A stretch of 64,000 bases of DNA from Merdibacter massiliensis (GCF_900155395.1 NZ_LT699717.1:62001-126000), one strand, 5' to 3'; positions 1 through 64,000 are shown, counted from the first letter of the stretch. Notes: generated by a model not told the origin, from the sequence alone. Numbers and translations: made by a program.

Positions 1-811
1 GAATCGTTATCAGAACTGTATGACCGTTTCCAATATCGGATTAGCTTCTGTTGTCTCCGATCCTTTTGGCAAGACAGCTTCCAATATCATGAAAGAAGTC
101 ATGAAGCCAAACGTGATTGATGATGACAAGATCTTAAAACTCATTCACAAAAATTGTAAGAACAAAGATAAGATACTAGACTCCCTTCACGGCTATCACA
201 TCGAAGCGGATCAACGATTCAAGATGGAAAAATCATTGAATCATATGGAGTACTTGGATCAACTCATCAATTCATGTGAAGCAGAATTGGTCAAGCGGGC
301 TTATCCTTTACGCGAATCTTTCCAGCATATCACACAAATAAAAGGAATTAGTTCCTTATCGGCCATTCTGATCATCTCTGAAATAGGAATCGATATGTCT
401 CAGTTTGAATCCGACAAACAACTTGTCAGTTGGGCTGGACTTTCTCCTGCCAACAACGAAAGTGCCGGCAAGAAAAAGTCAGTTCGTATCTCCAAAGCTG
501 GACAATATCTCAAACCACTGCTTGTCCAATGTGCTTTATCGACCATCAAAGATAAGACATCTTATTTTGGAAGAAAGTATTCCAATATCAAGAAACGACG
601 TGGTCACAAGAAAGCCATCATTGCGATCGCACGCATGATGTTGGTCAGTATCTATCACATGATCCTAACAGGCGAAGTATTTCAACCAACGGATTATGAA
701 TCCTTCATGAATCCACGATCCGATACCAAACAATCACTAACAGTTGAAGAAGCATTAAACTTTTTGAAACAATCCGGCATTGATATATCTTCTATTCAAA
801 TCAACTTATAA
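1..811 (+). CDS. IS110-family transposase, partial (C-terminal about 270 residues)
   Basis: Part of the DEDD/serine recombinase of IS110 elements, which uses a bridge RNA to choose target and donor DNA. The frame is open through base 2 to the window edge, so the ATG at 20 is internal. What remains is the coiled middle region and the C-terminal Tnp domain, with the GLSPANNES and VRISKAGQYL motifs that carry the conserved serine of this family. Over 263 residues it differs from the complete copy at 56266-57522 at 27 positions (about 90% identity). The two are therefore related but not a fresh duplication. The gene sits tail-to-tail with gdpP. Confidence 0.93.
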   Translation, partial: NRYQNCMTVSNIGLASVVSDPFGKTASNIMKEVMKPNVIDDDKILKLIHKNCKNKDKILDSLHGYHIEADQRFKMEKSLNHMEYLDQLINSCEAELVKRAYPLRESFQHITQIKGISSLSAILIISEIGIDMSQFESDKQLVSWAGLSPANNESAGKKKSVRISKAGQYLKPLLVQCALSTIKDKTSYFGRKYSNIKKRRGHKKAIIAIARMMLVSIYHMILTGEVFQPTDYESFMNPRSDTKQSLTVEEALNFLKQSGIDISSIQINL

Positions 812-876
812 ATTTTTTCGATATTTTTACTACTTATTTTTAAGTCGGCTTTTTTTTTACAGTTTTATTCACACTT
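1..876 (+). mobile_element. IS110-family insertion sequence, 3' part, cut by window edge
   Basis: The window opens inside an IS110-type element. It holds the transposase C-terminal part (to 811) and a 65-base right end. The right end matches the right end of the second copy (57523-57588) in sequence and order, including TTTAAGTCGGC and the final ATTCACACTT. The match stops at 876, which I take as the right boundary. The left part, with the expected non-coding RNA, lies outside the window. Confidence 0.85.
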
Positions 877-2835
877 ATGTTCCTCCTCTATCGCATCTAT
901 AGTCGCTATCAACTCTTGTTCGATTTCCTTCACATCACTGTGTTCACGCTGCAATGCCGCAGCTGTAAAATGACCGCCGCCCTGCATATGCTCCATGATC
1001 ACCTGTACATTTACATTACCGCGGCTGCGGCTGCTGATCGCAACGACATCATTTTCCTTGGACGTTTTTGCAATGACAAAACTTGCCTCCACACCGCGAA
1101 TAGTTAATAATTGATCAGCTACTTGCGCCATCAACGGCCGGCTTGGATACATATCCTCCAGTACAGCGGCGATCATGAACTTATCATGATACAGTTTCGC
1201 ATATTTTGCTATACGTGTTTTTTCTTCAAACTGGTCATATCGCTCACTTAAGATATTTTCTGTTGTGATCGGATCTGCTCCAAATTTTTTCAATGCAGCA
1301 GCTGCTTCAAATGTACGCGAGCCTGTACGCATCTTGAAGCGGTTCGTATCAACAACAATACCCAGATACATGATCGTCGCTTCTTCCGCACTGATTTCTA
1401 CACGATTCGGCTGATATGCCAGCATCTCGGTCATCAATTCACAAGAAGAACTGGCACCGCTTTCCAGATAAGTCACCAGCGGCCCGTCCACAAAACCGGC
1501 ACTGCGGCGATGATGATCGATGACAATGACGCGATTGGCCTTCTCGATCAATCTTGCACCGGTGCTTTGTGCCGGCACGTGATGATCGACCATGATCACA
1601 AGATCATCTTCATGTAAATAAGAAAGAGCAGCATCCTCATTGATAAATGCATGACGAGCATTTAACTCATCATGATACAAACGCAAGGCATCCTCCAGCT
1701 GGCTGTCTTTTGCGCAATCCTGCGAGACGATGAAAGTTTTTCGCTCACAGCGCTGTGCAATGCGCGACATACATAAAGCAGCTCCCATGCAATCAAAATC
1801 CATCATTTGATGGCCGACGATAAACACTTGCTGACTGTCGATGATCGCTTCACGGATCGTTTGCGACATCACGCGCACACGTACTTTGGAACGATTCGAT
1901 TTGGACTCTGAATTACCGCCGTAATAATGTACGCTATGCCCATATTCCCGTACTGCCACTTGATCTCCGCCGCGGCTTTGCGCCAGCTCGATCAATTCAT
2001 TGATCATGCCGTCCAACACAACATAGTCACTGGTTCCTCTGGCAAAGGCCATGCTCAAAGTAATAGATACATCCATCTCCTCACTTGCTGCACGAACCGT
2101 ATTCAGGATCGAAAACTTGGATTCTTTTACTTTTTGAAAAATTTGTTCATCTAACAGAACCAAGATACGATCGCTGCGTAAACGGCGGGTAAACATTCCC
2201 ATCTCGCGTGCCCATTCAGACAGCGGCTGACGGATCCGCGTATTGATATTTGATAAAATAGTTTCATCTTCGTATTGCTGGTATTCTGCATAATTGTCTA
2301 ACTGCAGCAGTCCTACCACAATTCCATTATTGCGATATTTTTCTTCCAGATTATGCATTTGAGTAATATCGCGAACATATAAGACCTGTGCATCCTCTTT
2401 TCGCGTGATCTCATAGACATAGTCATTTAAATGACAAACTACTACTTCGCGTCCATCATCATTAAACAATTCTTTGATTGCCGTGATCCATGCAGTCAGT
2501 TTTTTTCCAATCAGATCCGGATAACGATCTTCTAAAAAATCATTGACCCACGTAACACAATACTGATCATCATATGTGATCAGACCGATCTTGCCAAACA
2601 CCAGCGCCTCTTTCGCATCTTTTCCCAGCACACGTGAAATATCTAAATCGACGGTCTTCTTTTCTTTCTCCATGCGTGCCATGATCCAAATGATGATCAA
2701 TATATTGACGAGCACGACACCTGCAATGACCAAAGCTGTCTGCTGCAGTCCTACCATAAACAAAATGATGGCTGCAAGCACTTGGGCCGCCATTACGATC
2801 GATAACTGAACCTTAAAGTTTTCCAAACGTTCCAT
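865..2835 (-). CDS. gdpP: Cyclic-di-AMP phosphodiesterase GdpP (DHH family)
   Basis: Membrane-anchored enzyme that hydrolyses c-di-AMP to pApA, controlling a signal tied to potassium, osmotic and cell-wall homeostasis. At 656 residues it has the usual length. Visible in order: two N-terminal transmembrane segments (about residues 10-52), a PAS-like domain, a degenerate GGDEF domain (about 170-300), then the DHH phosphoesterase with its metal motifs (HQMMDFDCMG, MVDHHV, VIDHHRR) and the DHHA1 domain ending in QGGGHFTAAA. The start has a GAGGTG Shine-Dalgarno. It follows DUF2232 by 9 bases, as in the standard rpsF-ssb-rpsR-yybS-gdpP order. The last codons (Lys-Cys-Glu-stop) lie in sequence shared with IS110 right ends, so the native 3' end was probably altered by insertion. 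rplI, usually next, is absent here. Confidence 0.96.
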   Translation of the reverse strand: MERLENFKVQLSIVMAAQVLAAIILFMVGLQQTALVIAGVVLVNILIIIWIMARMEKEKKTVDLDISRVLGKDAKEALVFGKIGLITYDDQYCVTWVNDFLEDRYPDLIGKKLTAWITAIKELFNDDGREVVVCHLNDYVYEITRKEDAQVLYVRDITQMHNLEEKYRNNGIVVGLLQLDNYAEYQQYEDETILSNINTRIRQPLSEWAREMGMFTRRLRSDRILVLLDEQIFQKVKESKFSILNTVRAASEEMDVSITLSMAFARGTSDYVVLDGMINELIELAQSRGGDQVAVREYGHSVHYYGGNSESKSNRSKVRVRVMSQTIREAIIDSQQVFIVGHQMMDFDCMGAALCMSRIAQRCERKTFIVSQDCAKDSQLEDALRLYHDELNARHAFINEDAALSYLHEDDLVIMVDHHVPAQSTGARLIEKANRVIVIDHHRRSAGFVDGPLVTYLESGASSSCELMTEMLAYQPNRVEISAEEATIMYLGIVVDTNRFKMRTGSRTFEAAAALKKFGADPITTENILSERYDQFEEKTRIAKYAKLYHDKFMIAAVLEDMYPSRPLMAQVADQLLTIRGVEASFVIAKTSKENDVVAISSRSRGNVNVQVIMEHMQGGGHFTAAALQREHSDVKEIEQELIATIDAIEEEHKCE

Positions 2836-2844
2836 GATAACACC

Positions 2845-3723
2845 TCACATCATTGCTTTCCGAAGACCAAATAACAGATCCGCTTCACCCAGCAATACAA
2901 AAGCTATATTAACGATAGGGACAAATAATGCTAGATAGACGAAGACCATGGTTATCTTTCGTACCTGATGCAATGCTAAATAAGCAAACGCACATATTGC
3001 CCCATAGATGACTGCGATCAACCATGCCCCCATTGCTAAGCATTCGATCAGCCATTGCGTTTCTACTTGTAATTCTATCACAATTTGCAATAAATATAGA
3101 AGCCAAATCAATAGGATAGCAATACCAAGTGATCGCGGTGCACGGATCTGCAGCAGATTTTTCATTGGAATCGTCTTTATATGCAGCCTTTTTAATAACA
3201 TTTGCGCCCCTGCATGAATGATCAGCGACTGCAATACGGATAAAAAAACAATTGAAAAGAACAAAATGCTTTGTGCTTGCGGCAGCCAAGCCGCCATCTT
3301 ATTTTGAAGGAAAGCATCGATCAGCGCAATATCTGCAGTGAGATCGTAACCAAAAAGACCAGCCAAAAGCAGCATCGTGATCATATTAACAGCAAAAGCA
3401 ATCAAAAAGGAAAAGAATAACAGACAGGCATTGGATACTTTATGCTGCACACAACTGCCATAAACAAGACCAAGCAGCAAAGAGGACAGCAAATAAAAAA
3501 AAGAAGTCCAGGGAAGAAACGCCAATGAAAGCAGACAGATACTGCCCAAAGCAATTAACGCCCATCGAAGTCCATTGCGCGCAGCATACAGCAACATAGG
3601 AAATGCATACAGCCAAGGAATCGCAGCATCTATCAGAAATCCGCTGTATTGATTCAGCAATGCCAATATCATAGTCAATGCACTGATCAAAGCACCTTCG
3701 CTTAATTGTTGACTTTTCCGCAT
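2845..3723 (-). CDS. DUF2232 (YybS-family) integral membrane protein
   Basis: Polytopic membrane protein of 292 residues with about eight hydrophobic segments, matching the YybS/DUF2232 family in length, composition and position between rpsR and gdpP. The biochemical role is not established; related folds occur in ECF-type S components and other small membrane carriers. Its start has a strong GGGAGGTC Shine-Dalgarno. It lies downstream of the rpsR terminator, so expression depends on read-through or its own promoter. The family call rests on context plus topology. Confidence 0.8.
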   Translation of the reverse strand: MRKSQQLSEGALISALTMILALLNQYSGFLIDAAIPWLYAFPMLLYAARNGLRWALIALGSICLLSLAFLPWTSFFYLLSSLLLGLVYGSCVQHKVSNACLLFFSFLIAFAVNMITMLLLAGLFGYDLTADIALIDAFLQNKMAAWLPQAQSILFFSIVFLSVLQSLIIHAGAQMLLKRLHIKTIPMKNLLQIRAPRSLGIAILLIWLLYLLQIVIELQVETQWLIECLAMGAWLIAVIYGAICAFAYLALHQVRKITMVFVYLALFVPIVNIAFVLLGEADLLFGLRKAMM

Positions 3724-3748
3724 TTTTTTGACCTCCCTGATAAAACAA

Positions 3749-3770
3749 AAGTCCCCTGAAGCGGGGACTT
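3749..3770 (-). terminator. Rho-independent terminator after rpsR
   Basis: On the minus strand the sequence forms an AAGTCCCC/GGGGACTT stem with a GCTTCA loop followed by TTTGTTTT. It separates the ribosomal-protein genes from the membrane-protein/gdpP genes and may attenuate the latter. Confidence 0.85.
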
Positions 3771-3772
3771 AA

Positions 3773-4003
3773 TTACTCAGCTACGTAAGGCAGCAATGCC
3801 ATTTGACGTGCACGCTTGATTGCAGTAGCCAGCATACGCTGGTATTTTGCACGTGTTCCAGTCACACGTCTAGGAATGATCTTTCCATTGGCACTGATGA
3901 AACGTTTCAACAGTTCAACATCTTTGTAGTCGATATATTCAATCTTATTCTTTGTAAAGTAGCAGACTTTTCTGCGACCCATACGCTGTTTTTTGAAAGC
4001 CAT
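3773..4003 (-). CDS. rpsR: 30S ribosomal protein S18
   Basis: Small-subunit ribosomal protein that pairs with S6 on the platform of the 30S subunit. At 76 residues it is the normal length. It carries the S18 signature around [19 protein letters not shown], then [12 protein letters not shown], and is strongly basic. An AAGGAG Shine-Dalgarno precedes the ATG. It is third in the rpsF-ssb-rpsR operon and is followed directly by a terminator. Confidence 0.98.
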
Positions 4004-4017
4004 ATTGATCTCCTTTC

Positions 4018-4533
4018 TTAGAATGGTAAATCGTCACTTGCGATGTCAAGAGTATCCCCGGCATCAAAATCATTGGAGAAGGAATCCGAATTTACCTCAT
4101 TTTGTTGATAGCCGTTGTTTGCCGTGTAACCTCCATTTGGAGCACTATAGGATGGCTGTTGGTAATTAGGCTGCTGATAAGACGGCTGTTGATAATTGGA
4201 CTGTGCATTACCAGCACCCTTTGGTTCCAGGAACTGCACACTATCAGCAACAACTTCCGTCACATAGACACGTCTTCCATTCGCATCGTCATAATTGCGC
4301 GTCTGGATACGTCCTTCCACGCCTACCAAAGACCCTTTATGAAGATATTGGACCATCAGATCCGCTACCTTGTTCCAGGCAACACAGCTGATAAAATCAG
4401 CATCCGGCTGTCCTTGTGTTTTATAACGACGATCACAGGCTACCGTAAAAGATACGACCGAAGCATTGGAAGCGGTCTTGCGAAGCTCGGGATCTCGCGT
4501 AAGACGACCTACTAATACAACTCTGTTAATCAT
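4018..4533 (-). CDS. ssb: Single-stranded DNA-binding protein
   Basis: Binds single-stranded DNA during replication, repair and recombination. The N-terminal OB fold (about residues 1-108) has the typical [18 protein letters not shown] start and the [12 protein letters not shown] segment. A low-complexity Gln/Tyr/Pro linker of repeated QQPSYQQP units follows, then the acidic tail ending DDLPF, which docks SSB-interacting proteins. It is 171 residues long. It lies between rpsF and rpsR with short spacers and a strong AAGGAGGAG Shine-Dalgarno. Confidence 0.98.
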
Positions 4534-4558
4534 CGTCTCTCCTCCTTAGTTATCTGTT

Positions 4559-4852
4559 TTATTTCTCATCTTCTGTTTTTAATACCATATAACGAACGAC
4601 ATTATTGCTGATACGTGCAATACGCTGGAATTCCTCGATTCCTTCGTTATTGGCAGTTACGTTGATCACCACATAGTAACCTTTGTTCATGTGGTTGATT
4701 TCATACGCGAACTCTTTTACTCCCCACTCATCCACTTTGTCAATGCTACCTTCGTGGTCAGTGATGATTGCATGCAAACGCTCCATTAAGCTCTGACGCG
4801 CTGCATCATCTAAAGATGCGTTCACGATATACATGATCTCGTATTTTTTCAT
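4559..4852 (-). CDS. rpsF: 30S ribosomal protein S6
   Basis: Partner of S18 on the 30S platform, 97 residues. The start is placed at the ATG at 4852 (MKKYEIMYIV), eight bases after AGGAGG. An upstream GTG at 4861 would overlap that Shine-Dalgarno and is rejected. S6 landmarks are the YEIMYIV strand and the AYEINHMNKGYYV strand. It is first in the operon, with its own promoter and a leader resembling the S6:S18-binding RNA motif, so autogenous control is likely. Confidence 0.98.
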   Translation of the reverse strand: MKKYEIMYIVNASLDDAARQSLMERLHAIITDHEGSIDKVDEWGVKEFAYEINHMNKGYYVVINVTANNEGIEEFQRIARISNNVVRYMVLKTEDEK

Positions 4853-4860
4853 TCTGCACA

Positions 4861-4900
4861 CCTCCTCTTGGTCTAACGGCTTCCCTATGGAAGCAAGGAA
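4861..4900 (-). promoter_or_regulatory. rpsF: Candidate S6:S18 ribosomal leader motif in the rpsF 5' UTR
   Basis: In minus-strand RNA, CCTTG (4894-4898) can pair with CAAGAGG (4864-4870), and CTTCC (4889-4893) with GGAAG (4880-4884). The asymmetric bulge carries a CCG (4877-4879). Two stems with a CCG in the bulge are the known features of the leader that binds the S6:S18 complex to repress translation. The outer stem touches the Shine-Dalgarno. Assignment is by eye from structure and position. Confidence 0.65.
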
Positions 4901-4923
4901 CAGATGATTCTGCTCGTTTTAAG

Positions 4924-4952
4924 ATTATAACAAACTTTCTTTCTGAAGTAAA
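4924..4952 (-). promoter_or_regulatory. Promoter of the rpsF operon
   Basis: Minus strand: TTTACT (4947-4952), 17-base spacer, TATAAT (4924-4929). The predicted start lies about 65 bases before the rpsF ATG, enough for the leader structure. Confidence 0.7.
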
Positions 4953-4981
4953 GATATTCTTGCAGCATTTTCTTTCTGCCA

Positions 4982-7117
4982 CTATCCATTTTCTTTTGCG
5001 CCAAATAGGACGCGATAATAATCTGTACTCAATACCTCTTGTGAAAAGACAATCTTATTGGATACGACTTTTTTCATATTGCTTACATATTCATCATCTA
5101 CTTCTACACCTTTATTCGGGGTAAATTTACCCGTTTCAGAATCATATTTTCCCTTGTCGCTGATCCAGGAACGATCATTCCAGATAACTAACGGTGCAGC
5201 ATCCGAAAAAACATCCCGTCCAACCAGCAATCTTGAATCATACTCGATTCCAAACAGATTTAACAGTGTTGGGACAATATCCAAACTGTAAGTAGGAGAC
5301 GATATCTCACATGCATATTCTTTCTTTTCATCCTCTAAACTGCCTGACCACAACAACCATGTATTATGATCCCGATCCCAATCTTTCTCTATCGTCTGCT
5401 GATAAAGATCTTCTAAATAATCTTCCTCATTTCCAAATGTCTTTGACTGAGCCAAACCATATGGATAATGATCAGAAGTCATACAGATGACCGTATCATC
5501 TGCGATTCCTGCCTTTTCTAATTTTTCTACCATGAGTGTCAATGCTTCTTCCAGCTCCATCTGGTAACAGAAATAATTCAATGTCGTTTCTTTATATTGA
5601 TCGCCCAATACTTCTTTGACCTTTTTCATGTATTTTTTTGTCTTTGCATCGCTGCTTACATAAGGAGCATGTCCGCTCAGCGTCATATAGTAAATACTGA
5701 ATGGCTGCTGATCGATATACGTATCCATCGTCTTGTCAAAGAAAACGCTGTCGCTTGGCCAGGCATCCGTAATATCCTCCAAGCCGTTGCCAACACCTAA
5801 ATATTTTGCGTATCCTAAATTTTCATGGGTCTGATCTCGATCATAATAATCATAGCTGCCGTTATGGAAAGCTGCACTATAATATCCTTGTTTCATCAGC
5901 TGTGTTCCCAGCGTATAATAATTTAGATTGCTTTTTGTTTCCAACATGGTTTCGACGCCATCCATCGGCACTAGTCCTGTCAAAAAAGAATACTCTCCTG
6001 TAGAAGTACTTCCGCCCCATGCCGGCTGATAATAATTTGAAAAATAAATACCATTATGTGTTAAACGATACAGCGTAGGCGTCAGCTCTTTATTGATTAC
6101 CGCATCAGAAAATGCTTCAGCACAAATCAAGATCAAGTTCTTTCCTTTGAATAAACCCGTATAGCGGTTCTTTGTAGTTGGACGCAAGCTATTGACATAA
6201 ACATGCATCGAACGCAGCGTCTCATCATCCGTATTCTCGCTTAACTCTTTAAAATCAATAGAAGATACATTTTGTCCATATTCTTTTGGTTCTTCTTTTT
6301 GTTCCTCCTGCGCAGCTACCAGTTCTTCTTTATCTGTATTTCCCAAGAGGTCATATTGCAAATTAAGCCGAAAACTAGTCAATAAACCAAATGCCTGTGT
6401 TGCTTTATCAAAATGATACTGCTGTGCATAAAGATCATGCAGCTGCAAAGGATATGTGGTGAATATTCCCGCTACGCTGACAACAATCCCGCATAACAAA
6501 ACGATCGTTGATTGACAAATAGTTAATCGAGCAGCCCGTTTGCTTCTTTTTAGATACCATAAATAAAGGATCACAGGCAATAAAAAGAAAAAGATGACCG
6601 GGATGCTGGAAACAATCACACGCAAAAGTTCTGCAGAAAAACCGCCGACCACGCCTCCAGCTCCTGTTTTCATACCCGATAGGGTCATATACATCTGAAA
6701 GCTCTCCCGTATCAGGCACTCTGTGATATAGAAAATCCCCATAAGCAACAGCAAGAGTACATTGACGCAATGTTTCCATTTAGCTTTTAATGGCAAAGTA
6801 ACCGCATCTAAAATCAATCCAGCTCCCAGTGTGAAAAGCAGCATTGGCAAAAAGCCCTTAAAGAGGCCTGTCTTCCCGATGATCCGCAACAATAATTCCA
6901 AATACAGCACAACAGCAGGAAATAATATTAGCATTGCCTTTTTATTTTTCAATTCTTTGATTTCCCTTATAATGCGATGCAATATCCGCTTGCATCTATG
7001 CTTTGTAAGAGAACAGTATTTTTTGATATTCTTTTGTTCTATCCTCATAAATCTATACCTGTCCATCGTTTCCTTGCTGCTGCCTGCAAAACACAAGGAA
7101 TCAATTACCCTTATCAT
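4982..7117 (-). CDS. LTA synthase family / sulfatase-type phosphoglycerol transferase
   Basis: Membrane enzyme of the alkaline-phosphatase superfamily, of the kind that polymerises glycerol phosphate for lipoteichoic acid or modifies other surface polymers. It has 711 residues: five transmembrane segments (about 62-78, 86-107, 117-136, 166-187, 203-221), a linker, then an extracellular catalytic domain from about 325. The metal/catalytic motifs are CAEAFSD and GGSTSTGEYSFL (nucleophile threonine about 371-373), with further ligands in TSDHYPYG. The first ATG has a weak Shine-Dalgarno; an in-frame ATG at 7066 has a better AAGGA, so the start is uncertain. It stands alone, 120 bases behind rpsF. 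The exact polymer it makes cannot be read from sequence. Confidence 0.88.
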   Translation of the reverse strand: MIRVIDSLCFAGSSKETMDRYRFMRIEQKNIKKYCSLTKHRCKRILHRIIREIKELKNKKAMLILFPAVVLYLELLLRIIGKTGLFKGFLPMLLFTLGAGLILDAVTLPLKAKWKHCVNVLLLLLMGIFYITECLIRESFQMYMTLSGMKTGAGGVVGGFSAELLRVIVSSIPVIFFFLLPVILYLWYLKRSKRAARLTICQSTIVLLCGIVVSVAGIFTTYPLQLHDLYAQQYHFDKATQAFGLLTSFRLNLQYDLLGNTDKEELVAAQEEQKEEPKEYGQNVSSIDFKELSENTDDETLRSMHVYVNSLRPTTKNRYTGLFKGKNLILICAEAFSDAVINKELTPTLYRLTHNGIYFSNYYQPAWGGSTSTGEYSFLTGLVPMDGVETMLETKSNLNYYTLGTQLMKQGYYSAAFHNGSYDYYDRDQTHENLGYAKYLGVGNGLEDITDAWPSDSVFFDKTMDTYIDQQPFSIYYMTLSGHAPYVSSDAKTKKYMKKVKEVLGDQYKETTLNYFCYQMELEEALTLMVEKLEKAGIADDTVICMTSDHYPYGLAQSKTFGNEEDYLEDLYQQTIEKDWDRDHNTWLLWSGSLEDEKKEYACEISSPTYSLDIVPTLLNLFGIEYDSRLLVGRDVFSDAAPLVIWNDRSWISDKGKYDSETGKFTPNKGVEVDDEYVSNMKKVVSNKIVFSQEVLSTDYYRVLFGAKENG

Positions 7118-7138
7118 TCACCCTTCAGTTCATTTACC

Positions 7139-7166
7139 ATTATAATAAACTTGCACCCGAATACAA
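7139..7166 (-). promoter_or_regulatory. Putative promoter of the LtaS-like gene
   Basis: Minus strand TTGTAT (7161-7166), 16-base spacer, TATAAT (7139-7144), about 20 bases ahead of the first ATG. The -10 is perfect; the -35 matches only partly. Confidence 0.5.
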
Positions 7167-7268
7167 GGACAACTTTGCAAAAATATTTATTCAAGATTGC
7201 TGCATATTGTAAAGATGTCTTCCGCATAGTATATTTTACTTATATATATTTTATCATTGGAGGAATGT

Positions 7269-7487
7269 ATGCTCTCATCAAATCTAGTGCTGCTTGTTAT
7301 TGTTTTCTTAATCTGTACTGCCATCTCTTATTATTTTAAGATCATTGCACAGGTATTGGATCACATCGAAAATCAATCTTCTTTCACATTTGGAAACCGC
7401 CATTTCTGGTATTTCGTTGTTCTTTTTTTTAATATTTTTGGTGTTCTGTTCTATTATGCAACCCAACGGAAACGGCATCTGAAATAG
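7269..7487 (+). CDS. Small PLDc_N-like membrane protein
   Basis: A 72-residue protein with two transmembrane helices. An N-terminal hydrophobic helix is followed by a short loop and a second helix with the pattern FWYFVVLFFNIFGVLFYY and a basic RKRHLK tail. This resembles the N-terminal membrane domain found before phospholipase-D/cardiolipin synthase and as free-standing small proteins; no nuclease domain follows. The ATG at 7269 sits five bases after GGAGG; a TTG at 7257 overlaps that site and is rejected. It converges on the CPBP gene with a three-base gap. Function unknown. Confidence 0.65.
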   Translation: MLSSNLVLLVIVFLICTAISYYFKIIAQVLDHIENQSSFTFGNRHFWYFVVLFFNIFGVLFYYATQRKRHLK

Positions 7488-7490
7488 CAG

Positions 7491-8189
7491 CTACAAAATC
7501 ATGGCGATATAAGAAATCAAATTATTGAAAAGATGGACACCGGCACTTGCTATGATTCCGCCGTGATGTTCATAATACCAGGCATTAAATAATCCAATCC
7601 CGCCATAAACAATCAAATAAATGAGATCTTGCCATTGTCCTGCAAAAAAAGAGTCCATCACATGAATCCAGCCAAAAGCAAATGCACTGATCAAAGCAGC
7701 TGCCCAAAATCCAAAGTAGCGCCGGGTACATGCAAAGACGCCTCCCCGGAATACGCTCTCCTCTACCATCGGCGCAAATATCATGATTGAAAACAACATA
7801 AAGTATGGTGCGATCACCACATTGGCTTGAATGACTTCTTGATTTGCACTGTCGCTTTGCCCGCTCAATGCTCCGCATAATAAACTTAAAATAACATTTA
7901 AAACAATGGCAAGAACACCGCCGGTCACCGTACGAATCAAAACTTTTGCCGGCTCTTTTTTTATCATATGAAAGGAACGTTTCCACTCATTCCAGCTCAA
8001 TACAACACACAGCAAGATCAAGACAATGTAAAGAATGGTCAGTACGCCTACATTGAAATATTGTGCCTGCGGATCTATGCACAATGTGAGAAATGCAGCT
8101 ATTTGCGGAACCAGCCAAAGATAACCTATAAAATAGGTCAGAAGCAGTGCAATCGTCCTTTTTATGGTCATTGAATTCTCTTTTTGCAT
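7491..8189 (-). CDS. CPBP family intramembrane metalloprotease (CAAX protease-like)
   Basis: Polytopic membrane protein of 232 residues with the Abi/CPBP motifs: EESVFRGGVF (paired glutamates and arginine), FGWIHV (histidine) and the C-terminal HLFNN. Bacterial members process membrane-associated peptides or give self-immunity to bacteriocins; the substrate here is unknown. The ATG at 8189 is used because an AAAGGAGG lies 12 bases upstream; the longer TTG form would swallow that site. No bacteriocin gene is visible nearby. Confidence 0.85.
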   Translation of the reverse strand: MQKENSMTIKRTIALLLTYFIGYLWLVPQIAAFLTLCIDPQAQYFNVGVLTILYIVLILLCVVLSWNEWKRSFHMIKKEPAKVLIRTVTGGVLAIVLNVILSLLCGALSGQSDSANQEVIQANVVIAPYFMLFSIMIFAPMVEESVFRGGVFACTRRYFGFWAAALISAFAFGWIHVMDSFFAGQWQDLIYLIVYGGIGLFNAWYYEHHGGIIASAGVHLFNNLISYIAMIL

Positions 8190-8316
8190 CTGCTTTTCTC
8201 CCTCCTTTTTCAATGTATTCGATCAACAATGAATTGATTCTTTTATTATATAGTACTTTTTATACACATGATATCCTATTTTTATCGATTTCAGAAATTC
8301 TTCAACCGTTGTACAC

Positions 8317-8340
8317 AAAAAAAGGGACATTTTGTCCCCT
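8317..8340 (-). terminator. Terminator of the rapZ-trxB operon
   Basis: Minus strand GGGACA-AAA-TGTCCC stem followed by a run of T. It lies four bases beyond the trxB stop codon. Confidence 0.85.
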
Positions 8341-8344
8341 CTGT

Positions 8345-9268
8345 TCATACGCCCTTCTTTCGCAAATAATGTGAAGCATTCTGTGCGGCAATAGCACCGT
8401 CGCTGCAAGCAGTAACCACTTGTCTAAGATCTTTGGCATTGCAGTCTCCTGCTCCATAGATGCCAGGGATCGCTGTTTCCATGCTGGCATTGACCTGGAT
8501 ATATCCCTGCTGATTTAAAATCTGCAGATTTTGTAAAAAACTTGTATGCGGATCTAATCCAATATACTCAAATACACCTGCACATGGAACGACATATTCT
8601 TCATTGCTCTTTGTATCTAATGTTCTCACACCAGTTAAACAGTCATCGCCAACAAAACCAAGGATTTTTTGATACGTACGAATCTCGACATTCTCCTTTT
8701 TTCTTAATTGGCGGATCGCTACCTCATCAGCCGTCAAATCATAATTGGTCAATATAGTCAACTTTGTTACGATGTTTGACAAAAACAAAGACTCTTTCAC
8801 GCCGGAACTGCCGCCGCCGATCACAACAACTTCTTTGCCGGCATATTGTGCACCGTCACAGATCGCGCACCAGCTGATTCCCTTTCTGGAAAAAACATCT
8901 TCTTTTTCTACATGCAGGGATTTTGGTGTCGTACCGATTGCCAGAATAACGCTGCGTGTCAGATAAGGCGTTTCTTCTCCTTCCATATATACTTTATGAT
9001 ATGGATCATCCGGCTCGATCTTGACTACTCTTTTCTTTTGAAATGGTACTTTCAGCTGTTTTGTATGCTGAAACATCCGATAGCCCAAAGCTGAGCCGCT
9101 GATTGAGCCAACACCGATATAATTTTGAATCTCGTTGGTTCCGTTAATTTGTCCGCCTGGTTCGCCAAAATCAACCATTAATGTGTTTAATTCTGCACGA
9201 GCCGCATAAACAGCTGCACTCATCCCAGCTGGACCAGCACCGACGATGATCACATCATACTGATTCAT
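8345..9268 (-). CDS. trxB: Thioredoxin-disulfide reductase (NAD(P)/FAD-dependent)
   Basis: Reduces thioredoxin with NADPH through FAD. At 307 residues it is typical of the low-molecular-weight type. The FAD-binding GAGPAGMSAAVYAAR is at the N-terminus, the redox pair is in CAICDG (about residues 134-137), the NAD(P) site is GGGSSGVKES, and a C-terminal GAGD motif closes the FAD site. A paralogue such as ferredoxin-NADP reductase is excluded by the CxxC. It is the last gene of the rapZ-yvcK-whiA cluster, a common Firmicutes arrangement. Confidence 0.95.
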   Translation of the reverse strand: MNQYDVIIVGAGPAGMSAAVYAARAELNTLMVDFGEPGGQINGTNEIQNYIGVGSISGSALGYRMFQHTKQLKVPFQKKRVVKIEPDDPYHKVYMEGEETPYLTRSVILAIGTTPKSLHVEKEDVFSRKGISWCAICDGAQYAGKEVVVIGGGSSGVKESLFLSNIVTKLTILTNYDLTADEVAIRQLRKKENVEIRTYQKILGFVGDDCLTGVRTLDTKSNEEYVVPCAGVFEYIGLDPHTSFLQNLQILNQQGYIQVNASMETAIPGIYGAGDCNAKDLRQVVTACSDGAIAAQNASHYLRKKGV

Positions 9269-9326
9269 CTTATTACCTCCATGATCATTTATAAAAATCT
9301 CTTTATTATCATATCATTTCTATTTC

Positions 9327-9896
9327 TTATTTGCCATCCGCATGCTGTTGATTTTTACCATTTTTCTGTATCATCTGTTTCATATGGAAAGGCCGATGAC
9401 TGTAGATAAGAAAATAAAATAAAAATGCCCATAGAACCAAAACAAAAAAATAAACGATATAGGAATGAATTGGTGCCTTTCTTTGGGAAAGTGCAGATGC
9501 CGGCGCTGCCATGACACTTTGTCCAGATTGTGCCATTTCCATTTCTTCTATATATGCATAATTTGGATTATGGATTGCGATCGCTGCTTTTTCTTGTTCC
9601 AATAAGGTCACCTGCACCATTTTACCATCTGCAAATAAATATACAGGAAGAACTTCTTCCATCTTGACCGTATCATCCACCTCGAAAGAAATAGAATCTG
9701 CTTTTGTCACAATAGCACATGTATCTTTCCATCCATCCTCCTGATTATATTCAATATTGAATAATGTACTTCGAAAAGTCGTTCCTTCAGAAAGCAGCGT
9801 AATCCCGTTTGCATCACAACTTTTCACTTTTGCTTCATATGGCTCTTCATGCAAAAAGGGAAGCAGTGCTGCTAATAAAACAAGTTCAAATCGCAT
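9327..9896 (-). CDS. Unknown bitopic membrane protein in the whiA-trxB operon
   Basis: A 189-residue protein I do not recognise. It starts with a short hydrophobic stretch resembling a signal peptide (residues 4-15), has a beta-rich hydrophilic domain of about 120 residues, then a strong transmembrane helix (about 145-168) and a basic tail. This suggests an exported or surface domain held by a C-terminal anchor. The ATG at 9896 is five bases after AGGTGA; an in-frame GTG at 9905 is less likely. It sits between whiA and trxB with gaps of about 50-60 bases on the same strand, so co-transcription is likely. Confidence 0.7.
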   Translation of the reverse strand: MRFELVLLAALLPFLHEEPYEAKVKSCDANGITLLSEGTTFRSTLFNIEYNQEDGWKDTCAIVTKADSISFEVDDTVKMEEVLPVYLFADGKMVQVTLLEQEKAAIAIHNPNYAYIEEMEMAQSGQSVMAAPASALSQRKAPIHSYIVYFFVLVLWAFLFYFLIYSHRPFHMKQMIQKNGKNQQHADGK

Positions 9897-9946
9897 TTTG
9901 ATCACCTGTTTCTATTGTTCACTGCTTCCTTTTTTTTATTCAATTC

Positions 9947-10885
9947 TCATGCATTTCGCAATTGATCTGCCAGTTCTCTGATCTTTGTCAAACGATGTTT
10001 CATGCCTGATTTGCTGATTTCTTCACCAAAACGCTCATAACAAAGATCACAAAGTTCTTTCATGCTCGCTTCTGGATGTTCCTGTCGAACCATGATGACA
10101 TGCTGCAGTTTTTCTGACAGAGAATCCATCGTACGATAATTCAAGATCCACTCAATATCCTCTAGCTGTTTACGGGCTGCTGAAATACTTTTCATTTCAT
10201 TTGCTAATTCACAATTATCCAGTCTTGTCAAAGAATTTAAAAAATCACGTTGAATACGGTTATCCTCAAATTCAAATAACGCATCATTGGCTTTGCACAT
10301 TCTTAAGAAATCTGCAATTTTATCACTTGCTTTTAAATACACCACATATTGATTACGCCGCTTGATCACTTTTGCCGGCAGATAAAAGCGATTCATCAAT
10401 CGGCATAGAAACTTTGCCATTGATTCTTCATTGCTGCTGATTTCCAAATGATAATTGGTCGTCTGCGGTGCATTGACACTTCCTGACGCTAAAAAAGCAG
10501 CTGCCAGGTAACTCTGTGCACAACAATCTTTACGCAGCATCTTGGAAGAAATATGCGTTTGCAGGCCCTGATCTGTGTAGATCCCCAGATCTTTTAATAT
10601 TGCAAGCGCCTGTGCGGCAACACGAATGACATAAATATTGTTTTTCTTTAACTTGATCTTACGAAGGACAGATAGTTGAGGAGATACTTGATAGAATTCT
10701 TTCAATAACTTCCAAATATGTTTTGCCGTGTTGGCATGTTCACACTGGATGCGAATATGCATTCCTTGTGAAGTGATGTTCATAGTAGAACACATTTGGA
10801 TCAATGCAGCTAACTGTATCTTTCGGCAACATTCTTTCCAACTAGCCGCACAGATTTGGTTTTTGACTTCTGCGGTAAATGACAT
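9947..10885 (-). CDS. whiA: WhiA-type DNA-binding protein
   Basis: Homologue of the sporulation/cell-division factor WhiA, 312 residues. The N-terminal part (about 1-200) is the LAGLIDADG-like fold lacking nuclease motifs, and the C-terminal part is a helix-turn-helix (EASMKELCDLCYERFGEEIS). In Bacillus WhiA affects chromosome segregation and division. The ATG at 10885 (MSFTAEVK) follows GAGGAG by seven bases, better than the upstream frame extension. It is third in rapZ-yvcK-whiA. Confidence 0.95.
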   Translation of the reverse strand: MSFTAEVKNQICAASWKECCRKIQLAALIQMCSTMNITSQGMHIRIQCEHANTAKHIWKLLKEFYQVSPQLSVLRKIKLKKNNIYVIRVAAQALAILKDLGIYTDQGLQTHISSKMLRKDCCAQSYLAAAFLASGSVNAPQTTNYHLEISSNEESMAKFLCRLMNRFYLPAKVIKRRNQYVVYLKASDKIADFLRMCKANDALFEFEDNRIQRDFLNSLTRLDNCELANEMKSISAARKQLEDIEWILNYRTMDSLSEKLQHVIMVRQEHPEASMKELCDLCYERFGEEISKSGMKHRLTKIRELADQLRNA

Positions 10886-10912
10886 ACTGCAACTCCTCAC
10901 ATTTCTTTTTCT

Positions 10913-11851
10913 TTACGGCATACGCAATATTTCTTCAACTACTGCTTTTACCTTTTGTGAATCATGACGAATCAGACCATCATCCATATTCATCAGATCT
11001 CTCTGCAGCACCAAATACGGATGCCGTTTTTCTCTCAACACCACCGGCTTGCTCCCCATTGCTGCATATTTCTCTAATATTTCTTTAGGATAGGTATTAT
11101 TGTTCGTCACAACGATATCAACGGCATTGGCATATGCATGATGCAGGATCGCGTCTACATGATCTTCGATTGAATAATTATCTGTTTCGCCGGGCTGGCT
11201 CATAGCATTGCAGAAATACACCTTTGGGCATGGATTTGCTATGATCTCGTTTCGAATTTCATCAATGATCAAATTCGGCATGATGCTCGTATATAACGAA
11301 CCAATTCCATAAATGATGAGATCTGCCTCTTTAATGGCCTGAAGAGACTCGCTTGTCGCTTTGATATCTCTTTGATAAAATACGCGGTCGATATGATTTC
11401 GGAACTTAGGTATATTGTCTTCCCCACGTACGATCGTACCATCTTCCATCATGGCAAACAATGTAACAACTTCTAATGTGGAAGGAATGATCTTTCCTTT
11501 TACCTTTAATACATGAGAGAAAGTGCGAATCGCTTCCATAAAACTGCCCGTGGTCTGTGCTAAGGCCAGCAATAACAAATTTCCTAAATTATGCCCGGCA
11601 ATATCACCTTCTCCTTCAAAGCGATAATTCATCAACTCTGAAAAAATGGTTTCTTCTTCCGCCATTGCACACATGACATGACGAATATCTCCCATTGCCG
11701 GAATATGATAGCTATCGCGAATACGTCCTGTACTTCCTCCATCATCTGCTACGGTCACAACAGCTGACAACTGCACATCTTCGATGCTCTTCATCCCTCT
11801 CAGCATCACAGACAAGCCAGTTCCTCCACCAATGATCACAACTTTTTTCAT
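10913..11851 (-). CDS. yvcK: YvcK/CofD-like gluconeogenesis factor
   Basis: Member of the UPF0052/CofD-like family, 312 residues, binding nucleotide-sugars (UDP-GlcNAc in Bacillus) and needed for growth on gluconeogenic carbon and for normal cell wall. The nucleotide-binding start KVVIIGGGTGLSVMLRG, the VTVADDGGSTGRIR motif and the YGIGSLYTSI segment identify it. It is separated by only a few bases from rapZ and by 27 bases from whiA. Confidence 0.95.
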   Translation of the reverse strand: MKKVVIIGGGTGLSVMLRGMKSIEDVQLSAVVTVADDGGSTGRIRDSYHIPAMGDIRHVMCAMAEEETIFSELMNYRFEGEGDIAGHNLGNLLLLALAQTTGSFMEAIRTFSHVLKVKGKIIPSTLEVVTLFAMMEDGTIVRGEDNIPKFRNHIDRVFYQRDIKATSESLQAIKEADLIIYGIGSLYTSIMPNLIIDEIRNEIIANPCPKVYFCNAMSQPGETDNYSIEDHVDAILHHAYANAVDIVVTNNNTYPKEILEKYAAMGSKPVVLREKRHPYLVLQRDLMNMDDGLIRHDSQKVKAVVEEILRMP

Positions 11852-11854
11852 ATC

Positions 11855-12715
11855 CTACACCTCACAGTCTCGATGAGAGAGAAAACACTGATAACGATCT
11901 TTATATTCATTATACAGCCAGTTGGCGATCGTTACGCTTCGATGATGTCCTCCCGTACAACCGACGGCAATACTGAGATGACTTCTTTTTTGTTTTGCAT
12001 ACTGCTTCAACACATAGTCGATATAATCATGGAAGCGGCGGCAAAACTCTTTTGTCTCATCAAATTTCATCACATAATCATAAACTTCTTGATCATTTCC
12101 CGTCTTTTGTCTCAGATCTTCTACATAATATGGATTTGGCAAAAAGCGAACATCGCTGACGATATCTGCATCAATCGGCAGACCATGCTTAAATCCAAAT
12201 GACATAAAGCTGATCGTAAATTCAGGTTTTACTTTAAAAGAGAGACGAGAGAATAACAACTTTCGCAATTCTTGCAAGCTAAGCTTGGTCGTATCAATAT
12301 GCAAGATTGCACGCTCATTTAATCGATCAAACAGATCCCGCTCTACCTCGATCGCTTCTTCCAATGTATTTGCCATGGAATACAGCAGCATCGGATGATG
12401 TCTGCGTGTAAAACGATAACGCAGCAGCAGTTCTTCATTGCTGGCATCCAAAAATACGACATTCACGGTCATATCAATATTTTCAAAATAATTGACAAAC
12501 TGCATATAGTCAACTGCATTCGTTGCCAAAGCGATATTGTCATAACGATGATCCGATTGCTCGCGAATCAAATGTCCTAAAGAAGAAATTAACTGTACAG
12601 GAAAATTATCAATACAATAATATCCCATGTCTTCCAGCACATTCATTGCACTTGTCTTTCCTGCACCGCTCATACCCGTGATCAATACGATGTTTTTCTT
12701 ATTTGATCCGTTCAT
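11855..12715 (-). CDS. rapZ: RapZ/YvcJ nucleotide-binding protein (RNase adapter family)
   Basis: P-loop protein of 286 residues: Walker A GMSGAGKT at the N-terminus, then the C-terminal RapZ domain with the conserved GCTGGHHRSV motif. In E. coli RapZ steers decay of the small RNA GlmZ; in Bacillus YvcJ affects competence and has NTPase activity. The first gene of the cluster; Shine-Dalgarno GGGGGA precedes the ATG. Confidence 0.95.
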   Translation of the reverse strand: MNGSNKKNIVLITGMSGAGKTSAMNVLEDMGYYCIDNFPVQLISSLGHLIREQSDHRYDNIALATNAVDYMQFVNYFENIDMTVNVVFLDASNEELLLRYRFTRRHHPMLLYSMANTLEEAIEVERDLFDRLNERAILHIDTTKLSLQELRKLLFSRLSFKVKPEFTISFMSFGFKHGLPIDADIVSDVRFLPNPYYVEDLRQKTGNDQEVYDYVMKFDETKEFCRRFHDYIDYVLKQYAKQKRSHLSIAVGCTGGHHRSVTIANWLYNEYKDRYQCFLSHRDCEV

Positions 12716-12817
12716 GAAATTCCCCCATTTCTTATATTTACATCTATTGTATCATAAAGCAAGCTGCTTGGAAAAACAACCTATTATCTTTCTTCTATGT
12801 AGTTTTCATTTGCCAAA

Positions 12818-12840
12818 CAGCTGCTTACGAGAGCAGCTGT
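12818..12840 (-). terminator. Hairpin at the end of the Clp-like gene
   Basis: Nine-base stem ACAGCTGCT/AGCAGCTGT overlapping the stop codon of the Clp-like gene. The T-run beyond it is short (TTTGG), so termination may be inefficient. Confidence 0.5.
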
Positions 12841-14534
12841 TGTGTTGCCCGCTGCAAATGAAAAGAAATTTGTATCAGTTCTTCGTTTTGTTTACAATAT
12901 TCGCCTTCCTCTTCTAAAAAAACGACCAGTGTATGCCGTAACAAGGCACTTTGTTTTCCATCCTGCAATTCACCTTGCGCCAATGAACCAGCCAATAATG
13001 AACGCATTTCATCAAAAGCCTGAGAAAAATGCTCAATACAAAGAATCGTATAGGGACAGCGATGCAGCTTATGAATAATTGGATCCAATAAAAATGGATA
13101 GGCCTGCATGTCAAGTGAAAGATATGTCTTTTGTTGAAAGAATTCCTCACTGATCACTTGCAGGACCTGCTTGCTTTGTCTGATGTCTCCATTGATCTGC
13201 CAGCAGCCCAGCATTGCCTCTTGGCCTTTTTCTTCTCCTAATTGCGAGATTGCCCTTTCCATTTGCCCGCAGATCCATCCCATGTCTGACTGCTGCAGTA
13301 CTTCCATCGTTTGTTGAAAACGCTGTTTGGCACTGAAGGGAATATGAGAAAGCGAAGTAATGACCTCTCGCACACACTGTTCATCCACTTGTTTTTTTTC
13401 ATGTGCCCTGGCATGAGCACAACTGAGATCCAAGACATCCAATGCTTTGTCAGGGAAATGACCGATCGGAAGATAATAATCTGTCAAATGTACTAACTTC
13501 GGCAAAAGATCCTGTCCAATTTCCACTTGATGGAATCGGCTGTAATCTTTTGCTCTTGCCTGCAAGATATGCATCGTTTCTTTTTGATCCGGCTCTTTCA
13601 ACAAGACACATTGAAAACGTCTTTGCAAAGCCGGATCTTTTTCAATATAACGTTCATATTCATCTATCGTCGTTGCACCGATACAGCGCAGTTCTCTTCG
13701 GGCAAGGCACGGTTTCAGCACACTAGCCACGTCTATGCTTCCCTCCGATTTGCCTGCGCCAATCATCTGATGCAGTTCATCAATGAATAAAATAGCATTT
13801 GGATGGGATCGAAACAATGCAATGATCTTCTTGATTCTTTCTTCAAAATCACCACGATAGCGTGTGCCGGCCACTAGGGTGTTAATGTCCAACGCATATA
13901 TGTAGTGATCTCGCAAAGCCGAAATTTCACCATTCTGTATTCGTTGCGCTAATGCTTCGACTAATGCACTTTTCCCAACGCCGGCTTCTCCCACCAATAA
14001 AGGATTTGGTTTTTCTCTCCGCAGTAAAATTTCCACCAGCAATTCAATTTGTTCTTCTCTTTCTACATAGGACTGCCGCTGCTGAAAATTTAAACAGTAC
14101 AGCGCATCTTGTTCATCCAAGGATACGATTCCTTGCCGGTCGCCTTTTTCCTTCGATAGCTGATCGATGTGTATATCATATCGACGCAGCAGTTCCATTG
14201 CCACACAAGAAGGATGGCGAAGCAGTACTTCCCCCATACAGTCTTCAAAGCTTTCACCATCACTTTGCAGCAATTCACACTGTTCTAACATTGTTTCCAC
14301 CGTCACCGTGATCCGCAGTTCTTCGCCTCTTTGTTCTTTCATCCCAAACAAGATCATCGTATCATCACGTACTTGAAAATAATAAACACCTTGTATGGCC
14401 AACGCCTTCGCTAGTTTTCCTTTCCCGCTGCGCAGCAACGCCAAGAGGATATGCTCACTGCCCACGTAATCATTTCCCATTCGTCTTGCTTCTATTTTTG
14501 CTCGTTCCAACATTGCTTTTTGTTCCGCATTCAT
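12825..14534 (-). CDS. Clp ATPase (ClpA/ClpC-like) with degenerate second AAA module
   Basis: Hsp100-type protein of 569 residues, far below the usual 750-850. In order: a Clp N-domain (about 1-130, with DYVGSEHILLALL), a complete first AAA module (Walker A GEAGVGKSA about 181-189, Walker B ILFIDE about 248-253, arginine finger RRF about 305), and the D1 small domain directly joined to the linker without the ClpC/ClpB middle coiled coil. The remaining 165 residues align in order with a D2 large domain, but the P-loop is replaced by CWQINGDIRQSKQ, Walker B is degraded (TILCIEHF), and the D2 small domain and ClpP-docking loop are absent. It probably unfolds or remodels with one ATPase ring. It is single, divergent from the Bce module. 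Confidence 0.85.
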   Translation of the reverse strand: MNAEQKAMLERAKIEARRMGNDYVGSEHILLALLRSGKGKLAKALAIQGVYYFQVRDDTMILFGMKEQRGEELRITVTVETMLEQCELLQSDGESFEDCMGEVLLRHPSCVAMELLRRYDIHIDQLSKEKGDRQGIVSLDEQDALYCLNFQQRQSYVEREEQIELLVEILLRREKPNPLLVGEAGVGKSALVEALAQRIQNGEISALRDHYIYALDINTLVAGTRYRGDFEERIKKIIALFRSHPNAILFIDELHQMIGAGKSEGSIDVASVLKPCLARRELRCIGATTIDEYERYIEKDPALQRRFQCVLLKEPDQKETMHILQARAKDYSRFHQVEIGQDLLPKLVHLTDYYLPIGHFPDKALDVLDLSCAHARAHEKKQVDEQCVREVITSLSHIPFSAKQRFQQTMEVLQQSDMGWICGQMERAISQLGEEKGQEAMLGCWQINGDIRQSKQVLQVISEEFFQQKTYLSLDMQAYPFLLDPIIHKLHRCPYTILCIEHFSQAFDEMRSLLAGSLAQGELQDGKQSALLRHTLVVFLEEEGEYCKQNEELIQISFHLQRATQQLLS

Positions 14535-14647
14535 CTATCTCATCATCCTTTGCACTTTAACACAACCATAGTATGGATTCACCATTGTATTCTATGAAAA
14601 ACAGTGCAGAAATCAGAACTCCAAGGCCTTCTCTTTTCCAACAAATC

Positions 14648-14691
14648 TGACAGAACTGTTACTTTTATGAACACTACTTTTCATATATAAT
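14648..14691 (+). promoter_or_regulatory. Promoter and candidate BceR-type operator of the Bce operon
   Basis: An imperfect inverted repeat TGACAG-AA-CTGTTA (14648-14661) lies just above a poor -35 region, with a perfect TATAAT at 14686-14691 and the response regulator ATG 33 bases further. A repeat abutting a weak -35 fits activation by a BceR-like regulator; assignment is inference. Confidence 0.45.
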
Positions 14692-14723
14692 ATTGTTAGG
14701 TAAAAAAAGAAAGAGGGAGATTA

Positions 14724-15401
14724 ATGTATCGTATTTTAGTAGTAGAGGACAATGAAAAGATTCGTATGGAATTATGCGATTTTTTAAATAAAAATGGTTA
14801 TCAAAGCGAAGGGTGCAGCGATTTTGAGCATATTTTGGAAGATATCCGCTCACGCAAACCAGATTTGATCTTATTAGATCTTAACCTGCCTTTTATGGAC
14901 GGTCATTTTATCTGCCGGGAACTGCGCCGCACCAGCAATGTTCCTATCATCATCGTTACGAGCCGCAATTCGGAAGTAGATGAATTACAGAGCATGCATT
15001 TAGGTGCAGACGATTATGTAACAAAACCATATAACTTACAGATTTTATTAGCACGCATCGCACGAGTATTGCAGCGTGTCTATGAGACAAAAGATTCCAA
15101 CCATATGAAAGTTGGCGAAGTGACAATGGATCTGTCAAAAAGTCTGCTCACATATCGAAACAAAAATGTTGACTTAACAAAGAATGAATTACGGATCATG
15201 CATTGCTTATTTCAAAACAAAAATTCAATTGTCTCACGAGAGAAATTGATGAAACACATGTGGGACTGTGATGCTTTTGTTGATGACAATACACTGACCG
15301 TCAATATTAATCGTTTGCGGAAAAAACTGGAATACATCGGATTGATCGATTTTATCGAAACAAAACGCGGTATGGGATATATTATCTATGAAGATCTATG
15401 A
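14724..15401 (+). CDS. BceR-like OmpR-family response regulator
   Basis: Two-component regulator of 225 residues. The receiver has the acidic pair VVEDNE, phosphoacceptor Asp52 in LLDLNLPFMDG, and Lys in VTKPYN. A C-terminal winged-helix domain (about 130-225) ends GYIIYED. It is encoded immediately before, and overlapping by 14 bases, its sensor kinase, followed by BceAB-type transporter genes. In this family the regulator switches on the transporter in response to cell-wall-active peptides such as bacitracin or lantibiotics. Confidence 0.93.
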   Translation: MYRILVVEDNEKIRMELCDFLNKNGYQSEGCSDFEHILEDIRSRKPDLILLDLNLPFMDGHFICRELRRTSNVPIIIVTSRNSEVDELQSMHLGADDYVTKPYNLQILLARIARVLQRVYETKDSNHMKVGEVTMDLSKSLLTYRNKNVDLTKNELRIMHCLFQNKNSIVSREKLMKHMWDCDAFVDDNTLTVNINRLRKKLEYIGLIDFIETKRGMGYIIYEDL

Positions 15402-16401
15402 GTTTCTGGCAGACAAACTGTATGTCCTGCTGACTGCAGTTTTTATTAGTATCTTATTGATTTTATTCCTGATTTCTTTGCAGATATCTGTTTCTATCAT
15501 CTGCATGATCTTAGTTTTATATTGGATACTGCCCGTCAGTTATATATTAGTAGAGTTTATTCGCAGACGGCAGTATTATCAAAACTTATTTGAAACGATG
15601 CAAACCTTGGATCAAAAGTATTTGATTGCCGACATCATTTCAGAACCGCGTTTTATCGATGGCCGCATGCTTTATGCGATTTTAAGAGAAAGTTCGCGGT
15701 CGATGCAGGAAAATGTCAAACAATATCGAATAGCAGAAAATGATTACCGCGATTATATTGAAATGTGGGTACACGAGATCAAGACTCCGCTGGCTGCCGC
15801 AAAACTGATTGCCGATAACAATCCAAGTGATATTTCTTCATCTATCAGCGAAGAAATTGAACATGTACAAAGTTTTGTTGAACAAGCTTTGTTTTATGCA
15901 CGCAGTGCAAATGTAGAAAATGATTACATCATCAAAGAAGTATCGCTTTCATTGATCGTACATAACGTTATCAAAAAACATTCAAGTGATTTTATTTATA
16001 AAAAAAACCGTATCGAATTGACCGATCTGGATGTTACGGTCTATACCGATCAAAAATGGATCGAATTCATCATTGATCAAATCGTTACCAATGCTTTGAC
16101 CTATACTCCCGCTCAAAGCGGAATCATCCACATCTTTACAAAGAAAAAAGAGAACAGCATTCAATTATATATTCGCGATAACGGTGTCGGAATTGATCCG
16201 AAAGATATCCGTCGTATTTTCCAAAAAGGATTTACCGGCAACAATCGTCCGCACAATGAAAAAGCAACGGGAATTGGATTGTATCTTTGCCATAACTTAT
16301 GCCATAAATTATATCTGGATATCGATGTGGAATCACGTCTGCATGAAGGAACAACGATGATCATCACGTTCCCATTATCCAATTTATTACTGTTAAAATG
16401 A
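15388..16401 (+). CDS. BceS-like intramembrane-sensing histidine kinase
   Basis: Kinase of 337 residues with two closely spaced transmembrane helices (about 10-32 and 36-56), almost no extracellular loop, the phosphorylation site His129 in MWVHEIKTPLAAAK, and N, G1 and G2 boxes (DQIVTNALTYTP, RDNGVGI, TGIGLYLC). Such kinases lack their own ligand domain and detect drug through the partner ABC transporter. Starts inside the regulator gene and ends overlapping the HAD gene by four bases (ATGA), indicating translational coupling. Confidence 0.93.
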   Translation: MKIYEFLADKLYVLLTAVFISILLILFLISLQISVSIICMILVLYWILPVSYILVEFIRRRQYYQNLFETMQTLDQKYLIADIISEPRFIDGRMLYAILRESSRSMQENVKQYRIAENDYRDYIEMWVHEIKTPLAAAKLIADNNPSDISSSISEEIEHVQSFVEQALFYARSANVENDYIIKEVSLSLIVHNVIKKHSSDFIYKKNRIELTDLDVTVYTDQKWIEFIIDQIVTNALTYTPAQSGIIHIFTKKKENSIQLYIRDNGVGIDPKDIRRIFQKGFTGNNRPHNEKATGIGLYLCHNLCHKLYLDIDVESRLHEGTTMIITFPLSNLLLLK

Positions 16402-16907
16402 AACGTGTGCTCTTTTTAGACATTGATGGCGTTATCAATCCAATTCCCCAAAAGAAGTTTCCCCGTTTTGATCCTCATCTGCAGTCACGGCTGGCAAAAG
16501 AAAAGGGAAGCGATGAATTTTATCATATTTCATTCACAGCGTTACGGCTTGCCTATGATTGCTGGGATCCTGTCGCATTGCGATTGTTAAAAGAACTCTG
16601 CGACAAATATCAATTAAAGATCGTTATCAGTTCTTCATGGGGATTATTTTATTCTTTAAAAGAACTGCAGTTGCTTTTTTCACTCTATGATCTTGCTTCT
16701 TATATCATCGATACCGTCCCTTACGTCGGTAAAAGAAGCGAAAATATCAAACACTACTTAAAGGAACATCCCGCAATAGATGTCTGGATCTCGCTAGACG
16801 ATCTGCCTATGGATTCCATTTTTCCCCGCCATGCAATTACCACGCGCTCTGTCTTCCAGGAAAAAGATGCAAAAAAAGCCGAAATGTTTCTTGAAAAGCA
16901 GCTTTAG
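16398..16907 (+). CDS. HAD-like protein (Swiss Army Knife RNA-repair HAD type)
   Basis: A 169-residue protein opening with KRVLFLDIDGVINP, the HAD phosphatase motif I with both aspartates, then a motif II-like VISSSWG and a C-terminal ISLDDLPM acidic motif. This pattern is that of small HAD domains associated with Swiss-army-knife RNA-repair proteins, but here it stands alone. It overlaps the kinase by four bases and so is almost surely translated with it. HAD genes are not standard parts of BceRS-AB operons. Substrate unknown. Confidence 0.75.
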   Translation: MKRVLFLDIDGVINPIPQKKFPRFDPHLQSRLAKEKGSDEFYHISFTALRLAYDCWDPVALRLLKELCDKYQLKIVISSSWGLFYSLKELQLLFSLYDLASYIIDTVPYVGKRSENIKHYLKEHPAIDVWISLDDLPMDSIFPRHAITTRSVFQEKDAKKAEMFLEKQL

Positions 16908-16908
16908 C

Positions 16909-16972
16909 TTACAATATTGTTCGCCAAGTGGCAGTAAAAACGATGTTATATTGTAAACACCTTTCTTATAAT
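16909..16972 (+). promoter_or_regulatory. Inverted repeat and internal promoter before the transporter genes
   Basis: A perfect nine-base inverted repeat, TTACAATAT (16909-16917) and ATATTGTAA (16948-16956), flanks a small GCCA-AG-TGGC hairpin. A TATAAT (16967-16972) follows, 30 bases before the small membrane gene. It could be an RNA structure at the end of the upstream genes or an operator for a second promoter driving the transporter. Confidence 0.4.
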
Positions 16973-17001
16973 GAATTCAAAGACAGAAAGAAGGTGTTTT
17001 G

Positions 17002-17211
17002 ATGAAAAGACATTTATTTCGTTACAGCAGCGTGATCTGCATTGTGATCTTGGCCATACTGGAGATCATCGTATGGTTATTACCAGAAATGATGGCTGGA
17101 CCTTTATCTTATGTCTTGCTGTTTGCATTTGTCATTACGATGGCCTGCTTACAGCTGCATTCTTTCCACCATCACCTGAATAAAAAGAATAAAGGAGGCT
17201 ACTCTTTATGA
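17002..17211 (+). CDS. Small two-helix membrane protein in the Bce operon
   Basis: A 69-residue protein with a basic N-terminus, two transmembrane helices (about 8-28 and 35-53) and a His/Lys-rich tail (HHHLNKKNKGG). The ATG at 17002 is used rather than the TTG one codon upstream. Its stop overlaps the ATG of the ATPase gene (ATGA), so the two are coupled. I do not recognise a family. Position suggests an accessory subunit of the transporter or sensor complex. Confidence 0.65.
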   Translation: MKRHLFRYSSVICIVILAILEIIVWLLPEMMAGPLSYVLLFAFVITMACLQLHSFHHHLNKKNKGGYSL

Positions 17212-17972
17212 GCAGAATCTTAAAAGTATCCATGATCGAAAAATATTATGGCAGCCGTGATTCTATCACCAAGGCATTGGATAACATTAGTTTTGATGTA
17301 GACGAAGGTGAATTTATCGGTATCATGGGACCTAGCGGCAGCGGCAAAACAACTTTGCTCAATTGTATTTCCACGATTGATTCCGTATCCACCGGCCACA
17401 TTTTTCTTCATCAGCAAGATATTACACAAATGAATAAACGGACATTGGAACGTTTTCGCCGTGAAGAGCTTGGTTTCATCTTCCAAGATTTTAATTTATT
17501 GCCATCTTTGAATGCATACGAAAATATTGCCTTAGCTTTAACAATACAAGAAATTGCGCCAAATCAAATACATTCTCGCATTCATACGATTGCCCAGCAA
17601 TTAAACATCGCATCCATATTAGAAAAATATCCTCAGCAAATGTCAGGCGGCGAAAGACAACGAATTGCCTGTGCCCGCGCCTTGATCACAAATCCTTCTT
17701 TGATCTTAGCTGATGAGCCTACTGGTGCACTGGATTCTAAAAATTCCCGGTTATTGCTTGAAATGATGGAACAGATCAACAACGAATATCACACAACGAT
17801 CATGATGGTGACACATGATCCTTTTTCTGCTTCTTATGCAAAGCGTATCTTATTCATAAAAGACGGAAAAATATTTAATGAATTGATTCGGGGCAATGAT
17901 TCCAGAAAAGAATTTTTTCAACGTATCATTGATGTGACCACATTATTGGGAGGCGATGATGTTGTACACTAA
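17208..17972 (+). CDS. BceA-like ABC transporter ATP-binding protein
   Basis: Cytoplasmic ATPase of 254 residues: Walker A GPSGSGKTT, Q-loop FIFQDFNLLP, signature MSGGERQR, Walker B LILADEPTGALD and H-loop VTHD. The protein belongs to the MacB/LolD/BceA group working with FtsX-like permeases. A strong AAAGGAGG precedes the ATG. It overlaps the permease gene. With the permease it is expected to free lipid II-cycle intermediates from antimicrobial peptides and to signal the drug flux to the kinase. Confidence 0.95.
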   Translation: MSRILKVSMIEKYYGSRDSITKALDNISFDVDEGEFIGIMGPSGSGKTTLLNCISTIDSVSTGHIFLHQQDITQMNKRTLERFRREELGFIFQDFNLLPSLNAYENIALALTIQEIAPNQIHSRIHTIAQQLNIASILEKYPQQMSGGERQRIACARALITNPSLILADEPTGALDSKNSRLLLEMMEQINNEYHTTIMMVTHDPFSASYAKRILFIKDGKIFNELIRGNDSRKEFFQRIIDVTTLLGGDDVVH

Positions 17973-19983
17973 GCTTGCATTAAAAAATGTCCGTGCCAGT
18001 TTTCACGATTACCTTTTGTATTTTTTGACACTCGTTTTAACTGTAACGCTGTTTTACTGTTTCAATGCACAAGATGCTGTATGGCAATTAACAGATCCCT
18101 CTTTACTTTCTGCTAACGTGATCGAATTATTGCAGATTCTAAATGAACGCATGCATATTCTTTCCTTTTTCGTTGCATGTATCCTGATGATCCTGGTTTT
18201 TTATGCAAACCGCACCTTCATCTTGCGCAGAAACAAAGAATTTGCTCTTTATTACGTACTTGGCATGCGGCAAAAGCATTGGGTCTGTGTTTTATATCTA
18301 GAAACCTTTTTCGTAGCAGCAATGGCTTTAGCTGCAGGTCTTGTTGCCGGTCTGCTTTTTTCGCAACTGATCACAACTTTTACTGCTTCTCTATTTATTT
18401 CTCATGTCACCTATCATTTTGTCTTCTCATATAGTTCTTTGTTGCTCACTTTATTTGTCTTCATTGTGATTTTCTTCCTAACCACTTTGATCAATATCAT
18501 CATTTTGCTATATCGCCCGATTCGCTCATTTCATCCTCAGTTTGAAAAAACCATTCCCTTCTCTCAAAAAAAAGTATGTTGTCTCTCTCCTTTACTTGCT
18601 GTCTGTACTTTCCTGATAAGTATCCTCTTATTATATGATCTCTCATTCATTTCATTTATTATCAGCTTTCTTCTGATCACCTGCAGCAATCTTTTCTTTC
18701 TTCTGTCGCTTTATCATTTTTTTCCGCTTCTTATCAAAAAAAGCACTCATTATTGTTATCAGGGCTTGCATATGCTCACGATTCAGCGTCTGCACCGGCT
18801 CATCTCTAGTAATATAAAATCATTATGTATCTTGATTGGCATGCTTACGATCGGCATCACTTCCTTATTTACCGGTTTGTGTATCAGTAATAATTTAAAT
18901 AGTGAAATTGATCATCTGACTCCCTACAGTTTTTCATTAATCCAGCCTTATGAGAAGGAAAACGGCAAAGAGGGACATGTCATGGCATTTGACGAAGAAA
19001 TTAAGAGCTTGCATATACCAAGTGATTGGATACAATCAGAAAATATCTTGCACACTTATCAAAGTGAATTTACTTATCAAACTTTATACTCGTTATTTGA
19101 TGATTATAACTTGCATGTATCTTGGGAACTTGCTTTATTGAAAGAACCTATTGAAATCATTCCCTTATCAAGCTACAACCAGTTGCGCAGAGATCAAGGA
19201 TTAAAAAACATCAAATTAAAATCCGGGGAAATTCTGCTATACAGTTGCAATAAACGTTTTGCTTCTGCAATTCACAGCCTGCAGCAGCGACAGCCCTATA
19301 TCACTTTATTTAACCAAACCTTTCATGTTTTACCAAAAAATGTGAAATCGCTTCGTTTAAGCAATGCGTTCGAAACTGCTCCCCACGATGCTGCTTATTT
19401 AGTTGTTCAAGATGCCATGATCCCTAAAAATGCAAAAAAATATATGGAGTATTGGAATATCGAATTAAAACCAGGTCAATCATCCCATCTGTTTAGCTCT
19501 ATGATCGAAGAGCAGATAGCGCAATCACCTTCATCGGCATTAAATGAACACTTTATCATCAACCGTGACGAAGTCCATGATAATAATCTAGGCTTTTCTG
19601 TTATCTTTACTTATCTCTCCTTGTTTTTAGGTATGATTTTAGTTATTAGTCCGCTCATTATTTTAGCTTTAAAGCTGTTGGCACCGCGATATAACGAATT
19701 GGAAAATGCAAAACTGTTAGAAAAATTAGGTACGCCTCTTCGTTTACGCAGAAGAGATCTCTTTTGGCAAACGTTGATCTTCTTTTCCTTTCCTTTTGCA
19801 TTAGCCTGTATCGACAGCCTTATTTTCTTAAAAGCGATCAAATCCTTCCTATACGATTTGAATCGCAGCGGCTATGCAGCAGCATTTTTACAAACCTCTT
19901 GCATCATCTTGATACTTTATATCAGTTATTTTGCTGTCACATATTTTTCCAGACGTTCAATAGCAGAAGCAGATACCATTTAA
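17959..19983 (+). CDS. BceB-like FtsX-family ABC transporter permease
   Basis: Permease of about 674 residues with the BceB plan: one N-terminal helix, three FtsX-like helices (about 55-170), a further block of helices, a large extracellular domain (about residues 315-525) and three C-terminal helices. The large extracellular domain recognises the peptide and, in the family, determines resistance specificity. The ATG at 17959 has ideal spacing from GGGAGG; one codon earlier (17956) is possible. Last gene of the Bce operon, followed by a two-way terminator. Confidence 0.93.
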   Translation: MLYTKLALKNVRASFHDYLLYFLTLVLTVTLFYCFNAQDAVWQLTDPSLLSANVIELLQILNERMHILSFFVACILMILVFYANRTFILRRNKEFALYYVLGMRQKHWVCVLYLETFFVAAMALAAGLVAGLLFSQLITTFTASLFISHVTYHFVFSYSSLLLTLFVFIVIFFLTTLINIIILLYRPIRSFHPQFEKTIPFSQKKVCCLSPLLAVCTFLISILLLYDLSFISFIISFLLITCSNLFFLLSLYHFFPLLIKKSTHYCYQGLHMLTIQRLHRLISSNIKSLCILIGMLTIGITSLFTGLCISNNLNSEIDHLTPYSFSLIQPYEKENGKEGHVMAFDEEIKSLHIPSDWIQSENILHTYQSEFTYQTLYSLFDDYNLHVSWELALLKEPIEIIPLSSYNQLRRDQGLKNIKLKSGEILLYSCNKRFASAIHSLQQRQPYITLFNQTFHVLPKNVKSLRLSNAFETAPHDAAYLVVQDAMIPKNAKKYMEYWNIELKPGQSSHLFSSMIEEQIAQSPSSALNEHFIINRDEVHDNNLGFSVIFTYLSLFLGMILVISPLIILALKLLAPRYNELENAKLLEKLGTPLRLRRRDLFWQTLIFFSFPFALACIDSLIFLKAIKSFLYDLNRSGYAAAFLQTSCIILILYISYFAVTYFSRRSIAEADTI

Positions 19984-20030
19984 AAAGGAACTATGAAGTA
20001 ATTATATCTGACTTTCATAGTTCCTTTTTT
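19982..20030. terminator. Bidirectional terminator between Bce operon and degV genes
   Basis: Long stem with arms AAAAAGGAACTATGAA (19982-19997) and TTCATAGTTCCTTTTT (20014-20029), with A and T runs at both feet, so it can stop transcripts from either side. Confidence 0.9.
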
Positions 20031-20885
20031 CTATTCCATATATGGTTTGAAATATTGCAATGCCTGGCATCCTCTGCCGGTATGGACACCAACAACGCTC
20101 ACCAGTTTGATTACTTGTACCTGCACGCCCTCCAAGGCAGTTTCGATTTTTTTACGATAAACCTCTGCTTGCTCTGGCGCATCTGCATGTGCGACCGTAA
20201 TGGAATAAGTGCTGTCTACACCATCCTGTTTCATGCGTTCGATCACCGTATCCATGGCCTTAGACATCGTCCGTACTTTACCGATTACATCGATCTTTCC
20301 TTTGGTCTGTTCATTGATTGCCAATACAGGTTTGATCTTTAACAGCCCTCCTAGCGTTGCTGCCAAAGGGGTCAAACGGCCCCCGCGCTTGAGATGCTGA
20401 AGATCATCTGGCAACAGCAGCGTATCTGTCGTATGAATAACTTGTGCACAGACATCTTTTATCTCTGGAATGCTTTTTCCTTTTTCCATCAACTGTTTTG
20501 CCAAACGAACCAAATAACCTTGTACAACTGCCGTTACATGACAATCCACATATTCAAAAGCAAGCCCTGTTTGTTTGGCAACCATTGCCATGGCATCAAT
20601 TGTTCCAGACAATCCGCTGCAAATAGGAACAGCAAAAATTTGCTCATACCCATCCTCTTTCAACTGCGAAAACAGCTCTTCGATTTTTCCTAATGCAGGT
20701 AATGAAGTGCTTAGCATTTTTCCTTCCCGCATTTTTTCATATACCTCGTCAATCGAAATATCCAGTGAATCATTAAAATTTTGATGATCATAGCTTACTT
20801 GCAGAGGAACGCTATAGATTCCATCTTGCCGTAATTGTTCAATCGTTTCTCCTGTTCCACTATCTGTTACAATTGCTGTTTTCAT
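20031..20885 (-). CDS. DegV family fatty-acid-binding protein
   Basis: A 284-residue DegV/FakB-like protein. The N-terminal TAIVTDSGTGE, the central STSLPALG and the C-terminal HTGRG motif contact the bound fatty acid in this family. Such proteins present exogenous fatty acids to the kinase FakA for phosphorylation; no fakA is in the window. The ATG at 20885 follows AAAGGAGAG; the ORF extends further upstream without a better start. Directly behind a closely similar paralogue, with 22 bases between. Confidence 0.88.
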   Translation of the reverse strand: MKTAIVTDSGTGETIEQLRQDGIYSVPLQVSYDHQNFNDSLDISIDEVYEKMREGKMLSTSLPALGKIEELFSQLKEDGYEQIFAVPICSGLSGTIDAMAMVAKQTGLAFEYVDCHVTAVVQGYLVRLAKQLMEKGKSIPEIKDVCAQVIHTTDTLLLPDDLQHLKRGGRLTPLAATLGGLLKIKPVLAINEQTKGKIDVIGKVRTMSKAMDTVIERMKQDGVDSTYSITVAHADAPEQAEVYRKKIETALEGVQVQVIKLVSVVGVHTGRGCQALQYFKPYME

Positions 20886-20907
20886 TGGCAATCTCTCCTT
20901 TATTAAT

Positions 20908-21774
20908 TTATTCTTCAACGCCTTCTACTTTCTTTTGATACTGGATAGCTACGACACCTAATCCAGTATGTGCTGCAATAACTGGACAGATCGTGCTTCT
21001 TTCTATCTTACAGCCTGGAAAAGTTTCCTCCAGTAACTGCTGTAACTGCGCTACGCTATCTCCTCCTTCGCTATCCAATAAGCGAAGTTTGTAAGTTGCC
21101 GCATCAAAACCATCTTCTTTTGCGACATCCACCATACGCGACAATGCTTTTGACATTGTACGTACTTTGTCCAACACATCTACTTTTCCACCGGTAGAAA
21201 CATTTAGCTGCAAGATCGGCTTGATCTTTAACATGCTTCCTAACGTCGCCGCTAACGGTGTCAAACGTCCTCCACGTTTCAGATGCATGAGATCATCTGG
21301 TACCAGCAAAGTATTTGCGCTTTCTACGCTCGCCTTTAGACGACGTTCTATTTCTGCAGGCTCAACGCCTTGTTTTGCTAAAACAAAAGCACATTCTGCC
21401 AAGTAACCTTGTGCATTCACTGTTGTATAAGGATCCACTAAGGTAATTGGTAATTCTGCACGCTTTGCTGCTGCTTCGATCATGCTTGCAGTTGAGGAAA
21501 TACCAGCTGACAAAGGAACAGCTATCACATGTTCATATCCACTTTCTTTTAATTCTGCAAACAACGCTTCCACTTGTCCAAGGGGCGGCATAGAAGTCGT
21601 CGGCATTTCTCCATTTTTTAATCGAGCATATAATTCATTTACAGTGATGTCGATACCATCAAGAAATTCATCGTCTCCGCATTTCACTTGTAAAGGTAAA
21701 TAAAACAGACCTCTCTCTTCTGTCTGTACTTTTGTCCAACCGGTACCGCTATCAGTAACAACTGCTATTTTCAT
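20908..21774 (-). CDS. DegV family fatty-acid-binding protein (paralogue)
   Basis: A 288-residue DegV protein with KIAVVTDSGTGW, TTSMPPLGQVEALF and HTGLG motifs. It shares long stretches with the downstream gene, such as the LKRGGRLTPLAATLG core and DKVRTMSKAL segment, so the pair arose by tandem duplication. The two may bind different acyl chains, as FakB1 and FakB2 do. GGAGG lies eight bases before the ATG at 21774. Confidence 0.88.
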   Translation of the reverse strand: MKIAVVTDSGTGWTKVQTEERGLFYLPLQVKCGDDEFLDGIDITVNELYARLKNGEMPTTSMPPLGQVEALFAELKESGYEHVIAVPLSAGISSTASMIEAAAKRAELPITLVDPYTTVNAQGYLAECAFVLAKQGVEPAEIERRLKASVESANTLLVPDDLMHLKRGGRLTPLAATLGSMLKIKPILQLNVSTGGKVDVLDKVRTMSKALSRMVDVAKEDGFDAATYKLRLLDSEGGDSVAQLQQLLEETFPGCKIERSTICPVIAAHTGLGVVAIQYQKKVEGVEE

Positions 21775-21816
21775 TTTCAATTCCTCCCAATCTTTGATTA
21801 AAAAAGAGCCAGTCTT

Positions 21817-21845
21817 ATCCTATCATGTTTTGAAAGGTTTCTCAA
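21817..21845 (-). promoter_or_regulatory. Promoter of the degV pair
   Basis: Minus strand TTGAGA (21840-21845), 17-base spacer, TAGGAT (21817-21822), about 40 bases ahead of the start codon. Confidence 0.55.
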
Positions 21846-22057
21846 TGTACGCATCGTAAGAAGAAGATGACAATTCCCTGTATATGCATTTGGAAAAGGC
21901 TATTTAAATCAGCATAACCGGTAATCTAGTATTTAAAAATAGAAGTACTGTTTATTACTTATATATAATATCATATTCTTATCTTGAATTGCATAACTTT
22001 TCAATAAAATCCCTTTTGTTTCCTTATTTTTTATATTATAATGCACTCGGTGATATT

Positions 22058-22660
22058 ATGTACCGGATCAAAGAAGATTCTGTTTCTGAATTAGAAATTA
22101 AAAAAAGCCGTTTTATTACTTATTTGCATCGCAGCAATACAGAAGAAGATGCTAAATCTTTTATACAAAGTATACGCAAATTACATCCAAATGCGACTCA
22201 TCACTGTTATGCTTTCCTGATTGGTGAGCAAAATGAGATCCGCCGCAGCAATGACGATGGGGAACCTGCCGGAACTGCCGGCATTCCCATGCTGGAATGT
22301 TTAGACCTTAATCACCTGCAAGATATTACAGCTGTAACTGTACGTTATTTTGGGGGCATCAAATTAGGTGCAGGAGGATTGATCCGCGCATATTCAAAAA
22401 GTGTTTCTCACGCGTTAAGCGAAGCAAAATTAGTCGAAAAAAAATGGATGAAATGTTTTACCCTGTGTTTTGACTATGCTTTGATTGGCCGCATGGACTA
22501 TTATTTCCGGGAACATGCGATCGAGATAACAGATAAACAATATGCCGAGACTGTACAATATACCTATCTTTCTGAAACGGACAACAGTGAAGAGATTGCC
22601 TCTATCACAAATGGACAATATCTGCCCGTTTACGAAAAAGATATCTTATGTGAAATATAA
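22058..22660 (+). CDS. YigZ/IMPACT family protein
   Basis: A 200-residue member of the UPF0029/YigZ family, related to eukaryotic IMPACT, with a conserved N-terminal domain (KSRFITYLHRSNTEEDA, DDGEPAGTAGIPMLE, VRYFGGIKLGAGGLIRAYS) and a C-terminal DUF1949-like domain. Its cellular role in bacteria is unresolved, with links to translation or RNA binding. The ATG at 22058 begins the family consensus; the longer frame would add an AT-rich unrelated tail. A TATAAT lies at 22037. Followed by its own terminator. Confidence 0.9.
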   Translation: MYRIKEDSVSELEIKKSRFITYLHRSNTEEDAKSFIQSIRKLHPNATHHCYAFLIGEQNEIRRSNDDGEPAGTAGIPMLECLDLNHLQDITAVTVRYFGGIKLGAGGLIRAYSKSVSHALSEAKLVEKKWMKCFTLCFDYALIGRMDYYFREHAIEITDKQYAETVQYTYLSETDNSEEIASITNGQYLPVYEKDILCEI

Positions 22661-22741
22661 AAGATGTCAAAGAAAATGTACATTTCAAAGCGGGAGACCG
22701 CCTGTCAACAGCTCCAATCAATAATCAGACCATATCTTTTT

Positions 22742-22775
22742 ACCATCACATTATTATCCTGGTGATGGTTTTTTG
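22742..22775 (+). terminator. Terminator of the yigZ-like gene
   Basis: Stem ACCATCAC/GTGATGGT with a 12-base loop, followed by TTTTTT. Confidence 0.85.
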
Positions 22776-22804
22776 TTTGAACAAGCATCACTTTCTATTC
22801 AATA

Positions 22805-22866
22805 AAAAAAATCCCAACTATATAGACACACGACTATGAATCTCCTATGTCTACTGCAGCGGGATC
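22805..22866 (-). terminator. Terminator of the TPR-like membrane protein gene
   Basis: On the minus strand an imperfect long hairpin (outer ATCCC/GGGAT, inner TAGACA/TGTCTA) is followed by eight T residues. Confidence 0.65.
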
Positions 22867-22887
22867 AAATGATTGAATATATTATTT

Positions 22888-23571
22888 CTATTCGTCTTGT
22901 ATAACATCTAATTTTTCATCTATTTGCTCCATATGACGTTTACACAAAGTCATATAGATAGCATCTGGAACAAAACACTGCGTTGCCGTTTCATAATATC
23001 CTTTTGCCTGTTCATAATCTCCATCATGTTCTAATTGCAGGCCCATCAAATATAAGATAACTCCCAAAGAGAAACCCTTGAATGTATTATCATTCACTGC
23101 ATCCTCCATCTCATTAAACAGATCATTTCTGCCTTGTGCAATTACCTGATAGCTCCATTCGCTGCAAAGAATGAATGATTCCAAATTCGTATCGCGAATA
23201 TCATTTAATAATTTTTCAGCATATTTATAATCACCATGGACCAGAAAATAATGATAATAGAGTTCTAAAAGTTTTTCCAAATCTTTTCCGCCGTAAAACT
23301 GAATACCTTGTTCCAATGCTTCTTTTAATGCATCCATTTGATTGGATGATCGCAATGCGTAAAACCGGTATAAATCACAGGTAAAATCGCCTAACATTTT
23401 GCGGTACTGTGGTTCTTCGCACAAAGTCAATAATTTTTTATAGTCTTTTTGATTGATTGCCTTGTTTAGAACGCTGATTTTTTGATATTTGCGCAATAGA
23501 TAACCAACCCCAAAAAATACGACAACAATAATGATGATCCATACTACGATCATATTTCCTTGATTATTCAT
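22888..23571 (-). CDS. Membrane-anchored TPR-like protein, unknown function
   Basis: A 227-residue protein with one N-terminal transmembrane helix (about 8-27) and a cytoplasmic alpha-helical solenoid. Paired helices with TPR-like spacing are visible, the clearest being GDYKYAEKLL and GDYEQAKGYYETA. This suggests a scaffold or adaptor at the membrane. No specific family is recognised. It stands alone on its strand between two terminators. Confidence 0.7.
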   Translation of the reverse strand: MNNQGNMIVVWIIIIVVVFFGVGYLLRKYQKISVLNKAINQKDYKKLLTLCEEPQYRKMLGDFTCDLYRFYALRSSNQMDALKEALEQGIQFYGGKDLEKLLELYYHYFLVHGDYKYAEKLLNDIRDTNLESFILCSEWSYQVIAQGRNDLFNEMEDAVNDNTFKGFSLGVILYLMGLQLEHDGDYEQAKGYYETATQCFVPDAIYMTLCKRHMEQIDEKLDVIQDE

Positions 23572-23664
23572 TTTATTTCTCCATCTATCTTTTCAAACAT
23601 CATTATATAAAAAGCCAAATGAAAGCACAAGTAAAGATCGTGTTTTCATTGTACTATATCAATA

Positions 23665-23690
23665 GAAAGGCTGCCGTTTGGCAGCCTTTC
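23665..23690 (-). terminator. Terminator of the PTS IIBCD operon
   Basis: Perfect 11-base stem GAAAGGCTGCC/GGCAGCCTTTC with a four-base loop, 34 bases beyond the IID stop. The T-rich tail is modest. Confidence 0.75.
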
Positions 23691-23723
23691 CGATAGTCGG
23701 GTTGAGAGAGTTGAATCCAACTA

Positions 23724-24611
23724 TTACGCTAAGATATCCCAAGGTACTGGAACCCAAGGTGTATATCCACCAGCCTGATACCAGATACCAAATGCACATC
23801 CAACAATACCGATAACCAATAATAACAGGATCAGTTTTACTGGAGTGAAGTTTTTCTTGATGATCAAGAAGTAGCACATCAAAGTTAGCAATAAAGGTAA
23901 GATGCAAGGTAAGATGCTATTCAAGTAGTTCTGAATTACAAGTGGATCACCTTGTCCATTTGGAATAGAGATAGCTAAAGAAGTTCCACCACCATAGTTA
24001 GCAATCAAAGCACCAATGATAAATACACCTAATACAGAAGCAGCGTGTGTGATTTCTTTTGCATGCGCAGTCATCATAGCTACTGCTTTTGTACCCATGT
24101 TGTAAGACCAGTACATCAAACCATAACGAAGTGCCATTTCAACACCGAATGCAATGATGAAGTACAGAATTGGTCCTAACCAACTGTGATCAATTGCCAT
24201 CTGTGCTGTCATACCAGCAACGATTGGAATCAATGTCATCCAGAATAATGCATCACCGATACCTCCTAATGGAGCGGCAACAGAGATACGTACGGAACGG
24301 ATTGTCTGGATATCCATTTTCTGTTGTTCCATTGACAATACCATACCCATAACGAATGTAACAGCGAATGGGTGAGTATTTAAGAAGTCCAAGTTATGAG
24401 TCATTGAAGTTGCTAAATCTTCTTTGTTTGTATGGATCTTTTGAAGACCTGGCAGCAATGCCCACAACCAACCAGCTGATTGCATACGCTCATAGTTGAA
24501 GCATGCCTGCAGCTGGCATGAACGCCAAACCATCTTGTTTAAAGTTTTATTATCCAGTCTAGGAGCAGGAGTTAAGTCCTTATATTGTAACATTTCATTA
24601 CTAGATGCCAT
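23724..24611 (-). CDS. PTS mannose-family IID component
   Basis: Membrane subunit of a mannose/fructose/sorbose-family phosphotransferase permease, 295 residues. The family features are the long amphipathic N-terminal region (MVWRSCQLQACFNYERMQ), the SMEQQK and VAAPLGGIGDALFW motifs and C-terminal helices. It overlaps the IIC gene by 11 bases and has AGGAGG eight bases before ATG 24611. It works with IIC to move the sugar, phosphorylated by IIB. The partner genes and AgaS suggest galactosamine or N-acetylgalactosamine, but substrate is not proven. Confidence 0.93.
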   Translation of the reverse strand: MASSNEMLQYKDLTPAPRLDNKTLNKMVWRSCQLQACFNYERMQSAGWLWALLPGLQKIHTNKEDLATSMTHNLDFLNTHPFAVTFVMGMVLSMEQQKMDIQTIRSVRISVAAPLGGIGDALFWMTLIPIVAGMTAQMAIDHSWLGPILYFIIAFGVEMALRYGLMYWSYNMGTKAVAMMTAHAKEITHAASVLGVFIIGALIANYGGGTSLAISIPNGQGDPLVIQNYLNSILPCILPLLLTLMCYFLIIKKNFTPVKLILLLLVIGIVGCAFGIWYQAGGYTPWVPVPWDILA

Positions 24612-25398
24612 CACTCATACCTCCTTCTGCGTTTTTAGCAAGAGAATTGATTCTGAAATCCAACAATGCGATTGCGATACCGATGAAAGCAACCAAGATC
24701 AAGGCAGCAGAAGCTGTAGCTGCAACATTACCGAACAGCAATGCCATTGCGAAACCAGCTAATAACCAACCCCACATATCGGCAGCCATCATGATCTTCA
24801 TCAAGATAGAGAAACCGACGAAACGCATCATAGCACCAGCAGCACCAAGACCTGCCATGAACCAAGTAGCATTTTCTTTGAAATCATTCAACGGACCAGC
24901 TGCAGCTGTACCACCAACATACGCAACGATAGCGATGATTGTGAACAATGCACCTAAGCCACCCATATGGATGTTCAAGCAAGCTGTAATTCCTTTTGGA
25001 TTTGCTTCTTCAGCAGCTTTATCAGCTTTAGCCATCAAAGCAGAAGTAGCTGTAAATACCAATGTTACAACATACTGACCAAAAGTAGCGAAAATCATAC
25101 AAGCACCTAAAGCAGTGTTGATATCCATGTTTGCTTTCACAGCAAATACCATGGCAACAATACCACCAAGTACTGCGTTCGGAGGCTGAGCTCCACCGAT
25201 TGGCATATTACCAACCATCATCAATTCGTAGGTACCACCAATAGCAAGACCAGTTGTAGGATCACCTAAGATCAAGCCAATAATTGGACAAGCGATCATA
25301 GGACGATAAATCAACTCAGTCAATGAGAACTGGTCGATAGCAAAGATAAATGTTACAATTGCCAACAACACGAGTTCAACAATATTAATATCTCCCAT
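24601..25398 (-). CDS. PTS mannose-family IIC component
   Basis: Hydrophobic permease subunit of 265 residues with about seven membrane helices and the IIC-Man signature GGTYELMMVGNMPIGGAQPP. Located between IIB and IID in the usual order; AAAGGAG precedes the ATG. Confidence 0.94.
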   Translation of the reverse strand: MGDINIVELVLLAIVTFIFAIDQFSLTELIYRPMIACPIIGLILGDPTTGLAIGGTYELMMVGNMPIGGAQPPNAVLGGIVAMVFAVKANMDINTALGACMIFATFGQYVVTLVFTATSALMAKADKAAEEANPKGITACLNIHMGGLGALFTIIAIVAYVGGTAAAGPLNDFKENATWFMAGLGAAGAMMRFVGFSILMKIMMAADMWGWLLAGFAMALLFGNVAATASAALILVAFIGIAIALLDFRINSLAKNAEGGMSDGI

Positions 25399-25460
25399 AA
25401 TTTTCTCCTTTCATTATTTAACCGATATTTAAGATTAAATAACCCTTTCTTTTGAACTAA

Positions 25461-25937
25461 CTATTTCCACAGTTTGTCCAGATCTTCAGCAGCTGTATCC
25501 GGAACACGACGAATTTCGAGCTCTACACCCAACTCCTGAAGTTTTTTGAAACAAGCAACATCATCATCATTTACTGCAACTGAAGTAGCAACCTGGCGTT
25601 TACCTTCAGCCATATGCATGTTTCCGATGTTTACTTTTTTGATTGGCACACCGCCTTCTACCAGACGAAGTACATCCTGAGGTGTTTCACAGATAATAAA
25701 GATCTTCTGTGCAGGACTTGCTTTACTAATAATCTGACAAGTTTTTTCAATTGTAAAATAACGAGTCTGTGCATATGATGGAGCAGCCATGTTCATCAAT
25801 CCTTGACGGAATTGATCTCCTGCAACTGCATCATTTGCAACTAATAGTAAATTTGCCCCGATTACACCAGTCCATTGTGTAGCAACCTGGCCATGAATCA
25901 GGCGGTTGTCAATACGAGTCAACATAATATTTGGCAT
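25461..25937 (-). CDS. PTS mannose-family IIB component
   Basis: Cytoplasmic phosphocarrier of 158 residues. The phosphorylated histidine is in TRIDNRLIHGQVATQW (His15). It passes phosphate from IIA to the incoming sugar. First gene of IIB-IIC-IID, transcribed from a region with AraC-type direct repeats and divergent from the AraC gene. Confidence 0.95.
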   Translation of the reverse strand: MPNIMLTRIDNRLIHGQVATQWTGVIGANLLLVANDAVAGDQFRQGLMNMAAPSYAQTRYFTIEKTCQIISKASPAQKIFIICETPQDVLRLVEGGVPIKKVNIGNMHMAEGKRQVATSVAVNDDDVACFKKLQELGVELEIRRVPDTAAEDLDKLWK

Positions 25938-25981
25938 TATTCTCTCTCCCTTCTACCAATAAATAATGAACCAAACAAGGT

Positions 25982-26091
25982 GGTTTTTTTAATCACCCAA
26001 TTAAGAAAACCCTTTCATTAGCTCGGTTTCATTGTATGTAAATAGAGCCCACTTTTCTTTACACTTTTTAAAAATTGATTTGCACTTTTTA
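25982..26091 (-). promoter_or_regulatory. Control region of PTS IIBCD with AraC-type direct repeats
   Basis: On the plus-strand reading, CACTTTTTA occurs at 26062-26070 and again at 26083-26091, exactly 21 bases apart, the spacing of AraC-family half-sites. A weaker CACTTTTCT is at 26050-26058. On the minus strand the repeats lie just upstream of a poor -35 and a TACAAT (26031-26036). This fits activation by the divergent AraC protein. The leader also holds a hairpin (25982-26011) with GGTTTT/AAAACC and TTAAT/ATTAA arms. Confidence 0.55.
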
Positions 26092-26327
26092 GTATTCATC
26101 AACTTTTTTATAAAAAGAATTACAATATATGACAATATTTTCTATTTTTTTTACAATTTTATCCATATTTATTCCTATTTTTTTTATGATTATGGATAAA
26201 TATGTGATAAATTTGTTTTTTTCTTTTTCCGATTTATTCTTTTTTTCTTCTAAATTACCTATAATATGCATTATAATATAGAAAAAGTGTTTTTTACTTT
26301 CAAACCATCAATGGAGGTGGAATATTC
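26092..26327 (+). promoter_or_regulatory. Very AT-rich upstream region of the araC-type gene
   Basis: Part of the 391-base gap between IIB and the AraC gene. It is made largely of T and A runs with no credible gene. TATAAT-like boxes occur at 26260-26265 and 26272-26277. GGAGGTGG lies seven bases before the ATG. The tracts could bend DNA. Confidence 0.4.
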
Positions 26328-27509
26328 ATGTTCAATCGAACAACAAGTTTTCTTTTCAGTAAATATGGCGAAGTATTTCGTTCTATGCCTGATCCGGATT
26401 CAAGTATCATGCGAAATGCACGCATTTCCAATGTACGCCTCCGCGAGAAAGAAATTCATCATTTCATGAAATATGACAAACCAGTTTATATTCGTTCCAT
26501 CAGCGGCATCATCATGTTGATTGTCGCCAAGGAAAATGATCCTCAAAATTACGAACGTTTTATCATTCATCGTGTCGTTAAATTGAAACCGGATACGATC
26601 TTTAATTTTATTTCTGTATCCCAAAGTGCCCGTTATGAGATCTGTTATCAGAATTCTGGTAAATATGAAGAGATTTCTACATACAATGGTGTACCGATCG
26701 TATATGAGCGCTTGCTGCCGAAGATCAATATTGAAGAAATTTTATGTTGTTACTATCAAGTACGAAATTCCAATTATTTTTTTCCAGGTGAAACGCATAA
26801 TTATTTTGAATTAACTTATATAGATAACGGTTCTTTAACAACGATGGTCGATGGCGAAGATTATCATTTGGAAAAACTAGATTTGATGCTCTATGCGCCT
26901 GGACAATTTCATACACAAGAAACGGGACCAAATACATCTTGCAGCTATCTCACCGTCATGTTTGAATTGGATTGTGAAAACTCGTATCTGCTGACAAATC
27001 GTGTATATCATGCACATAAGCGAATTTATAATGCATTGACGAATTTTATACGGGTCAGCCAATTAGACAACATGTATGATGAAGATCTTATGATCTGTTA
27101 TTTAAAGGAAATACTGGTCTATATATTACAATATGATTTCAATGATGATGAAGAAGTCTCCAGTTCGCCAATGCAAGAGCGCTTTGAAAACGAACTGCTT
27201 AATGAAATCATTCAATATATTAACGCCCATATATATGAACAATTTACGATTGAGGAAATCTGTCATCAATTTTCTATCTCACGCTCTTCGCTTCAAACCT
27301 TATTTAAAAAGAATCTAAAAGTGGCACCAAAGCAATATATCAGCAATATCAAACTTAATAAAGGGAAAGTCCTGATCAAGGAAAGCACCCATACGATTTC
27401 TGAAATATCCGCTATGCTCGGTTTTACTTCCGTTCATTATTTTTCACGCAAATTCAAGCAAGAGTTTGGCATCACGCCAAGCGATTACGCAAAATCCATT
27501 TATCATTAA
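26328..27509 (+). CDS. AraC-family transcriptional regulator, probable PTS activator
   Basis: Regulator of 393 residues. The C-terminal 100 residues hold two helix-turn-helix motifs of the AraC type (FTIEEICHQFSISRSSLQTLF and ISEISAMLGFTSVHYFSRKF). A cupin-like sensory domain (about 140-240) has PGETHNYFELTYI and APGQFH. An additional N-terminal domain of about 130 residues is unusual for the family and unrecognised. Divergent from PTS IIB, whose control region carries 21-base-spaced repeats. The terminator right after the stop separates it from the lysine riboswitch unit. Confidence 0.88.
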   Translation: MFNRTTSFLFSKYGEVFRSMPDPDSSIMRNARISNVRLREKEIHHFMKYDKPVYIRSISGIIMLIVAKENDPQNYERFIIHRVVKLKPDTIFNFISVSQSARYEICYQNSGKYEEISTYNGVPIVYERLLPKINIEEILCCYYQVRNSNYFFPGETHNYFELTYIDNGSLTTMVDGEDYHLEKLDLMLYAPGQFHTQETGPNTSCSYLTVMFELDCENSYLLTNRVYHAHKRIYNALTNFIRVSQLDNMYDEDLMICYLKEILVYILQYDFNDDEEVSSSPMQERFENELLNEIIQYINAHIYEQFTIEEICHQFSISRSSLQTLFKKNLKVAPKQYISNIKLNKGKVLIKESTHTISEISAMLGFTSVHYFSRKFKQEFGITPSDYAKSIYH

Positions 27510-27532
27510 AAGATGCTGACTGCATCTTTTTT
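27508..27532 (+). terminator. Terminator of the araC-type gene
   Basis: Stem AAAGATGC/GCATCTTT with a five-base loop and following T run, overlapping the stop codon. Confidence 0.85.
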
Positions 27533-27533
27533 A

Positions 27534-27562
27534 TTGCTTGTTGTTTGAAATAGTGCTAGAAT
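27534..27562 (+). promoter_or_regulatory. Promoter of the lysine riboswitch operon
   Basis: TTGCTT (27534-27539), 17-base spacer, TAGAAT (27557-27562). The predicted start, near 27569, coincides with the first bases of the riboswitch P1 stem. Confidence 0.65.
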
Positions 27563-27570
27563 AATCTTAG

Positions 27571-27726
27571 CCTTGTTTTTAAGTAGAGGCGCGTTGATTA
27601 TGAGTAGTGCATGGGAGATCGAAAGTCCATGATCATGTACGAAAGGATGATACGCCGAAGCAATAAAGTCAAATTTATTGCTGGGGATATGTTTAATAGA
27701 CATATCACTGTCCTTTTTAAAAAAGG
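27571..27726 (+). ncRNA. Lysine riboswitch aptamer (L box)
   Basis: The conserved L-box blocks are present in order: GTAGAGGCGCG (27583-27593), GAGTA (27602-27606), the GAAA-capped stems, CGCCGAAGC (27653-27661), GCTGGGGATATG (27680-27691) and CATATCACTGTCC (27701-27713). P1 can form between CCTTGTTTTTAAG and the T/A run ending AAGG at 27726. Lysine binding in this class controls lysine transport or metabolism genes. It precedes a YfcC transporter and an M20 dipeptidase by about 90 bases. Confidence 0.93.
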
Positions 27727-27728
27727 AT

Positions 27729-27800
27729 GCGCTCTTAAAACAACAAAGTCCTCATAAATGAACGCCTTTGCTTGTTTTGAGATGCAAAGGCTTTTGTTTT
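27729..27800 (+). terminator. Expression platform of the lysine riboswitch (antiterminator and terminator)
   Basis: Terminator: GCCTTTGC (27764-27771) with GCAAAGGC (27784-27791), then TTTTGTTTT. Antiterminator: AAAACAACAAAG (27737-27748) can pair with CTTTGCTTGTTTT (27766-27778), removing the terminator's 5' arm. GCGCTCTTAAAACA (27729-27742) is itself complementary, with small bulges, to the aptamer 5' strand (27574-27592), giving a third, competing fold. Confidence 0.8.
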
Positions 27801-27813
27801 ATAGGGGGTTTTT

Positions 27814-29199
27814 ATGGAAACAAAAAGAAAATTCAAAATGCCGCATGCATATGTCATCATTTTTTCAATGACGATACTAACGGCCATCTTAGCGAACATC
27901 GTGCCTGCTGGTACTTTTGACCGCATCACCGATGCAGACGGCAATGAAGTTGTCGTGGCAGGCAGCTATCATCTGGTAGAACGTGTTGGCTGCAGCATTT
28001 TCGATATGTTCAAATCTATTCAGCTTGGATTTATTGACAGTGCACAAATCATCTTCTTCATCGTATTTGCGTATGCTTTTGTCTATGTCATGATCAAAAA
28101 CGGTACATTTGATGCTGTTGTTGGTTTCATCTTGCGCCGTGTCAGCAATCGCATCCACCTGATCATCCCGGTTTGTATGCTTTGCTTTGGCATCTTGGGA
28201 TCAACGATGGGCATGTTTGAAGAAACTTATGGTTTATTACCAGTCTTTATCTCGATTGCCGCTGTCATTGGCTATGATGCGATTGTTGGGGGCAGTATCA
28301 TCTATTTAGGGGTGGCGATCGGTTTTGCCTCTGCGACGATCAACCCGTTTACAATTGGAATAGCTCAACCGATTGCAGGTGTCCCGCTCTTCTCTGGTTT
28401 AGGTTATCGTGTATTCTGTTTTGTCATCTTTATGGGTATCGCTATCTGGTATGTTATGCACTATGCAAAGAAAGTAAAGAATGATCCGACAAAATCCTAT
28501 CTGTATGGTATTCCGCTTGAAATGCAGGAAGTTGGTTCTAAAGAAGAATTGATGAGCAAATCTTTTACTTTGACACATAAGATCAGCTGTCTGATTTTTG
28601 TCTTTACGATCGGAATGTTATTAGTCGGTACAATTCAGTTAAAATGGTATTTTGATGAGATTGCAACTTTATTCATCATCATGACGATCATTACGGGTTT
28701 AATTTCTCGTTACACGCCAAGTCAGATTTGTGAATTCTTCATTGAGTCCAGCAAAGAAATGATGTATGGTGCTTTGTTGGTTGGTATCAGCCGCAGTATC
28801 CCATTGATCATGGAAAATGCTTATATCATTGATACGATCGTCAACTGGTTGGCCAATCTGTTGCAAAGCTTCCAAGGTGTGACAAGCGCAATCGGCATGC
28901 TGCTCGTACAAAATATCATCAACTTCTTTATTCCAAGCGGTGCCGGTCAAGCACTTGTTACGATGCCGATCTTAGCTCCTGTTGGCGAAATGGTAGGTGT
29001 CAGCCGCCAGGTAAGCGTCTTGGCTTATCAATTTGGCGATGGCTTCTCCAATATCTTCTGGCCGACAAGTGTGTTCATGATGTGCGGTATCATGCGTCTG
29101 CCGATCAATAAATGGTATAAATTCGTGACTCCATTATTTGGTTTGATATTTATTGCAGAAATCGCCTTATTGGTTGTGGCAATGCTGATTGGTTATTAA
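27814..29199 (+). CDS. YfcC-family membrane transporter under lysine riboswitch control
   Basis: Integral membrane carrier of 461 residues with about 12 hydrophobic segments, from the YfcC / C4-dicarboxylate anaerobic carrier-like group. Recognisable stretches include ANIVPAGTFDR near the N-terminus, GSTMGMFEETYGL, and IPSGAGQALVTMPILAP with DGFSNIFWPTS near the C-terminus. Members are often annotated as amino-acid, arginine/ornithine or peptide carriers. Lysine riboswitch control and the downstream dipeptidase suggest lysine, a lysine dipeptide or an N-acyl-lysine; that is inference. GGGGG lies six bases before the ATG. Confidence 0.88.
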   Translation: METKRKFKMPHAYVIIFSMTILTAILANIVPAGTFDRITDADGNEVVVAGSYHLVERVGCSIFDMFKSIQLGFIDSAQIIFFIVFAYAFVYVMIKNGTFDAVVGFILRRVSNRIHLIIPVCMLCFGILGSTMGMFEETYGLLPVFISIAAVIGYDAIVGGSIIYLGVAIGFASATINPFTIGIAQPIAGVPLFSGLGYRVFCFVIFMGIAIWYVMHYAKKVKNDPTKSYLYGIPLEMQEVGSKEELMSKSFTLTHKISCLIFVFTIGMLLVGTIQLKWYFDEIATLFIIMTIITGLISRYTPSQICEFFIESSKEMMYGALLVGISRSIPLIMENAYIIDTIVNWLANLLQSFQGVTSAIGMLLVQNIINFFIPSGAGQALVTMPILAPVGEMVGVSRQVSVLAYQFGDGFSNIFWPTSVFMMCGIMRLPINKWYKFVTPLFGLIFIAEIALLVVAMLIGY

Positions 29200-29214
29200 A
29201 GGAAGAGGAAAAAC

Positions 29215-30378
29215 ATGGATATTCAACAATTATTATTGCAGGCAGAGGATGCTTATGCTGCTTCTATTGAAGAAATTAGTGAATTTATCTTTCAACATCC
29301 TGAATTGGGTATGGAAGAGTTTGAATCAAGCAATTACTTAGCAAACTGCCTTGCTTCAAACGGTTTTACGATCACAAAACCTTATTTAGGTTTAGAAACT
29401 GCGTTTCGAGCAGAGCTGCAATGCGGAAATGGCGGATGCAAGGTTGCTTTTCTTCCAGAGTATGATGCATTACCCGGATATGGTTCAAACAACGACGAAA
29501 ATGCGCATGCCTGCGGCCATAATTGGATCGCAGCCAGCACCCTGGGCGCTGCACTTGCATTAGCGAAAATCAAAGATCATTTCAATGGAACGATCGTTGT
29601 AATCGGAACTCCTGCCGAGGAAACGATCGGCGGTAAATGCGACCTGGTAGAGAAAGGTGCATTCGCCGATATTGATGCCGCAATCCAAATGCATCTCGGT
29701 GCAGAAAACAATATCAATATTTTTACATTGGCCATGGATTCCATAGAATTCAACTTTGCCGGCAAAGCCGCACATGCAGCTGCTTACCCGCAATTAGGCA
29801 TCAATGCATTGGATGCTGTACAGTTAATGTTTGCCGGTGTCAATGCACTTCGACAGCATATGCAAAGTGATGCACGTGTGGCAGGCATCATTACAAAAGG
29901 CGGTGTGGCCTGCAATATCGTACCGGATCAGGCAAGTTGCCGTTTCTATATTCGTGCTGCCAAAAGAAGTTACCTGAAAGAATTAACAGAAAAGATCATC
30001 AATTGTGCAAAAGGTGCTGCTTTGATGACTGGCGCCACACTAGAATATCATAATTTTGAAAATTCATATGATGATCTCATCTACCATGAAGGTTTACGTT
30101 CCTTATTGCGTAAGCATTTAGAGGAATTAGGTATTACCAATTTTGTAGAAGAAGATGCACAAGCAAGCGGTTCCAGCGATATTGGCAATGTATCACAGGT
30201 ATGTCCTTGCGTATATTGCGAGATCGATACTGGTGCCGCTCCGAAAGTATATGCGCACCAGGCTGATTTTTTAGACTATGTGCATGGTGAAAATGCACGC
30301 TTTACGCTCCATACCGCTGCCAAAGCAATGGCCTTAACTGCCCTTGATGTATTCTTGGATCCAAATATTGTAAAATAA
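29215..30378 (+). CDS. M20 family dipeptidase/amidohydrolase, PM20D2-like
   Basis: Zinc-dependent hydrolase of 387 residues with the M20D motifs: HACGHNW (metal ligands), GTPAEETIGGKCDLVEKGAF (catalytic glutamate pair), a dimerisation domain with KAAHAAAYP, and the C-terminal YAHQADFLDY histidine. The arrangement GTPAEE..GGK.DL.E.GAF and the HASAYP-like motif resemble PM20D2, a dipeptidase known to cut beta-alanyl-lysine and similar X-Lys dipeptides. It starts 16 bases after the transporter stop, so both follow the lysine riboswitch. Likely role: release of lysine from an imported conjugate. AbgA/hippurate-type hydrolysis is the alternative. Confidence 0.87.
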   Translation: MDIQQLLLQAEDAYAASIEEISEFIFQHPELGMEEFESSNYLANCLASNGFTITKPYLGLETAFRAELQCGNGGCKVAFLPEYDALPGYGSNNDENAHACGHNWIAASTLGAALALAKIKDHFNGTIVVIGTPAEETIGGKCDLVEKGAFADIDAAIQMHLGAENNINIFTLAMDSIEFNFAGKAAHAAAYPQLGINALDAVQLMFAGVNALRQHMQSDARVAGIITKGGVACNIVPDQASCRFYIRAAKRSYLKELTEKIINCAKGAALMTGATLEYHNFENSYDDLIYHEGLRSLLRKHLEELGITNFVEEDAQASGSSDIGNVSQVCPCVYCEIDTGAAPKVYAHQADFLDYVHGENARFTLHTAAKAMALTALDVFLDPNIVK

Positions 30379-30441
30379 AAAAAGAGGATGTAACAGTGAA
30401 GTGATTTCAAATTGTCACTACAACTGTTTCTCCTCTTTTTT
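30377..30441. terminator. Bidirectional terminator between M20 gene and PTS IIA
   Basis: Long interrupted stem: AAAAAAAGAGGA with TCCTCTTTTTT at the base, AACAGT with ACTGTT above it and AGTGA with TCACT at the top. A and T runs on both sides serve both converging genes. Confidence 0.85.
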
Positions 30442-30448
30442 ATATGAA

Positions 30449-30877
30449 TTAAATTCCGTCCTCTGATTCTACTTGTTCTACTGGTTTGAACTCATAACGC
30501 ATGACTTGGTCTTTTCCAGTATTAATAGCCATATTGGTTAACATTTCCAATTCTTCTACAAATTGACGTCCCATATTGACTTCGATCAGCATTGGAAGAT
30601 TGCTGCCAGCAACGATTTCAACATTACCGCGCGGGTATCCACACATAACTGCTGTTTTAAATGGCGAACCGCCAGCTAAATCAGAGCATACCAAGATTCC
30701 TTGGCAATCTTTCAGCTCATCCATTGCTTTATTGAGCTTTTTTTCTAAGTCTTCTACAGAATCGCTTGCCTCGAAATCAACCGCACGATAGTTTTGCAGA
30801 TCTCCAGCAATCAATTCTAAAGAACTCGTTAAGCCACTTGCGAAATGTCCGTGACCTGTAACAATTAAACCTAACAT
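30449..30877 (-). CDS. PTS mannose-family IIA component
   Basis: Cytoplasmic phosphocarrier of 142 residues taking phosphate from HPr to IIB. The phosphorylated histidine is His10 in VTGHGHFASG; the ADLAGGSPFKTA segment is also typical. It is separated from IIB-IIC-IID by the plus-strand lysine unit but sits directly behind agaS. The ATG has no adjacent Shine-Dalgarno: AAAGGAG lies 31 bases upstream with a perfect hairpin in between. Confidence 0.93.
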   Translation of the reverse strand: MLGLIVTGHGHFASGLTSSLELIAGDLQNYRAVDFEASDSVEDLEKKLNKAMDELKDCQGILVCSDLAGGSPFKTAVMCGYPRGNVEIVAGSNLPMLIEVNMGRQFVEELEMLTNMAINTGKDQVMRYEFKPVEQVESEDGI

Positions 30878-30887
30878 CTCTGCATAC

Positions 30888-30916
30888 GCACACGCCTTGA
30901 GCGTGTGCTCTCCTTT
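30888..30916 (-). promoter_or_regulatory. Hairpin between Shine-Dalgarno and start codon of PTS IIA
   Basis: Minus-strand RNA has AAAGGAGA (30909-30916), then the perfect stem GCACACGC (30901-30908 in reverse) and GCGTGTGC (30888-30895) with a five-base loop, then ten bases, then AUG at 30877. Folding the hairpin shortens the effective SD-AUG gap from 31 to about 10 bases. A TATAAT-like box on the same strand at 30931-30936 may add an internal promoter. Confidence 0.6.
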
Positions 30917-30944
30917 CTTCTGTTTACCTTATTATAACGTAATC

Positions 30945-32123
30945 TTAACGTTTTGTATATGGGTGAAGGATAACGCCTTTAACTACACGGTTTACCTCAC
31001 CTGTAGGACATGGATTGTCAGGAGTGATGTCATAAGATAAGGATTTAAATAACGCAATCAACTGAGCAGCAGTAATATAGGCAAAGCCTAACAACATATT
31101 ATCATGTGTATTTTCCATATTATAAGATACAGTATAGTCAACCAGGCCTGCAATTTCATCATCTGCCTTGTTAGTCACTGCCAGGATCTTGTTTCCTTTA
31201 CGTTGTCCACTCATTTCCTTGATCAGATCCAATTCATACTGATGTGTATATGGATCATCACTTACATAAACAACAGTTAAAGTCTCATCATTGATAATTG
31301 ATTTAGGTCCATGACGGAATCCCATTGGAGAATCAAAACAAGTACAAACTTTACCTGCTGTTAACTCTAACATCTTTAACTGTGATTCCTGAGCAATTCC
31401 TTTTAATGCATTTGCACCTAAGTAAACGATACGGTTGAAATCATAATCATTTACAATATCTGCCAATTGTGTCCAACCATCTTCTAACAGTTTTTCAGTT
31501 GCATTCAGAACATCTTCAAATTCTGCAGCAATTTCATCAATACGATCTAAATTGAAGCAAAGCAAAGTTGCCAACATCATATTAGAGAAACTGCTTGTCA
31601 TTGCAAAACTTTGATCATGTGTCTCAGGAGTCAAATTGATGGCATATGCATTATGACGATCTGCAGCTGCTTTGGAAAGTGCACCTTCATGATTGCATGT
31701 TACAAATAAATGATAAACATTTTCGCCGCATACCTCATCTGCAACATTTACAGCACCAACAGATTCTGGTGAATTACCTGAACGTCCAAAAGAAACTAAT
31801 AATGTCGGTCTAGTCTGAGACAGATAATTCTCTGGAGTTGATACGATATCAGTAGTTGCATAGGATTTTACTTTGAAACCGTTTGTTTTGTTCAAATAAG
31901 AATACAAAGCATTTCCTACATATTCGCTTGTTCCAGCTCCTGTCAGGATAATATCATAATCTTCTTTGCTTGTTACATTTGAAATAAAGCTGCGGATTGC
32001 TTCTTTTTCGTTTTTAATCTGGGCGATTGTCTTTTTCCAAGTAGCCGGTTGCTGGCGAATCTCTGTAGCAGTAAAAATACCATTCAGTGATTCCCATTTA
32101 GCATTGTCTTTACCAAAAATCAT
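30945..32123 (-). CDS. agaS: AgaS-type SIS-domain sugar-phosphate isomerase/deaminase
   Basis: A 392-residue double-SIS protein. It follows AgaS along its whole length: FTATEIRQQPATW start, TGAGTSEYVGN, SFGRSGNSPESVGAV, ETHDQSFAMTSS, CFDSPMGFRHGPKS, and the EVNRVVKGVILHP end. AgaS converts galactosamine-6-phosphate to tagatose-6-phosphate with loss of ammonia. Its place before IIA of a Man-family PTS supports a GalN/GalNAc pathway. No deacetylase (agaA), tagatose kinase or aldolase is in the window, so the pathway is completed elsewhere or the substrate is free galactosamine. Confidence 0.88.
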   Translation of the reverse strand: MIFGKDNAKWESLNGIFTATEIRQQPATWKKTIAQIKNEKEAIRSFISNVTSKEDYDIILTGAGTSEYVGNALYSYLNKTNGFKVKSYATTDIVSTPENYLSQTRPTLLVSFGRSGNSPESVGAVNVADEVCGENVYHLFVTCNHEGALSKAAADRHNAYAINLTPETHDQSFAMTSSFSNMMLATLLCFNLDRIDEIAAEFEDVLNATEKLLEDGWTQLADIVNDYDFNRIVYLGANALKGIAQESQLKMLELTAGKVCTCFDSPMGFRHGPKSIINDETLTVVYVSDDPYTHQYELDLIKEMSGQRKGNKILAVTNKADDEIAGLVDYTVSYNMENTHDNMLLGFAYITAAQLIALFKSLSYDITPDNPCPTGEVNRVVKGVILHPYTKR

Positions 32124-32176
32124 CTTTATCCTCTCCTTCTCATCAGTGTTCTATCTGATGTCTCTTTACAGTTCCT

Positions 32177-32204
32177 ATTATAGTCAATGTTTGTACTTTT
32201 TCAA
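32177..32204 (-). promoter_or_regulatory. Promoter of agaS-IIA
   Basis: Minus strand TTGAAA (32199-32204), 16-base spacer, TATAAT (32177-32182), about 53 bases ahead of the agaS start. Confidence 0.65.
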
Positions 32205-32250
32205 ACTTCTCAAGATATCTTTGCTAAAATGTGCAAAAAGATAATTAATT

Positions 32251-32264
32251 TATAAACGTTTTCA
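32251..32264. promoter_or_regulatory. Candidate catabolite-response element (cre)
   Basis: Minus-strand TGAAAACGTTTATA fits the CcpA-box pattern TGNAANCGNTTNCA at all fixed positions but one. It lies between agaS (minus) and the membrane-protein gene (plus), immediately upstream of the latter's -35, so which promoter it serves is unclear. Confidence 0.5.
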
Positions 32265-32265
32265 G

Positions 32266-32293
32266 TTGTCATGTGGTTTTTGTCTGTTATAAT
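32266..32293 (+). promoter_or_regulatory. Promoter of the 207-residue membrane protein gene
   Basis: TTGTCA (32266-32271), 16-base spacer, TATAAT (32288-32293), with AGGTG ahead of the ATG at 32318. Confidence 0.65.
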
Positions 32294-32317
32294 GTTATTC
32301 AGAAAGCAGGTGTTTCA

Positions 32318-32941
32318 ATGAAAAAGCAAAATAAAGCTGCCGCAAAGAGAGGGCAACAACCTATGATGATCGGTGGCTTCAATGTCTATCACGATGATAA
32401 AAATCGTACCATTTATTACAATCGATTTTCGAAAAGAGCCTATATTATAAAACCGAATGATTTTAGTACTTTCCAAACGTATAACATGCGTATCTTTCTC
32501 ACATTGGCTGTGATCATCGTTCTCTTTTCTTTTTCCGATACCTTTTTAGCAAATCCGGTCTTTGCAATTGGTGTCGGTATCCTGGTATTCGCTGTATTGC
32601 AGGTAAAATTTAACGGTTTTTTAAAACATTGCACCAGCATAGCCAATTTTAATACGAAGGAAGCTTATGGGCATATCCAGATACTAGCAGTAGAGGATAC
32701 AAAGAAAATTTTATTAAAGATCGTATTATTTGTTGCTTTAGCATGTTTGGTCGTTTATAACTCCTATGTGCAGAACTACAATACACTATCCTTGATCATC
32801 AGCTGGCTGTTAGCAGCTTATGCTACTTTCCAAGTGGCAATGGAATTGATCGCTCTTAATTATAAACGGAATCATCCTGATTTAGATCTGAGTTTTATCA
32901 AAGAGAATCATCCGAATAATAAGAAAAACAGAAGAAAATAG
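32318..32941 (+). CDS. Unknown membrane protein, four predicted helices
   Basis: A 207-residue protein with a basic N-terminus, a short soluble part, two membrane helices (about 60-95) and two more (about 135-180), then a Lys/Asn/Arg-rich tail (NKKNRRK). I recognise no family. The ATG at 32318 is preceded by AGGTG; the frame upstream of it has no support. The stop codon is two bases from the 3' end of the group II intron on the opposite strand. Confidence 0.7.
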   Translation: MKKQNKAAAKRGQQPMMIGGFNVYHDDKNRTIYYNRFSKRAYIIKPNDFSTFQTYNMRIFLTLAVIIVLFSFSDTFLANPVFAIGVGILVFAVLQVKFNGFLKHCTSIANFNTKEAYGHIQILAVEDTKKILLKIVLFVALACLVVYNSYVQNYNTLSLIISWLLAAYATFQVAMELIALNYKRNHPDLDLSFIKENHPNNKKNRRK

Positions 32942-33030
32942 AGTAGAGGGAAGAAATTAATCTTCGCCCCTCTCATTGCACCGTACGTACGGGTCTCGTA
33001 TACGGCGCTACATTTATATGTTAATACAAC

Positions 33031-34323
33031 CTATCTTAGATAGTATGCTAGAGGATTGACCAATCCAGGTCTTTCCTCTTTTCTTATGGCTAGAATATCC
33101 GCATTAAGTAAGAAATTAATTACATTCCCATTTGCTTGTTTATATAGGCCAAGCCTTGTATTCGCTACCGAGTAGAGTTGTTCATCACTGAAGTGATATG
33201 GCAATTTCTCATTCAACTTTTGTAGATTTTTATATATCCTCGGTGGTACTTTCCACTGTTTTAAGATGATGACCCTTATTTTGTGCCTTAACCATTGTCC
33301 AAATTCATCGATGAAGTTCTTCATCCTTCCGATTCGAAAGTAGTTTATCCATCCTTTGACGATTTGGTTTATCCTGGTGAATGTTTTAGCGTTGGTCTGT
33401 GCTACACATTTCTTTCGAATGAGTTCCTTTCGACATTTATCATACAGGCTTTTCTTACTCTTCTTTGTAGGAATACATTCCCATTTTGATGAGTTCTTCC
33501 AGTATGCAAAACCTAGAAAATTACTATTCGTTGGTCGTACTACCTTTGTTTTGGTTGCACTGACTTTTAGGAATAATTTTCTCTCCAGCCATGATGTGAC
33601 GGACTTCATCACTCGATTTGCTGCCATCTCGCTTTTAACGAAGATATTACTATCATCTGCATATCTCACAAAGCATAGTCCCCTTTCTTCCAGTTCCTTA
33701 TCAAATTTATCTAAGTAAATATTTGATAGAATTGGACTTAGAGGTCCTCCTTGTGGCATTCCTATGGCATTTGCTTTGACAAAACCATTTTCCATGATTC
33801 CTGCCTGCAGGAATTTACGAATCAAATGCAATGTTGTCGAATCATTCACATGCTCTCTAAGTATTGAAATTAATTTATCGTGATTTACTGTATCGAAGTA
33901 TGCTTCTATATCTAAATCGATGACCCATTCGTATCCTTCATTTAAGTAGTCCAGTGTTCGCAGGATGGCATCATGTGCACTCCTGTTTGGTCGGAATCCA
34001 AAACTATTCTCACTGAATTTACTATCATAAATATCTGATAACACTTGAGCTATCGCCTGTTGGATGACCCTGTCTACTACTGTCGGAATTCCCAGGGGTC
34101 TTTTCTTTCCATTTGATTTAGGAATATAGACTCTTCTTACAGGTTGAGGTTTGTATTTCTTCGCCAGTATCTGTTTCTTTATCTGTTCCCTATAGGCCTT
34201 GAAATACTCGTCAATTTCATCCACTGTCATCTTATCAATGCCAGGTACACCTTTATTACTTTTGACTCTTTTGATTGCCTCTTCGAGATTTTCATCTCTT
34301 AAGATCACTTCGATCAATTTCAT
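33031..34323 (-). CDS. ltrA: Group II intron reverse transcriptase/maturase
   Basis: A 430-residue intron-encoded protein with RT domains in order: KSNKGVPGIDKM, RPLGIPTVVDRVIQQA, FGFRPNRSAHDA, VIDLDIEAYFDTV, GMPQGGPLSPILSNIYLD, and the catalytic YADD in VRYADDSN. A maturase X region follows (INQIVKGWINYFR). There is no HNH endonuclease domain, as in class C introns. It helps splicing and copies the intron into DNA. The ATG at 34323 follows AAGGAG by nine bases; the frame extends upstream into intron RNA without a ribosome site. Confidence 0.95.
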   Translation of the reverse strand: MKLIEVILRDENLEEAIKRVKSNKGVPGIDKMTVDEIDEYFKAYREQIKKQILAKKYKPQPVRRVYIPKSNGKKRPLGIPTVVDRVIQQAIAQVLSDIYDSKFSENSFGFRPNRSAHDAILRTLDYLNEGYEWVIDLDIEAYFDTVNHDKLISILREHVNDSTTLHLIRKFLQAGIMENGFVKANAIGMPQGGPLSPILSNIYLDKFDKELEERGLCFVRYADDSNIFVKSEMAANRVMKSVTSWLERKLFLKVSATKTKVVRPTNSNFLGFAYWKNSSKWECIPTKKSKKSLYDKCRKELIRKKCVAQTNAKTFTRINQIVKGWINYFRIGRMKNFIDEFGQWLRHKIRVIILKQWKVPPRIYKNLQKLNEKLPYHFSDEQLYSVANTRLGLYKQANGNVINFLLNADILAIRKEERPGLVNPLAYYLR

Positions 34324-34862
34324 GTTGTTGCTTCTCCTTCCTTTTGTAAATATATTTGGAACCATTCCCTCTACCTTCATTCCCATGGGATTACGATTCC
34401 CACTTATGGAACTATCCTCGATTTCGAACTATCCAAACATTGCGCATGGTGAGCTGCACCATATAAACATTAGGTCCTTGGGTATAGATGTCTCTACCTA
34501 CTACGACCTCAGCTGACTTCTTGTGGTAAACCTTTTTCGACCGATGTTACCATCACTGATTTTAAAGATATTGGATTTCATCGTCCACAAGACCTCCCGG
34601 GGTAATTCACGAATCCTGTTTCTTTCACAACGTCCTGATTTACTGTCTTGGTTTTACGTTTACCTTTTGGACTTCGGTTTGATATGCAACCTTATCCACC
34701 ATTTAGCCTTATATCCGGTTTCTGTTCGTACGCTCGAAAGAATCGCTACACCACTTCCTCCATCCTCAACATCACTGTTAACGACTTGTGGTTCGCTACA
34801 CTTGGCGGTAACTACCTGTGGTTGGTTTATCTCCAACTGAATTCGTGCCATGCCCGGCACAC
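34324..34862 (-). ncRNA. Group II intron 5' ribozyme region (domains I-IV)
   Basis: The 540-base stretch before the maturase start is the structured 5' part of the intron, from GTGTG at 34862. Short reading frames in it are not genes. Domain V and VI lie after the maturase at 32943-33010. Confidence 0.8.
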
Positions 34863-34863
34863 A

Positions 34864-34897
34864 TAGAAAAAAGCATCGACTTTTCAATCGATGCTTT
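34864..34897 (-). terminator. Terminator used as intron target
   Basis: Ten-base stem AAAGCATCGA/TCGATGCTTT. On the minus strand it is followed by TTTTTTCTAT and then the intron 5' end. It terminates the GNAT gene; on the plus strand it may once have ended the membrane-protein gene now 1.9 kb away. Confidence 0.85.
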
Positions 34898-34947
34898 CTT
34901 ATTCTCTTATTATTTCCCAGGAAACAAAATTCTACATTATTTGCACT

Positions 34948-35856
34948 TTACAAATGATGGTTCCACATTGGCTTATGAAGAAATGCAAATGCATCCGCTG
35001 CATGATGTACATTACAGTTATACAGCTTATTAAATAATGCGATATTATTCAGCCGCGCCATTAGATAAGCCTCTCTACGCGGAATAGCAAACGGAAATAC
35101 ACGTTCGATCTTTTCTTCCTTTGATACGACCAACTGTACCCCGCTCACATTCTGTGCTATATAGCTTAATAATTGCTGCAATGCTTTTGAATCCAAATAA
35201 ACGATTTCGATCACTTTTGCCTCTTGATGTTCAACCAGGTACAGGCAATAACCGCGCATCACGCCATTGGCATAGTAAAAACAAATTTTCTCTCCGCTAT
35301 TTTTGATCTGTTGCAACAATCGATCATAATATTGCAAATTTCTGACAAAATAACCGTCAAAATGAGAAATGAACTGTTGATACAGCTGAAGCATCTGCTC
35401 ACTGTCCCCTTGTGTATGTACCTGCGTACATTTACTTCGCCGGCATTCATTAGAAGCTAAAAGATAACGTTTGCTTGTATGCACGCACTTAAAGCCAAAA
35501 CGCTCAAATAAACGGGGATTCATGACATACATCAAAGAAAATAATTGGTTATGACTTGCCTCATCCAATGCTGCTTGCAGCAGATCATGCATTTTATGAC
35601 GGCGGCGGTAATCAGGCAAAGTAGCGATCTGATCAAACAAGGATACTTCTAAACAATAACCGTGAAACTGTAATTGAGCTCTGATCATTTGCAAAGTAGC
35701 AATCACTTTTCCATCTTCTGCAATATATAAGCAATGATCCGGATCAAATCGACTATGAAAATTCGTTTCCAGCATTCGCCGATGAATATTTGGATATGCG
35801 ATCTCCAGCAAATGAAAGATCTCTGCTTCTTGTCCTCTAGCCCCTCTGTTGATCAT
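34948..35856 (-). CDS. GNAT family N-acetyltransferase, Eis-like tandem architecture
   Basis: A 302-residue protein. The N-terminal half is a GNAT acetyl-CoA domain (YIAEDGKVIATLQMI, then DQIATLPDYRRRHKM, a Q/RxxGxA-like loop). The C-terminal half resembles a second degenerate GNAT plus sterol-carrier-like part as in Eis/enhanced intracellular survival proteins. Substrate unknown. AGGTGAGAG precedes the ATG; eight bases behind a small membrane gene. Confidence 0.8.
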   Translation of the reverse strand: MINRGARGQEAEIFHLLEIAYPNIHRRMLETNFHSRFDPDHCLYIAEDGKVIATLQMIRAQLQFHGYCLEVSLFDQIATLPDYRRRHKMHDLLQAALDEASHNQLFSLMYVMNPRLFERFGFKCVHTSKRYLLASNECRRSKCTQVHTQGDSEQMLQLYQQFISHFDGYFVRNLQYYDRLLQQIKNSGEKICFYYANGVMRGYCLYLVEHQEAKVIEIVYLDSKALQQLLSYIAQNVSGVQLVVSKEEKIERVFPFAIPRREAYLMARLNNIALFNKLYNCNVHHAADAFAFLHKPMWNHHL

Positions 35857-35864
35857 TCTCTCAC

Positions 35865-36134
35865 CTACTTATCATTATCAATTGTTTCTTCACTGTATTC
35901 CACATCAATGACATCTGGATTTGTATTTTGATTCACCTGTGAGGTTGTATTTTTATAAGATTGTTGTGTACGCTGCTGATTCTCATAATAGTCTTGATAC
36001 TGTTTACGTACCTTGTAATTATGATACAAACTATAGATAAATAAAATGAGAAACAATGGCAGCAGATACGGCAGTAATGCAAAAAACAATGTACCAATGA
36101 TCACCATGATCAAAATCATGATCCATACTTCCAT
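35865..36134 (-). CDS. Small membrane protein of unknown function
   Basis: An 89-residue protein with one long or two short transmembrane helices (about 4-40), then a basic turn and a Gln/Asn/Thr-rich acidic tail ending VEYSEETIDNDK. No family recognised. It is eight bases ahead of the GNAT gene on the same strand, so probably co-transcribed. Confidence 0.65.
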   Translation of the reverse strand: MEVWIMILIMVIIGTLFFALLPYLLPLFLILFIYSLYHNYKVRKQYQDYYENQQRTQQSYKNTTSQVNQNTNPDVIDVEYSEETIDNDK

Positions 36135-36190
36135 ATCTGTTCCTCTCTTTCTATTGATTTATGTATATTATACGCTAAAGAAGGCATAAA

Positions 36191-36218
36191 GAAAACAGTT
36201 TCCAACGAAACTGTTTTC
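36191..36218 (-). terminator. Terminator of glgB
   Basis: Perfect 12-base stem GAAAACAGTTTC/GAAACTGTTTTC with a four-base loop, just beyond the glgB stop. Confidence 0.85.
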
Positions 36219-36223
36219 TTGCA

Positions 36224-38047
36224 TTATTTTTCTACTTCTAACAAAATGCCGCCAAAAGCAGGAACATTTACTTCAATCATAAATGGTTTATTATTACGGC
36301 TTACTCGGATCGCATGGCATTTTTGTGCCGGTACATCGATACTGCCGCCATAACGATTCCATTCTGTATTCAACACTTCTGTATACATTCCTTTTGTCAG
36401 GACGCCAAATACTTCCTGCGTATAAACATTTGGAGAAAAGTTCAAGATAACCACATAGTCTTTATCCTTTCCTTTTCGTATATAAGAGAATAAGTTTTTA
36501 TCTGCATTATCTGCATCGATCCATTCAAAACTTTCCCAACTATAGTCATTTTCATATAAAGTAGGTTCTTTTGTATACAGCTCACCTAATTTTGCAAAGA
36601 ATTTATGAAAAGCAGCATGGGCAGGGTAAGTTAACAAAAACCAGTCATTTTCTTTCTGCTCATCCCATTCACGCCAATGTGCAAGCTCATTTCCCATAAA
36701 ATTCAACTTCTTGCCTGGATGCGTAAACATGTACAAATACAAGGTTCTGACCTGTGCAAATTTTTGTTCATAGGTTCCCCACATCTTATTGATGATAGTT
36801 GCTTTTCCATGCACGACCTCATCGTGACTAAACTCCATTAAGAAACGCTCTGAATAAAAATAGGCCATTGAAAATGTAATATTGTTATGATGCCATTTAC
36901 GATAGACAGGATCCTTTTTCAGATACTTCAATGTATCATTCATCCATCCCAGATCCCATTTATAATCAAAGCCCAGTCCGCCATCCAACGTACTTTTCGT
37001 AACATTCGGAAAATCCGTAGAATCTTCCGCAATCAACATAATTTTTCCCTCATAGCGCTGGTTCAGCAGGTAATTCATTCGTTTAATAAAATTCAAAGCT
37101 CCTTCATTGACACCAAGCTGTTTATTTCCATGCCAGAAAATTGCGTTTGAAATGGCATCCATGCGCAAGCCGTCAAAATGATATACATCGATCCAGAAGG
37201 ATGCGGCGGACATTAAAAATGAACGTACCTCTTCTTTCCAAAGATCAAAGTTGGCTGTTCCCCATTGACTGTCCGCATCATGTGCTTGTGGATATTCATA
37301 CACTGGAGTTCCATCAAAATAGGATAATGAAAAATCATCTTTGACAAAATGTACAGGCACAAAATCCATGATGACACCGATATTTGCTTTATGTGCCTCA
37401 TTCACCAAGTACATCAAATCATGACATGTACCGTAACGGCTCGTAACGGAATAATATCCTGAGCATTGATAGCCCCAGGAACCATCGAAAGGATATTCAC
37501 AGAGAGGCATTAATTCAATATGCGTAAAATGATTATCTTTTACATACTTGATCAATTTTTTTGCTATTTTACGATAGTTCACAAAGGTTTCATCTTCATC
37601 TTTCATCCAGGAACCAATATGTACTTCATAGATATTCACCGGCTGATCAAAACCTTTATTCCGCTGTTGGATCCATGCGTCATCTTTCCATCCATCCCAT
37701 GAAAGATCTTCTATGATGCTTGCCGTATTGGGACGCAATTCACTATAAAAAGCATATGGATCCATTTTATCTACTACACGGCCTGTTGCCTGTGTAATAC
37801 GATATTTGTAAGAGTCTCCTACTTTCGCACCCTTGACATACAGGCTCCATGTGCCTCGTTCATCTACTTTTCGCATTTTATGACCTTTACAAGACCAGTC
37901 ATCAAATGAACCGATGACCTGGATCTGCTGTGCATTTGGTGCATATACAGTAAAGCGTACCCCTTCTTTTTCTAGATGGGCTCCATAGAAGTGGTATGCT
38001 TCTAATGAATTTCCTTCATGATAATCTTTTAAATATTTTGCTTTCAA
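36224..38047 (-). CDS. glgB: 1,4-alpha-glucan branching enzyme
   Basis: GH13 enzyme of 607 residues that makes alpha-1,6 branches in glycogen. A CBM48 domain is at the N-terminus (about 20-110), followed by the catalytic barrel. Visible motifs are MDFVPVHF, DGLRMDAIS (nucleophile Asp), MLIAEDSTDFP (acid/base Glu) and FSHDEVVHGK. The C-terminal beta domain is present. No other glg gene is adjacent, so glycogen synthesis genes are elsewhere or this enzyme acts alone on storage polymer. Confidence 0.95.
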   Translation of the reverse strand: MKAKYLKDYHEGNSLEAYHFYGAHLEKEGVRFTVYAPNAQQIQVIGSFDDWSCKGHKMRKVDERGTWSLYVKGAKVGDSYKYRITQATGRVVDKMDPYAFYSELRPNTASIIEDLSWDGWKDDAWIQQRNKGFDQPVNIYEVHIGSWMKDEDETFVNYRKIAKKLIKYVKDNHFTHIELMPLCEYPFDGSWGYQCSGYYSVTSRYGTCHDLMYLVNEAHKANIGVIMDFVPVHFVKDDFSLSYFDGTPVYEYPQAHDADSQWGTANFDLWKEEVRSFLMSAASFWIDVYHFDGLRMDAISNAIFWHGNKQLGVNEGALNFIKRMNYLLNQRYEGKIMLIAEDSTDFPNVTKSTLDGGLGFDYKWDLGWMNDTLKYLKKDPVYRKWHHNNITFSMAYFYSERFLMEFSHDEVVHGKATIINKMWGTYEQKFAQVRTLYLYMFTHPGKKLNFMGNELAHWREWDEQKENDWFLLTYPAHAAFHKFFAKLGELYTKEPTLYENDYSWESFEWIDADNADKNLFSYIRKGKDKDYVVILNFSPNVYTQEVFGVLTKGMYTEVLNTEWNRYGGSIDVPAQKCHAIRVSRNNKPFMIEVNVPAFGGILLEVEK

Positions 38048-38151
38048 GAGAAATTCTCCTTTCTTTGTCTGCTACCTTTATTGTACTCCATTTTAAATAG
38101 AAAAACGATAGAATTTTGTAATTTTGTCCATAGATTGTAACGGGTTACATC

Positions 38152-38187
38152 AAAAAAAGATCTATCGAATTGAAATTCGACAGATCT
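38152..38187 (-). terminator. Terminator of the marR-ABC exporter operon
   Basis: Stem AGATCT..TCGAAT paired with ATTCGA..AGATCT, followed on the minus strand by seven T residues. Confidence 0.88.
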
Positions 38188-38201
38188 CATACATCGTATG
38201 A

Positions 38202-40076
38202 TCAATCCATTTCCAATGCACCTGTGTACAACTGGTAATAGACTCCTTTTTTAGCCAGCAGGCTTTCATGGTTGCCGCGTTCAATGATCCTTCCTTGATC
38301 CAGTACCATGATCACATCGGAATTTTTGATAGTTGATAAACGATGGGCAATAACAAATGTCGTGCGTCCGCTCATCAGTTTATCCATACCATCCTGTACC
38401 ATTTTTTCTGTACGTGAATCAATGGAACTTGTTGCCTCATCCAGGATCAATACCGGTGCATTGGCCAATGCTGCACGGGCAATGGACAATAATTGGCGCT
38501 GTCCCTGAGAGAGAGAAGTACCGTCTCCAGTTAAATACGTATCATATCCATGCTCTAAATGACGAATAAATTCATGGGCATTTGCTAATTTGGCTGCTGC
38601 AATCACTTCCTCATCGCTCGCATCTGGTTTTCCATAGCGAATATTATCGCGGATCGTGCCAGAGAATAGATGAGTATCCTGCAAAACGATTCCCAACGAT
38701 TTACGCAAAGAATCTTTTTTGATCAGTTTGATATCAATGCCGTCGTACGTGATTGAGCCTTGCTGAATGTCATAGAAGCGATTGATCAAATTGGTGATCG
38801 TTGTTTTTCCGGCACCTGTAGCGCCAACAAAAGCAATCTTTTGTCCCGGTTTTGCATAGAGTTCAATATTATGCAAGACTGTCTTGTTTGGTACATAGCC
38901 AAACGTAACATCATGGAATAATACCTCTCCGCGTAACGGCACATATTCCACTTCTCCGTTAGCACGCGGATGGCGCCATGCCCACTGTGTCGTATATTCT
39001 TGCGTTTCTTCAATATGTCCCTGCTCATCGATCTTACAGCGGGTCAATGTTACAACGCCTTGATCTTGTTCTACTGTCTCATCCATCAATTTAAAGATAC
39101 GTTCTGCTCCTGCCATTGCCATTGCGACTGCATTCATCTGCATAGAAATATTTGAAATAGGCATATTGAAAGAACGGTTTAACTGCAAGAAGGAGGCCAA
39201 ACCGCCCAATGTAAGACCTGTCCATCCGCCAATAGCGAGTACTCCGCCAAATATTGTAGACAACACATAAGAGATATTGCCGACATTGGCGATGACCGGC
39301 ATCAAGATACTTGCGTACGTATTTGCTTTATAACTGCTCTCAAATAATTCTTCATTGATTTCATTAAAGCCTTTGATGACCGCATCTTCATGCGTAAATA
39401 CTTTGATGACCTTTGAGCCTTCCATCATTTCTTCGATATAACCATTTTCACGACCCAAATTCTTTTGTTGCCGCTGGAAGTTTTGCGCAGAACGAGAACC
39501 GATCATATTGGCCACATTTAACATGATGATGACCATGAGAAAGGAAATAATGGCTAACGGCAAAGAAATCACAAGCATCGATACACCAACAAACAGCACA
39601 TTGAATCCTGCCTGCAGCGACTGAGGAATACTTTGTGTGATAACCTGACGCAATGTATCAGCATCATTGGTATACACACTCATGATATCTCCATGTGCAT
39701 GTGTATCAAAATAAGAAATCGGCAGTTTTTCCATGTGGGCAAACAAATCATCACGGATATTGCGTAAAGTTCCTTGCCCTACATTGACCAGGATTCTCTG
39801 ATATGTGAAAGTAGAAAGTACTCCCATACCAAATATACACAACATCAGCAGCAGGATTCGCAACAAAGGAGCAAAATCTGGAACTGCGCTTTGAGATAAA
39901 GGCGTGATATAATCGTCAATCAATACTCGAATAAACAATGAAACAGATACATTCGCTATACTTGCCAGAATAATGAATATCAATGTAATTAAACAGGAAA
40001 ATTTATAATGAGCCAGCACATAACGCAGCAAACGTCCAAGCACTTTAAAATTCATACGTCGCTTATTCATCGTCAT
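38202..40076 (-). CDS. ABC exporter half-transporter, catalytically intact subunit
   Basis: A 624-residue type IV ABC exporter half: six transmembrane helices then an ATPase with Walker A GATGAGKTT, signature SLSQGQRQ, Walker B LILDEATSSID (with the catalytic Glu) and H-loop AHRLS. An insertion of about 40 residues lies between membrane and ATPase parts. Its partner (40063-41808) has a degenerate site, the signature of heterodimeric exporters like LmrCD/BmrCD. The ATG at 40076 has GGGGG ahead and overlaps the partner by 14 bases. Confidence 0.93.
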   Translation of the reverse strand: MTMNKRRMNFKVLGRLLRYVLAHYKFSCLITLIFIILASIANVSVSLFIRVLIDDYITPLSQSAVPDFAPLLRILLLMLCIFGMGVLSTFTYQRILVNVGQGTLRNIRDDLFAHMEKLPISYFDTHAHGDIMSVYTNDADTLRQVITQSIPQSLQAGFNVLFVGVSMLVISLPLAIISFLMVIIMLNVANMIGSRSAQNFQRQQKNLGRENGYIEEMMEGSKVIKVFTHEDAVIKGFNEINEELFESSYKANTYASILMPVIANVGNISYVLSTIFGGVLAIGGWTGLTLGGLASFLQLNRSFNMPISNISMQMNAVAMAMAGAERIFKLMDETVEQDQGVVTLTRCKIDEQGHIEETQEYTTQWAWRHPRANGEVEYVPLRGEVLFHDVTFGYVPNKTVLHNIELYAKPGQKIAFVGATGAGKTTITNLINRFYDIQQGSITYDGIDIKLIKKDSLRKSLGIVLQDTHLFSGTIRDNIRYGKPDASDEEVIAAAKLANAHEFIRHLEHGYDTYLTGDGTSLSQGQRQLLSIARAALANAPVLILDEATSSIDSRTEKMVQDGMDKLMSGRTTFVIAHRLSTIKNSDVIMVLDQGRIIERGNHESLLAKKGVYYQLYTGALEMD

Positions 40077-41808
40077 CTGCCCCCTTCTTCTGTGTTTCAT
40101 AGATTTCTTGATAAATGGCATTGCTCTTCAGCAATTCCTCATGTGTGCCTATACCATCGATTGCTCCATCATTTAACACGATGATGCGGTCTGCATCTTC
40201 AATTGAAGAAATACGCTGAGAAATGATCAGCTTGGTCGTATCTGGAATATCCTCGCGGAATGCTTTGCGAATCAATGCATCCGTCTTGGTATCCACTGCA
40301 CTCGTTGAATCATCCAATATCAAGATCTTTGGCTTTTTTAATAATGCTCGTGCAATACAAAGTCTCTGTTTCTGTCCTCCAGACACGTTGCTGCCGCCTT
40401 GTTCGATATGTGTATCATAACCATCTGGAAAACGAGAAATAAACTCATCTGCTTGCGCCAATTGGCAAGCTTTTATCATTTCCTCGTCACTTGCCTGTGC
40501 ATTCCCCCAACGCAGATTCTCTTTGATCGTACCAGAGAACAATACATTTTTCTGCAATACCATCGCAACCTGATTACGCAGTGTTTCCAGATCATATTCT
40601 TTTACATTCCGTCCGCCTACATAAACTGCACCTTTACTAGTATCATACAGACGAGGAATCAACTGCACCAGCGTACTTTTCGCGCTACCTGTTCCACCCA
40701 AGATACCAATCGTCTCTCCGCTTTTGATCTCTAAATTAATATTACGTAAAACCGCATCATTGTCATTTTTATCAAATTCATGCGTATAATAATCAAACGA
40801 TACATTTTCAAAACGGATCGATCCATCTTTTATTTCATATACCGGATTTTTTGGATTATGGATATCACTGGTCTCTTCCAATACTTCGATGATACGCTTT
40901 GCAGAAGCAGTAGACATAGAAACCATGACGAAGACCATGGATAACATCATCAGGCTCATCAGCAGTTGCATCGTGTATGTGAACATGCTCATCAATTCTC
41001 CTGTTGTCAGTGAACCTTCCACGACAAATTGAGCTCCAAACCATCCAATAGCCATGATGCAGGCATACATTGCCAGCTGCATCATCGGTCCGTTCAACAC
41101 TAATATCTTCTCTGCTTTACAAAACATTTGATATAATTTGTCACTTGCGCCTTTGAATTTTTCTGTTTCCGCATCTTCTTTCACATACGCTTTTACGACA
41201 CGCATGTTCGTAATATTCTCTTGAACGCTGGCATTGAGATCATCATACTTGCGGAATACCTTACGAAATACCGGATACGAGAAACAAGTGATCAATGTCA
41301 GTGCAACTGCTAAGAACAGCAGTGCATACAAGAAATATACTGCTAGATTTGCATGAATTGTAAAAGTCATGATCATTGCCAGAATCAACATCATTGGTGC
41401 ACGTACACACATACGCAAGATCATCATATATGCATTCTGCACATTTGTCGTATCTGTCATCAATCGTGTGATCAATCCTGCAGTAGAATAACGGTCGATG
41501 TTGCGAAATGAAAAACGCTGAATGTTTTCAAACATCGCACGACGGATATTTTTCACAAAACCTGCTGAGGCATAAGAAGCATTCTTCGCACTCAGAGCAC
41601 CGCAGGCAAGCGAGAGGAATGCTACGACCAGCATGATGATCCCCATCATGATTGCTGCTTTCATATCCCCTTTGGAAACACCATTATCAATGATGAATGC
41701 CATCAATGTTGGCAAAGAGAGTTCCAAACCAACTTCTCCAACCATGAATAATGGCGCTTTGATCGAAGCTGCTTTGTATTCTTTTAGTTCTTCCAACAAA
41801 CGTTTCAT
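40063..41808 (-). CDS. ABC exporter half-transporter, degenerate-site subunit
   Basis: A 581-residue half-transporter with six helices and an ATPase. Walker A is the unusual GGTGSAKST. Walker B reads LILDDSTSAVD, where Asp replaces the catalytic Glu, and the H-loop His is replaced (SQRIS). The signature NVSGGQKQR is intact. In heterodimeric multidrug exporters one ATP site is inactive like this. It overlaps the MarR gene by four bases, so regulation and translation are coupled. Probable substrate: drugs, lipids or peptides. Confidence 0.93.
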   Translation of the reverse strand: MKRLLEELKEYKAASIKAPLFMVGEVGLELSLPTLMAFIIDNGVSKGDMKAAIMMGIIMLVVAFLSLACGALSAKNASYASAGFVKNIRRAMFENIQRFSFRNIDRYSTAGLITRLMTDTTNVQNAYMMILRMCVRAPMMLILAMIMTFTIHANLAVYFLYALLFLAVALTLITCFSYPVFRKVFRKYDDLNASVQENITNMRVVKAYVKEDAETEKFKGASDKLYQMFCKAEKILVLNGPMMQLAMYACIMAIGWFGAQFVVEGSLTTGELMSMFTYTMQLLMSLMMLSMVFVMVSMSTASAKRIIEVLEETSDIHNPKNPVYEIKDGSIRFENVSFDYYTHEFDKNDNDAVLRNINLEIKSGETIGILGGTGSAKSTLVQLIPRLYDTSKGAVYVGGRNVKEYDLETLRNQVAMVLQKNVLFSGTIKENLRWGNAQASDEEMIKACQLAQADEFISRFPDGYDTHIEQGGSNVSGGQKQRLCIARALLKKPKILILDDSTSAVDTKTDALIRKAFREDIPDTTKLIISQRISSIEDADRIIVLNDGAIDGIGTHEELLKSNAIYQEIYETQKKGADDDE

Positions 41809-42251
41809 TGTTCTACCTTCCCTTCATTTGAAATATTATTTAATAGCCGCAGTAACAAAGAGCGGGCCAGCTGCAATTCTTCATCACTTAAGCCTTGATA
41901 CAATCTTTCTTCCATCGCCTTAAAGTTGCTTTCCAGCTGCTTGGCACATTGATATGCCTTTTCATCTAAAACGATCTGCTTGTATCGATGATCTTTATTG
42001 CTTGGCTCATAATGCAAATACCCTTTTTCTTCCAAGCGCTTTAAAACACCTGTGACAGTCGGCTTACTGATATGGAAATAATGTTCAAGATCACGCGGAT
42101 TGATTTCTTTCTCATCGTGCTGAATCAAAAAGGCCAAGATCCGCACTTGCAAAGAGGAGAGCTGAAATTCTTCATTACGTAAATTCAGATCCATCCGTAT
42201 CCGAATATCGATCATCCGCAGTAAACTGCTGATCTTCATATTTTCTTCCAT
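41805..42251 (-). CDS. MarR-family transcriptional regulator
   Basis: A 148-residue winged-helix repressor with the recognition region HYFHISKPTVTGVLKRLEEKGYL and wing HRYKQI. The first gene of a three-gene operon with the heterodimeric exporter. The promoter region has two CTAATTAG palindromes across the predicted transcription start, so it likely represses its own operon until a ligand binds. Shine-Dalgarno GGAGGTGA. Confidence 0.92.
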   Translation of the reverse strand: MEENMKISSLLRMIDIRIRMDLNLRNEEFQLSSLQVRILAFLIQHDEKEINPRDLEHYFHISKPTVTGVLKRLEEKGYLHYEPSNKDHRYKQIVLDEKAYQCAKQLESNFKAMEERLYQGLSDEELQLARSLLLRLLNNISNEGKVEQ

Positions 42252-42266
42252 TTACTCACCTCCCCG

Positions 42267-42328
42267 CTAATTAGTTAGCGTACTAATTAGTATATTAACA
42301 ATTATAGTAAGATATGTTATCCTGTCAA
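42267..42328 (-). promoter_or_regulatory. Promoter with MarR operators
   Basis: Minus-strand TTGACA (42323-42328), 16-base spacer, TATAAT (42301-42306), both perfect consensus. CTAATTAG occurs at 42267-42274 and 42283-42290 (the second inside the palindrome TACTAATTAGTA), 16 bases apart. They cover the start site and early transcript, as expected for a repressor blocking polymerase. Confidence 0.75.
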
Positions 42329-42366
42329 GAAGAAAAATGTGAATTTTTTCTCGAGACAAAAAGAAA

Positions 42367-42393
42367 AGCAACAGCCATTTATCTGCTGTTGCT
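42367..42393 (-). terminator. Terminator overlapping the end of the tagO-like gene
   Basis: Stem GCAACAGC/GCTGTTGC (42368-42375 and 42385-42392) with the gene's stop codon in the loop, followed on the minus strand by TTTTCTTTTT. Confidence 0.7.
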
Positions 42394-43461
42394 GGATTCC
42401 TCCGCGCTCTTTTTACGCCATATTTTTTTCTGCATCTTTCGCGCTATGGATAAAATCGGATGATATTTATCTGATATCATGCCGGAAACCTCAATAAATA
42501 ACTCAACGATGGTCATGATAATAAATAAAGATAGTAACCCGATTCCTTTATTGATCATATAACAATACGCCGTTAAGCCAAACATCGCCGTCACAATACA
42601 CATGATGATGACAGTATTTTTATGTCCAAACTTATTCATCAATAAATGATGAATATGACTTTTATCAGCTTCTGAAAACTTATGTCCTTTTAATGTTCTT
42701 CGTAAAATTGCACTCAGGGTATCAATGATCGGCAGTCCAAGCAATAACAAAGGCAATGCCAGCGTCATGATCGTTGAACTTTTAAATCCAAGCAGCGAGA
42801 TCGCCGATATGATGAAACCTAAAAACAATGCTCCGCAGTCGCCCATGAAAATACTTGCCGGATGTGCATTATACACCAGAAATCCTAATGTAGCACCAGC
42901 TAAGATCAATGAAATCATTTCAACATCACTTCTGCGTTCAATGACAGCCAGCATTGCAATTACGACCAGTATGATAACGCTGATTCCCCCGCACAGGCCA
43001 TCTAACCCGTCGATCAGATTGACTGCATTTGTAATCCCTGTGATCCAAAAGAATGTCACGATCACCGATACGACACCCATTGAAATCGTAATCCCAAACG
43101 GCAGCCGGATCACATCTAAAGTTACACCGGAAGAAATCAAGATAATAGCAGCAACGATTTGAAAGCTGAATTTGTATAATGGGCGCAGATTGACGAAATC
43201 ATCGATCAAGCCGCCTAAAAACATGACCGTAGAACCTAATAAAATGCCGTTCATCGACATATCCGTCTTCACAAATACCGCCATTGATACAATAAAAGCA
43301 AGGTATATCGCTGCACCACCGATCCGCACGATCTTCCCTGAATGTATCGTCCTTTCATTGATCTGCGCGTAAGCATCCAAACGAAAAGCAATTTGTTTGA
43401 CGATTGGCGTCAGTATCAATGAAATGAGAAAGGGAAGAATGACATAAAGAACATCCCTCAT
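42379..43461 (-). CDS. Undecaprenyl-phosphate GlcNAc-1-phosphate transferase family (TagO/WecA-like)
   Basis: Polyprenyl-phosphate sugar-1-phosphate transferase of 360 residues with about ten membrane helices. Motifs: GGLIDD, NAVNLIDGLDGL and MGDCGALFLGF, with IHHLLMNKF near the end. It starts surface-polymer or linkage-unit synthesis on the lipid carrier. MraY is less likely because of the TagO/WecA-type Asp motifs and the context. It follows mreB by 20 bases; co-transcription is likely. Confidence 0.9.
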   Translation of the reverse strand: MRDVLYVILPFLISLILTPIVKQIAFRLDAYAQINERTIHSGKIVRIGGAAIYLAFIVSMAVFVKTDMSMNGILLGSTVMFLGGLIDDFVNLRPLYKFSFQIVAAIILISSGVTLDVIRLPFGITISMGVVSVIVTFFWITGITNAVNLIDGLDGLCGGISVIILVVIAMLAVIERRSDVEMISLILAGATLGFLVYNAHPASIFMGDCGALFLGFIISAISLLGFKSSTIMTLALPLLLLGLPIIDTLSAILRRTLKGHKFSEADKSHIHHLLMNKFGHKNTVIIMCIVTAMFGLTAYCYMINKGIGLLSLFIIMTIVELFIEVSGMISDKYHPILSIARKMQKKIWRKKSAEESSNSR

Positions 43462-43481
43462 AAAAAGTCCTCAGTCTGTCT

Positions 43482-44468
43482 TTATTTTACTAAATGCAAA
43501 TTTTCTAGTAAAATGCCGGTACCTTCCGCAACACAACGAAGTGCATTATCAGCAACGAAAACAGGAATATGCAATTCGTCACGAAGCAGTTCATCCAGAC
43601 CTTTCAGCAAGGATCCGCCGCCAGTTAAAACAATACCGCGCGTTACGATATCCGCTGCTAATTCCGGTGGTGTATTTTCCAATACCGTACGGCATGCATG
43701 TACGATCTCTGCTAATCGCTCGCTCAGGCATCCTTGGATTTCTGCACTATTCAATTCAATGCTGATCGGCAATCCGCTGACAAGATCTCGTCCGCTGACT
43801 TCCATTACATCTTTCGTTGAGCCCTTCCATGCTGTACCAATTTTTTTCTTTACTTCTTCTGCTGTACGATCACCGATCAACAATTTCTTTTCTTCCTTAC
43901 AGAATTTGATGATCTCACGATCCATTGCATCGCCTGCAACACGAAGGGAAGTGCTCGTAATGATTTCTCCCAATGAAATAACAGCAACATCTGTCGTTCC
44001 ACCACCGATATCCAATACCATACAGCCGCTTGGTCTTCCGATATCTAAACCAGCACCAACAGCTGCAACTTTTGGTTCTTCTTCGATATATACTTTCTTT
44101 GCACCGCTGCGATAAGCCGCATCACGAATTGCATTACGCTCTACGCTTGTAATATTGCTTGGACAGCAGATCAAAATGATCGGGCGGCGGAACATGCCTT
44201 TAATTTCCAATTTTTTAAAGAAATAATTCAACATGATCTCCGTTACTTCAAAATCAGCAATAACACCGTCTTTCAACGGTCGAATTGCCATCATTTTGCC
44301 AGGCGTACGTCCTAGCATCTCTTTTGCTTCACTGCCTGCAGCCAAACAACGTTTCGTTTCTGCATCAATTGCTACTACGCTAGGTTCATCAATAACGATT
44401 CCCTCGCCTTTTACATACATCAATATATTTGCTGTCCCTAAGTCGATTCCAACTTCTTTTGAAAACAT
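43482..44468 (-). CDS. mreB: MreB/Mbl-type rod-shape actin homologue
   Basis: Actin-like ATPase of 328 residues that forms membrane filaments guiding sidewall synthesis. Phosphate and nucleotide motifs: IDLGTAN at the start, LDIGGGTTDVAVISLG in the middle and VLTGGGSLLKGL near the end. The N-terminal FSKEVGIDLG and position after spoIID/spoIIQ resemble Mbl of Bacillus. The ATG at 44468 is seven bases after GGAGG; an upstream in-frame ATG would abut it. Confidence 0.96.
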   Translation of the reverse strand: MFSKEVGIDLGTANILMYVKGEGIVIDEPSVVAIDAETKRCLAAGSEAKEMLGRTPGKMMAIRPLKDGVIADFEVTEIMLNYFFKKLEIKGMFRRPIILICCPSNITSVERNAIRDAAYRSGAKKVYIEEEPKVAAVGAGLDIGRPSGCMVLDIGGGTTDVAVISLGEIITSTSLRVAGDAMDREIIKFCKEEKKLLIGDRTAEEVKKKIGTAWKGSTKDVMEVSGRDLVSGLPISIELNSAEIQGCLSERLAEIVHACRTVLENTPPELAADIVTRGIVLTGGGSLLKGLDELLRDELHIPVFVADNALRCVAEGTGILLENLHLVK

Positions 44469-44632
44469 GAACATTCCTCCATACTTGATTTATTAATGAT
44501 ATCACACTCTGTCAACCATATCCATAAAAATTCAAGGTATAACAGCTTTTATATTTTATCACTTTTTCATCTAAAAACAAATAGCTTGCAGAGAACAGCC
44601 AACATTTCACATTTTTCTTTACAGAAGAGAAA

Positions 44633-44654
44633 AGGCACTCCTTTTGGAATGCCT
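44633..44654 (-). terminator. Terminator of spoIIQ
   Basis: Stem AGGCA.TCC/GGA.TGCCT with a four-base loop and a following T-rich tail on the minus strand, three bases beyond the stop. Confidence 0.75.
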
Positions 44655-44656
44655 CA

Positions 44657-45295
44657 TCATCCATCCGTTTCCACTAATGCCATCAGTTCTTGCGCACTTT
44701 TTTCATACACATCATTGGGATTTACCAATTGTCCTTTGACTTCGGTTACCAAATGTAAATGGTTGCCAAGATCTTTGCTATACACGCAAGTCCCTGCGTT
44801 AGCAATCGTATCGCCTTGTTTTACCTGGTCACCTTTTTTTACTTTTACATCCCCCAGGCTTTGCATCGTCACAGATAACTCTCCGCTTTGAAGCACGACC
44901 GTTTTACCAAATAATCCATCATCTCTTACATCAGCGATCTTCCCGGACAACATGGCAGTCACTGCAAAAGCTTCTCCATTATATGTATAGTCAATTCCTT
45001 GAGAAGAACGATACACATCCTCAAATTTGGTAAAAGTATCTGCTTCTTTATTTTCACCGTCAAAATAATCTACTGCAACTACTGCTTCTACCGTGAACGG
45101 TTTTATCGTTTTTTCTTCTTTTTCGGCATCCGGCAAAGGTAAGATCACTTCTTGATCATCCGCCATTGTCGGTTCTGCCGCTGTATCTTGGTTCATCATC
45201 CAGGTCAAGGTACCGACAGCTAATAGCGAAAATAGTGACAAGACGATGATTCCACGTTTTTTCCATTTGATTGTTTTATTTTCATAACTGAGCAT
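44657..45295 (-). CDS. spoIIQ: SpoIIQ-like M23-domain sporulation protein
   Basis: A 212-residue bitopic protein: cytoplasmic basic start, one membrane helix (about 15-34), an Asp/Glu-rich linker and a LytM/M23 domain (about 95-200). The metal motif HxxxD is altered (Ser98 in place of His, Asp102 kept) while HLHLV is intact. B. subtilis SpoIIQ has a comparable loss and no peptidase activity; there it forms the forespore side of the SpoIIQ-SpoIIIAH channel. Directly downstream of spoIID, as in other spore formers. Confidence 0.88.
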   Translation of the reverse strand: MLSYENKTIKWKKRGIIVLSLFSLLAVGTLTWMMNQDTAAEPTMADDQEVILPLPDAEKEEKTIKPFTVEAVVAVDYFDGENKEADTFTKFEDVYRSSQGIDYTYNGEAFAVTAMLSGKIADVRDDGLFGKTVVLQSGELSVTMQSLGDVKVKKGDQVKQGDTIANAGTCVYSKDLGNHLHLVTEVKGQLVNPNDVYEKSAQELMALVETDG

Positions 45296-45328
45296 TTCAT
45301 CACCTCTATCCCCATTATGCCCACGCCT

Positions 45329-46258
45329 TTATGATTTATACACATTCATCCACTCGATTCCACTATAATAATGTTCTAATATCGCTTTATAGTCATAACC
45401 TTCCTTGGCCATGCCCTGTGCACCTTCCTGCGACATCCCCACGCCATGCCCAGAACCATATACTGTAAAAGTAACTTCATCATCTGCAACAGCAATATGA
45501 AAACAGCTGGACTTCAGCTGCAATGCTTCTCTAATTGTCCGGCCGCTATATTCTTGCCCATCGATCATGATTGCTTTGACATATCCGCTGTCATAGAAAA
45601 TAGGTGCTTCAATTTCAGAAATCGATGATTTGCCCAACGCGTGAGCAAGTTCTTGTTTGCTGCATCGAAAAGTAGTGACATAATCTTGATCTATATCGGC
45701 GTCCCACGGCGAATCCACACTGCGCAGATAAGAAAGAGCACTGCTGTAATATTCTTCGCTGTTTGCCGTTTTCCCGCCGCTGCTTGCAAAAAAGAAGGCA
45801 GTAATCGGCTTTCCATCCACTACCATGATCTCTCCTTTTGTCGCATCCACCGCTTCTGCAATTTTTTCTTTACTTGTTTCATATTGTTCTTTCCATGCAG
45901 CTTTCAGCTGAGAATCATCCAGATACACTTGTGATGCTGTCGTATCATCTACTTTATAATTACGCGAAGCTACAAATGTACGGGCCGCAACTGCCTGCGC
46001 CTTCAATGCCTCCATTTCATAGGAAGGTGTCATTTCCGACCCGACCACTCCCTTTAGATATGTTTCCAAGTCCAGCTTGACGATTTCTTCACCTCTTTGC
46101 AAGGTCACTGTTTTCGTCTTCTCCTCTACTTGTTCTTTTAACTCCTCTTGCTGGATCTCACTGTGAAAGGAGGCTGTATTTCTTTCCTGTAATAACCACA
46201 GGTACATACAGAGGCATAAGATCAGCAAAAATAAACCTGCTTTATACTCAACACGCAA
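45329..46258 (-). CDS. spoIID: Stage II sporulation protein D (SpoIID)
   Basis: Membrane-anchored lytic transglycosylase needed for engulfment of the forespore, 309 residues. An N-terminal helix (about 7-24) is followed by the SpoIID/LytB domain with YLKGVVGSEMTPSYEMEALK (catalytic Glu), AVAARTF, FFASSGG and the C-terminal GHGVGMSQEGA. No ATG fits; the frame opens with TTG at 46258 after an in-frame TGA, and the Shine-Dalgarno is distant, so translation may be weak or start here through coupling. The start lies inside the terminator hairpin of the preceding gene. Confidence 0.93.
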   Translation of the reverse strand: MRVEYKAGLFLLILCLCMYLWLLQERNTASFHSEIQQEELKEQVEEKTKTVTLQRGEEIVKLDLETYLKGVVGSEMTPSYEMEALKAQAVAARTFVASRNYKVDDTTASQVYLDDSQLKAAWKEQYETSKEKIAEAVDATKGEIMVVDGKPITAFFFASSGGKTANSEEYYSSALSYLRSVDSPWDADIDQDYVTTFRCSKQELAHALGKSSISEIEAPIFYDSGYVKAIMIDGQEYSGRTIREALQLKSSCFHIAVADDEVTFTVYGSGHGVGMSQEGAQGMAKEGYDYKAILEHYYSGIEWMNVYKS

Positions 46259-46303
46259 AAACGATCACATCCTCTTCCCACTATATGAGACTGCGATCGT
46301 TTT
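46257..46303 (-). terminator. Terminator/hairpin between the AraC-type gene and spoIID
   Basis: AAAACGATC (46257-46265) pairs with GATCGTTTT (46295-46303). The right arm includes the upstream gene's stop and the left arm the spoIID start, so the hairpin could affect both termination and spoIID translation. Confidence 0.65.
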
Positions 46304-47900
46304 ATATGCTTCTCTCTTTTAATTTTCTTCGATATTCTCTCGGTGTCATCTGATAATATTTGTGAAACACGCGATCAAAATAGAAAGGATCTTCATACCC
46401 GACACGTTTTGCGATTTCTTTGATCGATAAATTCGATTCATGCAGCAGCACACTCGCTTCTTTCATCTTTTCCTCCGTTATGAAAGTGATCATGGTCTTG
46501 CCAATCTCCTGTTTGAACAAACGGCTGGCATAACTGGCGGAAACCTGAAAATGGGCCGCAACCTCTTTCAGGCTTAACGGACGCTGGATATTATTATGAA
46601 TAAATTCCATCCAGTCACGGACATCCCGGCGATAGCGCGGCTTATTTTGTTCCAAGATCCAAGTTTCAATGATGTTCCAGATCTGCTGCATTTCAATGCG
46701 CAATCGCTGTAACGTTTCACAATTGGAAATAAGTGCTCCGATATCTTCAAAAGGAAAATCTTTTGTTTGTACACGGAAGGTAATCTCTCTTCCTTCTACA
46801 TTGCTCACAATAAAACTGCTGTATGACAACACATCATTTGGCAATATCCGATGCTCTTCCATATAATCCAGAATTTCTTCCTGTATTTGCCGTACACGAT
46901 CAAAATCCTGTGCAATTGCGGCGTTAAACAGATCGCGATGAAACAGGATCCCTGTTGCTTGTAATCGTTGAAATTCTGGTTTTTTTGTTTCGCGCAGCAC
47001 CAGCACCGATTCTTTTTCATAAAAGCGGTTACGACTGCACAACAATAAATGATCAAATTGTTCCATCATCTCTTGCGCCGAAGTAAAAGGATCACTGACA
47101 ATTACCGTCATTTGATAATCTAATTGCTGAGTGAACTGCAAGTGAAAAGAGCGGGCAGAAAATAAAGCCTGTGTAATATCTGCACTGCGGAACAGGACAA
47201 TTACGCTGTGCTGGTTCAAAAATAGAGGAACTGCATCCGGTTCGCCTAAATGATTTTCATTTAAAAGCCGTTCTAGCTGTGCCCGCAGATATTTACGATC
47301 GATCTTTCGCTGATGATGGATCAGATGAATGTGATCAATGCGAAAATAGGCAAGCAGTGCACCAGATTTGATAAAATCAAAATATGGATGCTGCAGTACT
47401 TGTTCAAAATCGGAAACATCACTGGAGTGATCTTCTTTTCGCAACAATAGACATTGTTGCAATTCACGGATGACACCCTCCACTACGGCAGCATGCAGCC
47501 GTTTATGCTGATGTGCCTTTACTTTTGCTTCTTCGATCGCTGCCTGTAATCCTTCTTTGCTTAATAAAGTATACAGCAACAGATCATCAATGCCGCTACG
47601 GACATAGGAACGAACTCGATAATAAGAATATCCTTCCATTATCAATAATATCTGCACATGCTCGTCCATGCGGCGAATCTGATGAATCAATGGGATGCGG
47701 TCTAACCGCTTCCCGCTCACACCTAATAAAATGATATCTGGACGGATCTCCCGATACAACCGGTATGCATCTTTGTTATTTTGGGCAAACGCCACGATCT
47801 CACAAGCCGTCTCTCGCCATGGAATCATATTTTTGATACGCAGCTGGCGACGCATATCTTCATCCACAACGATGACTTTAAAACGTTTAAGTGAGTCCAT
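46302..47900 (-). CDS. AraC-type (YesN-like) regulator with pseudo-receiver domain
   Basis: A 532-residue protein with YesN plan: N-terminal receiver (about 8-125), a long middle region and a C-terminal AraC DNA-binding domain (about 430-530; LSLKEVAAHFQVSASYASRLF and IKEIAKRVGYEDPFYFDRVF). In the receiver the acidic pair VVDED is kept, but the phosphoacceptor is Gly60 (LLGVSGKRLDR) and the conserved Lys is not evident. No histidine kinase is adjacent. It overlaps DUF1146 by 14 bases and precedes spoIID, so it may act in sporulation or envelope control independent of phosphorylation. Confidence 0.87.
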   Translation of the reverse strand: MDSLKRFKVIVVDEDMRRQLRIKNMIPWRETACEIVAFAQNNKDAYRLYREIRPDIILLGVSGKRLDRIPLIHQIRRMDEHVQILLIMEGYSYYRVRSYVRSGIDDLLLYTLLSKEGLQAAIEEAKVKAHQHKRLHAAVVEGVIRELQQCLLLRKEDHSSDVSDFEQVLQHPYFDFIKSGALLAYFRIDHIHLIHHQRKIDRKYLRAQLERLLNENHLGEPDAVPLFLNQHSVIVLFRSADITQALFSARSFHLQFTQQLDYQMTVIVSDPFTSAQEMMEQFDHLLLCSRNRFYEKESVLVLRETKKPEFQRLQATGILFHRDLFNAAIAQDFDRVRQIQEEILDYMEEHRILPNDVLSYSSFIVSNVEGREITFRVQTKDFPFEDIGALISNCETLQRLRIEMQQIWNIIETWILEQNKPRYRRDVRDWMEFIHNNIQRPLSLKEVAAHFQVSASYASRLFKQEIGKTMITFITEEKMKEASVLLHESNLSIKEIAKRVGYEDPFYFDRVFHKYYQMTPREYRRKLKERSI

Positions 47901-48093
47901 TAAAAATTGTCAGCTCTAGCAAGAAACGTCCGCACAGATATGCTAAAGCCATTGCCAGCACCAACAAAAGCACTTGCGCTTTCATGGGTTGACGAACATT
48001 GACAAAGCAATCAAACCGTACGCCGCTTAAAGCATAGAGCGACACCAAAAAACAAAGTAAATAAATAGCCAGCTTTACGATCGTATATACCAT
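47887..48093 (-). CDS. DUF1146 family membrane protein (YwzB-like)
   Basis: A 68-residue protein with two transmembrane helices (about 5-24 and 40-60) separated by a FDCFVNVRQP loop, matching DUF1146/YwzB. In Bacillus ywzB lies upstream of murAA and spoIID; here it is two genes from spoIID with the AraC-type gene between. Function unknown. Confidence 0.8.
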   Translation of the reverse strand: MVYTIVKLAIYLLCFLVSLYALSGVRFDCFVNVRQPMKAQVLLLVLAMALAYLCGRFLLELTIFNGLT

Positions 48094-48168
48094 CCATACT
48101 CCTCTTTTCCACTTCTATTGTAACGAAAGCCGTCTTCTTTTTCAAATAATGAAAAAAGAAACAGAAAT

Positions 48169-49404
48169 TTAATCCTGTTTCTTATCAAAAAAGACATTTC
48201 CTTCCAATTCCGGTTGTCCTCCATTATTTACATAAATAGCGCTGGAAGAGAAAACCATTAAAAACAACATTGCGGTCTGAATCCAATTGATCGTATGATC
48301 TAACATACCATGAATAACTACCGTTAATAAAAAGGCAACGATCAGTGCAAACAAAGGCACATCATAGCGCTTAGTATACAAACGTTTGATTTCCTTCAAA
48401 TTTTCCCAAAAGTAAGAAAATAAGATCAACAGTCCAATAATGCCGTGACTCAACAATGGATCCAGGAACACATTATGTGCATGCATTGCCTTTCTTCCGT
48501 CATACAGTTTATAAAAAATCTGATAACACTGCGGTCCTCCGCCAAAAAACAAATGATCGCGGATCCCTAAAAGCGCCGTCTTCCATATGCGCCCCCGCAC
48601 GATAAAAGAATCTAAGAAACCGCTGCGGGGCAGTAGGCTTGGATCGGCCAATACTGCCGTCAAACCACTTAAGATGATCCCCATTGACACGGTAAATGAT
48701 TTCCAATGTCTTGTAAGAAAAAACATCACAGGTATGGCGACGACAAAAGATGCCCAAGCCGTACGGCATCCGGTCAGATACAAAGCAAATAAATTTAACA
48801 AGATGATTCCCCAATAAAAGAAGATTCGATGCAATGCCTTGGAGTATAACAGTTTATAGACACAGCATAATACTAGAAACTCAATCATCATTGCATATAA
48901 ATTTGCATTGTAAAAAGTAGAGTTGACCCGCCAGCGAGGTGCATCTTCCACTTCCAGGTCCAAAAAATTGTAACCAAAATGGTCAATGATCCGAAAATAT
49001 TCCATGATTGCCCAAATAAAGCAAAAGATGGAAATAATGCAGCAGGCATCAATCAACAGAATAAACAGGCGTTTATTGATGATACTGCGGTAAAACATAT
49101 AGTATAAAAAAATCAATAACATGACGAATGACTGGACCATTCCCGTATCATTTTGATAATAAGCTGAAACTGCGAAAGAAAGCATGCAAAACAGAAAAAT
49201 AAAAAATGCACGCGGCGTCTTACGTATGATCTTGATCAGTTGATGAGTGTATGCCAAATAGCAGAGTACGAAGACAATAGCGATCAATGAACAGAAATAA
49301 GGCAAAAAGATAGAACATGTGACAAACATGATCAAATATTCTTCAAAAGAATATCCGTCTAATTTGCGATGATAAAACGCTTTGATATTTTCGATCCATC
49401 TCAT
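48169..49404 (-). CDS. O-antigen ligase/polymerase-like membrane protein
   Basis: A 411-residue polytopic protein with about ten to twelve helices and a large loop with the Wzy_C/O-antigen ligase pattern (GCRTAWASFVVAIPV, then RGRIWKTALLGIRDHLFFGGGPQ and HAHNVFLDPLLSHGIIGL). In Gram-positive bacteria such proteins polymerise or attach surface glycans. No glycosyltransferase cluster is adjacent. Twelve bases behind ispE in the same direction. Confidence 0.85.
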   Translation of the reverse strand: MRWIENIKAFYHRKLDGYSFEEYLIMFVTCSIFLPYFCSLIAIVFVLCYLAYTHQLIKIIRKTPRAFFIFLFCMLSFAVSAYYQNDTGMVQSFVMLLIFLYYMFYRSIINKRLFILLIDACCIISIFCFIWAIMEYFRIIDHFGYNFLDLEVEDAPRWRVNSTFYNANLYAMMIEFLVLCCVYKLLYSKALHRIFFYWGIILLNLFALYLTGCRTAWASFVVAIPVMFFLTRHWKSFTVSMGIILSGLTAVLADPSLLPRSGFLDSFIVRGRIWKTALLGIRDHLFFGGGPQCYQIFYKLYDGRKAMHAHNVFLDPLLSHGIIGLLILFSYFWENLKEIKRLYTKRYDVPLFALIVAFLLTVVIHGMLDHTINWIQTAMLFLMVFSSSAIYVNNGGQPELEGNVFFDKKQD

Positions 49405-49416
49405 ATAGCTCCTCCT

Positions 49417-50256
49417 CTATCCCTTTCGCTGCACGAGCTGAGAAAAATATCCTTGTGCCTGGTAATATTGCTGCAGCCGCTGCAATTTTTGATGATCCCG
49501 GTCAATCGCAAAGACCGTAGAACCGCTTCCCGACATCAATGCACTGTCCACGCCATCTTTTATCAATGATGCTTTTAATTCTTTTACTTGCGGATTCAAT
49601 AGAAAGGCACTATATTCCAGCGTATTCCCTAATAAAGCACATAGAGAATGATAATCATCCCGTAATAGACATCGTTCGATAGCATCGATATCCGGATGTA
49701 TGACCTGTGCAAAGTCAAGCATTTGATAAGCGTGTTTGGTGGAAACACCTGTTGCAGGTTTTACGAGCAAGATTTCAAAAGAACAGGCATCTTGCAATAC
49801 TGTGATCTTCTCCCCAATGCCTTCTACACGGGCACTTTGATTCATCACACAAAAAGGCACATCTGCTCCCACTTGTTTTGCCCCTTGTGCAACCGCTTCT
49901 AAAGGCGCTTGAATATTTGCCAATTTCATAGCAGCACGGATGATGGCACCTGCATCTGCACTTCCGCCAGCCAGGCCTGCTTCCATTGGGATCCTTTTTT
50001 CAAGATGTATCGTAAAATGCTCCTGCAGTCCCCATTGCTGCCGCAGATAACGAAGAGCCTTCCATATCAGATTGTGTTCATCCAAGGGAACGCTTGGGTC
50101 ATCACAGGTGAACATATCTTGATCTGACAAAGTAACATGCAGTGTATCATGCAATGATAATGGCAACATGATCATACGCAGATCATGATAACCATCCGTT
50201 CTTCTTCGTATGACATCTAATGATAGATTAATTTTTGCATTCGCATCTTCTTTCAT
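49417..50256 (-). CDS. ispE: 4-diphosphocytidyl-2-C-methyl-D-erythritol kinase
   Basis: GHMP kinase of the MEP isoprenoid pathway, 279 residues, phosphorylating CDP-ME. N-terminal ANAKINLSLDV, the ATP loop PMEAGLAGGSADAGA and the C-terminal MSGSGSTVFA are diagnostic. The ATG at 50256 lies nine bases after GAGG; the frame opens further upstream inside rsmA but lacks a site. It overlaps the end of rsmA by 29 bases, the classic rnmV-rsmA-ispE order. Confidence 0.96.
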   Translation of the reverse strand: MKEDANAKINLSLDVIRRRTDGYHDLRMIMLPLSLHDTLHVTLSDQDMFTCDDPSVPLDEHNLIWKALRYLRQQWGLQEHFTIHLEKRIPMEAGLAGGSADAGAIIRAAMKLANIQAPLEAVAQGAKQVGADVPFCVMNQSARVEGIGEKITVLQDACSFEILLVKPATGVSTKHAYQMLDFAQVIHPDIDAIERCLLRDDYHSLCALLGNTLEYSAFLLNPQVKELKASLIKDGVDSALMSGSGSTVFAIDRDHQKLQRLQQYYQAQGYFSQLVQRKG

Positions 50257-51100
50257 TCTCATATACCTCATACAGGTGCAGAAATGCAGACAATGGCAAC
50301 TGTTCACTGCGCACACCTGGTTCTATATCAGCCGCTTCTAAAAGAGCAGCCGCTTTATTTTTATCTTGACAAAAATTTGAAAAATTATTTAAGATCGTTT
50401 TTCGCCGCATGGCAAAACATGCCTTGACCATGGCAAAAAACATTTCTTCATCGAGTGGTGGATGTTCGATAAAACGAAACTGCAAGACTGCACTGTCCAC
50501 ATTTGGCTTTGGCATAAATACATTTCTTGGCACTTTCATCACCGGATGTACGCTGCAACGAAATTGTGTAATAACACTTAATGCATTGTAATCTTTATTG
50601 CCCGGTCGGGCATGAAAACGATCTGCCACCTCTTTTTGCATCATGACCGTAATCGCATCGATCTGCGCATCAGATTCAAAGATCTTAAATAAAATCGGTG
50701 TCGTAATATAGTAAGGTAAATTGGCTGCGATGACCACATCATAGCCCTGCTGCCGATAACGATCAACCCATGCTTTTAGATCCACTTGCAAAAAATCTTC
50801 CATCACCAACGTAAAATTATTTGCATCGGATAAAGTATCCGCTAAGACTTCTTTTAATCGTTCATCAATTTCAAAAGAGATGACTTCTTTGGCATACATA
50901 CATAAAAATTGGGTCAATGCCCCGATGCCGGGACCGATTTCAAATACGACGCAATGATCGCTGATGACTGCATGACGGGCGATCTTATCTACTACACCGC
51001 TGTCCACTAAAAAATTTTGGCCATAACTTTTTTTGGCAAATAGAGAATGACGCTCTAATATTTCTTTCGTAGATGATGGTGTTGCAATCACCTTTTTCAT
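50228..51100 (-). CDS. rsmA: 16S rRNA (adenine1518-N6/adenine1519-N6)-dimethyltransferase
   Basis: KsgA methylates two adenines near the 3' end of 16S rRNA in late 30S assembly. At 290 residues, with SYGQNFLVDSG, the SAM loop FEIGPGIGALTQ, and catalytic NLPYYITTPI. It overlaps rnmV by four bases (ATGA). Confidence 0.97.
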   Translation of the reverse strand: MKKVIATPSSTKEILERHSLFAKKSYGQNFLVDSGVVDKIARHAVISDHCVVFEIGPGIGALTQFLCMYAKEVISFEIDERLKEVLADTLSDANNFTLVMEDFLQVDLKAWVDRYRQQGYDVVIAANLPYYITTPILFKIFESDAQIDAITVMMQKEVADRFHARPGNKDYNALSVITQFRCSVHPVMKVPRNVFMPKPNVDSAVLQFRFIEHPPLDEEMFFAMVKACFAMRRKTILNNFSNFCQDKNKAAALLEAADIEPGVRSEQLPLSAFLHLYEVYENERRCECKN

Positions 51101-51639
51101 GCAAATCCTCCCTTCTCTAACTGTTCACGGACTTCTGAAACACTCAGCTGCAGCAAGTTTAAACGTTTTAATAACGTCTTTGCATTGGGCTTTCCTAAAT
51201 GATAAATTTTTCCCAAATACGCTCTTCGTTTGCTGCTGTCGCCCCTGCCTTGCAAACCTAGCTGCAGCAGATCCTCCATCGTAAATGTGACAGACGGTGT
51301 TTCAGCATAAGTAAAACAATGGCAAAGCGCTTCTTCTAAATCCGCTCTGCTGGCATGTTCTACTCCTACCTTACGGCTGGTCTTTGCTTTATTTTTTTCG
51401 ATATAGGCATTCTTGCAGCCTTTTATTTGTTCATTGATCTTTGCGCGGATCTTTTCGCCTGGATGATCCGGGTCAGTAAAGATGATCACTCCATATTTTT
51501 CCTTTGCTTCCCGTATCAATTCGATGGTTTCCAATGAAAGTGACAGGCCATTGGTTTCGATCGTTTCACAATCAAAATATTGTTTTAATACATTTGTATC
51601 ATGATGTCCTTCTACGACGATCACTTCTTTGATCTTCAA
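51097..51639 (-). CDS. rnmV: Ribonuclease M5
   Basis: TOPRIM-domain nuclease of 180 residues that matures 5S rRNA. Catalytic Glu in VVEGHHDTNVLK and the DPDHPGEKIR aspartates are clear. First of rnmV-rsmA-ispE. Confidence 0.96.
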   Translation of the reverse strand: MKIKEVIVVEGHHDTNVLKQYFDCETIETNGLSLSLETIELIREAKEKYGVIIFTDPDHPGEKIRAKINEQIKGCKNAYIEKNKAKTSRKVGVEHASRADLEEALCHCFTYAETPSVTFTMEDLLQLGLQGRGDSSKRRAYLGKIYHLGKPNAKTLLKRLNLLQLSVSEVREQLEKGGFA

Positions 51640-51765
51640 CTGACCTACCTCCTATCTTGTTGGTATTATCGCATAGAATTGTATTTTTTTCATTAAATAT
51701 TTCATATCTGTAAGTGTTTCTTCGTGTCCTTTATCTATAATTTACTGTATTTTTCTGTTTTTTTA

Positions 51766-51792
51766 TAAAAACAGACGCATCTGCGTCTGTTT
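51766..51792 (-). terminator. Terminator of the PBP gene
   Basis: Perfect stem AAACAGACGCA/TGCGTCTGTTT with a two-base loop and a T run on the minus strand, eight bases beyond the stop. Confidence 0.88.
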
Positions 51793-51799
51793 GAAACAT

Positions 51800-53758
51800 C
51801 TATTTTGTAATTGCCTCTAAAATTTTCTCAGCAATCGGTTCAACATAAATGCTGGAACCTTTATCCTTGGTGTTTTCCATCATCACAGTCAATGCGACTT
51901 GATCATTTACCGCACATGTCCAGCCAATGACTTCTTTTCCTTCATTGACTTCTGCAGAACCGGTTTTTCCAGCCGCATGGGTTGCATTTGTTCCGTAATG
52001 ATCCATTGTTTCTTGCAAGTCCGTAAAAATCGTCTTTGCCGTCTGTGCACTGTATGCATTTTCTTTGTACACTTTGCTTTCGCCATCAGCATAGATCAAG
52101 TATGGCTGCAGGATCGTTCCTTCATTGACATATGCCGTATATAAAGCTGTCAGGTGAACTGGATTCAATAACAGATCACCTTGTCCATAACCGGTTGCCG
52201 CTAGTGTTTGTTCATCCTTTAGATTTTCTCCATAAGTAGACGCACGCAATGATAATTCAAATGGAAGCGTTTCATTGAATCCAAGTGCATCCAGAGAAGA
52301 AGAGAATGTTTCTGCGCCAATCTGATCAGCCAAACGGGCAAAGAAAATATTATCTGAATACTTCAGAGCATTTGCTAAATTACTGTCTTCTGAATACTGC
52401 TGTGTTGTTGTTACATAATGATCGCCCCAGCTGTCATCTTTTTGCCAGCGGTCTGTTTTATCATAGACTGTACCTGCCGTTATGGTCTTGCTCTCTAAGC
52501 CAATGGCACCGGTAATGGCCTTAAATGTAGATCCCGGGCAATAGGTAGATTGAAAACGGCTCAGCAACGGATTTTCTTCATCATTATTCAACTGTTCCCA
52601 TGTCTTGTCATCCATTCCATTGGCAAAATCATTTGGATCATAAGCCGGCGTGCTGACCAGTGCATAAACTTCTCCCGTTTTAGAATTCATTGCCACGCTG
52701 CTTCCAACATCATCTTTTACTTTTTCGTAAATTTCTTTTTGCATATCGATGTCGATCGTTGTTTTGATATCTTTTCCATTCACCGCTGCTTTCTCACCAA
52801 TGGTCGCAACGATCTGACCATTCTCACTCACAACTTGCACGCTGACACCATCCTGTGCATGCAGTTCCTCTTCGTAAGCAGCTTCCAAACCACTTTTACC
52901 GATCCAAGTATCTTCCGTATATCCCTTGTCAGCATACTTTTCCAGATCTTCTGCGGAAGCTTTTTGTACATATCCGCTTAAATGTGCACAGATTTCCCCA
53001 TATGGATATACACGTCCGCTCGTTTCCTGTATCTGAATACCTTGTATTGCTGAAAGCTTTTCTTTCAACTTTTCATAATCAGAAGCAGAGATCGTTTTTA
53101 CTGGTACATACAATCCATCCTGAACCCACTGTGCTTCCATCGCATTGGTAATCGTATCTTGCGAAATATCCAGTACATCAGCCAGATCCTTATAAGAAGA
53201 TCCACTTTCTTCTCCAGCCACAAAACCTACTTCATAAACTGTCCCATCTTGTGCGATTGCTTCCCCGTTTCGATCTAAGATCGAACCTCGACTAGCCTTG
53301 AGCGTCGTAACAGAAATACTGTTGTCATCACTTAATTGAGGGAAGATGAAAGAACTGTCCCAATTGATCTTATAGCCGTCTTCTTCCTCTACGACGACCA
53401 CAGATTGATCAAATGCATACGTACCGATGACCGTATCCATGCTTTCATGAAAAGATACGTTTGTCCCTGTATTTGCATCCTCGCTTTTCCACTCTGTAAA
53501 TGCAAAATTTTCCGCCTCTACACCTGCATAAATATTTTGATTGCGTGCCACAAAATCCTCTTTGCTCCATCTTTCCTTTGCATCGCTGCTCAAATAATCA
53601 TACATTTCTTCATATTTTCCTTCTTGCAGCAGCGAAACGAATGCCTGCACGCTTTTTTGCGGTGTCGCGCGTGTTAAGATAACTGCTGCAACGATCACAA
53701 CTATTAACACGGCTGCTGCTATCCCCGCAGCAATTCCCAATTTCTTTTTATCCCTCAT
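51800..53758 (-). CDS. Class B penicillin-binding protein (MecA/PBP3-like)
   Basis: Transpeptidase of 652 residues that cross-links peptidoglycan. One N-terminal membrane helix (about 9-28), an NTF2-like MecA-type domain (about 32-140), the PBP dimerisation domain (SRGSILDRNGEAIA), then the transpeptidase with Ser410 in PGSTFK, SDN at 468-470 and KTG at 598-600. The MecA-type N-terminal domain places it with low-affinity enzymes such as PBP2a and PbpC, but affinity cannot be read from sequence. Single gene with GAGGGG ahead of ATG. Confidence 0.94.
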   Translation of the reverse strand: MRDKKKLGIAAGIAAAVLIVVIVAAVILTRATPQKSVQAFVSLLQEGKYEEMYDYLSSDAKERWSKEDFVARNQNIYAGVEAENFAFTEWKSEDANTGTNVSFHESMDTVIGTYAFDQSVVVVEEEDGYKINWDSSFIFPQLSDDNSISVTTLKASRGSILDRNGEAIAQDGTVYEVGFVAGEESGSSYKDLADVLDISQDTITNAMEAQWVQDGLYVPVKTISASDYEKLKEKLSAIQGIQIQETSGRVYPYGEICAHLSGYVQKASAEDLEKYADKGYTEDTWIGKSGLEAAYEEELHAQDGVSVQVVSENGQIVATIGEKAAVNGKDIKTTIDIDMQKEIYEKVKDDVGSSVAMNSKTGEVYALVSTPAYDPNDFANGMDDKTWEQLNNDEENPLLSRFQSTYCPGSTFKAITGAIGLESKTITAGTVYDKTDRWQKDDSWGDHYVTTTQQYSEDSNLANALKYSDNIFFARLADQIGAETFSSSLDALGFNETLPFELSLRASTYGENLKDEQTLAATGYGQGDLLLNPVHLTALYTAYVNEGTILQPYLIYADGESKVYKENAYSAQTAKTIFTDLQETMDHYGTNATHAAGKTGSAEVNEGKEVIGWTCAVNDQVALTVMMENTKDKGSSIYVEPIAEKILEAITK

Positions 53759-53778
53759 CTTTTGTTTCCCCTCTCTTT

Positions 53779-54582
53779 TTATAACTTATGCGAAAATGCA
53801 AGATCATCAAGAAAAGCTAAAGACAGTCCCTGTATGATCGTATCCACAATTGCAAACCGCTCTGTTGACAAATAATCTTGCGGCGTATGTGCATCGAGCC
53901 CATAAACAACCGAATTCCCTATTTGCGCTGCTATTTCCCAAAATCTTCGATATGGATATGCGATCCTTTTTTCTTTCCCGTACATGCGCCATCCATATCG
54001 GCTGCCGCCTAAATTCACTTCCAATGGTACATTTGCCTTTTTTGCCGCCAGACAGATCATCTTCGCCGCCGTATCGCATGCGTTGTTCCATTGTGCACGT
54101 CCATACATGAACATATCCGGATGCGCAACGATATCCGCCATGCCTTCTTCCAGTGCCTCTTTGATCTGGCCTGCATACAACAAAATATGTGCATCATCTG
54201 TTTCTACATAATAGTCTCCCAATGCCTTTCCATCACGTACAGCCATGGAATGCTGACCGATGATACAATAGTCCATCTGGTTTCGATACACTTGCAGTTC
54301 TTTCTTATATGCTTGATAATTTTCAATTTCCAAACCGATGTAAATATCGATCTGATCCTTATACTTTGCCTGTAAATGTTGAATAGAACGAATATAGTCC
54401 TCTAATTCACTGACATCCATACGTTCTCTTGGATGATATTGACCAGGATAGGGAGCATGATCGCTGAATCCGATCTTGGTGTAGCCGGCTTTGATGGCAG
54501 CTAACACATACTCCTCATCTTCCCCAACAGCATGTCCGCATCGTTTCGTATGTCCATGGTAATTAAAGCTCTGTTTCATCAT
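53779..54582 (-). CDS. PHP-domain histidinol-phosphatase-like protein
   Basis: A 267-residue PHP phosphoesterase with metal motifs YHGHTKRCGHA, GFSDHAPYP, GLEIE, GQHSMAV, VAHPDMFMYG and GLDAHTP. Family members dephosphorylate histidinol phosphate, but with no his genes nearby it may act on another phosphate ester. Nine bases before the YitT gene on the same strand. Confidence 0.85.
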   Translation of the reverse strand: MMKQSFNYHGHTKRCGHAVGEDEEYVLAAIKAGYTKIGFSDHAPYPGQYHPRERMDVSELEDYIRSIQHLQAKYKDQIDIYIGLEIENYQAYKKELQVYRNQMDYCIIGQHSMAVRDGKALGDYYVETDDAHILLYAGQIKEALEEGMADIVAHPDMFMYGRAQWNNACDTAAKMICLAAKKANVPLEVNLGGSRYGWRMYGKEKRIAYPYRRFWEIAAQIGNSVVYGLDAHTPQDYLSTERFAIVDTIIQGLSLAFLDDLAFSHKL

Positions 54583-54590
54583 ATCTCCTC

Positions 54591-55472
54591 TTAAAAATCT
54601 TCTTCTTCATATGTAAAACCTAAACCGTGCACCTCATCTGTATCTGTCACTATTATAAATGCATTCGGATCGACTTTTAACACTTCATGTTCCAGCATCG
54701 GGTATTGTTTTTTAGAAACTACCACCATGATCACCGGACGCTGTTCATGCGTATAGCCTCCATGCCCGCTTAAGATCGTCGTACCTCTGGCTAATTCCTG
54801 ATGAATATACTGTAACATTTCTTCATAACGTTCCGATATGATCATGCAATTTTTTGATTTGATAGCTCCTAATGTCAACATCTTATCTATGGAAACACTG
54901 CTGATAAACACTGATAAGATTCCTACCAGTGCCGCTTGGAAACCATATGTTGCAATACCTAACAATACAGTCAATGCATCTGTGATCAATACCAGCGTCG
55001 CTAAAGGAAGATGCGTATATTTATGCGCCACTAGCGGAGGAATATCCATACCGCCGCTGCTGGCCCCAAAGCGAAAGATCAAACCAACACCGCATCCCAT
55101 AAAGATACCGCCGTAGATCGTTGCCAGATAACGGTCCATCACAAAGTAATCTGTAGGAAAATAAAAAGTAACAAACCAAGATAAAAAGGAAATCAATAAA
55201 GGGTAACAGATTGTAGAAACCAACGTTTTTAAAGCAAAGCGCTTTCCTAAAAAAAACAATCCTACAAAAAATAAAGCAACCGTCAATCCATTGATCACGA
55301 TCGTCGGATCTACATCAATCAAAGGCTGCAGCGCAACAGCAATACCAGCCACTCCGCCGGTCAGCACATCATTTGGCAAGATAAAGACCGTAACACCGAT
55401 TGCTAACACCAAATTTCCAATCATGACAAAGAAAAGATCTTTCCATGCTTCTTTATTTTTCAATCTGCTCAC
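54591..55472 (-). CDS. YitT family membrane protein
   Basis: A 293-residue protein with about five to six helices (YitT membrane domain, with FRFGASSGGMDIPP) and a C-terminal DUF2179 domain (SGHGGYTHEQRPVIMVVVSKKQ). Widespread in Firmicutes with unsettled function, thought to be a transporter or its regulator. Confidence 0.88.
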   Translation of the reverse strand: MSRLKNKEAWKDLFFVMIGNLVLAIGVTVFILPNDVLTGGVAGIAVALQPLIDVDPTIVINGLTVALFFVGLFFLGKRFALKTLVSTICYPLLISFLSWFVTFYFPTDYFVMDRYLATIYGGIFMGCGVGLIFRFGASSGGMDIPPLVAHKYTHLPLATLVLITDALTVLLGIATYGFQAALVGILSVFISSVSIDKMLTLGAIKSKNCMIISERYEEMLQYIHQELARGTTILSGHGGYTHEQRPVIMVVVSKKQYPMLEHEVLKVDPNAFIIVTDTDEVHGLGFTYEEEDF

Positions 55473-55577
55473 TTCCTTATCTTTCCATCTGTTTCCATTA
55501 TAGCATGTAAAAATAAGAAAGAAAGCGCATCATTTTATTACACCTCTAAGTTTTTTTCATGCAACTGCAACGCTGTT

Positions 55578-55964
55578 TTATGAAAAAAGAGAGGCAAACC
55601 AAGATTTAGGCTCTACTTCCGCTACACAATAATTCCATTTTGCAAGGGTCCCTTTCACCAAAGCCCCCTCACCATCTCCTTGCGTGATCTGCAAGGTCCC
55701 TTGTTCCATACCTGCTTTGACATCCTGGCTTTCAAACAGAGACAAGTTATGTACCAATACGGTATATCGGCTGTCTTTTTGTATTCCCATCATCAAATCC
55801 GCATACGTATCTTGTAATTTTTTTTGCAATGGATACGTTTCTTTTGTATCGGAATCAAAATGAATCTCATATGCAACACCTTCTTTGTCTTTCGCCACGA
55901 CTCCGCCGCTGAGCAAACATAGCCAGACGATTGTAAACAAAGCAAATTGTTTTTTCTTCAACAT
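55578..55964 (-). CDS. Small secreted protein of unknown function
   Basis: A 128-residue protein with a signal peptide (basic MLKKKQFALF, hydrophobic run, cleavage near VVAKDKEG) and a mature domain of about 100 residues with no recognised family. The ATG at 55964 is five bases after GGAGG; earlier in-frame starts lack a ribosome site. A GC-rich palindrome (55981-56000, CCGCGC/GCGCGG) lies in its leader. The IS110 element begins shortly beyond. Confidence 0.65.
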   Translation of the reverse strand: MLKKKQFALFTIVWLCLLSGGVVAKDKEGVAYEIHFDSDTKETYPLQKKLQDTYADLMMGIQKDSRYTVLVHNLSLFESQDVKAGMEQGTLQITQGDGEGALVKGTLAKWNYCVAEVEPKSWFASLFS

Positions 55965-56057
55965 ATATTCCTCCATTTTCCCGCGCCTAAGGTCGCGCGG
56001 ACACAAATATTTCATCAATAAATCTCACACGTCTCATTTTTTCGTGTTACCATATAA

Positions 56058-56241
56058 GAGAGGTGGTACACTACAGAGCACGTGGAGGTGAGTAGGAATT
56101 CTACTCAATTGAATATCCTGTATATATATAAGTTGCCGTCATCATCTCAAGCACAAATAAGTAGGACTTTGAGCCTGGACACTTATGATTGTTCAATCAA
56201 CTGTTGTCGATTCGCTTTGATGACAGTCAATGCCACCTCTC
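56058..56241 (+). ncRNA. Candidate IS110 bridge RNA
   Basis: The non-coding region before the transposase is bracketed by a perfect nine-base complement: GAGAGGTGG (56058-56066) and CCACCTCTC (56233-56241). Inside are hairpins GAGTAG/CTACTC (56090-56106), ATAAGT/ACTTAT and GATTG/CAATC. IS110 elements encode here a structured RNA whose loops pair with target and donor DNA. Size and position fit; guide loops were not assigned. Confidence 0.65.
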
Positions 56242-56265
56242 CTTTTGCATGAAAGGAGTTTTTTT

Positions 56266-57522
56266 ATGGTAATGAAAATCGTTCGTTTCAACTGTTGTGG
56301 CATGGATGTTCACAAAAACCTGGTTGTCGCTACTATTGGGATCACCGATAGAAAGACCAACATTACAGAATACTTCCAACGATCCTTCTCCACTTTAAAC
56401 TCCGACCTATACCGTTTAAAGGATTGGCTGCGATCTCATCACTGTTCTGATGTCTGTATGGAGTCTACCGGTAAATACTGGATCCCGATCTTTAACATTC
56501 TTGAAGATGAGACCAATGTCCATTTAACTCACCCCAAGTATGTCAAAGCCATCAAAGGCAAGAAGACAGATAAGAAAGATTCCAAATGGATCTGTGATCT
56601 CTTCAAACATGATCTGATCAAGTTTTCGTTTATCCCTCCCAAAGAAATTCGGGAGATGCGTGAGATCGCACGTTACAGATACAAACTGGTCTGCATGCGT
56701 TCTTCAGAACGGAATCGTTATCAAAACTGTATGACCATTTCTAATGTCGGTCTGGCTTCTGTTGTTTCAGATCCTTTTGGCAAGACGGCTTCCAACATTA
56801 TGAAAGAAGTCATGAAATCCAATGTGATCGATGATGACAAGATCCTAAAGCTCGTTCACAAAAACTGTAAGAACAAAGATAAGATACTGGACTCTCTTCA
56901 TGGCTATCACATTGAATCGGATCAACGATTCAAGATGGAAAAATCTTTGGATCATATGGAATATTTAGATCAGCTCATTGATTCATGCGAAGTGGAATTG
57001 ATTAAGCGTGCGTATCCTTTTCGCAGATCTTTTCAGCACATCACACAAATAAAAGGAATCAGTGCTTTATCTGCTATTCTTATCATCTCTGAAATAGGAA
57101 TTGATATGTCTCAGTTCGAATCCGACAAACAGCTTGTCAGTTGGGCCGGACTTTCTCCTGCCAACAACGAGAGTGCCGGCAAGAAAAAGTCAGTCCGTAT
57201 CTCAAAAGCTGGACAGTATCTCAAACCTCTGCTTGTCCAATGTGCTTTATCGGCCATCAAAGATAAGACATCTTATTTTGGAAGAAAGTATTCCAATATC
57301 AAGAAACGACGAGGTCATAAGAAAGCAATCATTGCGATCGCACGCATGATGCTGGTCAGCATCTACCACATGATCCTTACAGGAGAAGAATTTAATCCAT
57401 GTGACCATGAATCCTTTATGGATCCAAAACCAAACGCCAATCCTTCACTTACAGTTGAAAAAGCATTGAACTTTTTAAAACAATCTGGCATTGATATTTC
57501 TTCTATTCCAGTCAACTTATAA
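56266..57522 (+). CDS. IS110-family transposase
   Basis: Bridge-RNA-guided recombinase of 418 residues. The N-terminal RuvC-like domain has the DEDD residues Asp14 (CGMDVHKN), Glu66 (CMESTGKYW), Asp102 and Asp105 (KTDKKDSKW). A coiled linker follows, then the Tnp domain (about 260-370) with the serine-bearing LSPANNESAGKK. AAAGGAG is seven bases before the ATG at 56266. Both IS copies point the same way. Confidence 0.96.
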   Translation: MVMKIVRFNCCGMDVHKNLVVATIGITDRKTNITEYFQRSFSTLNSDLYRLKDWLRSHHCSDVCMESTGKYWIPIFNILEDETNVHLTHPKYVKAIKGKKTDKKDSKWICDLFKHDLIKFSFIPPKEIREMREIARYRYKLVCMRSSERNRYQNCMTISNVGLASVVSDPFGKTASNIMKEVMKSNVIDDDKILKLVHKNCKNKDKILDSLHGYHIESDQRFKMEKSLDHMEYLDQLIDSCEVELIKRAYPFRRSFQHITQIKGISALSAILIISEIGIDMSQFESDKQLVSWAGLSPANNESAGKKKSVRISKAGQYLKPLLVQCALSAIKDKTSYFGRKYSNIKKRRGHKKAIIAIARMMLVSIYHMILTGEEFNPCDHESFMDPKPNANPSLTVEKALNFLKQSGIDISSIPVNL

Positions 57523-57755
57523 ATTTTTTCGATATCTTTTACCTCCTGTTTTTAAGTCGGCCCTTTTTGCGCATTTTTATTCACACTTTTCACCTCGTAT
57601 TTGAAGTATAGGTATACTTGTCCTTTTTTATACCTTAAATATCCATTTATTTCCTAATATCTTATGAACAATGTGCCAAAAAAACGGTATACAACAAGTT
57701 TGAACTGTCTTTCTATTTTTGATAAAATTTACGTAATTGAATAGCGGGTGATTTC

Positions 57756-60482
57756 ATGAATACATTTCAATCATTTTCTTTTGGCAGCATCATTTTGGTT
57801 GATGATGCATTGCGCTTGCCCTTGCAGCAATCCCTATTGAAAGAGAAAAGAGGAATGCTCGGCGTCTCTTTTCTCTCCTTGAAAAACTGGATCAAACAAT
57901 TTCAATCAAACGAGAACCATGATGATGCGCTTTTATTTGCCTACCGTCAACTATTAGAAGAACATAAAGAACAGTTCCCGATCTTTCGCTCACAATTTTC
58001 TGATAGCGCATTTTTAAAAGAATGCGCAAATTTCGTTCAGGAATTAAAATTATATGATGTTCCTTTGGATTCCTTGCCTTCGCAAACACCAAGCGAAAGA
58101 GAAAGAAAGCAGCTTCTTTCTCTTTTACTGCCCCTGCCTTGTGCTGGAGATGAAAAAAAGAAAGCATTGCGGCAGATACAGGCAATCACGGATGCATCCC
58201 ATATTTTCATTTATCCCTCTTTTTTTACTTATTACGAACAAACGATCATACAGCTTCTTCTCGAAAAAGGAGCAGCGATGCTGCAAGCAGAATTGCAAGA
58301 ACAAACACCTGCATTCTATTACGCTGTAAATATGCGTCAGGAAATAGAAGGCATTGCTCAAATGATCATTGAAAAGGGACAACTTGCAGAAGATATTTCG
58401 CTTTGTGTGCTGGATCCGTTCTACGAACCGTTAGCGGCACAGATCTTTGATCGTTATCATATTCCTTACACCATCGTATCAAGCAGCTTGCAGGTCGATC
58501 TTTCTGCGCAAATGCAAGCTTGGCTGCACTATCTGGCAAACCCTTCACAACAAACCTTGATTGATCTGTTGAATACCCACGCATTTGCTTTTGAGACGAA
58601 CGCCCTCATTCAATATACGCAATTGTTTCATGAAAGGATCACAGATCCTATCCAGCTACACAGCAATCAAATACAAACAGGTGCGCTCTTCGATGAATAT
58701 ACGCTCAAACAGATTCAAAAGTTAGAAGAGAAAGCGATACAGCAGCAAACACAGTTACTGCCTGTCTTGCAAGAAGCGCTCTCCTGTTCACCGCAAGAAG
58801 TGCTTGCTTTCCTTTGTGACCAGTTTGCAAAACGCTATCCAAAGCCAAGTGAAGAGCAGCTGCGCTGCATGAAGCAAATACAAGATCTCTTCCATGAAGT
58901 GTATGATCATCTGCATGTAAAAGAAGATCTTGGATTTCTAGAACAATTATTAAAAGCGAAGCAAATTGCAACTGGATATGATCAATTACAGGGTGTGATG
59001 ATCCATACGATAAAAGAATTGCATCATGAACGAAAGATTCGTTATGTTTGCGGTGCAACCATGGATGCATGGCCTAACTTTGTTCCCCGAAAAGGCATAT
59101 TTGATGAGAAGTATTGTGTCGATCTTGCTCTGCCTTCCATGGAACAACGCTATCAGCAACATTTGATGCAGTGTGAACAATTATATCATGCGCAGCAAAC
59201 GCTGATCGTCACATACCCGCTAGGCACTTATGAAGGGAAGACAAAAGAAGCCAGCTTGGAGATGGAACAATACATGGAATCATATCATATACAGGCAAAA
59301 GCATTGCCTCTATCAGCTGTCCATATTCAACAGCGCCATTTGCCTGCACTGGATACATCGATTGCTAAACAGCTATATTTACAAGATGGAAAATTACAAG
59401 GTTCCATTTCTGCTTTTGAACGCTATCGCCAGTGTCCTTATTCTTATTTTTTACGTTATGGATTGCGTTTAAAGAAACAAAAAAGCGAAGTGGATGACGC
59501 CAAGATTGGTTCTTTGATCCACGCACTGTTACAGCAATTGTGTGAAGAACATGGTAAAGCCTATGTTCAGATTGCTGCAAAAGAGTTGATCGAACGCATC
59601 CAGAATGAATTTCTGCCGTTACACCAGCTCTATCCAAAAAGAGAACAGGAAATCAAACAATGGCAGATACGTTTGACAAAACAATTGCAAGTTCTGTTTT
59701 CGACACTCTCTTCATTGGAAGAACACAATCATTTACAAGCACGCGGCTTTGAACGTCCTTTTACCTATACACTGCCTCTTTCAGCGGCCGATTTGGAAAT
59801 GCATGGTGTGATCGACCGTATCGATACAAGCAATCATATGGGTGTGATCTTAGATTATAAAAGCAGCAAAAAAACACTCAGTGCCGCAAAAGTATACAGC
59901 GGTCTGCAATTACAGCTTTTGACCTATGCAATCGTCCTGGAAGAAGGCGATATTCCTGATTTCGAAGAAATCAAGGAAGTGCTTGGCGCCTTTTACATCT
60001 CAACGAAAATGGAAAGCATACAGCAGCCGGCTTTAAAGATCCAGCGTCAAAAGAAAACCTGTGTACCGGTTGAAAAAGAAGAAATGATACGTGAACTGCA
60101 AAAGAAACAACGATTAAACGGCTGGATTTTCTCGACATCGATCGATCTTTTTGACGATGATGCCACACACGTCGCCAATTTAAAGATGGATAGTAAGGGA
60201 GCCGTTGTAGGCAGAGATAAAAATGCGATCCGTTCATTATCCTCATTAAAAGCAGGAATCCAAAAGATCCTGACCTATATCGGAGAAAACATCTTGCAAG
60301 GAAATATTGTCTGTGAACCAAGCGAAAACGCTTGTAGCTATTGCGATTTTCATTGTATCTGCCGTTTTCATGGACAGCCCTATCCAAAAGCAGCCATTAT
60401 TGATGAACAGATGGAATACTGTATCGATCTGCCTCATCCACTAAAGGAAAAGGAGGAAGAAGTAGATGCCAAATTGGAATGA
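57756..60482 (+). CDS. addB: ATP-dependent helicase/nuclease subunit B (AddB/RexB-like)
   Basis: Second subunit of the AddAB recombinational repair nuclease, 908 residues, short of the usual about 1150. The N-terminus lacks the Walker A of B. subtilis AddB and begins at the equivalent of the next strand, as in RexB; an in-frame stop lies six codons upstream, so this is not a missed start. The C-terminal PD-(D/E)XK nuclease has GVILDYKSSK. The iron-sulfur cysteines are in RYRQCPYSYF and the C.YC..HC cluster near the end. It overlaps addA by 17 bases. Confidence 0.93.
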   Translation: MNTFQSFSFGSIILVDDALRLPLQQSLLKEKRGMLGVSFLSLKNWIKQFQSNENHDDALLFAYRQLLEEHKEQFPIFRSQFSDSAFLKECANFVQELKLYDVPLDSLPSQTPSERERKQLLSLLLPLPCAGDEKKKALRQIQAITDASHIFIYPSFFTYYEQTIIQLLLEKGAAMLQAELQEQTPAFYYAVNMRQEIEGIAQMIIEKGQLAEDISLCVLDPFYEPLAAQIFDRYHIPYTIVSSSLQVDLSAQMQAWLHYLANPSQQTLIDLLNTHAFAFETNALIQYTQLFHERITDPIQLHSNQIQTGALFDEYTLKQIQKLEEKAIQQQTQLLPVLQEALSCSPQEVLAFLCDQFAKRYPKPSEEQLRCMKQIQDLFHEVYDHLHVKEDLGFLEQLLKAKQIATGYDQLQGVMIHTIKELHHERKIRYVCGATMDAWPNFVPRKGIFDEKYCVDLALPSMEQRYQQHLMQCEQLYHAQQTLIVTYPLGTYEGKTKEASLEMEQYMESYHIQAKALPLSAVHIQQRHLPALDTSIAKQLYLQDGKLQGSISAFERYRQCPYSYFLRYGLRLKKQKSEVDDAKIGSLIHALLQQLCEEHGKAYVQIAAKELIERIQNEFLPLHQLYPKREQEIKQWQIRLTKQLQVLFSTLSSLEEHNHLQARGFERPFTYTLPLSAADLEMHGVIDRIDTSNHMGVILDYKSSKKTLSAAKVYSGLQLQLLTYAIVLEEGDIPDFEEIKEVLGAFYISTKMESIQQPALKIQRQKKTCVPVEKEEMIRELQKKQRLNGWIFSTSIDLFDDDATHVANLKMDSKGAVVGRDKNAIRSLSSLKAGIQKILTYIGENILQGNIVCEPSENACSYCDFHCICRFHGQPYPKAAIIDEQMEYCIDLPHPLKEKEEEVDAKLE

Positions 60483-63400
60483 ACAACAACGTCGCGCCGT
60501 TGAATTACGTAATCAAAATATCATCGTTTCTGCTTCTGCCGGCAGCGGCAAGACCACTGTATTAGTAGGCCGTCTCATGGATCTTGTTCTCAAAGACCGC
60601 ATCCGCGTCGATCAGATCTTAGCCATGACCTTTACAGAAGCAGCGGCCAATGAAATGAAAAAGCGTTTATCCGCTGCCTTGCGTAAAGAAAGCGAAACGT
60701 GCACCGATCCGGAAACAAAGGCATTTTTGCTGGAACAAATTACCTTATTGCAAAATGCACAGATTTCCACGATCCATTCTTTTTGTTTATCCATTGTACA
60801 ATCTTATTATTACATCATCGGGTGCAGTGCGCAGCAAGTCAATCACATTGCGGACAATGCCAGCATGGAACGATTTCGTGCCATGGCCATGGAGACTACC
60901 TTAGAAAAATACCAGGGAGAAGCACTGACTGCCCTGGCTCAGCTTTTTTCGTTTCGTATCGAAGAAACAAAAGACTTGAAGAAAACGATCATTGATCTTG
61001 CCGCATTATCCGCCAGCCGTCCAGATCCGGATGCCTGGCTGGAAAAATGCCTGCAAGCTTATCAAATATCTTCTTTTGACGAATTACCCCATGATATACA
61101 AGAAGCATTTTATGCTTACCTGTCTTTAAAGCAAACACAGATCCTGCAGGCATTATCACAAATGCTGCAGCTTTTCGTGGATGAATATAGCGATAAAGCA
61201 AAACCGATCGAAACGATCCTCTTAAAAAAAGAACGTTATCAACAAGCATCCCTTTATTTAGAAACGAAAGATTATGAAAACTATCGCCGTGCATTTCTTG
61301 TCTGCAGCGGACTATCGCTTCCCCGCACACCAAACAAAGATGATATGCGTTTTGCAGCCTATAAGAAAGAAATCACAGACAGTGAAGATGCTTTAGCAGC
61401 TATTCTTTATGAGAAAGAAACCTTATTAAAGGATATGCAATCAGCCGCACCATTTGTTTCTACGCTTATCCAATGTACGCGTACTTATCAAGAAACCTAT
61501 CAATCTCTCAAACAAGAAGCACAGATGATTGATTTTGATGATATGGAACATTTTGCTTTGCAGATCTTACAAGCAAATGATCGTGCGATTGCAAAGGAGT
61601 ATCAGAAGCAGTTTTCGATCATCATGGTCGATGAATTTCAAGATACCAATGATATCCAGGATACGATCATTTCACTGATTGCCCGTAAAAACAACGTATT
61701 TCGTGTCGGCGACATCAAACAATCGATTTATGGTTTTCGCCATGCACGTCCTTCGATCATGCAATCCTATATGGATCATCCCCAGCCGCAGGATACGGTG
61801 ATCTATTTGTCTAACAATTATCGTTCAAGCGAAACATTAGTGGAATTTAACAATGTTTTTTATGAACAGCTGATGAACCTCGATTATTTTGCCAGTTCTT
61901 ATCGCCAAGCCGATCATGTCCAGATTGGCGGGGATTGGCAAAAGAAAAGCAAAGTACCTGTCCAGTTTTACGGATTATTGATCGATGAGCTCAAAACAGC
62001 CAGTGAAGAGTTTCGAACCATCAGCCGCAATCAATTAAAAGCTTTATGGATAGCTTCTACCATTCAGAAAATGAAGGAAGAACGCAATCTGGCATGGAAA
62101 GATTTTGTCGTTTTGGTTCGCAGCAATCATTCCAAAGACGATCTGCGCAGTGCCTTCGACCGCTTGCATCTGCCTTATTTCATTGAGATCAAGCACGGTT
62201 TTTATCAATCAAGTGCGGTAGAGCTCATTCTATCTTATCTTCGCTTTCTCCGCGATCCAGAAGATGATATCGCTTTTGCCGCCATTGCTTTGTCGCCTTT
62301 ATTCGATCTGGATGAAAATACGCTTGCACTTGCAAAATGCCGCCGTTCTCCACATACTTCTTTTTATCATTATTTTCTAGAGCACCCTTTTAAAGGAATC
62401 GATGCATTGATACAAATACTAGACCAGAAAGAATTGCCGATCCACACATTATTAAGCAAGATGTATGATCAAAATGACTTTTATTCTTATCGTACCTCTC
62501 TGCAGGAAAAAACAAATTTAGATCTTCTATATCAGCAGGCCGTTCAATTCGAACAAGAACACAGCAGCGATCTGCATGCATTTATCGATTATATTGATTC
62601 GATACAAGATGCACAAAGCGCTGAAGCAAACCCCATATCTCCTGATGAAGATGTCATTCGTGCAATGAGCATCCACCAATCCAAGGGGCTGCAGTTTCCC
62701 ATTGTCTTTCTATGGTCCAATGATTCACAAGATGCTTTAGATTTTCGTTCTCCATTTTTATTTGATGCGGATATGGGCATCGGCATTCGCTATATGGATC
62801 CAAACCGTTTCTTACGTACGACTATCGCTCGCATAGCGATCCAGCACAAAAAGGATCGCGAGCAATTAGAAGAAGAAATGCGTATTTTATACGTTGCTAC
62901 CACAAGGGCGCAAAATGAAATGTATATTGTTGACTGTATCCGTTCTCCGCAAAAATTTGAACAGCCCTTAACCAGTGCTGCAGTCTTCTCCCGTTGCGGC
63001 TATACAGGATGGTTATTGCGTGCGTTTGCTAAAACTGCTTCTCCATTATTTCAAGTAATCTGGGTCCATGAACCCTTTGCTTTGCAGCCATTGTCCATCC
63101 AGAAAAAGCAAGCTGAAAAACATAAGCTCTACGCAAAAGAGACATATGCCATCAACAGCACCAGTGCTTCTGCAATAAAAAAAGGAAAACAATTTCCTGT
63201 GTTTCTTCCAAACGATACGCAAGCAGGCGCAAAAAGAGGATCTTTGTTGCATGAAATCGTATCTCAGCTGCACCCGCCATTCAAAAAGGAAGAAATTATC
63301 CATTTGTTTGAGCAGACAAAACAGGAAATGACGGCAATCGATCTGACACAGCTGCTTGCTTTAGGAAAAAATACACAGTATATAGAGTGGAGCCAGTATC

Positions 63401-63672
63401 CAACGGTTTATCATGAATTACCTTACAGCGTGCAGATCCAAGATCAACTGTTATATGGATATATTGATTTCTTTGCCATGAATGAACAAGAAATCATCAT
63501 ACTGGACTATAAAAGCGATCATCTGGATGCTCCTGCTGCTTTCATTGAACTATATCAAGCACAATTACAGACATACGCCGATGCTATGCAGCAGCTGTAT
63601 CCACACCATTTGATCCATACCTGGATCTACTCATTTTATCTGCAATGCATGATTCCTGTACCTCTATATTAA
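60466..63672 (+). CDS. addA: ATP-dependent helicase/nuclease subunit A (AddA/RexA)
   Basis: UvrD-type helicase with C-terminal nuclease, 1068 residues. It resects double-strand ends toward recombination hotspots. Motifs: Walker A SASAGSGKTT, TFTEAAANEMK, Walker B IIMVDEFQDTN, VGDIKQSIYGFRHA, SIHQSKGLQFP, and the nuclease residues GYIDFF and ILDYKSDHLDA. Coupled to addB by overlap; AAGGAGGAAG ahead of the ATG. Confidence 0.97.
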   Translation: MPNWNEQQRRAVELRNQNIIVSASAGSGKTTVLVGRLMDLVLKDRIRVDQILAMTFTEAAANEMKKRLSAALRKESETCTDPETKAFLLEQITLLQNAQISTIHSFCLSIVQSYYYIIGCSAQQVNHIADNASMERFRAMAMETTLEKYQGEALTALAQLFSFRIEETKDLKKTIIDLAALSASRPDPDAWLEKCLQAYQISSFDELPHDIQEAFYAYLSLKQTQILQALSQMLQLFVDEYSDKAKPIETILLKKERYQQASLYLETKDYENYRRAFLVCSGLSLPRTPNKDDMRFAAYKKEITDSEDALAAILYEKETLLKDMQSAAPFVSTLIQCTRTYQETYQSLKQEAQMIDFDDMEHFALQILQANDRAIAKEYQKQFSIIMVDEFQDTNDIQDTIISLIARKNNVFRVGDIKQSIYGFRHARPSIMQSYMDHPQPQDTVIYLSNNYRSSETLVEFNNVFYEQLMNLDYFASSYRQADHVQIGGDWQKKSKVPVQFYGLLIDELKTASEEFRTISRNQLKALWIASTIQKMKEERNLAWKDFVVLVRSNHSKDDLRSAFDRLHLPYFIEIKHGFYQSSAVELILSYLRFLRDPEDDIAFAAIALSPLFDLDENTLALAKCRRSPHTSFYHYFLEHPFKGIDALIQILDQKELPIHTLLSKMYDQNDFYSYRTSLQEKTNLDLLYQQAVQFEQEHSSDLHAFIDYIDSIQDAQSAEANPISPDEDVIRAMSIHQSKGLQFPIVFLWSNDSQDALDFRSPFLFDADMGIGIRYMDPNRFLRTTIARIAIQHKKDREQLEEEMRILYVATTRAQNEMYIVDCIRSPQKFEQPLTSAAVFSRCGYTGWLLRAFAKTASPLFQVIWVHEPFALQPLSIQKKQAEKHKLYAKETYAINSTSASAIKKGKQFPVFLPNDTQAGAKRGSLLHEIVSQLHPPFKKEEIIHLFEQTKQEMTAIDLTQLLALGKNTQYIEWSQYPTVYHELPYSVQIQDQLLYGYIDFFAMNEQEIIILDYKSDHLDAPAAFIELYQAQLQTYADAMQQLYPHHLIHTWIYSFYLQCMIPVPLY

Positions 63673-63697
63673 AAAATGACCTAAATGGTCATTTTTT
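63671..63697. terminator. Bidirectional terminator after addA
   Basis: Perfect stem AAAAAATGACC/GGTCATTTTTT with a five-base loop; its right arm overlaps the stop of the opposing partial gene. Confidence 0.88.
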
Positions 63698-64000
63698 ATG
63701 CATTATTTAAATTAAACTGATGAAAGGTATTCGCTATAGTATAGATGACGCTGTTCAAAAGGCCATCTTTTGCACTTTCGATCATCAATTGAATCTCATA
63801 ATCATGATTTCCTTCGTCCAAGATCAAGATCAAAGCTACCAGCAAACGATGTTCCTGCAAAAACGGCTGATCATCTTTATCTTGCTCTTGAATCGTTGTT
63901 TCAACAAAATGATTCTGCTCGAGCCCTTCCAAGACTTGGCTTGGCAAAGCAACACTTCCGTTGTGATACAAGATTTTTCCTTCTGCTTCATGGATATCAC
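63696..64000 (-). CDS. Unknown protein, C-terminal part, cut by window edge
   Basis: The frame is open from the stop at 63696 to the right edge (about 100 residues), so the visible TTG at 63971 is not needed as a start. The sequence is acidic and mixed alpha/beta, ending TIANTFHQFNLNNA. No family is recognised. It converges on addA. Confidence 0.65.
   Translation of the reverse strand, partial: DIHEAEGKILYHNGSVALPSQVLEGLEQNHFVETTIQEQDKDDQPFLQEHRLLVALILILDEGNHDYEIQLMIESAKDGLLNSVIYTIANTFHQFNLNNA

Follow-up and report, generated by a model that had tools for sequence, protein, structure and literature searches.

A lysine riboswitch operon joining a YfcC-type carrier with an M20D amidohydrolase in Merdibacter massiliensis, and its possible role in lysine scavenging

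What would a lysine riboswitch serve when the genes behind it encode a YfcC-type membrane carrier and an M20D hydrolase? This question is raised by a locus on contig 12 (62001-126000) of the 2.47-Mb genome of Merdibacter massiliensis; this whole stretch of 64,000 nucleotides is called the window here, and positions are counted from its first letter. In an earlier note, the locus had been read as an operon under a lysine riboswitch whose two products import a lysine conjugate and release lysine from it. For the operon, the closest homologues with a name come from Erysipelotrichaceae and Faecalitalea, and the Holdemania- and Beduini-type genomes belong to the same order as the host. The features of the operon are as follows.

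27534..27562, + strand: candidate extended -10 promoter, TTGCTT-17 nt-TAGAAT, TGC before the -10 (8/12 by eye)
27576..27742, + strand: lysine riboswitch aptamer (L-box, RF00168; cmscan 102.4 bits, E 3.9e-26, model 1-182)
27733..27782, + strand: antiterminator, arms 27733-27743 and 27772-27782 (inverted repeats; fold -17.1 kcal/mol)
27756..27801, + strand: intrinsic terminator, arms 27756-27771 and 27784-27799, U-rich tail after them (inverted repeat; fold -15.4 kcal/mol)
27814..29199, + strand: YfcC-family (DcuC / TC 2.A.118-like) membrane carrier, 461 aa (PF03606, NF008611, tree)
29215..30378, + strand: M20D amidohydrolase/dipeptidase of PM20D2/HmrA type, 387 aa (TIGR01891, HmrA, PM20D2)
30378..30442, + strand: hairpin with U tract at the operon end (fold -26.6 kcal/mol)

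The near-complete L-box described earlier is borne out by the covariance search, in which the score lies above the RF00168 gathering score of 30 bits and the full length of the model is covered; all five of the core motifs tested are found in the aptamer. The terminator is also present, and it is absent from the list of the pattern scanner because its 12-base loop exceeds the scanner limit of 8. The antiterminator overlaps P1, whose 3′ strand it shares, and is thus in competition with P1 as well as with the terminator, that is to say, an expression platform competing with P1 exists in the leader. The promoter said to lie at the 5′ edge of the aptamer is weaker than claimed: the candidate sequence is there, but it falls under the threshold of the promoter scan, and is plausible only. 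Judged from its layout, the leader would act as an OFF switch, with lysine closing P1 and freeing the terminator, and we infer with good support that expression of the operon is repressed by lysine. At related loci, a terminator-like hairpin was found within 220 nt of the riboswitch in 32 of the 37 riboswitches scanned, but the rule was loose, so some of these hairpins may be due to chance. At its other end, the operon is closed by the hairpin after position 30378.

The order and the families of the two genes stand as first read, while the gap between the ORFs is 15 bases and not 16. The carrier scores 281 bits with Pfam DcuC (PF03606, gathering score 23.1), and its 279 bits with the NCBIfam YfcC equivalog NF008611 are under the cut-off of 500; it is therefore described as YfcC-like rather than as the equivalog of E. 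coli YfcC. The sequence search against solved structures gave no match to YfcC. The enzyme passes the M20D amidohydrolase model TIGR01891 (249 bits, cut-off 153.75), and among solved structures it comes closest in sequence to HmrA, at 223 bits, and to human PM20D2, at 192 bits. The predicted structure model, of low pLDDT at the active-site loops, matches HmrA with Z 36.7 and rmsd 4.3 over 375 residues and PM20D2 with Z 35.8 and rmsd 4.3 over 368 residues, so that the two scores are tied, with the next rows clearly lower, near Z 28. The identity to both is also about equal (33-37%). Thus, the label "PM20D2-like" holds insofar as PM20D2 is among the closest solved relatives, but HmrA has about the same claim, and the exact substrate cannot be deduced by homology.

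Residues C100, H102, E136, H160 and H348 are conserved in all riboswitch-linked M20D sequences, and from knowledge of the family we take them to be the Cys/His/Glu/His/His ligand set of a two-metal site. Tyr314 of PM20D2 aligns with Tyr285 of the window enzyme, a position at which most of the riboswitch-linked enzymes have one of Tyr and Phe; since it is Phe in 20 of the 37, the specificity is not simply that of PM20D2. In addition, E282 and D286 are invariant among the riboswitch-linked enzymes and differ in both HmrA and PM20D2, and in the ABC-linked sister clade Tyr or Phe stands in place of D286; these two residues may bear on substrate specificity.

The neighbourhood survey that the earlier note had proposed has now been carried out. 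Genome contigs were scanned with an alignment of nine relatives, which gave 80 named M20 loci; the riboswitch positions in those genomes were mapped onto these loci, relatives from the order were added, and duplicates were removed. The arrangement L-box–YfcC–M20D occurs at 37 distinct loci including the window (35 of them among the 80 named loci, with two C. difficile loci counted by riboswitch motif only). They are spread over Erysipelotrichaceae, Fusobacterium, Peptostreptococcaceae and Oscillospiraceae, and among the taxa are Holdemania, Faecalitalea, Beduini, Fusobacterium gastrosuis, C. difficile, Metaclostridioides, Terrisporobacter, Oscillospiraceae and Solobacterium. With about 2.6 L-boxes per genome, chance would give about 0.1% per locus (same-strand 2-kb upstream window) against the observed 35 of 80, so chance pairing is excluded. 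At three further loci (L083, L086, L088), the riboswitch lies 100-138 nt before M20D and YfcC is absent. The M20D tree requires at least seven changes of the L-box–YfcC label, spread over several clades, and therefore the pairing has been retained or re-formed in several lineages; the L-box association recurs in separate branches, including L-boxes directly before M20D without YfcC. These 37 loci and the three with M20D alone tie the enzyme to lysine supply, which upholds the link first proposed, and a lysine-releasing role of the M20D enzyme has good support. The survey of the order covered 148 genomes, and in it each of the five YfcCs with 49% identity or more follows closely on a riboswitch and is itself followed by M20D. 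Contig ends cut three YfcC loci (L057, L118, L124). The pairing also exists in other forms: L056 is a YfcC-M20D pair with no riboswitch, and L105, L110, L115 and L125 have the order M20-YfcC in genomes without any L-box. An Rfam search of the loci lacking an L-box found no other amino-acid leader adjoining the M20 gene.

The genome of the host contains two further L-boxes. One heads lysA-dapF-dapA-dapB-dapH (dapB assigned by NCBIfam, the other three dap genes from their sequence), with a separate M20D gene lying divergently beside this operon, and the other heads an SBP3 amino-acid ABC importer (read from sequence). The DapH-like acyltransferase suggests that the host uses the acetyl branch of lysine synthesis, and the lysA-linked M20D is likely the acetyl-DAP deacetylase. 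Therefore, synthesis and probably the uptake of free lysine are covered elsewhere, and the YfcC-M20D unit is a third branch of lysine supply, separate from these two, which probably draws on a different source of lysine.

On this basis, a lysine-repressed scavenging operon can be proposed, to which we give about an even chance. At high cytoplasmic lysine, the aptamer would close P1 and so tie up the antiterminator's 5′ arm, the terminator would form, and transcription would end before the genes; at low lysine, the antiterminator would form instead, and both the carrier and the hydrolase would be made. The carrier would then take up a small lysine amide (X-Lys dipeptide or N-acyl-lysine), and M20D would cut it in the cytoplasm to free lysine, in the manner of AbgT and AbgAB for p-aminobenzoyl-glutamate. 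That the carrier imports the amide cleaved by M20D has moderate support, and that YfcC carries a conjugate rather than free lysine is the least certain part of the model. Conjugate import is consistent with the separate L-box ABC importer of the host and with other L-box pairs of carrier and amide hydrolase. Counted in favour of the model are the full-length L-box, the competing antiterminator, the 37 loci, the three M20D-only loci, the joining of YfcCs of two clades with one M20D subfamily, the lysine context of the host, the other L-box pairs, the L-boxes before peptide importers where M20D lacks YfcC, a YfcC cluster of E. faecium and the kinship with HmrA and PM20D2. Counted against it are the free Arg/Orn transport and high Lys affinity of ArcE, the place of the C. 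difficile L-box YfcC with arc carriers, the position of arcD-arcT in a free-arginine pathway, YfcC-M20D without an L-box in some close relatives, and Phe at the Tyr285 position in 20 of the 37 enzymes.

The main rival is the transport of free lysine. That is, YfcC might be a transporter or exchanger of lysine or cationic amino acids of the ArcE kind, and M20D a cytoplasmic X-Lys dipeptidase acting on peptides brought in by other transporters, so that the two would work in parallel rather than in series, both induced by lysine shortage; this is a real possibility, but the less probable one. The strongest counter-evidence to conjugate import belongs here: ArcE of S. pneumoniae (TC 2.A.118), a characterised YfcC-type carrier, is an exchanger of free Arg and Orn that also shows high affinity for Lys (PMC5300872), and in arcD-arcT a carrier of this type stands together with a putative dipeptidase (PMC4129364). 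Moreover, in the YfcC tree, whose branches are long, the L-box carriers of C. difficile and Terrisporobacter group with the arc-operon YfcCs (support 96/87). Because ArcE moves free amino acids and the C. difficile carrier groups with the arc-operon ones, the operon alone gives no assignment of YfcC as a conjugate carrier, which the earlier note had held out as a specific new assignment. The L-box before M20D alone in three genomes, and before SBP5 peptide importers in others, is likewise in keeping with parallel action. However, the host already has its L-box-controlled SBP3 importer, and in the same long-branched tree the window carrier does not group with the arc-operon YfcCs; it falls with other close M20D-linked YfcCs in a clade separate from the ArcE group. 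The persistent pairing, in which some loci have two or three M20Ds in tandem after a single YfcC, also somewhat better fits action in series.

Two other explanations leave the substrate or the pathway different. M20D enzymes include N-acetyl-DAP deacetylases, and with the host seemingly on the acetyl branch, the operon's M20D might be a deacetylase of N-acetyl-DAP (or another acyl-DAP) in lysine synthesis with YfcC as an accessory carrier; this is very unlikely, as that role is expected of the M20D divergent beside the L-box lysA operon, the enzyme studied here has HmrA and PM20D2 as its closest relatives, and a biosynthetic deacetylase would need no dedicated carrier. It is also improbable that the operon handles a lysine-free compound, such as an Orn/Arg amide or a toxic metabolite, under an indirect lysine control. 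What speaks for such a compound comes from titles: the title of the original report, as cited in PMC13311154, places PM20D2 in metabolite proofreading, and that of entry 8zel names a PM20D2 mutant crystal soaked with beta-alanyl-ornithine. Lysine riboswitch control in several M20D clades and before M20D alone speaks against it, and repression by lysine would be the wrong logic for detoxification.

In E. coli abgABT, the carrier AbgT is combined with the M20D hydrolases AbgA and AbgB for p-aminobenzoyl-glutamate, and no lysine riboswitch is involved. The likeness to the window lies in the pairing of a distantly similar secondary carrier with M20D amide hydrolases, whereas the window carrier stays under the gathering score of the AbgT family PF03806 (19.7 against 27 bits), so that it may work like AbgT but is not a member. 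The streptococcal arcD(arcE)-arcT operons share a YfcC-type carrier and a putative dipeptidase (PMC4129364, PMC5300872), but they belong to the arginine deiminase pathway, are regulated differently, and have carriers of the ArcE clade, outside which the window YfcC lies. Human PM20D2 (beta-alanyl-lysine dipeptidase) and S. aureus HmrA keep the five predicted metal ligands, while E282 and D286 are replaced in both.

The closest known case is C. difficile CD3100-3099, listed in a 2024 review as lysine riboswitch–yfcC–M20D with yfcC called uncharacterised (PMC11477304), and the arrangement as such is therefore no longer new. Gene order, strand and riboswitch are the same, and the M20D is 54-55% identical to that of the window (L068, L070-L072), but the YfcC is only about 37% identical and groups with carriers of the ArcE type. 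Our literature search met lysine riboswitches with an amidohydrolase or M20 gene only in this review and in operon lists (Thermotogales). As far as that literature shows, what is new is the breadth of the unit, its variants with M20D alone or with other carriers, and the tie of this M20D subfamily to lysine. If the scavenging model is true, it offers a testable substrate class for YfcC carriers and for bacterial M20D enzymes of PM20D2/HmrA type, which are uncharacterised in C. difficile and in many gut anaerobes. The recurrence of the switch–carrier–enzyme unit in many anaerobes suggests a way to recover lysine from lysine-containing compounds.

Other carriers and hydrolases are also found behind lysine riboswitches. 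At L154 in genome G104, the L-box is followed by a YfcC of a third clade and a CPG2-like M20A enzyme; at L137 (G179:C144), it precedes a carrier of NhaC type and an M20 enzyme of ArgE/DapE type (M20A). Among the five lysine riboswitches of genome G179, there are also some that precede M20D alone or Dpp-type importers. SBP5/Dpp-type peptide importers are headed by L-boxes at L136, L139 and L143 (G179, G154), and the M20D of both genomes is without YfcC. At L158, an L-box is followed by AGCS (Na/Ala-type symporter) and Amidohydro_3, with the same layout at L159-L161, and at L166 by an amino-acid permease and Amidohydro_3. Altogether, Amidohydro_3 (PF07969) stands behind an L-box in 11 of the 148 genomes of the order, nine with one gene-sized gap and two directly (coordinates joined); the intervening gene is identified for L158-L161 and L166 only, and further sites are G024:C52, G141:C67, G114:C10, G136:C4, G037:C3 and G020:C21. 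The combination of L-box, symporter or permease and Amidohydro_3 is thus a candidate second lysine-amide salvage unit. Within the amidohydrolase superfamily, it is the M38 family that holds the known epsilon-lysine acylases (PMC11511702), so by analogy acyl-lysine is a reasonable guess for the substrate. A wider pattern, in which L-boxes govern a widespread salvage of bound lysine through carriers unrelated to one another, namely YfcC (three clades), AGCS, APC, NhaC and SBP5 peptide ABC carriers, with M20D, M20A and Amidohydro_3 hydrolases, and YfcC is a true importer of lysine conjugates, is put forward tentatively, at somewhat short of an even chance; if true, it would make the lysine riboswitch a guide to enzymes that free lysine from amides, peptides and acylated lysine in the gut.

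Some separate observations were made on related genes. In the Solobacterium-type loci L038, L116, L117 and L122, two or three diverged M20Ds stand in tandem behind one riboswitch and one YfcC. On E. faecium plasmids (L174, L178, L179), a YfcC only 35% identical and with no riboswitch lies beside a SIS-domain protein, fructoselysine 6-kinase, a GntR regulator and an amidohydrolase gene that IS16 has broken up; no other carrier lies there, and the cluster hints independently at conjugates for YfcC. HmrA-like M20D enzymes of 35-40% identity (L040, L041, L042, L043) occur in operons led by a T-box, together with ABC transporters of methionine or polar amino acid type (MetNIQ-like in L040/L041). 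A unit comprising the whole M20D family under amino-acid leaders was considered, but these enzymes form a sister group with other likely substrates, outside the lysine unit, suggesting other amino-acid-specific amide salvage units.

Around the operon in the window, an AraC-type regulator lies upstream and a galactosamine-type PTS/AgaS cluster downstream on the opposite strand, both of which look unrelated to it. The window also contains a group II intron at 32938-34781 on the - strand, matched by three Rfam intron domains, with a reverse transcriptase-like ORF (33031-34386) inside it.
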